Origin: Spirochaetota bacterium
GTDB taxonomy: Bacteria; Spirochaetota; Spirochaetia; Treponematales; UBA12059
Reading direction: 5' to 3'
DNA: 49,078 nucleotides
Assembly: GCA_018816345.1 (NCBI GenBank)
Contig: JAHIWG010000128.1
Location: 1 to 49,078 of the forward strand
Shown here: positions 1 to 49,078 of the stretch, piece after piece
Layout: every line of letters starts with the position of its first letter
Position numbering within the stretch: the first letter of the stretch is position 1
Notes under the pieces: generated by a model
Seen by the model: the letters and a program-made list of their open reading frames with translations, nothing else
The model's database searches: none
Told to the model about the DNA's origin: nothing
Program-made: the position numbers and the translations under genes

Positions 1-2082
1 AACGTACCGGTGGTGATAGCCAGGGGCGCCGCGTACTTCACCTCCATCGGCACGGAAAAGAGCCCGGGGACCAAGGTGTTCAGCCTCGTCGGCAAGGTCA
101 AGAACACTGGACTCGTCGAGCTGCCCCTGGGTACGCCCTTGGCCAATATAGTCTACGGCATGGGCGAGGGCGCCGGGGCCAAGAAGCGCATCAAGGCCGT
201 CCAGACGGGCGGCCCCTCCGGAGGCTGCATACCCGCCGAGCGTTTCGACGTCAAGGTCGACTACGAGTCCCTCGCCGAGCTCGGCGCCATCATGGGCTCG
301 GGCGGCATGGTCGTCATGGACCAGGACAACTGCATGGTCGACGTCGCGCGCTATTTCGTCGGCTTCACCTCCGCCGAGTCGTGCGGGAAGTGCGCGCCGT
401 GCCGCGAGGGCCTGTCCCAGATGCTGCGCATACTCAACGACTTCTCGCGCGGCGACGGCGGCATGGAGGACATAGCCGAGCTCGAGCGTCTGGCGCGCGT
501 CGTCAGGGACTCCTCGCTATGCGGCCTCGGCCAGACGGCGGCCAACCCGGTGCTGACGACGCTCAAGTACTTCCGCGAGGAGTACGAGCGCCATATCGTG
601 GAGAAGCGCTGCGAGGCAGGCACCTGCGAGTCGCTGTTCGAGGCCCTCTGCGAGAACTCCTGCCCGCTCCACATGAACATCCCCGGATACCTGGCGCTGG
701 TCGGCGACGGCCGTATAGAGGACGCCTTCGAGCTGACGCTCAGGGACAACCCCCTGCCCGGGTCCATGGGCCGCATCTGCCACTTCCACTGCCAGATGCG
801 CTGCCGCAGGGATACGCTCGACGAGCCGGTGGCCCAGGGCGATATCCATCGCTACCTGGCGGATACCATGTACAAGATGGGCCGGGAAAAGGACGTATGG
901 TCCAGGCTCGTCAAGGAGAAGAAGCCGGCGACGGGGCGCAAGGTCGCCATCGTCGGCGCCGGGCCCGCGGGCCTCGCGGCTAGCTTCTACCTGTCCAGGC
1001 TTGGGCACGAGGTTACCGTATTCGATTCCAAGCCCAAGGCGGGAGGCATACTCCGTTACGGCATCCCGGCGTACCGCCTGCCCAAGGACGTCCTGGACAA
1101 GGAGCTCGAGCTCTGGAAGAGGCTCGGGGTCAAGTTCGTGTTCAACACGGTCGTGGGCAAGGACGTCGCGTTCGACGCGCTGCGCAGCCAGTACGACGCC
1201 CTGATCGTGGCCGTAGGCGCCCAGGCCGACAGGGGCCTCGGCGTGCCGGGAGAGGACCTGGCCGGCGTGCACCCCGGCTACGAGTGGCTCGAGGCCTTCG
1301 CCCTCGGCAAGGCGGCCAAGCCGGGCAGGCGGGCCCTCGTCATAGGCGGCGGCAACGTGGCCATAGACGCCGCTAGGACGCTCTTCAGGCAGGACTGCGA
1401 GGTGACCGTCGCGTACCGCAGGGCCAAGAGGGATATGCCGGCCAACGACGCGGAGCTAGCCGGCGCCGAGGAAGAGGGCATACGCATGGAATTCATGCTC
1501 CAGCCCATCGAGATCGTCGGGGAGAAGGGCCGGGTCAAGGCCGTGCGCTTCAGGGCGATGAAGGCCGGGGGCATAGACCCCTCGGGGCGGCCGACGCCGG
1601 TGGAGACCGATAGGATAGTCGACATCCCCTGCGACGACGTCTATATAGCGGTCGGGGAGAAGGTCGACTCGTCGTTCCTGGCCGCGGACGGCGTCAAGGC
1701 CGCCAAGGACGGCCGCATAGTCGTGGATCGCCTGACCGGACGGGTCGGCGGCAACGTCTGGGCCATAGGCGACGCCGTGACCGGCCCGGCGACCGCCGCC
1801 GAGGCGATGGGGCTCGGGAAGCGCGCCGCGAAGGCCATAGACTCCGAGCTGATGCAGCGTGACGCGTTCGGAGGCCTCTTCAAGGATTTCAGCCATTCCA
1901 TGGCGCTTCCGCCGGAACCGTCGAAGATGCGCATGTGCCGGTCGCGGCTCGTGCCGCCCGAGGAGCGCCGCGGGAACTTCCAGGAGATAGCGATGGGCTA
2001 CTCGGGCGAGCAGGCGCTCGCGGAGGCCTCTCGCTGCCTGCGATGCGATATCAGGGCCGACGCCCGTAGCCCATGGCGATAA
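1..2082 (+). CDS. NuoF-like/GltD-like fusion flavoprotein, hydrogenase-associated electron transfer subunit (5' truncated)
   Basis: The frame is open from base 1, so the gene starts outside the window; the GTG at 10 is internal. About the first 200 visible residues are the C-terminal half of a NuoF/HydB protein: an SLBB-like region and the 4Fe-4S motif SCGKCAPCREG with the fourth cysteine in SSLCGLG. Next comes a GltD-type module: a cysteine-rich linker (CENSCPLHMNIPGYLAL, then C-x3-C-x3-C) and two Rossmann folds (VAIVGAGPAGLAA for FAD, ALVIGGGNVAIDAA for NAD(P)). It ends EASRCLRCD as GltD-type proteins do. It lies just upstream of the hydrogenase gene (2097), so I infer that it passes electrons between NAD(P)H and the hydrogenase, perhaps by flavin-based bifurcation. 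A NuoE/HydC-like subunit would be expected upstream, out of view. Confidence 0.88.
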   Translation, partial: NVPVVIARGAAYFTSIGTEKSPGTKVFSLVGKVKNTGLVELPLGTPLANIVYGMGEGAGAKKRIKAVQTGGPSGGCIPAERFDVKVDYESLAELGAIMGSGGMVVMDQDNCMVDVARYFVGFTSAESCGKCAPCREGLSQMLRILNDFSRGDGGMEDIAELERLARVVRDSSLCGLGQTAANPVLTTLKYFREEYERHIVEKRCEAGTCESLFEALCENSCPLHMNIPGYLALVGDGRIEDAFELTLRDNPLPGSMGRICHFHCQMRCRRDTLDEPVAQGDIHRYLADTMYKMGREKDVWSRLVKEKKPATGRKVAIVGAGPAGLAASFYLSRLGHEVTVFDSKPKAGGILRYGIPAYRLPKDVLDKELELWKRLGVKFVFNTVVGKDVAFDALRSQYDALIVAVGAQADRGLGVPGEDLAGVHPGYEWLEAFALGKAAKPGRRALVIGGGNVAIDAARTLFRQDCEVTVAYRRAKRDMPANDAELAGAEEEGIRMEFMLQPIEIVGEKGRVKAVRFRAMKAGGIDPSGRPTPVETDRIVDIPCDDVYIAVGEKVDSSFLAADGVKAAKDGRIVVDRLTGRVGGNVWAIGDAVTGPATAAEAMGLGKRAAKAIDSELMQRDAFGGLFKDFSHSMALPPEPSKMRMCRSRLVPPEERRGNFQEIAMGYSGEQALAEASRCLRCDIRADARSPWR

Positions 2083-2096
2083 GCGGAGGAGATGCG

Positions 2097-3869
2097 ATGA
2101 ACACAAACAACGCTACGGCGATAAAACTCACAGTCGACGGACGGGAGTCTACAATAGCCTCGGGCTCCACGATACTCGACGCATGCCGCTCGGCCGGCGT
2201 GCATGTACCCACGCTATGCCATCTGGAGGGCGTCTGCTCTAACGCCTCCTGCGGGCTCTGCGTCGTAGAGGTCGAGGGCGCCAAGAGCCTCGTGCGATCC
2301 TGCGTCCAGGCCGCCGCGCCCGGCATGAGGATCAAGACCTCGAGCGCCAGGGTCATGGAGGCCAGGCGCGCCGTCGTCGAGCTGCTCTTGGCCAACCACC
2401 CGGAGGACTGCCTGTCGTGCCTCCGCAACGGCTCCTGCGAGCTGCAGTCCGCCGCCGAGCTCATGGGCGTGCGCCGCAAGGCCTTCCCGAGCACCAAGAA
2501 GCCTTCGAAGCCCGATCGCGTCGGCTGGGGAGTGATGCGCGACAATGACAAGTGCATACTCTGCGGCCGCTGCGTGGCCGTATGCCGGGAGACGCAGTCG
2601 GTGTCGGCCATAGACTTCGTGGGCCGGGGCGTGCGCTCGCGCGTGGCTCCCTTCATGGATAGGCCCCTGTCGGAATCCTCCTGCGTCTCGTGCGGGCAGT
2701 GCACCGTCGTCTGCCCCACCGGCGCCCTTACCGAGAGGGACGAGACGGACGAGGTCTTCGCCGCCCTGCACGACCCCGAGCTAACCGTCGTCGTGCAGAC
2801 CGCCCCCGCCATCCGCGCCTCGCTCGGAGAGGCTCTGGGCATGGCCCCCGGAAGCCTCGTCACCGGGAAGATGGCCGCGGCGCTACGCCGCCTCGCCTTC
2901 GACCAGGTCTTCGACACCCAGTTCTCCGCCGACCTCACCATCATGGAGGAAGGCTCCGAGCTCCTGGCCCGCCTGGCGAACAAAGGCACGCTCCCGATGA
3001 TCACCTCGTGCTCGCCTGGGTGGATCAGCTTCATTGAGACGTTCTACCCGAATCTCCTGCCTCACCTGTCGTCGTGCAAGTCGCCCCAGCAGATGTTCGG
3101 CTCCCTGGCTAAGACCTACTGGGCCCAGAAGGCCGGCGTCGACCCCTCGAAGGTGGTCGTCGTGTCTATCATGCCCTGCACCGCCAAGAAATTCGAGGCC
3201 AAGCGCCCGGAGATGCGCAGCGCCTGGGAATGGTGGGGCGAGAAGGGCAAGAAGGACTCGCCGTACTTCGACGTGGACTTCGCCCTCACAACCCGCGAGC
3301 TGGCAAGGATGATCAGGCGCGCGGGCATAGACTTCGAGTCCCTGCCGGAGGAGAGCTTCGACGACCCCCTGGGCTCCAGCACGGGCGCCGCTACCATCTT
3401 CGCCGCGACCGGCGGCGTGATGGAGGCCGCCCTGCGAACGGCCTACGAGATAGCCGTGGGCAAGCCCCTCCCGTCCCTCGAGCTCGAGGCGGTGCGCGGC
3501 TTCGACGGCATCAAGGAGGCGTCCGTGGACGTCGGCGGCACCGTGCTCAAGGTGGCCGTCGCGCACACGCTCAAGAACGCCAGGGTCATACTCGAGGGCA
3601 TCGCGGCTGGCACGAGCCCGTACGCCTTCGTCGAGATCATGTCGTGCCCGGGCGGTTGCCTCGGCGGCGGCGGGCAGCCCGTCGCGCCGGATTGGGCGAA
3701 GAAGGAGAAGCGCCGCTCGGCCATCTATACGGAGGACAGGGGGCTCCCGCGGCGGAAGTCGCATGACAACGAATCGGTCAAGGCCTTGTACGCCGAGTTC
3801 CTCGAGAAACCGCTAGGGCACCAGTCGCACGTCCTGCTCCACACGCACTATACAAAAAAAGATACATAG
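2097..3869 (+). CDS. hydA: [FeFe]-hydrogenase catalytic subunit, multi-cluster (HydA)
   Basis: Catalyses reversible H2 oxidation/proton reduction in the cytoplasm. The ATG at 2097 is preferred over 2073 because GGAGGA (2085-2090) sits 6 bases before it. Order of modules: N-terminal 2Fe-2S ferredoxin domain (CSNASCGLC), His/Cys-ligated 4Fe-4S (HPEDCLSC), two 4Fe-4S motifs (CILCGRCVAVC and CVSCGQCTVVC), then the H-cluster domain with L1 TSCSPGW (residues 304-310), L2 MPCTAKKFE (from 359) and L3 EIMSCPGGCLGG (cysteines 517 and 521). The C-terminus matches the hydrogenase small-subunit domain and ends in LLHTHY. The usual L1 motif is TSCCPxW; the second cysteine, the proton-relay residue in studied enzymes, is serine here. 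The upstream flavoprotein gene suggests an NAD(P)-linked complex. Confidence 0.95.
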   Translation: MNTNNATAIKLTVDGRESTIASGSTILDACRSAGVHVPTLCHLEGVCSNASCGLCVVEVEGAKSLVRSCVQAAAPGMRIKTSSARVMEARRAVVELLLANHPEDCLSCLRNGSCELQSAAELMGVRRKAFPSTKKPSKPDRVGWGVMRDNDKCILCGRCVAVCRETQSVSAIDFVGRGVRSRVAPFMDRPLSESSCVSCGQCTVVCPTGALTERDETDEVFAALHDPELTVVVQTAPAIRASLGEALGMAPGSLVTGKMAAALRRLAFDQVFDTQFSADLTIMEEGSELLARLANKGTLPMITSCSPGWISFIETFYPNLLPHLSSCKSPQQMFGSLAKTYWAQKAGVDPSKVVVVSIMPCTAKKFEAKRPEMRSAWEWWGEKGKKDSPYFDVDFALTTRELARMIRRAGIDFESLPEESFDDPLGSSTGAATIFAATGGVMEAALRTAYEIAVGKPLPSLELEAVRGFDGIKEASVDVGGTVLKVAVAHTLKNARVILEGIAAGTSPYAFVEIMSCPGGCLGGGGQPVAPDWAKKEKRRSAIYTEDRGLPRRKSHDNESVKALYAEFLEKPLGHQSHVLLHTHYTKKDT

Positions 3870-3879
3870 CGAGACTAAG

Positions 3880-3909
3880 CCGGCGTCCGGGAGACCTCCC
3901 GGGCGCCGG
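3880..3909 (+). terminator. GC-rich hairpin after hydA
   Basis: A 13-bp stem (3880-3892 with 3897-3909, one G-T wobble) closes a 4-base loop, starting 10 bases after the hydA stop. There is no T-run after it, so it may be a weak terminator or an RNA 3'-end stabiliser. Confidence 0.55.
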
Positions 3910-3950
3910 TACTCGTAGACATGAAGCCGTATCACATATATAAAGATACC

Positions 3951-4649
3951 ATGCCGATACGCGCCATAGGTTTTGACATAGACGGGACCCTGTACGCCGC
4001 CTCGAGGCTCTACGGGAAGCTGTTCGTACAGGGAGTAAGGCGGCTCAGGCTGCTCCTCGCCTTCAACGAGGTCAGGCACGAGCTACGAGCCCTCGTTTCC
4101 TCGCCCGAGTACCGCGCACGCGGCATCGACAGCGTCGAGAAGCTACATCGGTTCCAGGCCGAGCTCACCGCTCGACGCCTCGGCGCCGATGCGGAACGGA
4201 CGTATCGCGATATAGAGAGCTTCTTCTATACCGCCTCGCTCAAGCCCTTCGCCGACATCCCGACCTATCCGGGGGTAGGCGCCCTGCTCGACGAGCTAAG
4301 ATCCTCGGGCTTGAGGCTCGGCGCCCTCTCCGATTTTCCCTGCGACGAGAAAGTCGAGCTCCTCGGCCTTTCTGGCAAATTCGACGTCAGCATGACCAGC
4401 GAGGAGACGGGCCTCGTCAAGCCGGACAGGGCCTCGTTCGACCTCCTGGCAAGGCGCCTGGGAGTGCGGAACGACGAGATTCTCTACGTCGGCAATTCCG
4501 AGCGCTACGACGTCCGAGGAGCCCTCGGCGCCGGCATGCGGGCCGCGCTCATCTCGCGGAATAAAGCCGTCAAGACGGCGGCCGAATTCGTCTTCTTCGA
4601 TTTCGCCGACCTAGGTCGCTACGTACGCGAGATTACTCGAAAGAGTTGA
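3951..4649 (+). CDS. HAD-superfamily phosphatase
   Basis: Probably a small-molecule phosphate monoester hydrolase. Motif I is FDIDGTLY near the N-terminus, with an alpha-helical cap after it. Motif II is LSDFP, motif III the lysine in GLVKPD, and motif IV lies in YVGNSERYDVRGA, where the usual GD is GN. At 232 residues it has the normal size for a HAD-IA enzyme such as phosphoglycolate phosphatase, but the substrate cannot be read from the sequence. The ATG at 3951 is chosen because the protein then begins just before motif I; an in-frame ATG at 3921 would add ten residues and neither has a good Shine-Dalgarno sequence. It is separated from hydA by a hairpin. Confidence 0.85.
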   Translation: MPIRAIGFDIDGTLYAASRLYGKLFVQGVRRLRLLLAFNEVRHELRALVSSPEYRARGIDSVEKLHRFQAELTARRLGADAERTYRDIESFFYTASLKPFADIPTYPGVGALLDELRSSGLRLGALSDFPCDEKVELLGLSGKFDVSMTSEETGLVKPDRASFDLLARRLGVRNDEILYVGNSERYDVRGALGAGMRAALISRNKAVKTAAEFVFFDFADLGRYVREITRKS

Positions 4650-4679
4650 CGCCTAGCCTAAGCCGATAGCGTGATTCCG

Positions 4680-4699
4680 GGGGCTCATTGACGAGCCCC
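4680..4699 (+). terminator. Hairpin downstream of the HAD gene
   Basis: GGGGCTC (4680-4686) pairs with GAGCCCC (4693-4699) around a 6-base loop, 30 bases after the HAD stop codon. No T-run follows. Confidence 0.4.
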
Positions 4700-4942
4700 T
4701 AGGCAACCCATGTCGCCCCATCCCGACTGACTCCCCATCCCGACTATTCCTACCGCCCCGAGGCTCGCCCTACGCCGCGTCCTACTCGGAGGAGCGCGAA
4801 TAGGAACGTCGCGAGCCCCGGTTCAATAGAAACGCTACCTTGGCTCGCCTAAAGACGCGCTGGCTTGAGAGCCGTCTAGATTTAATTATTGACAATTTGT
4901 CGCGCATTTTGTGCGTTATTTTCGTCGTTTTTTATTTTTCTA

Positions 4943-4971
4943 TTGACTACGCTATATATTATGTATACTAT
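4943..4971 (+). promoter_or_regulatory. Sigma-70-type promoter of the LamG lipoprotein gene
   Basis: TTGACT (4943-4948), a 17-base spacer and TACTAT (4966-4971) lie in an AT-rich island of an otherwise GC-rich window. Transcription would begin near 4978, giving a leader of about 73 bases before the ATG at 5051. Confidence 0.7.
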
Positions 4972-5050
4972 TGATTATGAGTTGGTGTCGGCATTCAGTC
5001 GGGAAGCCGACCGCTCCATAGATGACGCCGTCGGCGTCCTGGAGGAACCT

Positions 5051-6967
5051 ATGAGACGTATCGCCGCGACAGCAATAGTCGCTTCCGTCCTATTCGCTTC
5101 ATGCACGCTAACCACCACCCCGCCCGTCCTCTCTTCCGCGGGCGAGCTCGAGTCGTTCCAGGGCTCGTACATGACCACCTTCGACATACTGAACGGCTCG
5201 TTCCTGCCCTCGGGTCGCGCGCTCTCGCCGTTCGGAAGCGCCGCCTCCCCGCCCGCTTCCGTGTCCAAGGCCACGGTCCCTACCTGGGGCTCGACGTCGT
5301 ACGCCCTGCCCTCGACGGTCGGCGCCTCGTTGACCGGCTCGAGGGCCAATTACCCCGAGCCCGGCCAGAGCACGAGCTGGACCGTCACGAAGACGGCCGT
5401 ATCAGAGGTGTACGACGTCAGAGTCACAACCACGTTCGCTGATTACGACCCTCGAGAGAGGCAAGAGGAATGGTACTATATCAGGAACGTCAACGACGCT
5501 ATCTGGACGAACGCCGATCCTATCTGCACCGCCGCCGGGGTCGATGACGCTAAGGCCCGGACGAAGAACGCCCTCACCTATCGCGACGGCAGCGTCCAGG
5601 ATGAGACTATTGTCGCGGCCTTCCCTCCCGGATCCGGCTTCGCCGCCTTCGACATAGCCGGCAGCCTCGAGTACCCCGAGGCCTTCGCGCCCGTATCGGA
5701 CGCCGCCGCCCAGTGGTCGTCGGTAGTGGCGTACTCCAGGGTGTACGCTGACAGCCCGAGCTTCAGCTTCTGGAGCGGCAACAGGGTTCGCGCCATCGTC
5801 GGGGTCCGCTTCTACACCGAGCATTTCATCAACGGCGGGGCCCAGCTCCAAGGCAGCACGCTGGTCTTCGAGAAGGCGGCCACGAGCCTTACGTCCCAGT
5901 CGGGGGACGTCCTCGATCCCGGTTCCGCGTTCTTCCTCCCCGATATCGCCTCCAGCCCCGATCAGGCCTACCTGGCCCTGAGCGTCGTCAGGCAGAAGAT
6001 AGTCTACGATTACGACGCGGCCACCCAAGCGCCCGCCTACGACAGCGCGACGCGCGACGCCCGGACCAAGACGCGCGTGATCGGCATAGCGAATCAGCAG
6101 GATAAGTACGTCGAGATAATTAACGCCGAGGCCGCCGAGATAACGAACGCTACCGGTACGATATGGATCCCTATCGGCTACGACCCGGCCATCGTCAACC
6201 TCGACACGGCGGTCACCGTGGACACGAAGACGACCAACCTGGCCGTCAGCACCACCGACTCGACGCCGGTCGAGGTAGTGACCGATACCCCGATCAACGG
6301 CGCCGGGACGCTGTACGCGGCTATTAACGGCACGCCTATCGAGACCCTCGTGACCAGCGACATAACCAGCGACCTGCTCGACGGCAACGGGTCTAACATC
6401 GTGGCTACCTATAACGGCAAGCAGGGCACGCTCGTGGACTCGACCGCGTACGCGTTCAACGACAAGGGCACGGTCCAGGCCTGGGTCTACGTCAAGAAGA
6501 CCGTCGACACGCCCGGCCTCGTTCACGCCGGCGTCCTGCCGGATTTCTCCGACGAGATATGGACGCTGCAGTTCCTAGGCAGCAACAACACGCCCGTCTT
6601 CGCGCTCGTCGCCCAGGGGCCTAGCGGCTATACCTACGACATGGTGAAGAGCTCCGAGCGGCTCAACCTCGAGCGCTGGTACCACCTCGCGGCCACCTGG
6701 AGCCGCGCCGACGACTCCATGAGGATCTACGTCAACGGCGTGCTCAGGGGATCGAGGTCGCTCTCGAACATCCGATCAAGCTCCGTGTTCGCCCAAGGCT
6801 CCAAGGTGGTAATCGGCTCGCAGTTCTATTCGTCTAAGACGTCGTTAGCGGGCTACTACGGCTTCAACGGAAAGATTAACGGCGTGCTTATCGATAACTA
6901 CGCATGGTCGTCCGCGGACGTCGCCGCGTTCTACGGCGCCAATAAGGACAAGACGGCTAGCTGGTAA
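5051..6967 (+). CDS. Secreted lipoprotein with C-terminal LamG/concanavalin-like domain
   Basis: Start chosen at 5051: GGAGGAA lies 5-6 bases upstream and the protein then begins with a lipoprotein signal peptide (MRRIAATAIVASVLFASC, lipobox FASC with the lipidated cysteine at residue 18). The long middle part is Ser/Thr/Asp-rich, beta-type sequence that I do not recognise. From about residue 458 to the end (638 aa) there is a clear LamG-like jelly roll, with GTVQAWVYVKK, RWYHLAATWSRADDSMRIYVNG and a closing INGVLIDNYAWS. Such domains bind glycans or proteins. It faces the pel-like operon tail to tail and is the only surface lipoprotein at that locus, so it might act as a polysaccharide-binding surface factor; this is inference. 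It does not look like PelC. Confidence 0.85.
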   Translation: MRRIAATAIVASVLFASCTLTTTPPVLSSAGELESFQGSYMTTFDILNGSFLPSGRALSPFGSAASPPASVSKATVPTWGSTSYALPSTVGASLTGSRANYPEPGQSTSWTVTKTAVSEVYDVRVTTTFADYDPRERQEEWYYIRNVNDAIWTNADPICTAAGVDDAKARTKNALTYRDGSVQDETIVAAFPPGSGFAAFDIAGSLEYPEAFAPVSDAAAQWSSVVAYSRVYADSPSFSFWSGNRVRAIVGVRFYTEHFINGGAQLQGSTLVFEKAATSLTSQSGDVLDPGSAFFLPDIASSPDQAYLALSVVRQKIVYDYDAATQAPAYDSATRDARTKTRVIGIANQQDKYVEIINAEAAEITNATGTIWIPIGYDPAIVNLDTAVTVDTKTTNLAVSTTDSTPVEVVTDTPINGAGTLYAAINGTPIETLVTSDITSDLLDGNGSNIVATYNGKQGTLVDSTAYAFNDKGTVQAWVYVKKTVDTPGLVHAGVLPDFSDEIWTLQFLGSNNTPVFALVAQGPSGYTYDMVKSSERLNLERWYHLAATWSRADDSMRIYVNGVLRGSRSLSNIRSSSVFAQGSKVVIGSQFYSSKTSLAGYYGFNGKINGVLIDNYAWSSADVAAFYGANKDKTASW

Positions 6968-6989
6968 CAGCAAGGCCGCGAAAACCCAG

Positions 6990-7016
6990 GCCGCCGGCCG
7001 GTCCGGCGGCTTTCTT
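6990..7016. terminator. Terminator between the lipoprotein gene and pelG
   Basis: GCCGCCGG (6990-6997) pairs with CCGGCGGC (7003-7010) over a 5-base loop and is followed by TTTCTT on the + strand. It sits between two convergent genes. On the - strand it is followed by a TTTT further on, so it may serve both. Confidence 0.75.
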
Positions 7017-8391
7017 ACGCCCTGAGCGCGCGCATGAAGATGATGCGCTCCATGCGGTAAATACGGTTCTTGAGCGTGGCGTACCCGAAGGCGCTCGCGC
7101 ATAGCCCGGCCGCGAGGTGGCTGGCTCCAGGGGGCAGCCACGGCAGGAGGCCGTAGGCGATGACCGCTCCCGCCCCATTGATGGCGAAGTACAGGAGCGC
7201 CGCAAGGAGCGCCTCGCGGTATAGCTCGAAATAGTACAGGAACACCAGTATCGTCAAAAGCGTGAACTGGGCGTACGCGGCGCCTAGGGCCGCCCACATC
7301 TCTACCCTGGCCAGCGCTGGCTCCCGAGACGCGAGGATGGCCGACGCCAGGAGCAGCGTGCAGGCGCCCTGGAGCAGGCTCTGGTCGCGCAGCTCGCGGC
7401 GGAGCCCGGTAGCGACCCGTAGCCTCGCCTTATGTATCCTCGTCCACGTCGAGTGGTTCAGGGCGAAGAGGAAGTGCCTGAGGTCGGTATACAGCTGGGT
7501 CTCGGTGATGATGATGAAGTAGACGAGGCCCGGTATGATGGAGAGCCCGGCTACGTAGACGGCGACGTCGTAGCTCTCGTACGACCTCAGGGGCGTGCCC
7601 GCGACGACGGCGCCCCTGGCGGCCCAGAAGTAGAATTTATCGAGCCACCCGCCGGCGTAGAAGCAGAAGCCGGAGGCGATGAGCGCGGCGTAGCGCTTCC
7701 CGTAGCGCCAGAAGTCGGCGAAGCCGTCCCGTGGACGTTCCGGGCGGTAACGCGATACCGCTATCGCGATGAACGCGAGGTCTAGGAGGACTACGCCGGA
7801 GGCGTAGCCGAGCACCGCCCCGCCCTCGCCCAATACCGCCGATAGCACTAGCGCGCCGGCGATTGACAGCGCCATGCCCAGGCCGAAGACGAGGCTTATC
7901 ACCTTATAGTTTCGCAGGAGCGACACGTAGAGCATCACTATCCAGGCTACGTTGATAGCGCAGAACAGCGCGACTACGGAGAACCGGTACAGCGCGGCGT
8001 CCCCGGCGAGCCGTAGCGGCATCGCCGTCGCTACGGGAGCTGACAGCAGGACTGAGGACGCGAGCGCTATGAGCGCGAAGCGTAGCATCCAGGCCGTCGC
8101 CTCGCCGTAGCGGCTTTCCCATACCAGGTCCGAGACTATGCGCGTGAAGTGATGATGCAGGCCCGAGAAGAGGGCGAGCGAGCAGGCGTAGCCGTAGACC
8201 ACGGTAGACTGGAACACGGGCACGCCCGAGAAGCTCGAGGTCCTGAAGGCGAACTGCAGCGCTATCATCGACACGACGGAGATGAGCCAGGGGCCGGCTA
8301 CTATGAAGACGCCCGAGACGACGGCTCCGACCGTTCCGCCGAGCCCTCCCTTGCCCAGTATCTTCCTGAGCTGGAATCCTATGCCCGCCAT
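7015..8391 (-). CDS. pelG: PelG-like polysaccharide transporter
   Basis: Inner-membrane protein of the Wzx/MOP flippase type that, with PelF, PelD and PelE, synthesises and moves Pel exopolysaccharide across the cytoplasmic membrane. The N-terminus (MAGIGFQLRKILGKGGLGG) is characteristic of PelG and is followed by about 12 hydrophobic segments over 458 residues, the usual PelG length. The typical central stretch with FYFWA, LRSYESYD and SIIPGLVYFII is present. It is last in the leftward operon pelD-pelE-pelF-pelG. Its ATG shares one base with the pelF stop codon (TGATG), which suggests coupled translation. Confidence 0.93.
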   Translation of the reverse strand: MAGIGFQLRKILGKGGLGGTVGAVVSGVFIVAGPWLISVVSMIALQFAFRTSSFSGVPVFQSTVVYGYACSLALFSGLHHHFTRIVSDLVWESRYGEATAWMLRFALIALASSVLLSAPVATAMPLRLAGDAALYRFSVVALFCAINVAWIVMLYVSLLRNYKVISLVFGLGMALSIAGALVLSAVLGEGGAVLGYASGVVLLDLAFIAIAVSRYRPERPRDGFADFWRYGKRYAALIASGFCFYAGGWLDKFYFWAARGAVVAGTPLRSYESYDVAVYVAGLSIIPGLVYFIIITETQLYTDLRHFLFALNHSTWTRIHKARLRVATGLRRELRDQSLLQGACTLLLASAILASREPALARVEMWAALGAAYAQFTLLTILVFLYYFELYREALLAALLYFAINGAGAVIAYGLLPWLPPGASHLAAGLCASAFGYATLKNRIYRMERIIFMRALRA

Positions 8392-9785
8392 CAGCCCCCT
8401 CCCCTCATGGAGCGGTATAGATCGCGGTAGCGGTCCTTCATGTCCTTCTTGTTATACAGGGTCATGGTCTTGCGCTTGTTACGCTCGTTAATACCTATCA
8501 TCTCTTCGGGATGGTCGTGGACGAACAGCACCGCCTCCGCGAGCTTCCCGGGATCCTTCGACGGGGCCAGGAAGCGCTCGTCGTAGTCGAGCATCTCCGG
8601 GGCGTTGCCGACCTTGGTGCATATCGACGGCACGCCCGCGGCCCAGCCCTCGAGGATGACCAGCGGCTGCGCCTCGCGCACGCTGGTCAGCATCATGACG
8701 TCGAGGAACGCGTAGTACTCGAGGACGTCCTGCCTACCCGTGAAGACGAACCTGTCGGCGATCCTCAGGTTGTCGACGAGGGCGACGCATTCCTCGTGGT
8801 AGTCGGGATCCTCGTCCGTCGGGCCGATCGCGTAGAACGTAGCGTCGGGGATACGCTCTAGGACTATCTTGGCTACCGATATGAACGTCTTCACGTCCTT
8901 GATGGGCACGATGCGCCCGACCAGTCCTACGTGGAAACCCGGACGAGGCGACCTGGCCACGGACGAGTAGCGCTCGACGTCTATGCCGTTCTGGATGACG
9001 AGGCAGCGTTCGGGCTTCGCCCCTAGCTCCAGCTGCTTCTGCCTGTTCTCCTCGAATAGCGCCGTGATCATGTCGGCGTTCCTGTAGCACATGGCGCTGA
9101 TGCTGTTATAGATGTTGATCCACATGTCCCGCTGGTAGCCCTTGACGAAATCGGCCTTGCGGATCTCCATCTCGCGCTCCTTGTGGTACAGGCCGTGCTC
9201 GGTCAATAGGAGCGGCTTGCCCTTGGCGGCCTTGGCGTTCAGGGCGGCGAGCCCGGCGAACCCGGTCGAGATCGCGTGGTAGATATCGGCCTCGGGAGGA
9301 TCGGAGCCCAGCGCCTCGAACATCATGCGATGGGCGGACTGCCAGGCCCAGAAATAGTCGGAGAAGGCGTAGGCGGGATTGCGCCTCATGTTCATGCCGG
9401 ACAGCATGCTCCAGGCCCGCCCGTCCTCGAGCAGACCGTTACCCAGCTCCCGCGGCCTCGTCCTCGCCGCCAGCAGCCCCATGATGTCGGGCGCCCGATC
9501 CTGGAACATCATCGCATGCAGCTCGAGGACCGCCTTGACGACGCGCTTGCCCGGCCGGCGCTCCCGTCCCGCGCGCGGGGCCGACAGGACGACGTCGCGA
9601 TGCTCCACGACGTTCGGGGGCAACGCGTACCGCAACGGCTGGTCGGCCTTAGGCGAGAGCGAGAGTATGCAGAAATCTACGTCCGGCAGGCCGCCGATGA
9701 TATCGTGCACCCAGGCCCCGACGCCGCCGGTAATGTACGGGTACGAGCCCTCGAGTATCATGCAGACCCGCAAGCGCTCACTCAC
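8391..9785 (-). CDS. pelF: PelF-like GT4 glycosyltransferase
   Basis: Cytoplasmic glycosyltransferase expected to polymerise the Pel polymer from UDP-sugars. The protein begins SERLRVCMILEGSYPYITG and continues GGVGAWVHDII, the PelF N-terminal signature. It also has TEHGLYHKERE, the nucleotide-sugar region VIQNGIDVERY, and a C-terminal GT4 domain with ILEGWAAGVPSICT. The GTG at 9785 is chosen because GGGGAG lies about 6 bases upstream and homology starts there; an ORF running to 9857 would add a low-complexity extension. The start overlaps the end of the pelE-like gene by 8 bases. Length is 464 residues, a little shorter than the Pseudomonas enzyme (about 507). Confidence 0.93.
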   Translation of the reverse strand: MSERLRVCMILEGSYPYITGGVGAWVHDIIGGLPDVDFCILSLSPKADQPLRYALPPNVVEHRDVVLSAPRAGRERRPGKRVVKAVLELHAMMFQDRAPDIMGLLAARTRPRELGNGLLEDGRAWSMLSGMNMRRNPAYAFSDYFWAWQSAHRMMFEALGSDPPEADIYHAISTGFAGLAALNAKAAKGKPLLLTEHGLYHKEREMEIRKADFVKGYQRDMWINIYNSISAMCYRNADMITALFEENRQKQLELGAKPERCLVIQNGIDVERYSSVARSPRPGFHVGLVGRIVPIKDVKTFISVAKIVLERIPDATFYAIGPTDEDPDYHEECVALVDNLRIADRFVFTGRQDVLEYYAFLDVMMLTSVREAQPLVILEGWAAGVPSICTKVGNAPEMLDYDERFLAPSKDPGKLAEAVLFVHDHPEEMIGINERNKRKTMTLYNKKDMKDRYRDLYRSMRGGG

Positions 9786-10533
9786 GGCAGGCTCCCCGGG
9801 TCCAGAACAGCTGCGGCTCGTCGAAGGAATCCGGCGAGCCGGCGGCGGGGCCGCCAAGGCGCTCCAGGTTGCCTATGACCTCCCTGATCCTCTTCCTCGC
9901 GAAGGCCAGCTTCGCCGCCGCGAGCCTCAGCCTCCTATTCTCGGGCCATCGATCGAGCGCGGCCCTGGACACCTTGGCCGCAAGCTCGAACTCACGGCGG
10001 TCCATCAGGATCTCCAGGTAGACGGCTATATCCAGGTCGGGATCGACGAGTATCCTCCGGTTGTCCACGAAGAATCTCCTGGCCTCGTCCAAGTAGAACG
10101 AGCCGAGCACGGGGAACGAGGAAAAGAGCCTGGCGAGCGTCCTGTACTCGGCTATGACGGCGCGGCGGGGCGGGGCGCTCCTATCGGAATCGAGCTTCTT
10201 CCGGAGGGCCTGGACTCGTTCCACGAAGCGGCGCTCGAGCGCGTTCACGCTCTCGGCCGCGAAGAGCGCCAGCTCCTTGTCCTTGCTCTTGACCATGCGG
10301 CCGAAGACCGTCATGAGGAGGGCCGCGGTGTCCGCGTCCAGGTCGCTCTTCGCGAGCAGGCGGTCTATCTCGCGCACGTCCCAGGGCTCTTCCAGGATGG
10401 GATGTATATTGACGGCCAGGTAGATGTAGTACTCCGGGCTGAGGATGCCCTCGGAATAGCCGCGCAGCGCCTGGGCCTCGGTCTTGGGGATGAAGCCGGT
10501 CTTGGAATGCAGCAGCGTCCTGAAGTCGCGCAT
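9778..10533 (-). CDS. PelE-like helical-repeat protein without membrane segments
   Basis: Sits exactly where PelE is found between pelD and pelF in many Pel loci, and in the same operon. The 251 residues are almost entirely alpha-helical with TPR-like character (for example REFELAAKVSRAALDRWPEN). Pseudomonas PelE has two N-terminal transmembrane helices before its TPRs; none is visible here, since the protein opens MRDFRTLLHSKTGFIPKTEA. It may be a soluble scaffold joining PelD to PelF. The start has GAGG about 8 bases upstream, and the gene begins 10 bases after the pelD stop. The name rests on position and fold type, not on recognisable sequence identity. Confidence 0.65.
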   Translation of the reverse strand: MRDFRTLLHSKTGFIPKTEAQALRGYSEGILSPEYYIYLAVNIHPILEEPWDVREIDRLLAKSDLDADTAALLMTVFGRMVKSKDKELALFAAESVNALERRFVERVQALRKKLDSDRSAPPRRAVIAEYRTLARLFSSFPVLGSFYLDEARRFFVDNRRILVDPDLDIAVYLEILMDRREFELAAKVSRAALDRWPENRRLRLAAAKLAFARKRIREVIGNLERLGGPAAGSPDSFDEPQLFWTRGACRE

Positions 10534-10543
10534 GCCGGCGTCC

Positions 10544-11947
10544 TCATATCCTCTGGACGGAGAGCAGGTACTCGGCCGCCGTTATCATGCCGTCCGCGCC
10601 GGCGACCGCCTGCGCCGAGGTGCTGAAGCCGACGATCAGCTCCACGGGCATGCTCGTCCCGTCTATCGCGAACTGGTATTCCGAGAACATCGAGAGGAGG
10701 TCCAGGCAGAAGAACGACGTCCCGTCGTGGTCGAGGTCGTAGATGATCAGCACGAGCTGGGAGTCTTCCTTGAAATGGAACGCCTTCGACTTCATCTTCT
10801 TGACCCGGTCGATATCGTCCTTGAGGGAGAAGAGCATCCGCTTGAGCCGCTCCTTGCTCCAGCTAGCGAGGAGCTCCTCGAAGTTGCTTATCTCCAGTAT
10901 GACGAGCGAGACGAAACCCGGCTCGTGGGAGATGCGCTCCAGGTCGGCCGATATCGTCCTATGGAATATCGAGAACAAGGGGTAACCGGTATCCGGGTCG
11001 ACCTCGCTAAGAGAATTCAGGGTCTCGTACTCGGTTATCTGCCTCAGGTACGGCTCCGCGAGGCTGAGGAGTATGGCGAGGATGGTCTCCGAGTACTGCG
11101 AGTACCGCTCGAACGGCAGGTCCTCTATGTCTATCACTCCCCACGACTTGGAGCCAATGACTATGGGCATGGTGATTATGCTGCGGTTATCCGAGAAGCG
11201 ATCGAACTCCGAGTTGTCAAGGAGCATGCGTACGGAGAACGGCTTGCGGTTGCGGAACACGTAGCCCTCTACGGAGGTCTCCGGGTCGAGCGTGACGTCG
11301 CGCCTCGCGCCCTCAGCCCAGCCGTAGGTAGCCGCGGGAACCAGGCGCGTCCCGGCGCCGTCGAGCCTCCATATCGAGCCGGAACTCATCTCGGTGAACA
11401 GGGCGACGGTCTCGAGCACCGTTTCCAGCGCCTGATCGAGATTGAGCGACGCCAGCTTCTTGACCTGGTCGTGCAGGATAGTAATCGAGTCCTTCTGGGA
11501 CGAGACGCGCCCCTCGAGGACCCGGTTGACCTTCTCCAGGACCTCGTTCTGCTTCCTCATCTCCACGGCCTTATGGACGGCGCCTCTAAGCCGCTCGAGG
11601 ACGCTACCCCGGAATAGCGTCATCCTGTCCCTCGTGAAGGCGATGCCCAGGGCCGCGGCCGCCGATAGGAGCATGAGGCTAGCCGAGCCCAGGCCGGGAA
11701 GGGCCGGCGCGACTCCAAGCGCGAAAAAGCGCGCCGCCGCGCCTAGCGCCACGGAGAACGCGAACGAGCCTAGACCCCAGCGGATTCCGTTGAAGGCCGT
11801 GATTACGGGGAGCAGTATTAGGTAGGGCGCGAGCGACAGGCCCCACATTGAGCTCAGGGCGAGGTCTACGGCCGCTGGAATAGTCGAGGCGATACCAAGC
11901 TCTATTAATAACGCGCCGGACGATTGCCGTCCGCGTAATGCTCGCAT
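10544..11947 (-). CDS. pelD: PelD-like membrane GAF/degenerate-GGDEF regulator
   Basis: In characterised Pel systems PelD is the inner-membrane c-di-GMP receptor that activates polymer synthesis. Here residues 10-110 contain about four hydrophobic helices, 115-160 a helical linker, 165-300 a GAF domain (EMSSGSIWRLDG, TMPIVIGSKSWGVIDIEDL) and 310-467 a degenerate GGDEF domain. The GGDEF signature position reads EDSQL (394-398), so it cannot be a cyclase. The inhibitory-site RxxD expected nine residues upstream reads MKSK (385-388) in my hand alignment. It is first in the operon. No Shine-Dalgarno sequence precedes the ATG, so the start is uncertain. It diverges from the PelB-like gene across only 56 bases. 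Confidence 0.85.
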   Translation of the reverse strand: MRALRGRQSSGALLIELGIASTIPAAVDLALSSMWGLSLAPYLILLPVITAFNGIRWGLGSFAFSVALGAAARFFALGVAPALPGLGSASLMLLSAAAALGIAFTRDRMTLFRGSVLERLRGAVHKAVEMRKQNEVLEKVNRVLEGRVSSQKDSITILHDQVKKLASLNLDQALETVLETVALFTEMSSGSIWRLDGAGTRLVPAATYGWAEGARRDVTLDPETSVEGYVFRNRKPFSVRMLLDNSEFDRFSDNRSIITMPIVIGSKSWGVIDIEDLPFERYSQYSETILAILLSLAEPYLRQITEYETLNSLSEVDPDTGYPLFSIFHRTISADLERISHEPGFVSLVILEISNFEELLASWSKERLKRMLFSLKDDIDRVKKMKSKAFHFKEDSQLVLIIYDLDHDGTSFFCLDLLSMFSEYQFAIDGTSMPVELIVGFSTSAQAVAGADGMITAAEYLLSVQRI

Positions 11948-11951
11948 ATTA

Positions 11952-11980
11952 TTAACATCGGTATCGCGAACGTCTAAATA
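11952..11980 (+). promoter_or_regulatory. Possible promoter of the PelB-like gene
   Basis: TTAACA (11952-11957), a 17-base spacer and TAAATA (11975-11980) lie in the 56-base divergent gap. The -35 is one base from consensus; the -10 is weak. The pelD promoter must lie in the same short gap on the other strand, so one regulator could control both directions. Confidence 0.4.
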
Positions 11981-12003
11981 AAGGCGTATGCATCGGAGGA
12001 GTC

Positions 12004-15000
12004 ATGAAAAAGGCGACGACGGCGTTCCTATTCGCGGCGATGGCGACTATAGCCGCGCCTCGATCCGACGCGCAACAGACCACGACCGAGGCGCGATTGG
12101 AGCCTATATTCCCCGATACGCCGCAAGGCCTCCTCTGGATCGAGGCCGAGGACGCCGTCTCGACTAACTTCGCTAGCGAGGCGACCCTCGACTACGGCTC
12201 CTCAGGATTCCGGATCCTGCAGCTAAACGCCGACGGCAAGTCCGGCTCCGCCCCGTTCTACGCGGAGTACTCGTTCGCCGTCGACTCCGCCGGAACCTGG
12301 GACCTGTGGATCGGGGGGACTCCCCCAGGCCCGAGGAGCGAGCTCGACGCCTCGTTCGTCTCCCCGCTGCGCTATTCCCTAGACGGCGGCGAGCCTATCG
12401 CCCTGTACCGGGAGGACGTCGCCGTCAACGAGCGCTACTCCACGACCAACTACTGGTTCGTCGCGTCAGCGCCCCTGGAGCTCGCGGCGGGGGTGCATAC
12501 GATCAGGTTCGAGGTGAGCGAGACCAGGAAATACGACTCCCGCTTCTATCTCTACCTGGACGCCTTCTTCCTCGTCGACCGAGGCTCGTCGGCGGCCGCC
12601 GCCCCCCGATCGTCGCTGCCGCCCCGATTCCCGAGGGACATGGCCGACCGTAGCATAGACCAGGCCTACCTCTCGATCCCTCGCTACGAGTACTATATCC
12701 AGGGCGATCCCAAGGACCCCGACAGGTACCTCCTATTAGCGCAGGTCTACAGCCTGATCGGCGACAACGGCAGCGCCATCAAGACGCTCGCCAGAGGCAG
12801 GGTCGTCGCGGGCGACGACATACGGTTCACGCTCCAGGCGGCCAAGTCCAGGATGTGGAGCGGCGAGATAGACGAGGGGCTCAGGCTATATCGCGAGTAC
12901 CTCTCGTCTCCGGGGGCGGATCGGGAGGTCTGGGCCGAGGCCGCGAAGATCAGCGCGTGGCTCATGCGGTACCGCGAGGCGGAGGCCCTCTACGAGGAAG
13001 CCGTGCGGCTCTTCCCGGGCGACGATACGCTACGGGTCAATCAGGCCCTCACGCTGCTCTGGGCGGGAAAGGCCAAGCAAGGCGAGCGGCTCCTCGCGGA
13101 GCTGTGGGCCGAAGCCCGGGACGACCCCGACCGCGTCTTATCGCTAGGCGGCATCTACCTCGTCAGCGGATATCCCGACAAGGCCATAGGCGCCTGGACC
13201 GACGGCATAGAGCTTTATCCCGACCGGCTGGAGCTATACTTCCGCCTCGCGGAGGCCTACGACAGGACCGCCCGCCCCGAGCTGGCGCGCGACGTCATAG
13301 CCCTCGCGCAGGGCCGCTTCGTTCCCTCCCAGCGCCTGTCGGAGTCGGTGGCGGCTTTCGAGCGCCAGTCCGGGCTCAGGGTGCTCGCGCTAGAAGGGTA
13401 CCGGGCGCGCCTCGAGCGGAACCCCGACGACCTCGACCTGAGGGAGCAGCTCGTCCGCGCCTATGCCTGGAACGGCATGCTCCAAGAGGCGCTCGAGGAG
13501 AGCGGCGACGTCCTCGTCAATAAGCTTTACGCGATATTCGCGGGCCTCGACGGCGACTTGGCGGAAACCTATAGGCTCCTCGACCTCGCGTCGGTATACG
13601 AGGCGCCCGTGGCCACCGTCGCCGCCGAGGCCTCCGCTGCGTCCGGCGCGCTCAAGAAGGACGCCGAGGCGTTCAGGCGCGCTAAGGCCAGGCTCGAGCA
13701 GGCGCTCAAGGGCAAGGACGCGAAACGGCTGGCGAAGGCGGAATCAGACCTAGCGTCGGCGGCGGAGGCCTTGGCCGGGCGCCTGGCCGAGGCCGCCGAG
13801 CTGACCGACAGGGCCGATTGGGCGTTCTCCGGGGCCGAGGACCTTATAGGCGCCTCGGTTACCGAGGCCGCCTCCGAGGGAGCCGACGCGCAGATGCTCT
13901 CGAGGCTCGCGCCGTGGACCTGGGACATGAGCGCGGACCTGGACTTCCTGTCGCGGCGCGCCTCGGAGAACCCCCTCGCCTGGTATTGCGCTACTAAGAT
14001 ACTCATGTTCGAGGGCAAGGGCGCGCCGCCGCCCCCGCCGGCGGGAAGGCTCGCGGGAGCGGATACCTTGAGGCTCCAGGCCGGCCTATGGTCGACGGGC
14101 GAGCTGGACGAGGATGCGTTCTCCGCCGCCGACTGGTACGGCCGGGGAGACGAACTGGCCGCGGCCCTAGCCTCGCTGGCGAAGGGAGAGGTCGGCGCTC
14201 CGCCCTCCGGCGAGGCCCTCGCCTCCCTCGCCGACGAGGCCTCGGCCGGCCTGACGGCGCTTTCCGCGCGAGGCTCGCGGGCCGCGGCCGACCTGCGATC
14301 GGCGAAGGCCTCGCTCCTGGCCAGGGCCCGGTCGCGGATGCGCGCGCGAGCGTACCAGTACGACGGGGAGACCCAGCAGGACAGGCGCGCGCTAGCCGAC
14401 ATGTACCTGAGGCTAGGCAAGCCCGAGGAGGCCGTGAAGGCCCTCTCGCGCGTCCTGGCCATCAACCCCAGCGACGCGGCCTCGCTCTTCACGCTGGGCA
14501 GGGCGAGGGAGACGAGCGGCGACTGGCACGGGGCGATGGACGCCTACGGCACGGTCTACGACCTCAATCCACGCTACGAGAGCGCCGTCTCTTCCTATAA
14601 CCGCCTCGCGGGAATCCACGCCCCGAGCGTCTCCGCCGCTATAACGACCGTCGTCGATACCGCGCGCTCGTCGGAGACGGCGCGTCTCGAGTATACGGCT
14701 CCGCTCGGAGGGGCCATGGAGCTGCGCTCGTCGTACGCCGTCGATAGGAAGAAGATCCACGCGCCCGCGTCCGGCGCGTTCCCGGCGTCGATGACGCTCC
14801 ATACCCTCGAGGTCCAGGTCCCCTTCTCCGTCGCGGGCACGGGAGCGAGCATCCTGGGCATAGCCGGCGGCACGGCCCAGAACAAGCTGGATAACTTCCT
14901 TCCGCCCGCGATCGGCGATCTCTCGCCGGAGAGCGTGGCCGACTACGTCGTCGTCGCCCCGCGGCTCGGCGTCGGCGCGACGTGGAAGGGCGGCGGCTTC

Positions 15001-15633
15001 GACGTCTCGGCGCTGTATCGCTTCAACCAGGTCGAGGACACCTTCTTCGCCGACAGGTCGGTGTTCTACGGCCACCACGGCGCGACCGAGGCCGGGTTCT
15101 ACGGCGAGACCGCCGCGAGGCAGCTCGCGAGGAGCCTCGGCGTACGGGCCAAGGCCGGGCTGTCGTGGATCTACTCGCCGTACGCTCAGGCGGGCGCGGC
15201 GCCTAACCTGCTCACCTCGCTAGCCGCCGAGGCCCGGGTCGGGAGCCTCCTGGCCGCGTCCCCGTCGACGACCCTCGACCTGTCGGTCTCGGCGTCGTGG
15301 GAAGACGCGAGCGCGACGGCAGACGACTACTGGGCTCCGCCGGGCATACTCTCCGTCAAGGGAGGCCCCTCGCTCGCGGCGCGCTTCGGCTCGCCGGAGG
15401 GCTCGGAGGTATCGGTCGCGACCCGCCTCTGGCCGGGGCTGTACTCCGCCGAGGGCGATGGCAGGCTTTCCTTGGACGGGGAGCTGTCGCTCGGCTTCGC
15501 CAAGCGCGGCCTGAGCCTATCGCTCTCCGTCGCTGGAGGCTGGACCCAGGCCACGGCGACGGCCGCCCAGTACTGGTCGGGCTCCGTAGGCCTGGGCCTG
15601 AAGGCGGCCGTAGGGGATTACATCATCCCGTGA
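12004..15633 (+). CDS. PelB-like outer-membrane exporter: CBM-like domain, TPR array and C-terminal beta-barrel
   Basis: Starts at ATG 12004 with GGAGGA at 11995-12000. Residues 1-24 are a Sec signal peptide (ending RSDAQ). Residues 44-192 resemble a CBM6/35-type carbohydrate-binding module (LWIEAEDAV, closing FYLYLDAFFLVD). TPR-like helical repeats cover about 215-500, an Ala/Glu/Lys-rich helical region 540-800, and a further canonical TPR pair 798-862. From about 878 to 1209 the sequence alternates in the manner of an outer-membrane beta-barrel with many aromatic and glycine residues. PelB of Pseudomonas is a TPR protein with a C-terminal porin, so this is a plausible analogue that exports the polymer. 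The N-terminal CBM is not part of PelB as I know it. The last residues (YIIP) are not the usual terminal aromatic. Confidence 0.72.
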   Translation: MKKATTAFLFAAMATIAAPRSDAQQTTTEARLEPIFPDTPQGLLWIEAEDAVSTNFASEATLDYGSSGFRILQLNADGKSGSAPFYAEYSFAVDSAGTWDLWIGGTPPGPRSELDASFVSPLRYSLDGGEPIALYREDVAVNERYSTTNYWFVASAPLELAAGVHTIRFEVSETRKYDSRFYLYLDAFFLVDRGSSAAAAPRSSLPPRFPRDMADRSIDQAYLSIPRYEYYIQGDPKDPDRYLLLAQVYSLIGDNGSAIKTLARGRVVAGDDIRFTLQAAKSRMWSGEIDEGLRLYREYLSSPGADREVWAEAAKISAWLMRYREAEALYEEAVRLFPGDDTLRVNQALTLLWAGKAKQGERLLAELWAEARDDPDRVLSLGGIYLVSGYPDKAIGAWTDGIELYPDRLELYFRLAEAYDRTARPELARDVIALAQGRFVPSQRLSESVAAFERQSGLRVLALEGYRARLERNPDDLDLREQLVRAYAWNGMLQEALEESGDVLVNKLYAIFAGLDGDLAETYRLLDLASVYEAPVATVAAEASAASGALKKDAEAFRRAKARLEQALKGKDAKRLAKAESDLASAAEALAGRLAEAAELTDRADWAFSGAEDLIGASVTEAASEGADAQMLSRLAPWTWDMSADLDFLSRRASENPLAWYCATKILMFEGKGAPPPPPAGRLAGADTLRLQAGLWSTGELDEDAFSAADWYGRGDELAAALASLAKGEVGAPPSGEALASLADEASAGLTALSARGSRAAADLRSAKASLLARARSRMRARAYQYDGETQQDRRALADMYLRLGKPEEAVKALSRVLAINPSDAASLFTLGRARETSGDWHGAMDAYGTVYDLNPRYESAVSSYNRLAGIHAPSVSAAITTVVDTARSSETARLEYTAPLGGAMELRSSYAVDRKKIHAPASGAFPASMTLHTLEVQVPFSVAGTGASILGIAGGTAQNKLDNFLPPAIGDLSPESVADYVVVAPRLGVGATWKGGGFDVSALYRFNQVEDTFFADRSVFYGHHGATEAGFYGETAARQLARSLGVRAKAGLSWIYSPYAQAGAAPNLLTSLAAEARVGSLLAASPSTTLDLSVSASWEDASATADDYWAPPGILSVKGGPSLAARFGSPEGSEVSVATRLWPGLYSAEGDGRLSLDGELSLGFAKRGLSLSLSVAGGWTQATATAAQYWSGSVGLGLKAAVGDYIIP

Positions 15634-16477
15634 TGAGGTTCTGGCACTCCTGGTAGAATTTATCCGCCTGGAGGCGCTCCAGGTACTCCGCCTGGTACGC
15701 CTCCACCCAGGGGGCGTCGAGGCCGAGATAGATCAGCAACGGGTCTAGGAGGGACCAATCCTTGGGATCGTCCGCGAAGTAGAACCAGTTGCCGGCTATG
15801 AACGCGCTTACCGAGACGACGAGTATCACCTTCTTCCAGCTCGAGGTGATATTCGCGTTGCCGTGCTCCTTGGCGCAGTCCGAGTATACTTCCGGGAAGT
15901 GCCACTTGGTGAGGATCTCGCTGCCTATATCCCTATGAGTCGTCCCGTACGCCGCCGCCTCCAGCTCGCTGAAGCGGAGGCCGTTCCTCGTAGCCTCGTC
16001 CGCGAGCGCCTCGTACCGAGCCGGGCCGTGCAGGAATAGCGCGACCTGGCCGATGTTGTGGAGGAGGCCCGCGATGAACGCCTCCTCGGGGAAACCTGCG
16101 CCGAGCTTGACCGAGAGGTCCCGGGCTATGAAGGCGGTACCGAGGGAATGCCTCCAGAACGAGGCGTAGAACCGAGAGCCGGTGTTCTGGTTGAACAGGC
16201 TGGATCCGGTTACGAGTATGACCACGTTCTTGATGGTGTTTATGCCGAGCAGCGTCATCGCGCCCTGGAGCTTCGTCACCCTGTTCTGCCGGGCGTACAT
16301 GGCCGAGTTGGCTATCTTAAGGATCTTGGCCGTCAAGCCCGGATCCGCGCTTATGATGTCCTCGAGATTCTTGAAGCTGTATTCCTGCTTCTCGACCATC
16401 TCGAGCACCTTGGCGGCGATGCTAGGATTGACGGGGAGGCTCTTGAGGTACGACGCGTATTGGCTAGGATCGCTCAC
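15623..16477 (-). CDS. HDOD-domain signalling protein
   Basis: HDOD proteins are HD-GYP-related regulators that usually lack phosphodiesterase activity. The 284-residue protein fits: SLPVNPSIAAKVLEMVE near the N-terminus, ISADPGLTAKILKIANSA, then ALTLLG-like and FWRHSLGTAFIARDL, followed by FIAGLLHNIGQVAL where an HD enzyme would read HDIG. The only in-frame start is GTG at 16477. It has no Shine-Dalgarno sequence, but TATGAT lies exactly 6 bases upstream, so a leaderless transcript is likely. Its 3' end overlaps the PelB-like gene tail to tail by 11 bases. A role in regulating the neighbouring Pel locus is possible but unproven. Confidence 0.85.
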   Translation of the reverse strand: MSDPSQYASYLKSLPVNPSIAAKVLEMVEKQEYSFKNLEDIISADPGLTAKILKIANSAMYARQNRVTKLQGAMTLLGINTIKNVVILVTGSSLFNQNTGSRFYASFWRHSLGTAFIARDLSVKLGAGFPEEAFIAGLLHNIGQVALFLHGPARYEALADEATRNGLRFSELEAAAYGTTHRDIGSEILTKWHFPEVYSDCAKEHGNANITSSWKKVILVVSVSAFIAGNWFYFADDPKDWSLLDPLLIYLGLDAPWVEAYQAEYLERLQADKFYQECQNLITG

Positions 16478-16483
16478 GGCGCC

Positions 16484-16512
16484 ATCATAGCAGATTTTCG
16501 GCTTCTTGTCGC
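16484..16512 (-). promoter_or_regulatory. Promoter of the HDOD gene, leaderless type
   Basis: Reading leftward: GCGACA (16512-16507), a 17-base spacer, TATGAT (16489-16484), then 6 bases to the GTG start at 16477. Transcription would begin at or next to the start codon. Confidence 0.6.
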
Positions 16513-16539
16513 GGAGAGATGGGCCCCTTGCTCGCCCCC

Positions 16540-16562
16540 CGCTCGCCCGCTCGCCCGCTCGA
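16540..16562. repeat. 8-base tandem repeat between the HDOD gene and dnaE
   Basis: CGCTCGCC occurs twice in succession and almost a third time, just past the dnaE stop codon and before the HDOD promoter. Confidence 0.7.
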
Positions 16563-16570
16563 CCCGCCCC

Positions 16571-19500
16571 TTAGTCCAGCCACACCTCGGAGACGACGGG
16601 CGCCTCGCGTATCCTCTCGACCACCTCCGCGCTGGGCGCGCAGCTTATCTGGGAATGCGCCTTGACGGTAACCTCCGACCCGGCGTCGCGGACGTGCAGG
16701 ACGACGCCGCACTGGCCGCTGGACTCGAAGAGTATGTCGCGCAGGCCCTCGAGGTCCTCCTCGCGGCGCACGCCGTTCAGCGTGATGTGCATCGTGCGGT
16801 AGCTCCTCTCCTTGAGCTCCGACGGCTGGACGAGCCGGTCCACCTTGAAGCTGGGATTCTCCCGGTCCAGGTCGACCGTGCCCTTGAGGAACACTATGGC
16901 GTCCTGCTCGAAGCGGCCGGGGTTGGCGTCCAGGGTGCCGGAGAACACGACTATCTCTATCGTGCCGTCGTAGCCCTCGACCTTGCCGAAGGCCATCTTC
17001 TTGCCCTTGCGGGTGAGGATCTCCCTCCATTCGACGAGCTGGCCTACGAGGGTGTACTCCTTGTCCGCGCTCGAGCGCTCGATATGCTGGAAGTCGACGT
17101 CGCAGCACTTCATGTAGACGTCCCTGTATTCGTCCAGGGGATGCCCGGAGAAGTAGAATCCCAGGAGGGCCTTCTCGGTGCGCAGTATGTCGGCGCGCGG
17201 GGTCTCGGCGCAGGGCTCGTAACGGAACGGCGGGAACTCCTCCTCGCTCGACGCCTCGAAGAGGCTCGCCTGGCCGTAGGCGCCCGCCTCGGCCTTCTTC
17301 TGCGCGTACTCGAAGGCCCGCTCCAGGTTCAGGGCCAGCTCGGCCCTGCCCTTCCCCATCGCGTCGAAGCAGCCCGCCTGGACGAGCGTCTCTATGACGC
17401 GCTTGTTCATCGACTGGACGCCTACGCGCTCCAGGAAGTCGAGGAAGTCGGCGAAGGGCCCTCCCTTGTTACGCTCGGCGATTATGGCGTCCACGACGCC
17501 GTCCCCGACGCCCTTGACGCCTATGAGGCCGTAGACGATCTTTCCCTCGGATACCGAGAAGGTCGCCTCCGAGCTGTTGATGTCGGGAGAGGCTAAGCCG
17601 ATGCCCATCGCCTTGGCCTCGGCGATGTACTGCGTCAGCTTGTCGGTGTTATTTATCTCGTTAGTCAGGTTGGCGGCCATGTACTCCGCGGGGAAGTTGG
17701 CCTTGAGCCAGGCGGTACGGTAGGCGACGACGGAATAGGCTGCCGCGTGGCTCTTATTGAAGCCGTAGCCCGCGAATTTCTCGAGGAGGTCGAATATCTC
17801 GTTGGCGTCGCGCTCGCCAATGCCCTGGGTCGCGGCGCAGCCCTTGATGAACAGGGCGCGCTGCTTCGCCATCTCCTCGAGCTTCTTCTTTCCCATGGCG
17901 CGCCTCAGGATATCGGCGCCGCCCAGGGTGTAGCCGGCGAGTATCTGGGTGGCCTGCATCACCTGCTCCTGATAGACTATGACCCCGTAGGTCTCCTCCA
18001 GTATCGGCTTGAGCGAGGGATGCGGGTAGCTGATGGGCTTGCGGCCGAACTTGCAGTCGACGTACTGGGGGATGTTGTCCATCGGGCCCGGCCTGTACAG
18101 GGCGTTCAGCGCTATGAGATCCTCGATGCGGCCGGGCTTGGCCTGCCTGAGGATGCCCTGCATGCCGTCGGACTCGAACTGGAACACGCTGGTGCTCCGT
18201 CCCTCGCCGAGCATCGCGAAGGTCCGCTCGTCCGTCTCGGGGATCTCCTCCTCGGCCATGACGACGCCCCTGCGCCTCATCAGGGCGAGGGTGTTCTTGA
18301 TGAGGGTCAGCGTCTTGAGGCCGAGGAAGTCCATCTTGACGAGGCCGCACTCCTCGAGGAGGTCCATCGTATACTGCGTCGCCACGATGCCGGTCTTCGG
18401 GTCCTTGAACAGCGGCACGTAGTCGGTGAGCACCGTCTTGCCTATGACGATGCCCGCGGCGTGGAAGCTCGTGTGCCGGTTCTTGTTCTCGAGCTTGCGG
18501 GCCATCTCGAACAGTTCCTGGTACCGGGGGTTCTCGGATAGCTCCTTGAGCTTGGGCTCGAGCTCGAAGGCCTTGGCGAGGGTCATCTTGGGATCCTCGG
18601 GCACGAGCTTCGTGATCATGTTCGATTCTTCTATCGAGAGGTCCAGCGCCCGCGCCACGTCCTTGAGCACGGCCTTGGCCTTGAGCGTACCGAAGGTGAT
18701 GATCTGGCCCACCCGGTCGTTCCCGTACTTCTCGGTGACGTAGTCTATGACCGAGCCCCGGCCCTCGTAGCAGAAGTCGACGTCGAAGTCGGGCATCGAC
18801 ACTCGCTCGGGGTTGAGGAAGCGCTCGAAGAGGAGGCCGTACCTGAGCGGCTCCACGTCGGTGATGCGTAGGGAGTACGCGACTATGGAGCCGGCGCCCG
18901 AGCCGCGGCCCGGCCCTACGGGTATGCCCCTGTCCTTGGCCCAGTTGATGAAGTCGGCGACGATGAGGAAGTAGCCTACGAAGTCCATGAGGATAATGGT
19001 CGCCAGCTCGTAATCCAGCCTGCGGCGCACCTCGTCGCCGTATCCCGGATAGTGCTTCTCGAGGCCGCGGTAGCTGGCCCAGATGAAGTAGCGGGTTACC
19101 GGGGCCGCGAGCCTAGCTTTCAGGGCCTCCCTGACGCCGGGGGCCAGCTCCGAGGTCGGGACCCTGCCGTACTTGGGGTTGGGCTTGCAGACGTCGTCGT
19201 CCGTCATGCCCGCTATGAACGATACGACGTTCTGGACCTCGGGGTCCGCCTGCCTGTCGTCATCGGCGGTATAGACGGAGGGTATGGCGAAGGCAGGAAG
19301 GAGCGGCCCCGGCAACGCGATGTTCAGCTCTACCATCTCGTTGACGAGGAGCGTGTTGGATACGGCCTCGGGCACTTCCTTGAAGAGGTCGGACATCTCC
19401 GCGTGGCTCTTCAGGTAGAAGTCCGGGCACGGGAAGCGCATGCGGTTCTGGTCGGAGACCTTGCGGTTAGTGCCGACGCACAGCAGCGCGTCGTGGGCGG

Positions 19501-20146
19501 CGGCGTCGGCCCGTTCGAGGTAGTGCACGTCGTTGGTCGCGACGAGCCCTACGCCCAGGCGCCTGGCCATGGGGATGAGCTCCCGGTTGACCCTCGCCTC
19601 CTCGTCCATCGCGTGGTCCTGGAGCTCCAGGAAGTAGTTCTCCGCCCCGAAGAGGTCGCGGTAGCGTCCCGCTATCCGCTCGGCGTCGTCGTTGCGCCCA
19701 AGGAGGATATACTGGGGCACTTCCCCGCCTATGCACGCCGTGGAGCAGATGAGGCCCTCGTGATGGCTCTCGAGGAGTTCCCAGTCTATGCGGGGCTTAT
19801 AGTAGAAGCCCTCCGTGTACGATCTCGACGAGAGCATTATTAGGTTGCGGTAGCCGACCTCGTTCTTAGCCAGGAGCACCAGGTGATAGTACTTGTTGCC
19901 GCCCTCGGTGCCCGACTTATCCCTGCGGGTGGCCCCGGCGACGTAGAATTCGCTACCGACTATAGGGTTGATGCCGGCCTTCTTGCATTCCTTGTAGAAT
20001 TTCAGGGCGCCGAACATATTGCCGTGATCCGTCAAGGCCAGGCCGGGCATGCCGAACTCGACGGCGCGCTTCACGAGGCTACCGACGCTGGCCGCGCCGT
20101 CGAGCAATGAGTAGTCGCTATGGACGTGGAGGTGGACGAAAGACAT
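16571..20146 (-). CDS. dnaE: DNA polymerase III alpha subunit
   Basis: Replicative DNA polymerase. The start is set at ATG 20146, giving 1191 residues beginning MSFVHLHVHSDYSLLDGA, the standard PHP-domain N-terminus; an upstream extension to 20302 would add 52 non-homologous residues. The PHP domain (LALTDHGNMFG) is followed by the palm with GRGSGAGS and the catalytic aspartates in PDFDVDF (about residue 452). The finger region with ALYRPGPMDNIPQYV and the helix-hairpin-helix part with GYGFNKSHAAAY come next. The C-terminal OB fold contains IEIVVFSGTLDAN. No Shine-Dalgarno sequence precedes the start, but TATACT lies 6 bases upstream, so translation is probably leaderless. All expected motifs are intact. 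Confidence 0.97.
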   Translation of the reverse strand: MSFVHLHVHSDYSLLDGAASVGSLVKRAVEFGMPGLALTDHGNMFGALKFYKECKKAGINPIVGSEFYVAGATRRDKSGTEGGNKYYHLVLLAKNEVGYRNLIMLSSRSYTEGFYYKPRIDWELLESHHEGLICSTACIGGEVPQYILLGRNDDAERIAGRYRDLFGAENYFLELQDHAMDEEARVNRELIPMARRLGVGLVATNDVHYLERADAAAHDALLCVGTNRKVSDQNRMRFPCPDFYLKSHAEMSDLFKEVPEAVSNTLLVNEMVELNIALPGPLLPAFAIPSVYTADDDRQADPEVQNVVSFIAGMTDDDVCKPNPKYGRVPTSELAPGVREALKARLAAPVTRYFIWASYRGLEKHYPGYGDEVRRRLDYELATIILMDFVGYFLIVADFINWAKDRGIPVGPGRGSGAGSIVAYSLRITDVEPLRYGLLFERFLNPERVSMPDFDVDFCYEGRGSVIDYVTEKYGNDRVGQIITFGTLKAKAVLKDVARALDLSIEESNMITKLVPEDPKMTLAKAFELEPKLKELSENPRYQELFEMARKLENKNRHTSFHAAGIVIGKTVLTDYVPLFKDPKTGIVATQYTMDLLEECGLVKMDFLGLKTLTLIKNTLALMRRRGVVMAEEEIPETDERTFAMLGEGRSTSVFQFESDGMQGILRQAKPGRIEDLIALNALYRPGPMDNIPQYVDCKFGRKPISYPHPSLKPILEETYGVIVYQEQVMQATQILAGYTLGGADILRRAMGKKKLEEMAKQRALFIKGCAATQGIGERDANEIFDLLEKFAGYGFNKSHAAAYSVVAYRTAWLKANFPAEYMAANLTNEINNTDKLTQYIAEAKAMGIGLASPDINSSEATFSVSEGKIVYGLIGVKGVGDGVVDAIIAERNKGGPFADFLDFLERVGVQSMNKRVIETLVQAGCFDAMGKGRAELALNLERAFEYAQKKAEAGAYGQASLFEASSEEEFPPFRYEPCAETPRADILRTEKALLGFYFSGHPLDEYRDVYMKCCDVDFQHIERSSADKEYTLVGQLVEWREILTRKGKKMAFGKVEGYDGTIEIVVFSGTLDANPGRFEQDAIVFLKGTVDLDRENPSFKVDRLVQPSELKERSYRTMHITLNGVRREEDLEGLRDILFESSGQCGVVLHVRDAGSEVTVKAHSQISCAPSAEVVERIREAPVVSEVWLD

Positions 20147-20152
20147 GGCGGG

Positions 20153-20182
20153 AGTATAAGCCGGGCGGCCGTAGGCGGTAAA
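20153..20182 (-). promoter_or_regulatory. dnaE promoter, leaderless type
   Basis: Reading leftward: TTTACC (20182-20177), an 18-base spacer, TATACT (20158-20153) and 6 bases to the ATG at 20146. Confidence 0.55.
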
Positions 20183-20247
20183 GCCGATTCGAGCCCCGTA
20201 CGGCCCCCCGGAACACGTTTTTTGTAGCGCGGAACGCGAGTAGTGGC

Positions 20248-20253
20248 TATCAT
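20248..20253 (+). promoter_or_regulatory. -10 element just upstream of the methyltransferase start
   Basis: TATCAT ends 5 bases before the ATG at 20259; there is no Shine-Dalgarno sequence and no clear -35. The divergent dnaE promoter lies about 70 bases to the left. Confidence 0.4.
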
Positions 20254-20258
20254 ACGGT

Positions 20259-20879
20259 ATGCGCGAAAACGACTCAGCCGCGGCGACGTTTTCCGGCTTC
20301 ATGCGGACCTACGGGGGCCTCTTCGACGGCGAACCGGATACGGACGATTTCGTCCGGGTTGCCTGGATAGGGACGCCCCTGGGCCCCATGCTCGCCGGCG
20401 CCGACTCCGCGGCCCTCAGGTTCCTCGATTTCTTCGATAGGCGGGCCATCAGCGCCCAGATAGCCGCGCTCAGGCGTACGAGCGCCAAGCCTATCGCCCC
20501 CGGAGACTGCCCGGTGATAGAGAGCCTGCGCGCCGAGCTCGCGGCCTATTTCTCGGGGACGCTACGGGCCTTCTCCACTCCCGCGCTCGCGCCGGGCACT
20601 CCGTTCCAGTCCCTCGTCTGGGAGGCCCTCCGGGGCATTCCGTACGGCGAGACGAGGAGCTACGGCGACATAGCCAGGCTCATAGGCTCGCCGGGCGCCT
20701 CGCGCGCCGTCGGGGCCGCGAACGGCATCAACCGCGTCGCCATCGTCATCCCCTGCCACCGCGTCGTCAACGGGAACGGGACGCTCGGCGGCTATGGAGG
20801 CGGCCTCGAGAGGAAGCAGGCCCTCCTACAGCTGGAACGCTCGGCTAAAGGGCCGGCCGCCGACGCCCTCTTCTGTTGA
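20259..20879 (+). CDS. ogt: Methylated-DNA--protein-cysteine methyltransferase (Ogt/MGMT)
   Basis: Suicidal repair protein that takes alkyl groups from O6-alkylguanine or O4-alkylthymine onto its active-site cysteine. The signature is complete: FQSLVWEALRGIPYGETRSYGDIA (helix-turn-helix DNA-binding region), the arginine finger in GASRAVGAANG, and IVIPCHRVVNGNGTLGGYGGG with the acceptor cysteine. The N-terminal ribonuclease-H-like domain begins around residue 30 (VRVAWIGTPLGPMLAGA). The 206-residue length is slightly more than usual because of an N-terminal extension. An in-frame ATG at 20301 is an alternative, but the -10-like TATCAT 5 bases before 20259 supports the longer form. The adaptive-response regulatory domain of Ada is absent. 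Confidence 0.92.
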   Translation: MRENDSAAATFSGFMRTYGGLFDGEPDTDDFVRVAWIGTPLGPMLAGADSAALRFLDFFDRRAISAQIAALRRTSAKPIAPGDCPVIESLRAELAAYFSGTLRAFSTPALAPGTPFQSLVWEALRGIPYGETRSYGDIARLIGSPGASRAVGAANGINRVAIVIPCHRVVNGNGTLGGYGGGLERKQALLQLERSAKGPAADALFC

Positions 20880-20999
20880 CCATTGAGCCAAGCCGGGAGA
20901 CAATGGCCGGTCCTTTAGCGCACTCAATCCCAGACGGCGCGTAAAACGCGATTTCAACGAGTAAAACGGCTACGTTCTCGTTAGAAGAAGGAGCAGACC

Positions 21000-22358
21000 G
21001 TGTACGATGTGGTAATACTTGGAGGCGGGCCCGGGGGCTACGTCGCGGCGGAACGCGCGGCGGAGCTGGGGCTCAAGACCGCGCTCGTCGAGAAGGACGC
21101 GCTCGGCGGCGTGTGCCTTAACCGCGGATGCGTTCCTACCAAGAGCCTCCTAAACGGCTCCAAGGCCTATCGCCACGCCCTCGACTCCGCGGCGATTGGG
21201 GTCTCCTGCGGCGATGTCAGGTACGACCTGGCGGCCGCCATGGCGTGGAAGGCGCAGACGGTATCCCGCCTCGTCCAGAACGTGGAGTTCCTGATGAAGA
21301 AGCGGGGAGTCGAGGTGATACGGGGAACCGGGCGCCTCGCCTCCGCCGACTCGATCGCCGTCGAGGAGACGGGCATGGACCTCCGAGGCAAGAGCCTCGT
21401 CGTCGCCTCCGGCTCCGCGCCGGCGCGCCCCCCGATACCGGGCGCCGCGGGCAACCCGCTGGTCGTAACGAGCGACGAGATACTGAATATCGGAACGCTC
21501 CCTACTAGCCTCGTCGTCATAGGCGGCGGCGTCATAGGCGTCGAATTCGCGGCCTACTTCTCCGCCCTTGGCGTAAAGGTCTCCATAATAGAGATGCTGC
21601 CCGAGATCCTCCCCTTCATGGACGCGGAGCTCGCGGCGGTATATAAGCGCACCCTCAAGGGCGTCGCCATCGCCACAGGCGCTACGGTCACGAGCATAGA
21701 GGGCGGCGCAGTACGGTACCGCAGGGGCGCGGGCGCGGAGGATGAGACCGTCTCGGGCGACCTCGTGCTACTCGCGACGGGCCGCAGGCCCGCGCTGTCG
21801 GGGCTCGGGCTCGAGGCCGCCGGCGTCGAATACAGCGCCAAGGGCATAACCGTGGACGACGCGTGCCGCACCGGCGCGCCGGGCGTATGGGCCATAGGCG
21901 ACGCGACAGGACGCTCGCTCCTCGCCCACTCCGCGAGCGCCATGGGGCGCGCCGTGGCCGAGAGCCTGGCAGGAAGAGCCTCGAGCGTACCGTGGAAGGC
22001 CCTGCCCTGGGTCGTCTACGGCGACCCCGAGGCGGCCGGCGTAGGCATGACCGAGGCGGAGGCCCTGTCCGCCGGCTTCGACGTCGTCAAGTCGTCCCTG
22101 CCGGCGAGGGCCAACGGCCGCTTCTTGGCCGAGCGCGGCCTTGCTGCCCACGGCCTGTGCAAAATGGTAGCGGACCGGGCCTCGGGCCGGCTCCTGGGCG
22201 CCCATATAGTCGCGCCCTACGCTGGCGAGATGATATGGGGCATGCAATACGCTATAGCCAGGGGCGCCACCGTAGCCGAGCTCCGGTCCGCCGTCTTCCC
22301 CCACCCAACGGTATCGGAGCTGTTCCACGACGCGCTATCCGCGATGGAGCTCGCTTAG
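21000..22358 (+). CDS. lpd: Dihydrolipoamide dehydrogenase (E3)
   Basis: FAD-dependent disulfide oxidoreductase that reoxidises dihydrolipoamide in 2-oxoacid dehydrogenase complexes or the glycine cleavage system, using NAD+. The GTG at 21000 follows GAAGGAG at a normal distance. The protein (452 aa) opens with the FAD-binding VVILGGGPGGYVAAERA, then the redox disulfide GGVCLNRGCVPTKSLL (C-x4-C). It has an NAD-binding VVIGGGVIGVEFAAYFS, the second FAD motif GVWAIGDATG and the C-terminal catalytic His-Glu pair in HPTVSELFHDA. No lipoyl domain is fused and no E1/E2 or gcv genes lie nearby, so its complex is unknown. It converges with the ABC operon with only 6 bases between the stop codons. Confidence 0.93.
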   Translation: MYDVVILGGGPGGYVAAERAAELGLKTALVEKDALGGVCLNRGCVPTKSLLNGSKAYRHALDSAAIGVSCGDVRYDLAAAMAWKAQTVSRLVQNVEFLMKKRGVEVIRGTGRLASADSIAVEETGMDLRGKSLVVASGSAPARPPIPGAAGNPLVVTSDEILNIGTLPTSLVVIGGGVIGVEFAAYFSALGVKVSIIEMLPEILPFMDAELAAVYKRTLKGVAIATGATVTSIEGGAVRYRRGAGAEDETVSGDLVLLATGRRPALSGLGLEAAGVEYSAKGITVDDACRTGAPGVWAIGDATGRSLLAHSASAMGRAVAESLAGRASSVPWKALPWVVYGDPEAAGVGMTEAEALSAGFDVVKSSLPARANGRFLAERGLAAHGLCKMVADRASGRLLGAHIVAPYAGEMIWGMQYAIARGATVAELRSAVFPHPTVSELFHDALSAMELA

Positions 22359-22364
22359 AGCGCT

Positions 22365-23078
22365 CTAGCCGTGGAGCGGAACGGGCAGCTCTTTCAAGAC
22401 GAACGGGGTGCCGTACAGCCGCGACAGGGAGGCGCAATCGATGACCCGAGAGGCCGGCCCCGAGCCGACGAGCCGACCGGCCCTGAGGAGGGCGGCCTCG
22501 TCGGCGCAGGCCAGGGCGAAGGCCAGGTCGTGCGTCGAGAAGAGCACGCCCGCGCCCGAGGCGGCGAGCCTCCTCACGGCGGCGCCGATGCTCGCCACGT
22601 GGGCCGGGTCGAGCATGTCCGTCGGCTCGTCAAGGATGACGTAGGCGGCCTCCTGGGCGAGCGCCCTGGCTATGCGCACGAGCTGCAGCTCGCCCCCGGA
22701 TATGGCGGTGATGCGCTTGCGCGCCTTGGCCCCCATGCCTACCTCGTCGAGGGCGGCCGCGGCCTTCTCCTCGTCGCGCCCCGAGGGCACCGATAGATAC
22801 GGCAAGTGCGGGGCCCGCCCGAACGACACGTACTCGAGGCAGGTGAACGAGAAGGCCAGCCGCTCCGACTGCGGCAGGAAGGCCGCTCCCCCCGCACGCT
22901 CCACGCGGCCCGAGCCCGCCGCCAGCCAGCCCGCCGCTATGCCGAGCGCCGTCGACTTGCCGGAACCGTTGGGGCCTAGCAGGGCCACGGCCCGGCCCGG
23001 GGGAACCGAGAGGCTCAGGCCGGAGAGCGCGTCCGCCGGCTCCCCCTTATACCTATACGAGACGCCTATGAACTCCAT
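22365..23078 (-). CDS. ABC transporter ATPase (FecE/BtuD type)
   Basis: ATP-hydrolysing subunit of a metal-chelate, oxyanion or vitamin B12-type importer. It has Walker A GPNGSGKST, the Q-loop (AAFLPQSE), signature ISGGELQLVRIARAL, Walker B AYVILDEPTD and the switch histidine in LFSTHD. The start is set at ATG 23078 with GAGGG upstream, giving 237 residues; an ORF reaching 23312 would overlap the permease with meaningless sequence. It begins two bases after the permease stop, third in the operon binding protein - permease - ATPase. Confidence 0.9.
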   Translation of the reverse strand: MEFIGVSYRYKGEPADALSGLSLSVPPGRAVALLGPNGSGKSTALGIAAGWLAAGSGRVERAGGAAFLPQSERLAFSFTCLEYVSFGRAPHLPYLSVPSGRDEEKAAAALDEVGMGAKARKRITAISGGELQLVRIARALAQEAAYVILDEPTDMLDPAHVASIGAAVRRLAASGAGVLFSTHDLAFALACADEAALLRAGRLVGSGPASRVIDCASLSRLYGTPFVLKELPVPLHG

Positions 23079-23080
23079 GC

Positions 23081-24103
23081 CTACCCTCGCTCCACGCTGA
23101 GCCGCCGGCTTACGAGCAGAGCGAAGAACACGACGGTGCCGACCAGGGAGGTCGTCATGCCGAGCGGCAGCTCGCCCGAGAAGAGACCGCGCGACAGGGC
23201 GTCGCAGACGACGACGAAGGCCGCCCCTAGGATCGCGGAGCCCGGAACGGTGGGCGAGCCGTCCCCCCCGAGCGCCAGCCTGGCCAGGTGAGGCACGATG
23301 AGGCCTACCCACGCCACGACGCCGGCCATGGCGGTCACCGCGGCGACCCCCGCCGCCGCGGCCCCGAGCACTATCGCCCGCTCCAGCCTCGGCCTGGCGC
23401 CCAGGCTGGAAGCGGTCGCCTCGTCGAGGGAAAGCAGGGCGGTCCTCCAGCGGAGGGCCACGAGGATGGCGACTGAGCCGATGGCTATGGGGGCGGCGAC
23501 CGAGAGGTTCCTCCAGGAGGCTCCCGATAGCCCGCCCATGAGCCAGTAGGTTATCTCCGGCAGGGTATTCAAGGGGTCGGCCCCGTATTTAATCATCGCG
23601 ACCAGGGCGGAGAAGAACGCCGATACGGCCATGCCCGATAGGAGGAGCCGCAGCACCGCCCCGCCGAAGCGGATGCGCGCGGACATGGCGACCGACATGG
23701 CCAGCGCCAAGAGGGCGAAGCCGAAGGCCGACCCGAACAGCGCCAGCGACCCTCCGCCGAGGACCAGCGCCAGCGCGGCCCCGAACGATGCGCCCTGGGA
23801 AACGCCTAGGAAACCGGCGTCCACGAGGGGGTTCGCGAACACGAACTGCAGGGCCGCCCCGGACGCGCCCAGCGAGGCCCCGAGGAGGAGCGCGGCGGCT
23901 ACCCGGGGGAGCCTGACGAGGAGGAGGAGGCGTAGCGCCATCGGGTCTTCCGCGAATGAGCGCGGATCGATGAAACCCGGCCTCGGGTACCGCCCGAAGA
24001 GCAAGGCCGCCGCGCAGACGGCCGCGAGGGCTATGACGGATACTGCTACCCTGGCGCCGGCGCCCCGGGCCTCGCGGCGGCCGCGGGGCTCCGAGGCCGT
24101 CAC
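23081..24103 (-). CDS. ABC transporter permease (FecCD/BtuC type)
   Basis: Inner-membrane permease with about ten hydrophobic helices over 340 residues, as in BtuC and FecCD. Typical motifs: LLLVRLPRVAAALLLGASL, SGAALQFVFANPLVDAGFLG, and the ATPase-contact region VAWVGLIVPHLARLALGGD. The GTG start overlaps the stop codon of the binding-protein gene (GTGA), pointing to translational coupling. Substrate class is discussed under the binding protein. Confidence 0.92.
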   Translation of the reverse strand: MTASEPRGRREARGAGARVAVSVIALAAVCAAALLFGRYPRPGFIDPRSFAEDPMALRLLLLVRLPRVAAALLLGASLGASGAALQFVFANPLVDAGFLGVSQGASFGAALALVLGGGSLALFGSAFGFALLALAMSVAMSARIRFGGAVLRLLLSGMAVSAFFSALVAMIKYGADPLNTLPEITYWLMGGLSGASWRNLSVAAPIAIGSVAILVALRWRTALLSLDEATASSLGARPRLERAIVLGAAAAGVAAVTAMAGVVAWVGLIVPHLARLALGGDGSPTVPGSAILGAAFVVVCDALSRGLFSGELPLGMTTSLVGTVVFFALLVSRRLSVERG

Positions 24104-25104
24104 TTCTTCGTACCGCTCATCCTGGGCAGGATCTGCGCGTCGAACGCGGGCCGGTCGAAGCCGTAGAACAGCGCGAAGAAGCGCCTAGCCTCGGCCTCGG
24201 CGGAATAGCCGGCGTTGAGCCCGGGATACAGGAGGTCGGAGAGCCAGAGGAGCCCGAGCCCCCATCTGGTATCGGGCTGGTCCCAGGACAGGAAATCCTG
24301 CGGGAAACCGACGAGCCGGCCTGACTTCGCGGCGACGAGCCCCGAATACAGCGGGTCCGCCGACATGCGCGCGGCGGCGGCGGCCGAGCCCTCCTTATAC
24401 GCTACGACGACCAGGACGTCGGGGTCCCACGCGGCGATCTGCTCGGGGCCTACCTTGGCCCAGCCGGAGCCCGGGTTGGATCCCTTCCAGACCGGTTCCC
24501 CTCCCGCCAGCTCCACCATCCTCGTCTGCATCCAAGCGTCGGGCGGAACCTCGAAGCCGCCTCCGGCGGCCTGGACGAGGAGGACGCGAGGCTTGCCGGC
24601 TTTCGCGCTCGCCGTTCTCGAAACGGTTTCGGCGGTCGCGACGGCGCCCTTATAGTAGCCGACGAGGGTCTCGGCCCTGGCCGGGTCGCCGAAGATGCGC
24701 CCTAGGTACGCTAGTTCCTCGTAATAATCCTCCGGAGACTCGAGCGACAGGTAGGCGGCCTTGACGCCGAGCGTCGCGAGGCCCGCGCCCAGGCTTTTCT
24801 TGAGACTGGACTTGAGGATGACGAGGTCGGGCCTGAACGAGGCGTAGACCTCTACCCCGGCCTGCCTGTCGAAGGAAGGCAAGCCCGAGAAGCCGGGGCT
24901 AACCGTCTCCAGGAATACGCCGAGCCCCTGGTCGGTCCCGCCTATGGCTACGACCGAGCGCCTCGCCGAGGGGAACGCGTACACGGCGTCGGCGACCAGC
25001 GTTACGGCCTTTCCTCCCATCACGACCCTCTCGGGCGATTGAGCGCCCGCGACCGAAAGAGCCGCGAAGAGCGCGGCTAGGAGCGTTGATATGCGTGTCT
25101 TCAT
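24100..25104 (-). CDS. Periplasmic substrate-binding protein of the FecCD-type ABC importer
   Basis: A Sec signal peptide (MKTRISTLLAALFAALSVAGAQ, cleavage after AGA, no lipobox) precedes a class III two-lobed binding fold. Recognisable parts are VVAIGGTDQGLG, FRPDLVILKSS, a long connecting helix (YEELAYLGRIFGD) and WDPDVLVVVAYKEG. The C-terminal lobe has FLSWDQPDTRWGLGLLWLSD. Members of this family bind haem, siderophores, cobalamin or, in MolA types, molybdate/tungstate. The MobA/MocA-like gene immediately upstream in the same direction makes molybdate or tungstate the better guess, but this is inference. A promoter with -10 TACACT sits 6 bases before the ATG and no Shine-Dalgarno sequence is seen. 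Confidence 0.87.
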   Translation of the reverse strand: MKTRISTLLAALFAALSVAGAQSPERVVMGGKAVTLVADAVYAFPSARRSVVAIGGTDQGLGVFLETVSPGFSGLPSFDRQAGVEVYASFRPDLVILKSSLKKSLGAGLATLGVKAAYLSLESPEDYYEELAYLGRIFGDPARAETLVGYYKGAVATAETVSRTASAKAGKPRVLLVQAAGGGFEVPPDAWMQTRMVELAGGEPVWKGSNPGSGWAKVGPEQIAAWDPDVLVVVAYKEGSAAAAARMSADPLYSGLVAAKSGRLVGFPQDFLSWDQPDTRWGLGLLWLSDLLYPGLNAGYSAEAEARRFFALFYGFDRPAFDAQILPRMSGTKK

Positions 25105-25110
25105 GGGGCG

Positions 25111-25139
25111 AGTGTATCACGGCTTCCCCATACGCTCAA
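25111..25139 (-). promoter_or_regulatory. Promoter of the ABC importer operon, leaderless type
   Basis: Reading leftward: TTGAGC (25139-25134), 17-base spacer, TACACT (25116-25111), preceded by TGA as in an extended -10, and 6 bases to the ATG at 25104. It lies in the 41-base gap after the nucleotidyltransferase gene. Confidence 0.65.
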
Positions 25140-25145
25140 GCTCAT

Positions 25146-25820
25146 TCAGTGAGTATTGCCAACGGAACGCCGCGACACCGCCTCGAGCGACGCGGCGTAC
25201 GCGTCGGGCGTGTCCACGTCCTCGAAGATGCCGTCGTCGTCCGCCTCCACGCTCGACCAGGCCCGCTCTAACAGGAAATCGCGAAGCCGGGATCCCGGGT
25301 CCAGGCCCTCCATATCGGGCATGAAAGCCGCGGGGACCCAAACCGGATGCCCGAGGGCGCCGTTCCGGGAGGCGAACACCGCTCGGGGCGCGTCGCCCTC
25401 TTCGTCGCCGTCCTTACGTCGCCGGACGGCCCCGTAGACCGCGGCGAACGCCGCTTCGGGGATTCCGGGCATGTCGGCCGGAGCCACGAAGAAACCCTCG
25501 AACCCGCCCTCCGCGAGGCTCAGCTCGGCGACGCGACGCGCGCCGGCGCGGACGGAGCCGAGCATACCCCGTTCCCAATCGCGATTGAGCACGAATTCGA
25601 GGCGAGCCCTATCCGCGAAGGCGGCCTCTAGCTCGGGAGCCCGATAGCCGGCGACGAGCACGGGGACGAGGCCCGCCGCGACGACCGTCTCGACGACGGC
25701 GCCGCAGACCGTAGTCGTCCCCCAGGGCAAGAGCGGCTTCCACGCGTTCATCCTCGAGGAACGGCCCGCGGCGGGGATTACGCAGTAGCGCCTGGGGTTT
25801 CCGTTAATCGCTGGTTCCAT
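25146..25820 (-). CDS. MobA/MocA-like nucleotidyltransferase
   Basis: Rossmann-like NTP transferase of the group that loads GMP or CMP onto molybdopterin (MobA, MocA) or NMP onto sugars. The N-terminal loop is CVIPAAGRSSRM followed by KPLLPWG; a metal-binding region (FFVAPADMPG) and a C-terminal DVDTPDAY complete the MocA-like pattern. Length 224 residues, normal for MocA. It lies directly upstream of the ABC importer and could share transcription with it, although that operon has its own promoter. CATACT lies 6 bases before the ATG, again suggesting a leaderless start. Other possibilities are sugar-phosphate or cobinamide nucleotidyl transfer. Confidence 0.78.
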   Translation of the reverse strand: MEPAINGNPRRYCVIPAAGRSSRMNAWKPLLPWGTTTVCGAVVETVVAAGLVPVLVAGYRAPELEAAFADRARLEFVLNRDWERGMLGSVRAGARRVAELSLAEGGFEGFFVAPADMPGIPEAAFAAVYGAVRRRKDGDEEGDAPRAVFASRNGALGHPVWVPAAFMPDMEGLDPGSRLRDFLLERAWSSVEADDDGIFEDVDTPDAYAASLEAVSRRSVGNTH

Positions 25821-25826
25821 GCCTTA

Positions 25827-25832
25827 AGTATG
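25827..25832 (-). promoter_or_regulatory. -10 element of the nucleotidyltransferase gene
   Basis: CATACT read leftward, exactly 6 bases before the ATG at 25820; a weak TTGCTT lies 18 bases further upstream. Confidence 0.4.
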
Positions 25833-25903
25833 CGCTAGGGCGGCGCGGCCAAGCAAGCCGCGCGGCCAGAAGCGCTATAATCGATTACACGCGTCCTCGA
25901 CCC

Positions 25904-25932
25904 TTCATAATAGCCGGTAATCTGGGTATACT
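25904..25932 (+). promoter_or_regulatory. Promoter of the YbjN-like/ClpA-like operon
   Basis: TTCATA (25904-25909), 17-base spacer and TATACT (25927-25932), about 33 bases before the GTG at 25966, which has AAGGAG at 25955-25960. A perfect TATAAT at 25876-25881 in the same divergent gap could be a second promoter. Confidence 0.55.
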
Positions 25933-25965
25933 ATCCGTAGATACCGTGGACATAAAGGAGCGAGC

Positions 25966-26532
25966 GTGGCGACGACGCTTTCGACGATCGAATCATATAT
26001 GGTAGCCGAAGGCCTCAAATACTCCCAGCACGACGATTACCTGCGCACGAGCTTCGCGACCGACCTGTACAAGGATCAGGACGGCGACTCGAGCGTCTTC
26101 ATAATCGCGCGCGTCGAGGAGGACGGCGAGTACTTCAAGCTGATGGCCCCGAACCTCTACCACTACCCCCCGGACGGCCCCAATACCTCGGAGGTATTCC
26201 GGATACTGCTCGGCGTCTGCTGGCGATCCAAGCTCATCAAGTACGAGTACGACGAGCGGGACGGAGAGATCCGGGCCATAGTCGAATTCCCCCTGGAGGA
26301 CGCTCCCCTCAGCTCGAAGCAGTTCCTACGCTGCCTGAACGGCCTCGTGCAGATAATCGACGAGTACCACGAGGCCATCGCCCTGGCCATCGGCGGCTCG
26401 GAGGCCTCCCTGGACGAGGCCGAGGAGACCGCCGACAATATACGCAGGGCCGACCGCATCATGAGGGCGGCCGGCATAGATAAGGCGAGAGCCTCCGCCG
26501 ATCCCGGCGGGGCGATACGATTCGAGGAGTGA
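25966..26532 (+). CDS. YbjN-like protein (type III chaperone-like fold), partner of the ClpA-like ATPase
   Basis: Start is GTG 25966 with AAGGAG upstream. The 188-residue protein has an alpha/beta layout typical of YbjN and type III secretion chaperones. It starts with an N-terminal helix (TIESYMVAEGLKY), then strands (SSVFIIARVEED, YFKLMAPNLYHYP), a helix (SEVFRILLGVCWRSKLIKYEYD), a strand (IRAIVEFPLED) and a helix (KQFLRCLNGLVQIIDEYHEAI). The C-terminal 40 residues are acidic and charged. The assignment is by pattern, not clear identity. Its stop lies 2 bases before the start of the ClpA-like gene, so the two are probably co-translated; I infer that it is an adaptor or substrate-presenting protein for that ATPase. 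Confidence 0.7.
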   Translation: MATTLSTIESYMVAEGLKYSQHDDYLRTSFATDLYKDQDGDSSVFIIARVEEDGEYFKLMAPNLYHYPPDGPNTSEVFRILLGVCWRSKLIKYEYDERDGEIRAIVEFPLEDAPLSSKQFLRCLNGLVQIIDEYHEAIALAIGGSEASLDEAEETADNIRRADRIMRAAGIDKARASADPGGAIRFEE

Positions 26533-26534
26533 GC

Positions 26535-28745
26535 ATGTCGAGATACGACAAGTATTCCGAGAGCGCGCTCGACGTCCTCGTCAAGACCCAGGACATAGCG
26601 CTGCGCGGCGCGGTGGGAGAGACCGGGTACAGGGACCTGGCGGAAGCCCTGATGCTGTTCGACCTGCCCGACATCATCGCGATAGCCAAGAGCAATAACG
26701 CCGTCGTCGACGTGGAGCTCATAAAGTCCCTGAACGAGCGCATCCAGTCGAGCGCCCCTAGGGAAGTGGACGGCCCGATCAAGATCTCGGGCGAGTTCCG
26801 GTCGATACTCGACAAGGCGGAGGCCCTCGCCGGCGACGCCAAGGTCGAGCCCTCGCACCTGATACGCGCGGCGTGGCCGACCATCAAGGACGAGCTAGCG
26901 CATTTCTTCCGCCTGGAGGCCGCTCCGTCCCTGGCCATCCCCGCCGACGAGATAGACCTGCCCGAGATAGGCCCGCGCGCGAAGCCGAGCGAGGCCGTGG
27001 CCGCCCTGCTGCGCTTCGGGGACGAGCTGACCGCGGCGGACGCGGACTTCCCGGTATTCGGCAGGGAAGCGGAGCTCGACGCCCTGACTTCGGTGCTCCT
27101 CAAATTCTGGAAGCCCAATCCCCTCATAATAGGCGAGTCAGGCGTAGGCAAGACGGCCCTGGTGCAGGGCCTGGCCATGCGTATAAAGTCGGGAGCCGTG
27201 CCCGAGAGGCTACGCTCGGCCCGCGTCTTCGAGGTACGCGTCTCCGAGCTGCTCTCGGGGACCGCCATGCACGGGGCCCTCGAGGAGAACGTGAGCCAGC
27301 TCATCGAGGCGGCGGAGAGCCTGCCGGAGGCGTACCTCTTCATAGACGAGATACACCAGATCGTCCCGGGCTTCGCCAACAACCCCATATCCGAGGTCCT
27401 GAAGCCCGCGCTCTCGTCTGGCAGGATACGCTGCATAGGCGCCACCACCAGCGCCGACTATACGCGCTACCTGGAGAAGGACTCGGCGCTTCTACGGCGC
27501 TTCCAGACTATCCTCGTGAAGGAACCCGACGAGGACGCCCTGGGACGCATCGTCTCCGGCGTCGTACCGAGGCTGGAGCGCCATTACGGCATTAGCATCC
27601 CGGAACCCGTGAGGGCCCGCGCCCTCGAGGTCGCGAGACGCTACCTCCCGATGAAGCGCTTCCCGGACAAGGCGCTCGACGTGCTCGACAGGGCCGCCTC
27701 GAAGGCGGTGTTCGCGGGAGAGCCTTCCCTCGACGAGCGCCGGCTCCTCGACGCCGTCAAGGACATCGCGAACGTCGTAGTCGAGCCCGGGCTCGACGAG
27801 GCCAGCGGCCTGGCGGGACTCGAGGCGGCGATAGCGAAGGACGTGCTCAGGCAGGACGAGGCTATAGGCGCGGTGGCCCAGGCGGTCAGGGTCGCGAAGA
27901 TGCGCCTCGACCCGCGCAGGAACCGCCCCAACGGGGCCTTCCTCCTGACCGGCCCCACGGGCGTCGGGAAGACCGCGTTCGCCGAGAGCCTGGCCAAGGC
28001 CCTGTCCGGCCGCGACGACGCGCTGTTCCGCATAGACATGAGCGAATTCTCCGACGGCCATACGGCGGCTCGCCTGCTCGGGGCGCCTCCAGGCTACATA
28101 GGCTACGACGACGCCCCTCTCCTGTCCCGCGCCGTGGACGCCTGCGCCGGCGGCGTGCTGCTCCTCGACGAGTTCGAGAAGGCCCACCCGCAGGTCCACA
28201 GGATATTCCTCCAGATACTGGACGCGGGCCGCGCCACCGACGCGACCGGCCGCACGCTGTCATTCTCCTCGCTCACCATCATAGCCACGTGCAACGTGGG
28301 CGGCGACTCGGGCCCGGCCCTCGGCTTCTTATCGGGGTCGGAGGCGGAGGCCCTCGCTGCCTCGGGCAAGGCCCCGATGACGGCCCTGCGCAAGGCCTTC
28401 CCCGTGGAGCTCCTGAACCGCTTCGACGCGATAGTGCCGTTCAGGGCCCTCGACAGGGGCGACGCCAGGGCGATCCTCTCGAGCGTCATACTCCGGGATG
28501 CCAACGCCAACCTTAAGCGGGAGTACGGTATCGAGCTTGCCTTCTCCGAAGAGGCCCTCGACCTCGTGCTCGCCTCGGGCTATTCGGTGGAATTCGGCGT
28601 CAGGGACCTGCAGAGAGCCTTCAGGCGGCTCGTCTCCGTGCCGCTCGCGTCGATGGTAGCCAAGGTCGCCGGTTCCGGGAGCCTCCTCGTAGGCGCGGCC
28701 GGCGACGCGCTCCTATTCGGCGCCCAGGAACAAATCGCGGAATAG
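26535..28745 (+). CDS. ClpA-like double AAA+ unfoldase
   Basis: ATP-dependent protein unfoldase with two AAA+ modules. ATG 26535 is favoured over GTG 26529 because GAGGAG lies 5 bases upstream. The first ~165 residues are a divergent N-domain. D1 has Walker A GESGVGKT (about residue 200), Walker B YLFIDEIH and SALLRRFQ. D2 has GPTGVGKT (about 473), VLLLDEFEKAHPQV and the arginine-finger region ELLNRFDAI. The ClpB middle coiled coil is absent. Between Walker B and the last motif lies ALGFLSG, whose LGF fits the [LIV]-G-[FL] loop by which ClpA/ClpX dock on ClpP, so it may feed a protease. No clpP or clpS is adjacent; the YbjN-like gene takes the adaptor position. Confidence 0.88.
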   Translation: MSRYDKYSESALDVLVKTQDIALRGAVGETGYRDLAEALMLFDLPDIIAIAKSNNAVVDVELIKSLNERIQSSAPREVDGPIKISGEFRSILDKAEALAGDAKVEPSHLIRAAWPTIKDELAHFFRLEAAPSLAIPADEIDLPEIGPRAKPSEAVAALLRFGDELTAADADFPVFGREAELDALTSVLLKFWKPNPLIIGESGVGKTALVQGLAMRIKSGAVPERLRSARVFEVRVSELLSGTAMHGALEENVSQLIEAAESLPEAYLFIDEIHQIVPGFANNPISEVLKPALSSGRIRCIGATTSADYTRYLEKDSALLRRFQTILVKEPDEDALGRIVSGVVPRLERHYGISIPEPVRARALEVARRYLPMKRFPDKALDVLDRAASKAVFAGEPSLDERRLLDAVKDIANVVVEPGLDEASGLAGLEAAIAKDVLRQDEAIGAVAQAVRVAKMRLDPRRNRPNGAFLLTGPTGVGKTAFAESLAKALSGRDDALFRIDMSEFSDGHTAARLLGAPPGYIGYDDAPLLSRAVDACAGGVLLLDEFEKAHPQVHRIFLQILDAGRATDATGRTLSFSSLTIIATCNVGGDSGPALGFLSGSEAEALAASGKAPMTALRKAFPVELLNRFDAIVPFRALDRGDARAILSSVILRDANANLKREYGIELAFSEEALDLVLASGYSVEFGVRDLQRAFRRLVSVPLASMVAKVAGSGSLLVGAAGDALLFGAQEQIAE

Positions 28746-28811
28746 GCTTGATTCTCGCGGGCCTTCCCGCAACACTGTATAGGAGCGAGAGGCGATGCGG
28801 AGGGAGTCCCG

Positions 28812-29348
28812 ATGGCGAAGCACGTGATTGACGAGATAGACGGATTCTACAGGATCATAGAGCTCAAGCCGTTCAGGCGCACGCAGGGGGTGTCCTTCGA
28901 CATCCTGCCTATGGAATTCCTGCCGCGCGTCGACGGCATAGATAGAGTGCTGCACACCCGCTTCGCGATATCGCCGGGCGGGGTCGGCGACGTCGAGCGC
29001 CCCTGGTACATGCACCCCTACCAGGAGGACAACCTGCTGGTGCTCCACGGCTCCAGGAGCGTCGACATCTTCACGATGAAGCATAAGCGCATGGAGTCGT
29101 TCATTGTCGAGCCGGAGCGCATAATACATAACGGCGAGGTCGTCTTCGACGGACCGGCGATGCTCGTGTGGCCCTGCGGGGTATTCCATCGCATCACGAC
29201 GGGCGAGGAAGGCTCAGCCTCGCTCAACTTCGCCGTCAGGCTAGAGGGCTTCGACATAAGGACGAATTTCAACGTCTACGACCTGGACATGGCCAGGTCC
29301 AAGACGACGCTGCTCAGGGCGGGGCACCTCGACCAGAGCCCCAGCTGA
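28812..29348 (+). CDS. Cupin-fold protein of unknown function
   Basis: A 178-residue single-domain protein with a beta-rich central part resembling a cupin: RPWYMHPYQEDNLLVLHGSRSVDIF for the first half and VVFDGPAMLVWPCGVFHRITTGEEG for the second. Histidines at MHPYQE and FHRI could bind a metal. No catalytic partner domain is fused. GGAGGGAG precedes the ATG at a good distance, so the gene is well translated from its own site 66 bases after the ClpA-like gene and may belong to that operon. Function cannot be read. Confidence 0.7.
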   Translation: MAKHVIDEIDGFYRIIELKPFRRTQGVSFDILPMEFLPRVDGIDRVLHTRFAISPGGVGDVERPWYMHPYQEDNLLVLHGSRSVDIFTMKHKRMESFIVEPERIIHNGEVVFDGPAMLVWPCGVFHRITTGEEGSASLNFAVRLEGFDIRTNFNVYDLDMARSKTTLLRAGHLDQSPS

Positions 29349-29367
29349 GCCCTAGCCGATCGCCTGC

Positions 29368-29688
29368 CTAGAGGATCGACCAGAGCGCGGCGACCGACGC
29401 CGCGAGCGCCGCTATGGCGACCAGCCATATCCATACGGGCAGGGGGGCGGCAGGCCCCGCTCGGCCGGCGGAGCGATACGGCGAGGCCGGTTCCTGGCCG
29501 CCCGGAGGCAGGCTGTAGCCGCAAACCGGGCATCCCGAGGCGAACTTAGCGGCGGACCCGGAGAAATCGCATCTGGGACAACGGACGGCGGAGAAGAAGC
29601 GTCCGCATTCAGGGCAGGCCCGCTCGTCCCGTCCGACCTCCGCGCCGCAATGCTCGCAGAAGAAGCGGGGGCCCTTACCCGGCCTCAG
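29368..29688 (-). CDS. Small zinc-ribbon protein with C-terminal membrane anchor, apparent CTG start
   Basis: Not an ATG/GTG/TTG frame, but clearly coding. After an apparent CTG start at 29688 the protein reads LRPGKGPRFFCEHCGAEV, then CPECGRFF, RCPRCDF and CPVCGYSL, that is four CxxC zinc knuckles. A Pro/Gly linker and one C-terminal transmembrane helix (PLPVWIWLVAIAALAAS) close the 106 residues. The only in-frame codons before PRFFC are CTG and non-start codons back to a TAA, so CTG overlapping the fmdB stop (CTGA) is the natural start; GAGGGA lies 6 bases upstream. Function is unknown; tail-anchored zinc ribbons of this sort are common. It is the second gene of an operon with the FmdB-type gene. 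Confidence 0.78.
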   Translation of the reverse strand: MRPGKGPRFFCEHCGAEVGRDERACPECGRFFSAVRCPRCDFSGSAAKFASGCPVCGYSLPPGGQEPASPYRSAGRAGPAAPLPVWIWLVAIAALAASVAALWSIL

Positions 29689-30071
29689 GCGGTTTCCCTC
29701 GCGGGAGCGGCCTTCGGGGCGGTCGCAGTAGCGGACTTCTCTCCCGAGGGCTTATCGCCGGCGGACTTCTCGCCGGCGGACTTCTCGCCGGCGGACTTAT
29801 CGCCGGAAGGCTTATCCCCGGAGGAAGACCCGCCCGAATTGGACGCATCGCCCGAGTTCGACTTCGCGGCCGCCGGGGCGGCGGAGTTCTTACCTCGCGA
29901 ATCGTTTACGTAGAACCCGGTTCCCTTGAATATGACTCCGGAACCGCCGAATATTATCCTGCGGACCGGCTTGCCGCATTCGGGACAATCCTTGACCGGA
30001 TCGTCGGACATATTCTGCACTCTCTCGAAGGAATACCCGCACGTTCTGCACTCGTACTCGTACGTCGGCAT
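29685..30071 (-). CDS. FmdB-family zinc-ribbon protein with pentapeptide-repeat tail
   Basis: The N-terminal ~60 residues are a typical FmdB putative regulatory domain: MPTYEYECRTCGYSFERVQ, then KDCPECGKPVRRIIFGGSG and FKGTGFYVND. The remainder is a low-complexity tail built from a five-residue unit of the form S/A-G-D/E-K-S/P, encoded by a 15-base tandem repeat. Family members are often called formamidase regulators but their role is not established. ACGAGG lies about 8 bases before the ATG. The stop overlaps the CTG start of the next gene. Confidence 0.88.
   Translation of the reverse strand: MPTYEYECRTCGYSFERVQNMSDDPVKDCPECGKPVRRIIFGGSGVIFKGTGFYVNDSRGKNSAAPAAAKSNSGDASNSGGSSSGDKPSGDKSAGEKSAGEKSAGDKPSGEKSATATAPKAAPARETA
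29731..29820. repeat. 15-base tandem repeat inside the FmdB gene
   Basis: Six consecutive 15-base units (consensus GCGGACTTCTCGCCG on the + strand), in frame, encoding the lysine/acid pentapeptide repeat. Two adjacent units (29761-29790) are identical, so copy number may vary. Confidence 0.85.
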
Positions 30072-30117
30072 TGAAAACCTCGTAAATCAGTCGATGTTGG
30101 ATGTGGCTATAACATAC

Positions 30118-30166
30118 CGATAAAGGAGGGTTCGAGTAAAGACTATCTCTCTCCTTGCCTTTATCG
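30118..30166. repeat. Interrupted palindrome in the fmdB leader
   Basis: CGATAAAGG (30118-30126) and CCTTTATCG (30158-30166) are perfect inverted copies around 31 bases, with four further possible inner pairs across a one-base bulge. It lies about 50-95 bases upstream of the FmdB start and would form a hairpin in its leader RNA. Confidence 0.6.
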
Positions 30167-30468
30167 CGCGTTAATGGCATTATACCCGTGAGAGCTACCC
30201 GGCTGGGCCGGTCCATCGCCGCTACGAGTCGTAGCCGCCGCCTAAGAGGATAGCTATCGCGACGCATGGAGGCGTTCGTTAAAAATGATGCGAAACACCC
30301 GATACCCCGTAGGACGCTGAGGGGAGTATCCCCGGACTCCTTCGTCCACCTAGCCCTCCCCTCCGCCATTCCGAATAGTCCATCACGAAGCATGACGCGA
30401 ACAGCGGCGCCGAAGGCGCGCTATAGCGCGTCGAATGCGCAGGAAGGCCCGTGCCCCTTTGGCAGGGC

Positions 30469-30525
30469 CGGACCGAGCGGCCGTAGCCGCGGCTTAATGA
30501 GCCGCGCTCCCCGGCGCCCGGTCCG
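30469..30525. repeat. Nested GC-rich hairpin upstream of the small ORF
   Basis: Outer stem CGGACCG (30469-30475) with CGGTCCG (30519-30525); inner stem CGCGGCT (30488-30494) with AGCCGCG (30500-30506). It ends 20 bases before the ATG at 30546. Confidence 0.55.
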
Positions 30526-30545
30526 TTAACGGAACGGAACATCGT

Positions 30546-30770
30546 ATGTACGTACTCTTCGAGCAACGCGAACAGGGCAAGCAAGGCTCGTCGTTCATCG
30601 ACGGGGCCTGGGACCGGTTCTACCGCGACCTCGACCGCATCCTCTCGCCGGGCGCCGTATCGCCGGGCGAGCCATCGGCCCCCGGCGGCGCCGCGGCGCT
30701 CGGCGAGCCGGCGGACGAGGCCGACGCCGAGTCAGGCGACGATACGGTCGTCGAATTCGGCGCGGCCTAG
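30546..30770 (+). CDS. Small hypothetical protein
   Basis: A 74-residue frame opening MYVLFEQREQGKQGSSFIDG with an amphipathic stretch (AWDRFYRDLDRIL) and then an acidic, Pro/Gly/Ala-rich tail. Third-position GC matches the neighbours and the frame ends 13 bases before the convergent gpsA, which supports a real gene. No Shine-Dalgarno sequence is obvious (GGAACGGAAC lies upstream) and I do not recognise a family. Confidence 0.45.
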   Translation: MYVLFEQREQGKQGSSFIDGAWDRFYRDLDRILSPGAVSPGEPSAPGGAAALGEPADEADAESGDDTVVEFGAA

Positions 30771-30783
30771 CGCCCGTCGCCCC

Positions 30784-31896
30784 CTACTTGCCGGCTAGCC
30801 CCCCGAGGTATTCCTCGATGAATTCCTTGGGGGTCAGCTCCTTGTCCAGGATGCGGTGCACGCCGCGGCAGATCGGCATGTCGAGCCGCTTCTGGTCAGC
30901 GAGGGCGCGCACGAAGCCGCTCGCCGGGGCGCCCTCGGGAAGGTACCCGAGCAGGTGTATCCTGCGAATCAAGTCGGCCGCGTCCTTGAACGGCGCGAGC
31001 GCGTCCTTCTCCACAATATCGCGGCCGAAGCGGCGGTTGCGCCCGTGCACGGAGCGGCAGGTCACGTCGAGGTCGCCCACGCCGGCTATGGACGTAAACG
31101 TCTCCGGGTGCGTCGCCCCGAGCGCCTGTCCGAAGGCCTGTATCTCGTTCAGCCCCGCCGCCAGCAGCATGGACTCGGTATTGTCCCCGAAATGGTTCGA
31201 CTCCGCCTTGAGCGCGTCGAGCATGCCGAAGGCTATGGCGACGACGTTCTTAACCGCGCCGCACACCTGCACCCCGACGACGTCGAGGGACGGGAACACG
31301 AGGAGCCGCCGGCTCTGGAGCAGCTCCCTCACCCGTATGGCGTTCCTGCCGTTGGAGCTGGCGGCCGCGAGCCCGGTCACGAGGCCGCGCGACACCTCCT
31401 CCGCGTGGCTCGGGCCCGAGACGTAGACGAGGTTACCGCGGTAGAAGCCGGGCAGGTAGTCCTCCAGCGTCTCGACGATGAGCCGGGGCCCCCTGTCCGT
31501 CTCGATGAAGCCCTTGGTGAGCACCGTTATGAGCGGCCGCCCCTCCATGATATCGGGCGACGTCAGGACGCGCTTGACGGCCGCCAGGAGGAACGGAGAC
31601 GGTACGCCGAGGAAGATGGCCTCCATGCCGTTAGCCGCGTCGAGGGGCTCCCCGCTAGCCCTTAGGTTATGCGGCAAGGCTACGCCGGGAAGGAAGGCCG
31701 AGTTCTCGTGCCTCTCGTTGATGGACGCGACTATCTCCGGCTCGCGGGCCCACATGGTGACGTCGTGGCCGTTCTCGGCGAGCGCCTTGGCGACGGCCGT
31801 ACCCCACGCGCCGGCTCCGAGCACGCCCACCTTCCTGCCCTTGGCCTTCCGGCCCGAGCGGGCCGACGGTAGCCGGATCTTCTTAGCTAGTTCCAT
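30784..31896 (-). CDS. gpsA: NAD(P)-dependent glycerol-3-phosphate dehydrogenase
   Basis: Cytoplasmic enzyme that reduces dihydroxyacetone phosphate to sn-glycerol-3-phosphate, the backbone precursor for phospholipids. The Rossmann motif is KVGVLGAGAWGTAVAKALA; substrate and catalytic parts are SGPSHAEEV, the catalytic lysine in CGAVKNVVAIAFG, and SIAGVGDLDVTC. The C-terminal helical domain is complete (PICRGVHRILDKE). The 370-residue length includes a basic N-terminal extension of about 20 residues ahead of the Rossmann fold; AAGG and GGG lie upstream of the ATG, so this start is acceptable. Confidence 0.95.
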   Translation of the reverse strand: MELAKKIRLPSARSGRKAKGRKVGVLGAGAWGTAVAKALAENGHDVTMWAREPEIVASINERHENSAFLPGVALPHNLRASGEPLDAANGMEAIFLGVPSPFLLAAVKRVLTSPDIMEGRPLITVLTKGFIETDRGPRLIVETLEDYLPGFYRGNLVYVSGPSHAEEVSRGLVTGLAAASSNGRNAIRVRELLQSRRLLVFPSLDVVGVQVCGAVKNVVAIAFGMLDALKAESNHFGDNTESMLLAAGLNEIQAFGQALGATHPETFTSIAGVGDLDVTCRSVHGRNRRFGRDIVEKDALAPFKDAADLIRRIHLLGYLPEGAPASGFVRALADQKRLDMPICRGVHRILDKELTPKEFIEEYLGGLAGK

Positions 31897-31985
31897 TCGC
31901 CCTACCTTCCATTTAACGGATCAGACACGATCCCGCGTTTCGTCATAGCGACCAGATAGTACCCAAAGACGGCGATATTGGCAAC

Positions 31986-32033
31986 GCGCCAGGGAATGCG
32001 CCAGGGAATGCGCAGGAGAACGCGCAGGAGAAC
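31986..32033. repeat. Four 12-base tandem units upstream of the DUF6765-like gene
   Basis: GCGCCAGGGAAT twice followed directly by GCGCAGGAGAAC twice, lying between the divergent gpsA and the gene at 32085. The two pairs differ by a few bases, as if the pair had duplicated in two steps. Confidence 0.8.
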
Positions 32034-32084
32034 GCGCCGTCGCGACTAGCCGAGGGACGCGCCCGTCCAGTACCTTACACGGAG

Positions 32085-33068
32085 ATGAACATAGAATTCC
32101 ATTATTACGCCGTCTACGCCCTCGCCCTCGAGGCCGGGTTCGACGAGCGGACGGCATTCCTGATGGCTCAGTCGTCCCAGGAGGTCGACGCCTCCACCTC
32201 GCCGCTGTCCTTCGAGGCGCCGAGGAGCCGCGTCGACGTAGCCGTCACGCAGAACTACCTATTCTGGGACGACTCGGTGAGGAGGGATATCTACCTCCCC
32301 TTCCATTTCGTGCCAGGCGACCCTGACGCCGCCGCCGCCGCCAGGGCCGACGGCGAGCGCAATCCCTACCTCGTCACGCCCAACTCGGATGCCGTCAAGA
32401 GCCTGCTCGTCGCGGCGTTCAAGGACAAGGACCCCTACCTGATGGGCGTCGCGGCCCACGCCTTCGCCGACAGCTGGGCCCACCAGAATTTCTGCGGCCT
32501 CCTCGATCCCTCAAACGCCCTCGGCTCCCAGTCCGCCGCCTCGGGGCTACCGCCCGCCGGCCACCTGCAGGCCCTGCGGTCCCCCGACGAGCCCGATGCC
32601 CGCTGGGACGACCCGAGGCTCGCTCCGGACAGGAGGACGGTCGTCAACGCCGAGAGGTTCGCGGCGGCGGCCAAGAAGCTATTCAGGTACATGAGGGTGT
32701 ATCTCGGCCGCTCGTTCAATGACGACGAGCTCGTCGTCGCGAGGCTCGAGGCGATCTGGGCCAAGGGCTCCAAGGACGAGAGGCTGTCAGATTACGTGAT
32801 CTGCTGGAACATCCGTCCGTACGAGCCTCGCCTCTGGCGCAGGGAAGCGGGGGCTCCGGAGGACCGGTCCCCGTTCGCGGGGATCCGCCACTACGACAAG
32901 GTAGCGTGGGCCAAGGGCCAGCTCTCGGGACTGGCCGGCATCCCGGTCTCGAGGCCCGTGCAGGCATCCTCCTCGTTCTACGGCACCGACCTGTACCGAT
33001 GGCACGAGGCGGCGCTCGAGCACAGGAAGCGCGCCCTCGCGATCATGGAGAGGAACGGCCTCTCGTGA
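32085..33068 (+). CDS. DUF6765-like protein
   Basis: The N-terminus (MNIEFHYYAVYALALEAGF, then AQSSQEVDAST) and the stretch AAHAFADSWAHQNFCGL are what I associate with DUF6765 proteins. The conserved histidines and aspartates at FHYY, QEVD and HAFADSWAH resemble the metal-ligand pattern of zinc-dependent phospholipase C/S1-type nucleases, so a metal-dependent hydrolase-like fold is possible. No signal peptide or transmembrane segment is seen. Only GGAG directly abutting the ATG is present, so initiation is unusual. The stop codon overlaps the GTG of the next gene (GTGA), so it works with, or at least is translated with, the lipoprotein downstream. Confidence 0.7.
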   Translation: MNIEFHYYAVYALALEAGFDERTAFLMAQSSQEVDASTSPLSFEAPRSRVDVAVTQNYLFWDDSVRRDIYLPFHFVPGDPDAAAAARADGERNPYLVTPNSDAVKSLLVAAFKDKDPYLMGVAAHAFADSWAHQNFCGLLDPSNALGSQSAASGLPPAGHLQALRSPDEPDARWDDPRLAPDRRTVVNAERFAAAAKKLFRYMRVYLGRSFNDDELVVARLEAIWAKGSKDERLSDYVICWNIRPYEPRLWRREAGAPEDRSPFAGIRHYDKVAWAKGQLSGLAGIPVSRPVQASSSFYGTDLYRWHEAALEHRKRALAIMERNGLS

Positions 33069-33952
33069 CCACTCCAGACGCCGCCCCCGGGAACCGTCGC
33101 CGGGCCTCGATAATCGCTACCGTCGCCATCGGCGTGGCCGGCCTCCTCGCGACCGCGTGCGCCACCGTGGTAAGCGCTCCGGCGTCCCTCGAGGCGGAGC
33201 GCTTCCTCCCGCCGGGAGCCCTGGCCTACGCTCGGCTGGACAAGGCGACGCTATCCGCGGCCCTCGCCCGCCTGCCCGACGCCGCTGGCGCGGCCGCGGT
33301 GGCGGACAGGACCGACTCGATGACGGTCGCCTTCGTCAGGCCGGGCGCGTCCTCCAAGGGCGGCCTCGTCGCCGTGGCCGAGGGACGCTACCCGGCGGGA
33401 GCCGCCTCCCTCAAGCTGTCTACAGATCCCGCTTGGCGCAGGAACGGCTCCGCGTGGGAGAGGAAGGACGGATCGCTCAGGCTGGCGTTCGCGCAAGGCG
33501 GCCGCGTCCTCGTCGGAACGGCTCCCATCGACGGGCTGCTAGCCGCGGCCGAGTCGCCTCATCCCTACCCCATACCCGAGCGCTGGGGAAGCGAGTGGTC
33601 CTCGGCCGTCGCCGTGTACCTGCCCGATCCCATGGCCTTGCTGAGGGAGCGCCTGCCGCTCGGCGACGGCGCCGTGCCCATGGTCGCCATGTTCCTATCG
33701 GGGCGCCCGCTAGCCGGGGGCGGATACAGCGCCTCGCTATCGTTCGAGTTCGAGACCGATAGGGCGGCCGTGGTGTTCGCGCCCCTGTGCAGGCTATTCT
33801 TCTACGCCGCGGCGACCGCCCTATGGCCCGAGCGTTCCGCCACCGTCCTGGACGAGGCAGCCTGGAAGACCGAGGGCCGCGTTGTACGGGCGACGGGACT
33901 ACCGCTCGAGGCCGACTCCTTCGCGGCCTTCGTAGGCATGGCCGGGCTCTGA
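33065..33952 (+). CDS. Predicted lipoprotein, coupled to the DUF6765-like gene
   Basis: The GTG at 33065 overlaps the upstream stop codon (GTGA) and gives a protein starting with a basic stretch (RRRAS), a hydrophobic segment and lipobox LLATAC. A longer frame to 32906 lies inside the upstream gene and is rejected. The 295-residue body has alternating beta/alpha character (LPPGALAYARLDKATLSAAL, GGRVLVGTAP) and the final part has a hydrophobic stretch (LCRLFFYAAATALW). I recognise no family. Confidence 0.72.
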   Translation: MTTPDAAPGNRRRASIIATVAIGVAGLLATACATVVSAPASLEAERFLPPGALAYARLDKATLSAALARLPDAAGAAAVADRTDSMTVAFVRPGASSKGGLVAVAEGRYPAGAASLKLSTDPAWRRNGSAWERKDGSLRLAFAQGGRVLVGTAPIDGLLAAAESPHPYPIPERWGSEWSSAVAVYLPDPMALLRERLPLGDGAVPMVAMFLSGRPLAGGGYSASLSFEFETDRAAVVFAPLCRLFFYAAATALWPERSATVLDEAAWKTEGRVVRATGLPLEADSFAAFVGMAGL

Positions 33953-33963
33953 GCCTTCGGGTT

Positions 33964-33980
33964 CGAGGCTCCGAGCCTCG
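33964..33980. terminator. Hairpin between convergent genes
   Basis: CGAGGCT-CCG-AGCCTCG, a perfect 7-bp stem, 11 bases after the lipoprotein stop; no T-run. It runs into a repeat at 33975-33995. A second hairpin, GGCGGC-TACG-GCCGCC (34028-34043), overlaps the stop of the hydrolase-like gene. Confidence 0.5.
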
Positions 33981-33995
33981 GGCCTCGGGCCTCGG
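33975..33995. repeat. 7-base tandem repeat
   Basis: GCCTCGG three times in succession in the gap between two convergent genes. Confidence 0.7.
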
Positions 33996-34042
33996 GCGCG
34001 TAGGCCGACGCGAGGCGCCAGGCTCCAGGCGGCTACGGCCGC

Positions 34043-35368
34043 CTAGTCCGCCGCCAGGCCCACGAACTCCGCCACGGCGTCCGCGAACTCCGCCGATATC
34101 GGATAGTCAGGATTGCTGAACGCGTCCAGGTTCTCGTCGACGTCCTGCGAGACGTCCTTGAGCACGTGGTTCATGCGCCTGGGCATCACGGTGACCGCGT
34201 CAGGCTTGGCCCTGGACAGGGCCATCATGTCGGCGAGCGTCGCGTGCATATCCATGTTGCCCTGCGCGATGAGGCAGGCCCCGCCGTACGTGCCTAGCTC
34301 GGTCTCGATGTCGCGCCTGAACGCCTCGATCAGGTAAGGCTGGAAGCTAGGGCGGAATGCCGCCGCGTAGAATTCGGAGAGCGTTTCGACGCGCCGGCCC
34401 TCGAGCAGGGCCGCGACGATGGCCTCGCCCTCCGCGCGCGCCTCCTCGGGGGCTCCGGCCACGGCCTTGCGGAAGGAGTCCAGGGATCCGTCGGCCGAGG
34501 CGCAGGCTACGAGGAGCCCGGACGCCGGCGCGCCGGAGTCCTCCATTGCGTTGGCCGCCGCGGCGGCGACGAGGGCGCCGTCGTTGAGGCCGAGCAGCCA
34601 GGTTCCCGAGAAGCGGCCCGTCGCGGCGAGCGCCTCCGCGGCCGCCTCGAGGTCCCTTATCCACGCCTCGAGGCTCAGGTCCTCCTCGCGGCCGACGAGC
34701 CACGTGGCCGCCCCGGAGCCTCGCTTGTCGTAGCGGTAGCTCGCGACGCCGCGAGACAGCAGGGCGTCGGCCAGCTGCCTGAGCGCGTCGTTCCTGCCGG
34801 GGACGTTATAGTTGTTGCCGTCGCGATCGGCGGCGCCGAGCCCGGCGTGCAGTATGACGAGCGGCGGCCTCGGGGCCTCCGGGGCCGTGGAAGCCGCCGG
34901 GGCCGAGGAGGCCTCCGGGACGAGAAGGGTGCCGGCCAGCCGCGCGCCGTCGGGCGCCTCGAACGAGAAGGCCCAGGCCGAGTCGTCGCGGCTCGTCGAC
35001 CTGCGCAGCGAGACCGCGCCGCCCGAGGCCGTTTCGCCCGAGCCCTGCCTGAACGCCCCCGAGGCGGCGTCTCCCGATAGCGCGGCGGAAATCGTCAGGG
35101 TCCCCGAGCCGAAGGCGAAGGACAGGCGGGCGGAATCGCCCGAGACCGACGCGGACGACGAGGGGTAACCGAAGAGCTCCGCGCTAGGGAGGTCCAGGAG
35201 GGCTCCTCCCTCGACTATGGCCAGCGAGAGCGGCAGCGTTCCGTCGGACAGCTCCATGGAGCCGTCCCAGCGGCCGAGCCAGGGGGACGTGCCGGCCCGG
35301 CCTTGTTGTCCGAAAGCAAGCGCGCAGAGCGCCGCGCCGAGGGTAAAGAGGGCTACTAATCGTTTCAT
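34043..35368 (-). CDS. Secreted alpha/beta-hydrolase-like protein with substituted nucleophile
   Basis: ATG 35368 gives a signal peptide (MKRLVALFTLGAALCALAFG) and 441 residues. After a beta-rich N-terminal domain (about 25-150), a Pro/Ala linker leads into an alpha/beta-hydrolase core: PPLVILHAGLG, SRGVASYRYDKRGSG, TWLLGLNDGALVAA, LIAQGNMDMHATLADMMAL and MNHVLKD. These are the strand and loop signatures of S9/dienelactone-like esterases, but the nucleophile elbow, normally GHSxG, reads GLNDG, with Asn262 in place of serine. It may be a non-catalytic binding protein. No Shine-Dalgarno sequence; TATACT lies 8 bases before the ATG. Confidence 0.8.
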   Translation of the reverse strand: MKRLVALFTLGAALCALAFGQQGRAGTSPWLGRWDGSMELSDGTLPLSLAIVEGGALLDLPSAELFGYPSSSASVSGDSARLSFAFGSGTLTISAALSGDAASGAFRQGSGETASGGAVSLRRSTSRDDSAWAFSFEAPDGARLAGTLLVPEASSAPAASTAPEAPRPPLVILHAGLGAADRDGNNYNVPGRNDALRQLADALLSRGVASYRYDKRGSGAATWLVGREEDLSLEAWIRDLEAAAEALAATGRFSGTWLLGLNDGALVAAAAANAMEDSGAPASGLLVACASADGSLDSFRKAVAGAPEEARAEGEAIVAALLEGRRVETLSEFYAAAFRPSFQPYLIEAFRRDIETELGTYGGACLIAQGNMDMHATLADMMALSRAKPDAVTVMPRRMNHVLKDVSQDVDENLDAFSNPDYPISAEFADAVAEFVGLAAD

Positions 35369-35376
35369 CGGCCGAG

Positions 35377-35382
35377 AGTATA
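35377..35382 (-). promoter_or_regulatory. -10 element of the hydrolase-like gene
   Basis: TATACT read leftward, 8 bases before the ATG at 35368 and only about 20 bases beyond the end of the upstream transporter gene. No -35 is evident. Confidence 0.45.
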
Positions 35383-35403
35383 GCAGGCCCGTACGGCCCC
35401 GGC

Positions 35404-36924
35404 CTAGGCGTAGCCTATGGCGACGGCGACCATCAGGAGGGCCATCGTCAAGGCCAGCGTGGCGGCCTGGAGCTTCCACGTCTTCTTGAGCCATTGCCCC
35501 CACGACATGCCCGCGAGGCCCAGGGATATGAGGAGGACCGCGTTGGTCGGGTAGAGCATGTTGGAGAACCCGTCGCCGAACGCGAACGCCTGCACCGCTA
35601 TCTGCCTGGAGAGCCCCGATAGGTCCGCTAGCGGGGCCAGCACCGGCATGAGGAGGAAGGCCTTGGCGCTGGCGCTGCCTATGAAGAAATTCATGCCGAG
35701 GACGACGGCGTACATGAGGCCGGCCGCGCCGTACTTCGACGCGTCCGACAGGAGGCCGCTCGCGGCGTAGAGCACCGTGTCCATGATGCCGCCGGACACG
35801 ACGATGCGCTTTACGCTGAGCGCCATCAGGATGAGGAGGCCCGCGGGCAGGACGCCGAGGGCCCCGGACGCGAACGAGCGCGCGGCCTTGGCGGGCCTAA
35901 GGCCGGCCGACAGGCCCGCCCCGACGCCTATGACCAAGAAGCCCAGGGCTATCACGGGCAGGATCAGGTCGGAGCCTATCCTCGTTATGGACGACGCGGC
36001 CACGAGCGCGGCGAGCGCGAGGCTGGACCAGCCGAAGAAGCGGACCCCGCGGGCCACGCTCGCGGCCTCGGCCCGCGGAACCTGCCCCGCGGGAACGCGG
36101 TCCCCCGCATTCGCGGGGGGCGCCGAGGCGAAGCCGCTTTCGGCAGCGCCGGCCGAGGCGAAGCCTGACAGGCCTTTCGTCGACCCTAGGCCTTTCTTCT
36201 CGAGCCTTCGTACGTACGAAGCCATGAACGAGAAATAGAGCGCGTATACGAGGACGAACGCGACTACCCTGAAACCGGAGCCGGACAGCACGGGGATGCC
36301 GGCGAGGCGCTGGGCCGTGCCAATGCTGAACGGGTTGGCGATGGCGGCTGAGAAGCCGAACCCGACCGCCAGGATGCTCATGCCGAGGCCGGCGAAGACG
36401 TCCCAGCCGAACGACAGCGACAGGCCTATGGCGAGCGGCACGAGCGGCACGACCTCCTCGAAGACGCCCATGAAGCTGCCTATGGCCATGAAGAAGAGGC
36501 AGAGCACCGCCAGGAGGGCCATGCGCCTGGACTTGAAGCGATCCGCCAGGGAGCGGACGCTCGCCTCGAGGACGCCCGCCTCCTTTAAGAGGGCGAAGGC
36601 GCCGCCTACGACCGCTATGAAGGCGATGATGACGATGGCCAGCGCGGCGTCCTCCGAGGCGAGAACCTCGAGGGGCGCCGTCGCCCAGCGCCAGGCCGGG
36701 TACTCGGGCCTGGCCGCGGGCGCGTAGCTGTCAGGCACGACGACGAGGCCGCCGTCGGGGCCCGGCACGCGGTCATAGGAGCCGGAGGGGACGACGAGCG
36801 TCAGCGCCCCCGCGACCAGCATCAGGGCGGCGAGCACGGCGAGCGACGCGAGAAAGGAGCGCGCCGACATGGCCCCCGGCTCCGCCTTTTTCTCCGCGGG
36901 ATCTCGTTCGATGTCATGAGCCAT
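35404..36924 (-). CDS. YfcC-family membrane transporter
   Basis: Inner-membrane carrier of the YfcC/DcuC-related group, thought to move amino acids, peptides or C4-dicarboxylates. The 506 residues contain about 12 hydrophobic helices. Family features are a first helix followed by VVPSGSYDRV, the stretch FMAIGSFMGVFEEVVPLVPLA, SAAIANPFSIGTAQ, and near the C-terminus FIGSASAKAFLLMPVLAPLAD and FGDGFSNMLYPTN. A cytosolic loop with an Ala/Gly/Pro-rich insert separates the halves. GGAGGA lies at a good distance before the ATG. It is upstream of, and in the same direction as, the hydrolase-like gene. Confidence 0.87.
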   Translation of the reverse strand: MAHDIERDPAEKKAEPGAMSARSFLASLAVLAALMLVAGALTLVVPSGSYDRVPGPDGGLVVVPDSYAPAARPEYPAWRWATAPLEVLASEDAALAIVIIAFIAVVGGAFALLKEAGVLEASVRSLADRFKSRRMALLAVLCLFFMAIGSFMGVFEEVVPLVPLAIGLSLSFGWDVFAGLGMSILAVGFGFSAAIANPFSIGTAQRLAGIPVLSGSGFRVVAFVLVYALYFSFMASYVRRLEKKGLGSTKGLSGFASAGAAESGFASAPPANAGDRVPAGQVPRAEAASVARGVRFFGWSSLALAALVAASSITRIGSDLILPVIALGFLVIGVGAGLSAGLRPAKAARSFASGALGVLPAGLLILMALSVKRIVVSGGIMDTVLYAASGLLSDASKYGAAGLMYAVVLGMNFFIGSASAKAFLLMPVLAPLADLSGLSRQIAVQAFAFGDGFSNMLYPTNAVLLISLGLAGMSWGQWLKKTWKLQAATLALTMALLMVAVAIGYA

Positions 36925-36988
36925 GGTGTATCCTCCGGCTCGAGGATAAACCTGGGCGCCGCCTACGGCAAGCTAAAAGTCGCCGTAG

Positions 36989-37005
36989 CCTTAGGCCGCC
37001 TAAGG
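36989..37005 (-). terminator. Terminator of the sigma factor operon
   Basis: CCTTAGG-CGG-CCTAAGG read leftward, a perfect 7-bp stem overlapping the stop codon of the membrane-protein gene, followed within about 12 bases by TTTT. A second inverted repeat (36963-36969 with 36982-36988) lies next to it. Confidence 0.6.
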
Positions 37006-37980
37006 CCGCTTGTCGAGGACGGCGAGCCTCGAACAGGCCGCGGCCTTGAGCGGGAGGCCGACGCAGAGGGAGAATAGCGCGGCGATCGCGAGCGAGACCA
37101 AGGCGAGCGCCATCGTCGGCCCGTAACGCATCCTGTCCCCCAGGCCCTGCAGGAAATACGCCGCGCCCGTCAGGAAGGCTATGCCGCCCGAGGCCATGGA
37201 CGAGGCCGCTAGGTAGCGGAACGAAGCCTTCGCGTAGCGCAGCCCGGCTACGGAAGCCGAGCCGTAGTCGCCCTGGCGCAGGGCGCCTAGGGAGACGGCT
37301 ATCCCGCTCGGGCCCGGGCCCGCGAGGGCGTTCCCCAGGGGAAAGAACAGCATCATGATGACGGACGGCGGGTTAAGTAGCGGGAAGAGGCGTCCGCCCC
37401 AGAACGCGACGTAGATCACCGACACCGCGGCCAGGGCGAGCCCCGCGCCCAGGAGGAACCTGAGCCGAGACCTCGTCGCCGAGCCGTCGCCGGCCTTTCC
37501 GGCCGCCGCAGACGGAGCCTCGAATGCCGCGGCCAAGGCCTTCCGACTTATCGAATGCCTCAGCGGCGCGTAGAGGCAGGCCGCGACGACGGCGCCGATG
37601 ACGGCCGGCGACAGGCTATACCCGAGGTGAGCGCCTATGGCGGAGGGATCCTCGAGGTCGTACATCGTCATGATCTGGATGAGGAGGAAGCCGAGGGCGG
37701 CGGCCGCGGCGGTCGCCCTGGAAAGCAGGACGAACGCCGCGTCGGCTGCGCCTGCCTCGGCCTCGTCGAGCGAGCGGAGACGACTCGAGCAGGCCGACCT
37801 GAACGCGCCTAGCGTACCGGCCGCGCCGAACGCGGCGAGCGCCGCTCCGAGGGGCGCGATAACGACGAAAGCCGCGGCTGCCGCGGTCGGGAGCGGGGCT
37901 ACGGTCCCTCCCGACGTATAGATCGCGGCAACGAGCGCGGCCGTAGACACGAGGGCGCCCAGTATCAATCTCAGTATCAT
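37000..37980 (-). CDS. Membrane protein with internal duplication, weakly MotA/TolQ-like
   Basis: A 326-residue protein with about eight hydrophobic segments. The two halves appear to repeat each other: each has a segment ending in a PLG motif (IAPLGAALAAFG and FFPLGNALAG), a charged amphipathic loop, then a pair of helices ending in a proline-bearing segment (CLYAPLRHSI and CVGLPLKAAA). PPSVIMMLFFPLGNALAG is weakly reminiscent of MotA. I do not recognise a named family. It is third in an operon after the ECF sigma factor and the anti-sigma-like gene and overlaps the latter by ATGA. It may be an envelope stress sensor or target of that sigma factor. Confidence 0.68.
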   Translation of the reverse strand: MILRLILGALVSTAALVAAIYTSGGTVAPLPTAAAAAFVVIAPLGAALAAFGAAGTLGAFRSACSSRLRSLDEAEAGAADAAFVLLSRATAAAAALGFLLIQIMTMYDLEDPSAIGAHLGYSLSPAVIGAVVAACLYAPLRHSISRKALAAAFEAPSAAAGKAGDGSATRSRLRFLLGAGLALAAVSVIYVAFWGGRLFPLLNPPSVIMMLFFPLGNALAGPGPSGIAVSLGALRQGDYGSASVAGLRYAKASFRYLAASSMASGGIAFLTGAAYFLQGLGDRMRYGPTMALALVSLAIAALFSLCVGLPLKAAACSRLAVLDKRP

Positions 37981-38390
37981 CTCGATGCTCCTTTCTCACG
38001 GGGGGGATTTAATGAATCCCTAATAACTTCAAGGGCCGACGGCAATCCGGTCATCCCGATCCGGCTATCGATACTGGCGATGAGCCCGCCGGGAGAATCG
38101 CTCCATCTGGGCCGTCCTCCGGGAGCTGCCGCGATGGCGAGCATAGCCGCCATCGCGGCCGCGGCCAGGACGAAGGTGACCGCGGGCCTGTCCAAGCGCG
38201 AGGGCCTGTCCCGAAGCGAGGGCCTGTCCGGAAGCGAGGGCCTTAGCCTCCCGGCGCCCGCGGCGGCCCTCGGGAGGCGGCCCCCGGGGATGGATGCGGT
38301 CCTCCCGGCCCGAGCGCGGCCTTCGGCCTCGGCTATCCGCCGCGCGTAGTACGCGCGGAGCAGGGACTCGGAGCGTTCCTCGTCGGTCAT
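37977..38390 (-). CDS. Putative single-pass anti-sigma-type membrane protein
   Basis: ATG 38390 overlaps the stop of the sigma factor gene (ATGA) and has AAGGAG upstream, giving 137 residues. The cytosolic N-terminal half is charged (TDEERSESLLRAYYARRIAEAEG), then comes a repeat-rich Arg/Pro linker, one transmembrane helix (VTFVLAAAAMAAMLAIAA) and a short outer part. Position after an ECF sigma gene and topology fit an anti-sigma factor, but no classical zinc-binding anti-sigma motif (HxxxCxxC) is present. The linker is encoded by an 18-base tandem repeat. Confidence 0.65.
   Translation of the reverse strand: MTDEERSESLLRAYYARRIAEAEGRARAGRTASIPGGRLPRAAAGAGRLRPSLPDRPSLRDRPSRLDRPAVTFVLAAAAMAAMLAIAAAPGGRPRWSDSPGGLIASIDSRIGMTGLPSALEVIRDSLNPPREKGASR
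38184..38237. repeat. 18-base tandem repeat inside the anti-sigma-like gene
   Basis: Three in-frame units of 18 bases (consensus GGGCCTGTCCNGAAGCGA on the + strand) encoding a six-residue Ser/Leu/Asp/Arg/Pro repeat just before the membrane helix. Confidence 0.8.
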
Positions 38391-38944
38391 CCGAACTCCT
38401 TCCTGTATCGCGCGGCCAGGGACCGCTTGAGGCCGGCCATCCTCCACTTCACCGTGCCGAGGGGCAGCCCGACGAGCGCCGCTATCCGGGAGTAGCTGTA
38501 ATCCTCCGCCGCGCGGAGGTACAGCATCTCGCGGTCGCGGTCGGAGAGGCCCGCGAGGAACGCGGCGACGAAGGCGTCCCGTTCCGCCTCGAGGAGGCGC
38601 TCCTCCGGCCCGGGATACGGCGACGTAGGTTCTACGCCGCCGGCGTCGGCGGAGACGGCGGCCGTCGGGCGGCGCCTGCGATAGCGGAGCGCGTCTATGG
38701 CGGCGTTCCTGGCAATCCTATAGAGCCAGGCTCGGGCGTCGGGCTCGAGCTCGGCGCCGCGACGCCATAGGACTAGGCTAACGTCCTGCAAGATCTCCTC
38801 GACGTCCTCGGCGCCGAGTCCCGCGAACGATCCGAGATACGCCTCGAGCCGCGGCCGCGCGTCTTCCCATAGCGCCTCGTGAGCCGCGGAGAGCCCATGA
38901 TTTTGCGCGCCCGAGACGATTGCCTGTTCCTCCGATATCATCAT
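38387..38944 (-). CDS. ECF-type RNA polymerase sigma factor
   Basis: 185 residues with region 2 (EDVEEILQDVSLVLWRRG and ARAWLYRIARNAAIDALRYRRRR) and region 4 (LSDRDREMLYLRAAEDYSYSRIAALVGLP, then GTVKWRMAGLKRSLA); regions 1 and 3 are missing, as in ECF factors. It directs RNA polymerase to a specific promoter set, often for envelope stress. It heads a three-gene operon with an anti-sigma-like protein and a membrane protein, all overlapping. Two adjacent ATG codons occur at the start; TAGTAT lies 6 bases before the first one and no Shine-Dalgarno sequence is seen. Confidence 0.9.
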   Translation of the reverse strand: MMISEEQAIVSGAQNHGLSAAHEALWEDARPRLEAYLGSFAGLGAEDVEEILQDVSLVLWRRGAELEPDARAWLYRIARNAAIDALRYRRRRPTAAVSADAGGVEPTSPYPGPEERLLEAERDAFVAAFLAGLSDRDREMLYLRAAEDYSYSRIAALVGLPLGTVKWRMAGLKRSLAARYRKEFG

Positions 38945-38950
38945 TGCCGT

Positions 38951-38956
38951 ATACTA
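38951..38956 (-). promoter_or_regulatory. -10-like element of the sigma factor operon
   Basis: TAGTAT read leftward, exactly 6 bases before the ATG at 38944. If the sigma factor controls itself, the true promoter may instead be ECF-type and is not identified. Confidence 0.35.
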
Positions 38957-39053
38957 CGACGCATAGGCCGATTCGGTTGGATAAAAAACACTCGCGGCGG
39001 GGGATCCCGCCTCAACCGCATCGGGCGACTGAGCGTCGCGGGAGTGGAAACGG

Positions 39054-40505
39054 ATGATATTCGCGTATATCGCGCTCGGGGCGCTGGCCGCCCTCCTCGC
39101 CCTCATGGCGGCCCGCGCCGCGTCGACCCGTAAGGCGCCGCCGCCAGGGACGCTCGATCCGGCCCGCCTCCAGGCCTTCGCGGGCGTCGAGGACAAGCTG
39201 TCAGCGCTTATACGCGTGCCGACCGTCTCGCGCTTCGATCCGTCGGAAGAGGATGGAGAGGCGTTCGAGCGCTTGCGGCGGGAGACGCTGAGGCTCTTCC
39301 CCCTGGTCGGCGAGAGACTCCTGAAGCCCGACGTAGGCGATCGCGCGATGTTATTCGAATGGCCGGGCAGCGACGCGTCGCTGGCGCCCGTGATCCTGAC
39401 GGCCCATTTCGACGTGGTCCCTCCGGGCGACGAGAGCCTCTGGCGACGCTCCCCGTTCTCGGGGGCCGTCGTGGACGGCTACGTGCACGGGCGCGGCGCC
39501 CAGGACGTGAAGATCATGATGGCCTGCGCCCTGGAGGCGACCGAGAGGCTCCTATCCGACGGGTTCGTGCCTAAGCGCACAGTCTACCTGGCCTTCGGGG
39601 GCGACGAGGAGACGGGCGGCGTCCGCGGCGCGGCCAGCATAGCGGCCCTGCTCGCGGAACGCGGCGTCAAGGCGTCGTTCCTGCTCGACGAGGGCGGCTT
39701 CGTCGCGAGCGGGATGCTCTCCTTCGCCGACCGCCCGCTCGCCTTGGTCGGGGTCGCGGAGAAAGGCTACGTCGACGTCGCCATCGGCGCCAAGGGAAAG
39801 GGCGGGCACGCCTCCATGCCGCCCAGGCACACGGCCGCGGGACTCGTGGCGAAGGCCGTCGCCATGTCGGAGTCAAACCCCTTCCCGGCCAGGATAACCG
39901 CGACGCTCGCCCGCTTCCTTTCGGACCTGTCGCCGTACGCGCCGTTCGGGTACCGGCTCCTCTTCAGGAACCTCTTCGTCACCGGGCCCCTCGTGAAGCT
40001 GGCGTTCTCCGCGTCTCCGACGACCAACGCCCTCGTCCGCACCACGACGGCCGCCACGATGCTGTCGGGCTCGGACAAGGAGAACGTGCTTCCCGACAAG
40101 GCGCGGGCCATACTCAACGTCAGGGTCCTGCCCGGCAGCGACGTGGCCTCCGCTATGGCCAGGCTTGACGCCATAGCATCCAAGGCCGGGGCCACGGCGG
40201 AGTTCGCCCATCACGGCCACGCCGTGGAGCCTCTCCCCGAGTCCCCGGTGGACCACGAGGGCTATCGCGCCTTAGAGGCCTGCATCCGAGAGGTGTTCCC
40301 CGAGGCCGGGACCGTGCCCTTCATGTTCACAGCCGGCACCGACACGAAGCACTACGTCGGCCTGGTAGAGGCCATGTACCGGTTCGAGCCTATCATGCAG
40401 TCGCCCGAGGACCTCGCGGGGGTGCACGGAGCCGATGAGCGCGTGTCGGTAGAGAACGTCAGGCGCTGCTGCATGTTCTACGAGACGCTCATCCGTGGGC
40501 TGTGA
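39054..40505 (+). CDS. M20-family metallopeptidase with N-terminal membrane anchor
   Basis: Zinc-dependent exopeptidase of the M20/carboxypeptidase-S group. Residues 3-20 form a hydrophobic helix (FAYIALGALAALLALMAA), so the enzyme is probably membrane-anchored. Metal and catalytic motifs are LTAHFDVVPPGD, the bridging aspartate in YVHGRGAQDVKIM, the glutamate pair in FGGDEETGGVRGA, and later FTAGTDTKHY with the last histidine. The dimerisation domain insert is present (GKGGHASMPPRHTAAG). Length 483 is typical. GGGAG lies about 9 bases before the ATG. The neighbouring sigma operon is divergent. Confidence 0.92.
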   Translation: MIFAYIALGALAALLALMAARAASTRKAPPPGTLDPARLQAFAGVEDKLSALIRVPTVSRFDPSEEDGEAFERLRRETLRLFPLVGERLLKPDVGDRAMLFEWPGSDASLAPVILTAHFDVVPPGDESLWRRSPFSGAVVDGYVHGRGAQDVKIMMACALEATERLLSDGFVPKRTVYLAFGGDEETGGVRGAASIAALLAERGVKASFLLDEGGFVASGMLSFADRPLALVGVAEKGYVDVAIGAKGKGGHASMPPRHTAAGLVAKAVAMSESNPFPARITATLARFLSDLSPYAPFGYRLLFRNLFVTGPLVKLAFSASPTTNALVRTTTAATMLSGSDKENVLPDKARAILNVRVLPGSDVASAMARLDAIASKAGATAEFAHHGHAVEPLPESPVDHEGYRALEACIREVFPEAGTVPFMFTAGTDTKHYVGLVEAMYRFEPIMQSPEDLAGVHGADERVSVENVRRCCMFYETLIRGL

Positions 40506-40550
40506 GGCGCGGACCAGGGCTGCGTCGTCGTCCGAATAGACGATAAGCGC

Positions 40551-41186
40551 CTAGGGACCTATCTCGAGGACCGCCGGGAAGGAGCTATCCTCGGGGCGCT
40601 CCGCGTACCGCTCGAAGAAGGAGACTCGCTCGGCGAAGACGGAGGCGAAGGCGCAAGGATCCGCCATGCCTCCGGGCGCGCGAATGAAGAGCGTGAATCC
40701 CTGCGCCTGGAGCGCCCACACGACCGAGCCGTCGGGCTCCGGCGGCGAGGCCCAGGCGGCGTAGCCGGCCGGCCGCTTCTCGCACGGCGCCGCCGACCAG
40801 GCCGGCGGCACGGGCACGGGTTCCCGCGTGTACCAGACCGATACCGCGAGGGCGGCGCCGCCGGACTTGGCAGGCAGGTACGAGTACTCGCCGGCCAGGG
40901 CCGGAAGCGCGTTCCTTCCTAGCCCGGGCAGGCCCTTGACCGCCCGCGCCCCCTGCACGAGCAGGGCCCTGCCAGGCCTGAGGCTCTCGAGCGGCGCCAC
41001 CGTTCCCGGGGCGCTCGTCGCGCCCCCGGCGGCCCCGACCATAGCGGCCCCGGCCCCGGCGGGCGATCCGGTGACCGAGGGCGACCCCGGGAGCGAAGGC
41101 GACCCTGCGGTTTCCACGGGGCCGCACGAGACTACGGCCATATAGATGGCCGCGGCGCATCCCAAGGAAACCGCCCGGCGCCTCAT
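40551..41186 (-). CDS. Small predicted lipoprotein downstream of glmS
   Basis: ATG 41186 overlaps the glmS stop (ATGA) and gives 211 residues. The signal is RRRAVSLGCAAAIYMAVVSCG, with a relaxed spirochaete-type lipobox VVSC. A Gly/Pro/Ser-rich linker leads to a globular part with VPPAWSAAPCEKRPAG and WALQAQGFTLFIRAPGG. No family is recognised. Because it is coupled to glmS it may be made alongside amino-sugar synthesis, but a functional link is not shown. Confidence 0.7.
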   Translation of the reverse strand: MRRRAVSLGCAAAIYMAVVSCGPVETAGSPSLPGSPSVTGSPAGAGAAMVGAAGGATSAPGTVAPLESLRPGRALLVQGARAVKGLPGLGRNALPALAGEYSYLPAKSGGAALAVSVWYTREPVPVPPAWSAAPCEKRPAGYAAWASPPEPDGSVVWALQAQGFTLFIRAPGGMADPCAFASVFAERVSFFERYAERPEDSSFPAVLEIGP

Positions 41187-43027
41187 TCCACCGTCACGCT
41201 CTTGGCCAGGTTGCGCGGCTGGTCTACGTCGCATCCGCGCTCGAGGGCGCAGAAGTACGAGAAGAACTGCAGGGGCGGCACCATAACGAACGGCTGGAAC
41301 CTCGTCTCGACTGCGGGCACGGGGATGAATTCGTCCGCTATCGCCGCGACGTCCTCGTCGCCTTCCTCCGCCAGGGCGATGATAGGCCCGCCTCGCGCCT
41401 TAATCTCCCTCATGTTGGATATCGTCTTCTCCCTGAGGTGGTCGTTAGGTACGAGGAACACGCTGGGCGTTTCGGGGCTGACGAGGGCGATCGGCCCGTG
41501 CTTTATCTCGCCGGAGGCGTAGCCTTCGGCGTGTATGTACGAAATCTCCTTGAGCTTGAGGGCGCCCTCGAGCGCTATGGGATAGAGGAGCCCCCTGCCG
41601 AGGAACAGGAAGTCGCGGTGATGCGCGTAGCGCTTGGCTATAGCCTGAATCCTGTCGCGGAGGAGGAGCGATCGGCCCACCGCCTCGGGAACCGCCTTCA
41701 GCTCCTTTAAGAAGCGGTCGCCCTCGTGGTGGGACATGTCGTGGAGCCTGGCCAGGGACAGGGTCAGGAGGTAGAAAGCGGCGAGCTGGCTCGTGAAGGC
41801 CTTGGTCGACGCGACCGCTATCTCGGGGCCCGAGTGCACGTAGATGCCTCCGTCGCTCTCCCTGGCAATGGTCGATCCGACGACGTTGCAGACGCCGAGG
41901 ACTGAGCCGCCGCGGCGCTGTATCTCGCGCATCGCGTAGAGCGTGTCGGCCGTCTCTCCCGATTGGGACACGGCGAGGTATAGGGAGTTGGGCTCGACGA
42001 CGGGGTTGCGATAGCGGAGCTCGCTGGCGAGCTCGGCCTGGGCCGGGAGCCTCGCTACCGATTCCATCAATTGGCACCCGACGAGCCCGGCGTGCCAGCT
42101 CGTCCCGGCGGCTATGACGCGTATCCTCTCTATGGCGTGGAGCTCCTTCTTGGACAGCTCGAGGCCGCCGAGCTTGGCGGAGCCGTACTCTAGGTCCATG
42201 CGCCCGCTCAGGGCCCGAGCTATAGACTCCGGCTGCTCGCATATCTCCTTCTCCATATAGGAGGAGAAGCCTTCCTTCTCGATGGCGTCGAGCTTCCACG
42301 TCACGAGGTCTATCTTAGGGTCCACCGCCCTGTCGTCCCTGTCGGATATCCTGAATTCACGGGGGCTCATCGAGACGACCTCGCCGTCGTTCAGGTAGAC
42401 GACGCTCGTGGTATGCGCGAGGAGCGCCGTGACGTCGCTGGCGAGCAGCATCTCCCCGTCTCCGACGCCTATGACGAGGGGGCTGCCGTTGCGCGCCCCG
42501 ACGATGCGGCCCGGCTCGTCGGCGTGCACGGCCGCGATGCCGTAGGTGCCCTTCAAGTGCCTGAGCGCGGCCTTCACGGCCGACTCGAGGTCGCCCTCGT
42601 AGTGGTACGCGACCAGGTGGGCTATGACCTCGCTGTCGGTGTCGCTCGCGAAGACGGCTCCGTCGTTCTCGAGCATCTCCTTCAAGGGGGCGTAATTCTC
42701 AATGATGCCGTTGTGGACTATGGCGACGCGGCCCGCTGTATCCAGGTGGGGATGCGCGTTGACGTCGGTGACGCCGCCGTGGGTGGCCCAGCGCGTATGG
42801 CCTATCCCGTAATTGCCCGGCAGGTCCTTAGGCACCGCCTTCCTGAGCTCGGCGATCTTGCCCTTCTTCTTGATGACCAGAAGGGGGGCTTCCCCTTCCT
42901 TGACGGTCTCGTCCTTCCGCACGGCGATGCCGGCGGAGTCGTAGCCGCGGTACTCCAGACGCTTGAGGCCCTCCACTAGAATCCTGGAGGCTTGCCTCTG
43001 CCCCGTGTAGCCTACTATCCCGCACAT
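41183..43027 (-). CDS. glmS: Glutamine--fructose-6-phosphate aminotransferase
   Basis: Makes glucosamine-6-phosphate from fructose-6-phosphate and glutamine, the first step to UDP-GlcNAc for peptidoglycan, lipid and possibly Pel-type polysaccharide synthesis. The start at ATG 43027 puts the nucleophilic cysteine second (MCGIVGYTGQRQASRILVEG) and has AAAGGAA upstream; a frame to 43273 is an artefact. The glutaminase domain (GIGHTRWATHGGVTDVNAHPH) is followed by two SIS domains (AAGTSWHAGLVG, AVSQSGETADTLYA, FLGRGLLYPIALEGALKLKE) and the conserved end PRNLAKSVTVE. The 614 residues are the usual length. A leader of up to about 200 bases lies upstream; I see no glmS ribozyme features that I can confirm. 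Confidence 0.97.
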   Translation of the reverse strand: MCGIVGYTGQRQASRILVEGLKRLEYRGYDSAGIAVRKDETVKEGEAPLLVIKKKGKIAELRKAVPKDLPGNYGIGHTRWATHGGVTDVNAHPHLDTAGRVAIVHNGIIENYAPLKEMLENDGAVFASDTDSEVIAHLVAYHYEGDLESAVKAALRHLKGTYGIAAVHADEPGRIVGARNGSPLVIGVGDGEMLLASDVTALLAHTTSVVYLNDGEVVSMSPREFRISDRDDRAVDPKIDLVTWKLDAIEKEGFSSYMEKEICEQPESIARALSGRMDLEYGSAKLGGLELSKKELHAIERIRVIAAGTSWHAGLVGCQLMESVARLPAQAELASELRYRNPVVEPNSLYLAVSQSGETADTLYAMREIQRRGGSVLGVCNVVGSTIARESDGGIYVHSGPEIAVASTKAFTSQLAAFYLLTLSLARLHDMSHHEGDRFLKELKAVPEAVGRSLLLRDRIQAIAKRYAHHRDFLFLGRGLLYPIALEGALKLKEISYIHAEGYASGEIKHGPIALVSPETPSVFLVPNDHLREKTISNMREIKARGGPIIALAEEGDEDVAAIADEFIPVPAVETRFQPFVMVPPLQFFSYFCALERGCDVDQPRNLAKSVTVE

Positions 43028-43250
43028 GAGTAATTCCTTTCCGGCCGCGTCCCTGCCGCGCCCGGAAAGATCCGGGAGCCGGGAGACGGCGCCGGCGCGG
43101 GCCTCCTCGAACGGAAGGCGCGCGCTGTAGGACAGGCTATCGCCCCGGGCCTCGCCCGTCAAGCGCGAGGGAGGGCGGGCCCGCCTTCCCAGTATACGAA
43201 ACCGCGGATTATGGCTACCCTGGGCCCATGAACCAGCCGCGGAGCGAGCC

Positions 43251-44009
43251 TTGACGGAATCGACCGTTACCAATCCCTTCCCCGAATCGGCGGCGTATTA
43301 CGCGGAGGCGACGACGAGCACCATGGACGACGCGCGCCGCCTGTCGCCGGGCTCCCGCTACGGGCTCGTGCACGCCGGCGCGCAGGGTTCCGGCCGCGGC
43401 AGGCTACCCGGGCGCGTCTGGGAGGCAGAGCCGGGCTCCTGCGTCCTAGCGACGCTCTGGTTCCCGAGAGACGAGTTCTCTGGCGCGCCCCTTCCGCTCG
43501 TATCGGGAATAGCCGTATTGCGGGCCTGCCGGTCGTGGGCCGCCGAGTCCGGCGCGCGCTTTCGCGAAGGCCTGTGCCTCAAGTGGCCTAATGACGTCCT
43601 TTGCGGCCCGAGGAAGCTCTCGGGCATCCTATGCGAAAGTAGCGGAGACACCGTCTACGCCGGGATAGGCGTCAATTGCCTTCAAACTGGCTTTAATCCC
43701 GGCTTCAGGACGGAGCCTACGTCGATACTGCTGGAAACGGGAGCCAGCGCCCCCCCGAACGACATCCTGGCGCGCATAGCGGAGGAGTTCCTGCGGCTAC
43801 GGGGGATTGGACGCGGATGGAAGCCCGCGTACGAACCGATGATGGCCTGGCTCGGGCTTCCGGTCCGCTTCAAGCCGGGGTTGGAGCTAACCCCGATCGA
43901 CGGATTCCTTCGCGGCGTCGACGATTCGGGCGCCGTCCTGATCTCGGGAGACGGGGACGATCGGGGACGGGCGACCGCGTACCCCTCGGGAGAGCTCTCG
44001 CCGCGATAG
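43251..44009 (+). CDS. birA: Biotin--[acetyl-CoA-carboxylase] ligase, without DNA-binding domain
   Basis: Attaches biotin to carboxylase carrier domains through biotinyl-AMP. The class I catalytic core is present: TTSTMDDARRL, the biotin/ATP loop GSGRGRLPGRVWEA and CLKWPNDVLCGPRKLSGILC, then YAGIGVNC. The N-terminal helix-turn-helix of bifunctional BirA is missing, so it should not repress transcription. A C-terminal SH3-like domain (FLRGVDDSGAVLISG) closes the 252 residues. The start is TTG 43251 with GGAG about 8 bases upstream. The nearby ATG at 43228 opens only an eight-codon frame. It diverges from glmS across 223 bases. Confidence 0.9.
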   Translation: MTESTVTNPFPESAAYYAEATTSTMDDARRLSPGSRYGLVHAGAQGSGRGRLPGRVWEAEPGSCVLATLWFPRDEFSGAPLPLVSGIAVLRACRSWAAESGARFREGLCLKWPNDVLCGPRKLSGILCESSGDTVYAGIGVNCLQTGFNPGFRTEPTSILLETGASAPPNDILARIAEEFLRLRGIGRGWKPAYEPMMAWLGLPVRFKPGLELTPIDGFLRGVDDSGAVLISGDGDDRGRATAYPSGELSPR

Positions 44010-44023
44010 CCCTATCCGCGTTA

Positions 44024-44052
44024 TTGACGATTGGGCCGCGACATAGTAAGGT
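44024..44052 (+). promoter_or_regulatory. Possible promoter of the DUF5312-like gene
   Basis: TTGACG (44024-44029), a 17-base spacer and TAAGGT (44047-44052), 8 bases before the ATG at 44061. The -35 is strong and the -10 weak. Confidence 0.4.
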
Positions 44053-44060
44053 TTGCGCCT

Positions 44061-45647
44061 ATGCCCACCATTAACGACCCGGCGAACCGGGAGAGCGCGC
44101 GAAAGGACGACGTTTCGTCCGCTTCCGGTTTCTTCCAGAAAATACTCGGGATGTTCGGCATGGGCGACCCAGCCGCCGACAAGAAGCGCCTCGTGAAGAA
44201 CATCGGCAAGGACCTGACCAGGTCGAGGTACAAATTCTATAAGCCGAAGACGTCGGAAGCCCTGCCCGGCCTAGCCCGCTTCTTCTACGAGACCTACAAG
44301 GTGATAGCCCCGGCCCAGGTGATGCTCACTAACGCCTCGCAGTCCGGCGTGCTCAAGGCCTTCGTCATCGAGAGCTTCCTGTCCCCCGAGCAGAGGCAGC
44401 TGTCGGAGAGCCTGACCGAGGCGTATATCCAGGAGAAGGCCAAGACGATGAGCGTCAAGGACCTTCAGGAGCACGTGAAGCAGATAATGATAACGTTCTT
44501 CTCCGCGTTCGACGCCGAGAAGACGTCCCAGATAGACGGCGCCTACTCGACGCTCCTATCCTTCATCAACTTCATAAATTTCGACTACTTCTTCCTATTG
44601 AAGAAATTCGACTCGAACGTCGCCGAGCGCAGCTTCACGTACAACCCGAAATTCGATTCCCTCTCAGGCGATTACCTGGCCGACGACCTGCACGATTTCC
44701 TCGAGGTATTCCTGCCCTTGAACCTCGACGCGGATTGGAAGCGCATCTTCACGGCGCTCAAGGACTACCGCAACATGGACGTCATCCAGATAGACTCGTG
44801 GACGAAGCTCACTCCGGCGCTCAAGGACGTGCGCGAGTCCTGCGTGCTAGAGCAGATAGTCCAGCACGTCAAGATGGATCCGTTCATCGCGGTGACGCCG
44901 AGGGCTACGGGCGAGCGAATCGTCGAGGCGTTCATAGACAAGCTTAAGAATCAAACGGCGATGACGATGCAGAAGATCGCCCAGGAACGCAGGAATTCCA
45001 AGATAGACGAGCTTGCCAAGGCCGTCTTCGGCACTTCCATAGTGCTCCGGCTCAAGAACTATACCGAGAAGTCGAACGTCGCCTTCGCCAAGAAGATGCT
45101 CGGGGGCTACACTCAGATCCAGGCCCTCAACTTCCTCAAGGCCTACCTCATCGACTACTTCAAGAAGGATATTCGCGAGATCGTGGACGTGCTGCTGATC
45201 CGCGGGCAGTGGTCGACGAACGTCCAATCCCAGCAGCTATCGGACGGCTACCACGCCCTCCTGGAGGTATCGGAGGCCATCATCCAGTTCGACGACGGGC
45301 TCGGCGACGACGGCGACATGGGCCTTAAGCTACGCAACGTGCTCCAGAAGGCGGACAGGGACAAGGACGCCGTCAAGTACCTGAGGCAGCTCCTCAAGGA
45401 CGTCAACGACAAGGCCCTCGGACTGATCAACAAGGCCGCTCTTAACATGATAACCGTCGGGCGGCACCTCAAGTCGCTCATCGACGACGAGGCGAAGCCT
45501 CACCACGAGCTGCTCCAGAACTGGAAGGAGGTCGAGAACGCCTCGGCCATCCCCATGAAGGAGGCGATGACCGAGGCCTATAAGAAGATCTACTATATGG
45601 TCCAGCTCCTCCAGTATTACGTAAAGGAAGAGGCCTCGTCGAAATAG
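44061..45647 (+). CDS. Spirochaete-type conserved protein, DUF5312-like
   Basis: A 528-residue, largely alpha-helical protein without signal peptide or membrane segment. It opens MPTINDPANRESARKDD and soon has FFQKILGMFGMGDPAADKKR; the remainder is made of long helices with many aromatic and charged residues (for example LPGLARFFYETYKVIAPAQ). The overall look matches the large uncharacterised DUF5312 proteins of Treponema and Borrelia as I recall them; I cannot confirm it without a search. ATG 44061 is preferred to 44031 because the upstream frame lacks a ribosome site and overlaps the promoter. Function is unknown. Confidence 0.75.
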   Translation: MPTINDPANRESARKDDVSSASGFFQKILGMFGMGDPAADKKRLVKNIGKDLTRSRYKFYKPKTSEALPGLARFFYETYKVIAPAQVMLTNASQSGVLKAFVIESFLSPEQRQLSESLTEAYIQEKAKTMSVKDLQEHVKQIMITFFSAFDAEKTSQIDGAYSTLLSFINFINFDYFFLLKKFDSNVAERSFTYNPKFDSLSGDYLADDLHDFLEVFLPLNLDADWKRIFTALKDYRNMDVIQIDSWTKLTPALKDVRESCVLEQIVQHVKMDPFIAVTPRATGERIVEAFIDKLKNQTAMTMQKIAQERRNSKIDELAKAVFGTSIVLRLKNYTEKSNVAFAKKMLGGYTQIQALNFLKAYLIDYFKKDIREIVDVLLIRGQWSTNVQSQQLSDGYHALLEVSEAIIQFDDGLGDDGDMGLKLRNVLQKADRDKDAVKYLRQLLKDVNDKALGLINKAALNMITVGRHLKSLIDDEAKPHHELLQNWKEVENASAIPMKEAMTEAYKKIYYMVQLLQYYVKEEASSK

Positions 45648-45682
45648 GGGCGCCGGAATAGAAGCGCCGGCACCCCCGGCTA

Positions 45683-46957
45683 TCAGGCCCTGAAGCGCTC
45701 GACGCGGGATATGAGGCGCTCGGGGACCCTGCAGCGCAGCACCGTAGCCTCGCCGTCATGATCCTCCGATATTACTGAGGCCTCCCTGTAGAGCAACGGC
45801 ACGATGGCGTAGTCGGAGGATAGTACCCTGAGGGTCATCTCGGCCTCGCCGGACGTGAGCGCCGCCTCTATGGCCGCGATGAGGTCGGGCATTCCCTCTC
45901 CCGTCGCGGCCGACACGAAGAGCGCCCCGCCGTGGCCCGCCCCGACCGATTCGAGCGCGCCCCTGTCGGCCAGCTTGTCGACCTTGTTGTAGACCAATAG
46001 AGACCGGCTCGTGTCGGCGCCTATCTCGGCGAGCACGGAGAGCGTCGTCTCGTACTGGATATTGGCTTCAGGGTCGGCGGCGTCCACGACGTGGACCAGC
46101 AGGTCGGCGTCCGCGGCTTCCTCGAGGGTAGCCTTGAAGGCCTCGACGAGCCCGTGCGGCAGGTTGCGCACGAAGCCGACCGTATCGGTGACGAGCACGG
46201 ATCCGGAGCCCGTATCCAGCCGCCTCGTCGTCGGGTCCAGGGTCGCGAACAGCTTATCCTCCGCGAGCACGTCCCCGGTCGAGGCGATGGCGTTGAGGAT
46301 GGACGACTTGCCCGCGTTGGTATAGCCCACGATGGCGGCGCGCTTGAGGGACAGGCGCTCCCGGCGCTTCCGCTGCGTGGCCCTGGACTTCCGCACTACG
46401 TCGAGCTCGTCCTCGATATCCGCTATCCTCTTGGAGATCTGCCGCCTATCCAGCTCTATCTTCTGCTCCCCCGAGCCCTTGGTGCCGTACCTGCCGCCCC
46501 GTTGCCTATGCAGGTCCCCGTAGGAGTGGGCGAGCCGAGGTAGCGAGTACCTGAGCCTCGCGAGCTCCACCTGCAGCGACGCCTCGCGGCTCCTGGCCCG
46601 GCTCGCGAATATGTCGATGATCAGCTCGGCGCGATCGTATACCGAGAGGCCCGACATGGTCTCCCAGTTGCGTTGCTGGACGGGGCTCAGGGTCTTGTCG
46701 AAGATGATCGAGTCGGCGCCCTCAGACTTGGCCGCCGCGATTATCTCTTCGACCTTGCCCGACCCGAGCATCGTAGCCGCGGTCCTGATCCGTAGCCCGA
46801 CCAGGGCGTTGCCGACGACCTCAATGCCGAGGGTGGAAGCCAGGCCGGCCAGCTCCCTAAGGAGGCTCTCGGCCTCGGGCGCGCGTATCTCGCCGTCGCG
46901 TACGCCGACGAGGAAGGCCCGTTCCGGACGGGCGGCCGTTTCATGCAATTCGGTCAC
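45683..46957 (-). CDS. hflX: GTPase HflX
   Basis: Ribosome-associated GTPase that splits or rescues stalled 70S ribosomes under stress. The HflX N-terminal domain is present (VGNALVGLRIRTAATMLGSGK, IIFDKTLSPVQQRNWE, VYDRAELIIDIFA), followed by the helical arm with RRGRYGT-like RGGRYGTKGSGE and QISKRIADIEDEL. The G domain has G1 GYTNAGKSS, G3 DTVGFVRNLP, and G4 NKVD. Length 424 is normal. The GTG start at 46957 has no Shine-Dalgarno sequence; TACTAT lies exactly 6 bases upstream, so the message is probably leaderless. It converges with the DUF5312-like gene. Confidence 0.96.
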   Translation of the reverse strand: MTELHETAARPERAFLVGVRDGEIRAPEAESLLRELAGLASTLGIEVVGNALVGLRIRTAATMLGSGKVEEIIAAAKSEGADSIIFDKTLSPVQQRNWETMSGLSVYDRAELIIDIFASRARSREASLQVELARLRYSLPRLAHSYGDLHRQRGGRYGTKGSGEQKIELDRRQISKRIADIEDELDVVRKSRATQRKRRERLSLKRAAIVGYTNAGKSSILNAIASTGDVLAEDKLFATLDPTTRRLDTGSGSVLVTDTVGFVRNLPHGLVEAFKATLEEAADADLLVHVVDAADPEANIQYETTLSVLAEIGADTSRSLLVYNKVDKLADRGALESVGAGHGGALFVSAATGEGMPDLIAAIEAALTSGEAEMTLRVLSSDYAIVPLLYREASVISEDHDGEATVLRCRVPERLISRVERFRA

Positions 46958-46963
46958 GCGGCT

Positions 46964-46969
46964 ATAGTA
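46964..46969 (-). promoter_or_regulatory. -10 element of hflX, leaderless type
   Basis: TACTAT read leftward, exactly 6 bases before the GTG at 46957; TCGACC lies 18 bases further upstream as a weak -35. On the + strand a TATAAT at 47007-47012 may serve the divergent aminotransferase gene. Confidence 0.5.
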
Positions 46970-47141
46970 CCCTCTCGCGGCGTCGCGGGTCGAGTGCCAG
47001 AACGCGTATAATCGTACGGGACGCGCCTCCGGGTCCTTCGCGCTTGGCTATCGCGCGGTACCGATGATAGAATGCGACGCCGCGTCTCGATTTCCCGCCG
47101 GATACTAGGCGGCCCGCCGCGGCCAGGAAAAGGAGACTTCC

Positions 47142-48497
47142 ATGTCAGTATCAATGGCCGATATCGGCAAGGCCGTCCTGGAGACGGAATACGCCGTCCG
47201 CGGCCCAATCGTAGCGCGCGCCCAGGAACTGGAGCGGGGCGGACGCGAGATCATCTACTGTAATATAGGCAACCCGCAGGCCCTCGGCCAGAAGCCGCTA
47301 TCGTGGACCAGGCGTATACTCGCCCTCTGCGAGTATCCCGGCCTCGCCGCCCTCGCGCCCGGGGCCTTCCCGAGCGACGCCGTAGAGGCGGCTAAGGCCG
47401 TCCTCGACGGCTCGAAGCACGGCCTAGGCGCGTATTCCGAGAGCAAGGGGCTCAAGGTGGTACGCGACGCCGTGTCGGCGTTCATAACGAGGAGGGACGG
47501 CATAGCCTCCGATCCCGACGCCGTCTTCCTGACGGACGGAGCCTCCAAGGGCGTCCAGGCCGCGCTCAGGCTGATCATAGCGGACCCCGACGACGGGATC
47601 ATGATACCTATCCCGCAGTACCCCCTCTATTCCGCCACCATAACGATGTACCAGGGCAGGCAGGTAGGCTACTACCTGGACGAGGAGAACGACTGGGCCT
47701 TGTCGCGGGAGCTGCTCGAGGAGGCCCTCGCCGAGGCGGCCAAGAAGGGCGTGCGCACGAAGGCCATCGTCGTCATCAACCCCGGCAATCCCACCGGCTC
47801 GGTCCTAAGGGCCGAGAACGTCAAGATGGTCCTGCGCTTCGCCAAGGACCACGGGCTGGCGATACTCGCCGACGAGGTATACCAGGACAACGTCTACCGC
47901 TCCGGCGAGAGCTTCGAGTCGTTCGCCAAGGCCGCCTCCGAGCTGGGCGAGAAGGACGTATCGCTCTTCAGCTTCCATTCCACCAGCAAGGGCTTCCTCG
48001 GCGAGTGCGGCCAGCGGGGCGGGTACATGGAAGTACGCAACGTCCCCGCCGACGTTATGGCCCAGATACTGAAGATGCAGTCCGTGAGCCTCTGCTCCAA
48101 CCTCCCCGGCCAGGCGGCTATGTACAGCCTCGTGGCCCCTCCCCCGGAGGGCGGGCCGAGCCGCGCCGAGTACGACGCCGAGCGCGGGGCCATACTCGGG
48201 GAGCTCAAGGAGCGCGCGAGGCTCCTGGCCGACGGGCTTAACGCCGTCCCGGGCTTCCGCTGCAACGAGGTCGCGGGGGCCATGTACGCCTTCCCGCGCT
48301 TTACGCTGCCCGCCGGCAAGACCGACGCCCAGTGGTGCATGGCCCTGCTGGAGAGGACGGGCATATGCGTGGTCCCCGGTTCGGGCTTCGGCCAGCTACC
48401 CGGCACGGCCCACTTCCGCACGACGATCCTGCCCCCCCGCGACAAGCTCGCGGAGGTCGTCAGGTCTATAGCCGCGTTCGCCGCGGAATACCGCTAG
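47142..48497 (+). CDS. Alanine-type class I aminotransferase
   Basis: PLP enzyme that most resembles eukaryote-type alanine aminotransferases: the N-terminal half contains YCNIGNPQALGQKPLSW, GAYSESKGLKVVRDAVSAFI and FLTDGASKGVQAALRLI. The nucleotide/substrate loop is VINPGNPTGSVLR, and the PLP lysine is in SFHSTSKGFLGECGQRGGY. It ends with the carboxylate-binding arginine region GTAHFRTTILPP. It would interconvert pyruvate/glutamate and alanine/2-oxoglutarate. ATG 47142 has AAAAGGAG upstream. Length 451 fits the family. A small parvulin gene follows 17 bases later, so the two may be co-transcribed. Confidence 0.9.
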   Translation: MSVSMADIGKAVLETEYAVRGPIVARAQELERGGREIIYCNIGNPQALGQKPLSWTRRILALCEYPGLAALAPGAFPSDAVEAAKAVLDGSKHGLGAYSESKGLKVVRDAVSAFITRRDGIASDPDAVFLTDGASKGVQAALRLIIADPDDGIMIPIPQYPLYSATITMYQGRQVGYYLDEENDWALSRELLEEALAEAAKKGVRTKAIVVINPGNPTGSVLRAENVKMVLRFAKDHGLAILADEVYQDNVYRSGESFESFAKAASELGEKDVSLFSFHSTSKGFLGECGQRGGYMEVRNVPADVMAQILKMQSVSLCSNLPGQAAMYSLVAPPPEGGPSRAEYDAERGAILGELKERARLLADGLNAVPGFRCNEVAGAMYAFPRFTLPAGKTDAQWCMALLERTGICVVPGSGFGQLPGTAHFRTTILPPRDKLAEVVRSIAAFAAEYR

Positions 48498-48514
48498 TAA
48501 GCAAGGAGAACGAC

Positions 48515-48793
48515 ATGGAATGGAAAGCCAGCCATATTCTAGTCAAGGACCGCGCCTTGGCCCAGGAACTGGTACGCAAGGCCAAGCAGGGCGCCGATTT
48601 CGGCTCGCTCGCCAGGGAATACTCGACCTGCCCCTCTAAGTCGTCGGGCGGCGACCTGGGTTGGTTCGGCCCGGGCAAGATGGTCCCGGCCTTCGAAAGC
48701 GCCTGCAAGAGCCTCGGCGCCGGCTCTATATCCGACGTAGTGCAGACGCAATTCGGCTACCACGTCATCAAGGTAACGGGCAAGCGCGACTGA
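48515..48793 (+). CDS. Stand-alone parvulin-type peptidyl-prolyl isomerase
   Basis: Cytoplasmic prolyl isomerase of the single-domain PpiC type. The 92 residues hold the whole parvulin fold: MEWKASHILVKDRALAQEL, FGSLAREYSTCPSKSSGGDL, WFGPGKMVPAFESAC and TQFGYHVIKVTG. The ATG at 48515 has AAGGAG upstream; a longer frame lies inside the aminotransferase gene. No signal peptide is present. Confidence 0.94.
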   Translation: MEWKASHILVKDRALAQELVRKAKQGADFGSLAREYSTCPSKSSGGDLGWFGPGKMVPAFESACKSLGAGSISDVVQTQFGYHVIKVTGKRD

Positions 48794-48826
48794 TACGGAG
48801 ATACACAGTATTACCACGGAGGGATT

Positions 48827-49078
48827 ATGGCGGGGGACAGGTGGTTCGCGAGCGACAATAACGCGGCGGCGCATCCGAGGATCATGGAGGCGCTGCTGAA
48901 GGCCAACGCGGGCCACGCCGTAGGCTACGGCGACGACCCGTACACGGCCCGCGCCGAGGCGGCGGTCGCCGCCATGTTCGGCCCCGGAGCGGAGGTGCGC
49001 TTCGTGCTCAACGGCACGGGAGCCAACGTCTACGCCATCGGCTGCTTCGCGGGGGGCGGAGAAGCCGTCCTCTGCTCC
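48827..49078 (+). CDS. Threonine aldolase family protein (3' truncated)
   Basis: Only the first 84 codons lie in the window. The start is ATG 48827 with CGGAGGG upstream. The visible part reads RWFASDNNAAAHPRIMEALL, then HAVGYGDDPYT, VAAMFGPGAEVRFVLNGTGAN and ends in EAVLCS, which is the PLP-dependent low-specificity L-threonine aldolase/beta-eliminating lyase N-terminus. It would cleave threonine or allo-threonine to glycine and acetaldehyde. The PLP lysine lies outside the window. Confidence 0.87.
   Translation, partial: MAGDRWFASDNNAAAHPRIMEALLKANAGHAVGYGDDPYTARAEAAVAAMFGPGAEVRFVLNGTGANVYAIGCFAGGGEAVLCS

Follow-up and report, generated by a model that had tools for sequence, protein, structure and literature searches.

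A Pel-type exopolysaccharide locus from a spirochaete clade in which no PelA deacetylase is found

The reference point for any Pel locus is pelABCDEFG of Pseudomonas aeruginosa, in which PelD, PelE, PelF and PelG form an inner-membrane module and PelB joins a TPR scaffold to a 16-strand barrel (9h80). This PelB begins with an N-terminal membrane helix, and the lumen of its barrel is negative and suited to cationic Pel (PMC12141448). P. aeruginosa needs deacetylation to export Pel (PMC10269871), and Bacillus cereus needs the deacetylase PelADA for biofilm (PMC13254593), the layout in B. cereus and in other Gram-positive loci being pelDEADAFG (PMC7112168, PMC13254593). Streptococcal PelD lacks the entire GGDEF domain, yet is counted as Pel (PMC7112168). 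Outside the Pel systems, the secretins PgaA (PNAG) and BcsC (cellulose) also combine TPRs with a 16-strand barrel, and SadB of Pseudomonas is an HDOD protein that binds c-di-GMP and is associated with a polysaccharide and surface-attachment system (PMC6543031).

The locus described here lies in the window, a stretch of 49,078 nucleotides that is one contig of a 3.8 Mb spirochaete MAG, 96% complete. It shares with P. aeruginosa the PelD/E/F/G module and a PelB with TPR scaffold and 16-strand barrel, and with the B. cereus type the order D-E-F-G. Unlike P. aeruginosa, the window genome has no PelA that could be found and no recognisable PelC; its PelB carries a predicted signal peptide and a CBM6-like tip in place of the N-terminal membrane helix, its PelE has no transmembrane segments, its PelD has no RxxD I-site, and HDOD and LamG genes are attached to the locus. 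Compared with the B. cereus layout, the window has lost PelADA and has an outer-membrane secretin, whereas spirochaete relatives retain a PelA of the same DUF2194 type. The locus thus has recognisable PelF, PelG, PelD, PelE and PelB, and it is a Pel variant rather than a canonical Pel locus because PelA is missing from the genome assembly.

The original prediction was of a Pel-type locus in a spirochaete, with a single leftward operon made up of pelD, a pelE-like gene, pelF and pelG and flanked by genes for a LamG lipoprotein and an HDOD regulator, and profile searches and profile alignments bear this out (Table 1). PelG scores 263 bits against PF16933, where the cut-off is 29, and its gene adjoins pelF, whose product also matches DUF3492 (E 2e-70). 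The true start of pelF is probably some 70 bases downstream of 9857. The hairpin after pelG is weak evidence of a terminator, since terminator-like matches are no commoner in this region than in shuffled sequence. Elsewhere in the window, and unrelated to pel, the genes at 10-3869 resemble, from their translations, an iron-only hydrogenase with an NADH-linked subunit.

Table 1. Features of the pel locus and its flanks, in window coordinates
Feature	Position	Strand	Description and evidence
LamG lipoprotein	5051..6967	+	Surface lipoprotein whose C-terminus is a Laminin_G_3 (ConA-like lectin) domain; lipobox LFASC with the ATG at 5051 as start; convergent with pelG; PF13385 E 5e-17
Terminator-like hairpin	6990..7010	-	Directly after pelG; 8 bp all-GC stem and T-rich tail; consensus match only
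pelG, inner-membrane exporter	7015..8391	-	PF16933 E 7e-78, positions 1-452 of 452
pelF, GT4 glycosyltransferase	8391..9857	-	NF038011 PelF equivalog 325 bits, cut-off 100
pelE, soluble helical-repeat protein, no N-terminal TM segments	9778..10533	-	hhalign to PelE
pelD: TM region, coiled coil, GAF, degenerate GGDEF without RxxD I-site	10544..11947	-	Model, Foldseek, alignment
Divergent pelD/pelB intergenic region, 56 bp	11948..12003	.	One weak sigma-70-like match on each strand
Spirochaete pelB: signal peptide, CBM6-like domain, TPR scaffold, 16-strand outer-membrane barrel	12004..15633	+	AlphaFold model, VIA-align
PelB N-terminal beta-sandwich, CBM6/GH115_C-like	12112..12594	+	Conservation, weak profile matches, phylum distribution
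PelB TPR/helical periplasmic scaffold	12676..14616	+	Pfam TPR matches; helices in model
PelB 16-strand beta-barrel	14626..15609	+	16 predicted strands; PDB structural matches
HDOD-domain regulator, conserved neighbour of spirochaete pel loci	15623..16477	-	PF08668 E 6e-52

The curated models do not reach PelE and PelD, which have diverged too far; both were identified by profile alignment, PelD also by structure. In Pfam, PelE gives weak TPR matches only, but hhalign matches its profile to the C-terminal part of PelE from both Clostridium (E 3e-9) and Burkholderia (E 5e-7). No transmembrane segment is predicted, the two membrane segments of those proteins being missing from it. PelD does not match the Pfam PelD_GGDEF model, but aligns with Burkholderia PelD across the membrane part and the GAF and GGDEF regions (E 5e-5); its AlphaFold model (pLDDT 84) retrieves the P. 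aeruginosa PelD crystal structures 4eu0, 4etx and 4euv in Foldseek at E ~6e-9, and in this predicted structure the TM-GAF-GGDEF fold is retained. None of 29 spirochaete PelD sequences has the RxxD c-di-GMP site at the aligned I-site position, and a conserved FH[YF]KE-x-[NS]Q turn occupies the place of the GGDEF motif. The missing RxxD does not decide Pel membership, because the streptococcal proteins without a GGDEF domain still qualify.

Signalling by c-di-GMP is likely to be present, as suggested by the 28 GGDEF matches in the window genome. An HDOD gene occurs in 33 of the 56 pel loci examined, a set in which contig ends truncate many loci, and it is the first gene of the colinear operons that include PelA. 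The window protein differs from SadB in that no YbaK-like domain is found and in that it is encoded inside the pel locus, and its putative c-di-GMP role is read from the likeness of the two. By this analogy, we hypothesize that the HDOD protein, and not the PelD I-site, may carry c-di-GMP or another signal.

The arrangement of the locus is neither chance nor an assembly artefact, because it is seen again in dozens of spirochaete genomes. It had been called rearranged, and relative to the PelA-bearing relatives, most of which read HDOD-D-E-F-G-B-PelA in one line, the term is apt; within the window's own PelA-less clade, however, the divergent order is the standard layout. What looked like a PelF-PelG fusion (G063) was discarded as a spurious long frame, because the open frames reported for its two domains differ in length (521 vs 958 aa) and so are not a single frame. 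Four spirochaete loci (L023, L024, L033, L034) are second loci with pelF and pelG, no recognisable D or E and an adjoining HDOD gene, in families that also carry a full pel locus; in L023, the one scanned, a GAF-histidine-kinase gene is adjacent as well. On a plasmid of Sulfitobacter indolifex (L054), pelF and pelG accompany a Wza-like protein of the polysaccharide biosynthesis/export family, an endo-alpha-1,4-polygalactosaminidase and galE, a gene content that suggests a Pel system using another export route.

The 1209-aa protein encoded divergently from the operon was at first taken for a giant secreted protein standing in for PelB, and here the prediction has to be revised. Its AlphaFold model (pLDDT 87, pTM 0.74) consists of a CBM-like beta-sandwich, then a long TPR scaffold, then a 16-strand barrel. 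Foldseek alone returned mostly eukaryotic TPR proteins for it, so that a second structural alignment was required. Aligned against the PDB with VIA-align, the barrel matches PgaA best (4y25, Z 26.2, 278 residues, 2.3 A), followed by PelB (9h80, Z 22.8) and BcsC (6tzk, Z 22.6); other barrels reach 19 at most, and the top three are the three known exopolysaccharide secretins. The protein differs from PgaA and BcsC in being tied to Pel synthase genes, not a GT2 synthase, and in its N-terminal CBM-like domain. PF24604, the Pfam PelB barrel model, matches neither this protein nor any genome of the window's family, though the model matched no control genome either. Each Pel-positive genome has one such protein, and its gene adjoins PelA where PelA exists. 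On the modelled structure, then, the window PelB shares the fold of known PelB at a far remove in sequence, and the giant protein is a PelB-type secretin used across spirochaetes and not a foreign substitute.

The N-terminal domain is the most conserved part of this PelB: its alignment columns average 57% identity, those of the protein as a whole 29%. In a 198-genome sample of the phylum it is found once each, at E <1e-50, in 13 of the 14 PelG-positive genomes, and weaker matches occur in only three other genomes. A sequence search of the PDB gave nothing significant for this domain, and its profile matches are weak: CBM_6 in 6 of 29 members (best E 0.018) and GH115_C (best E 4e-4). It may serve as a carbohydrate-capturing tip. 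In one spirochaete family (f15), pelB is not beside pelDEFG; in four genomes it directly precedes PelA in the same orientation, the pair forming a separate two-gene module (G007:C12, G032:C43, G057:C75, G122:C19). In two spirochaete families (L035 8126-13162; L109 284-5317), PelB continues past the barrel with CHU_C/FlgD-like repeats and then an OmpA peptidoglycan-binding domain, and the gene before it encodes a lipoprotein with TPR and SLH-like parts. At L097 (13207-16104), the PelB place is taken by a TPR protein of 965 aa whose N-terminal domain resembles a GDSL lipase; that genome has PelA elsewhere.

PelA and PelC had been noted as missing from the window, and indeed neither gene is in it. 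Burkholderia PelC has no significant Pfam family usable as a search probe, whereas PelA could be followed through the phylum. Spirochaete PelA is a DUF2194 (PF09960) deacetylase of the PelADA type, about 800-890 residues long; operons of the Paenibacillus type likewise encode a DUF2194 protein, placed between E and F, an order matching the B. cereus layout (PMC7112168). Among the 198 genomes, DUF2194 exceeds its cut-off in 10 of the 14 that have PelG and in none that lack it. The four exceptions are the window genome, two others of its family and one 88%-complete MAG. No DUF2194 was found in any of 23 genomes of the window's family, 10 of them Pel-positive (PelF present). A further 30 named Pel-positive genomes gave DUF2194 in all six known-positive controls and in four others, with 20 negative. 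A direct protein search for Pseudomonas-type PelA was negative in five genomes of the family and positive in control records, and neither this type nor PF09960 is present anywhere in the window genome assembly. PF03537 (GH114) was dropped as a PelA probe; it was negative in the window genome, but left Burkholderia PelA unmatched too.

A tree of PelF and PelG places the window in a 27-row clade (UFBoot 100, SH-aLRT 99), with the PelA-bearing lineages branching outside. All 26 tested members of this clade are negative for DUF2194 PelA, including genomes 96-99% complete in 20-175 contigs. The simplest reading is a single old loss of PelA, plus one or two further losses elsewhere. What remains is under purifying selection, dN/dS between related PelA-less loci being 0.03-0.24 for D, E, F, G and B, with the exception of 0.40 for one PelG frame called too long.

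The reading preferred here, at a probability of about two in three, is that the locus encodes a working Pel-type synthase-dependent system that has lost its dedicated deacetylase and whose polymer would be exported closer to neutral. PelF would polymerise an amino sugar in the cytoplasm, presumably from UDP-GalNAc as judged by homology, and PelD, PelE and PelG would move the chain across the inner membrane. In the periplasm, the CBM6-like tip of PelB may capture the chain, the TPR scaffold would guide it, and the 16-strand barrel would export it. Without PelA, the polymer would leave the cell more fully N-acetylated; the LamG lipoprotein may keep it at the cell surface, with control by c-di-GMP or another signal through the HDOD protein rather than the PelD I-site. 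It can reasonably be inferred, as the original prediction had it, that such a polymer would be chemically different.

The PelB barrel offers a rough test of this preferred reading. The net charge of residues predicted to face inward averages -6.8 in PelB of PelA-bearing genomes and -2.6 in PelA-less ones, and is 0 in the window, in a comparison that guesses the inward register, spans two phylogenetic contrasts and has two deviating sequences, the deepest PelA-bearing ones. A lumen closer to neutral in the predicted PelA-less barrels agrees with a more neutral polymer. The LamG protein, which has the lipobox LFASC, would anchor such a polymer at the surface. A LamG-type protein stands beside the pel operon in 16 of 56 loci (the window and 15 others), none from a genome testing positive for PelA, and PelA-bearing loci have no LamG within the flanks examined; these occurrences are clustered on the tree, with only 2-3 independent pairs and no statistical power alone. 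A stronger form of the argument is that this clade exports a fully N-acetylated, uncharged Pel by way of a CBM-tipped PelB whose barrel is near-neutral, that the LamG lipoprotein holds this polymer at the surface, and that Pel export needs neither deacetylation nor the PelD I-site. This we put forward tentatively, as a possibility somewhat against the odds.

Because P. aeruginosa and B. cereus need deacetylation, a system without PelA must either differ in export or get help from another enzyme. The polymer might, for example, still be deacetylated by a protein not recognised as PelA and encoded elsewhere, such as a CE4 propeller protein or some esterase yet to be described. The export requirement in P. 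aeruginosa (PMC10269871) speaks for this, as does the one CE4 (PF01522) protein found in the window genome, a beta-propeller fusion. PF01522 proteins of similar length, however, occur in Pel-positive and Pel-negative members of the family alike, and the propeller protein was rejected as a pel-linked substitute because Pel-negative relatives have a counterpart too; nor was any recognised modification enzyme found in the pel loci of the clade. Help from such an enzyme is therefore judged unlikely, though it is the alternative that survives best.

A less likely account is that PelF has switched its sugar donor, so that the polymer is unrelated to GalNAc Pel and PelA was lost with nothing left to deacetylate. 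Loss of PelA across a whole clade while PelF stays under selection is what such a switch would produce. Against it, the window PelF lies more than threefold above the PelF equivalog cut-off, and the GT4 motif residues R315, K320 and E395-x7-E403 are invariant in spirochaete PelF from PelA-bearing and PelA-less members, donor specificity itself not being readable from sequence.

Since the genomes compared are MAGs, the absence of PelA might instead reflect incomplete assemblies or divergence beyond the reach of the profile. One PelA-less locus (L090, genome G047) hardly differs in PelF and PelG from another whose genome has PelA (L091), and its contig stops at the operon; single absences may for this reason be assembly gaps. 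But a gap recurring in every tested member of the clade, near-complete genomes among them, is improbable, the more so as PelA adjoins pelB in most colinear PelA-bearing loci and other genes fill that place in PelA-less loci with long flanks. That the locus is decaying and its polymer no longer made, as loss of an enzyme essential in the model systems might imply, is highly improbable given the low dN/dS of the pel genes, their open frames and a gene order kept across many genera.

Loss of the dedicated deacetylase from a working system, the preferred reading, bears on a general assumption. Pel has been thought to require a deacetylase for its exit from the cell, and its positive charge has been tied to adhesion in biofilms. 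The present locus extends Pel systems to the spirochaetes, on which a literature search taking in few subscription journals found no Pel paper, and adds a PelB whose carbohydrate-binding-like tip is new and a PelD that lacks the known c-di-GMP site. A clade that keeps the other core Pel parts under selection and has dropped the enzyme would be a natural test of the deacetylase rule.
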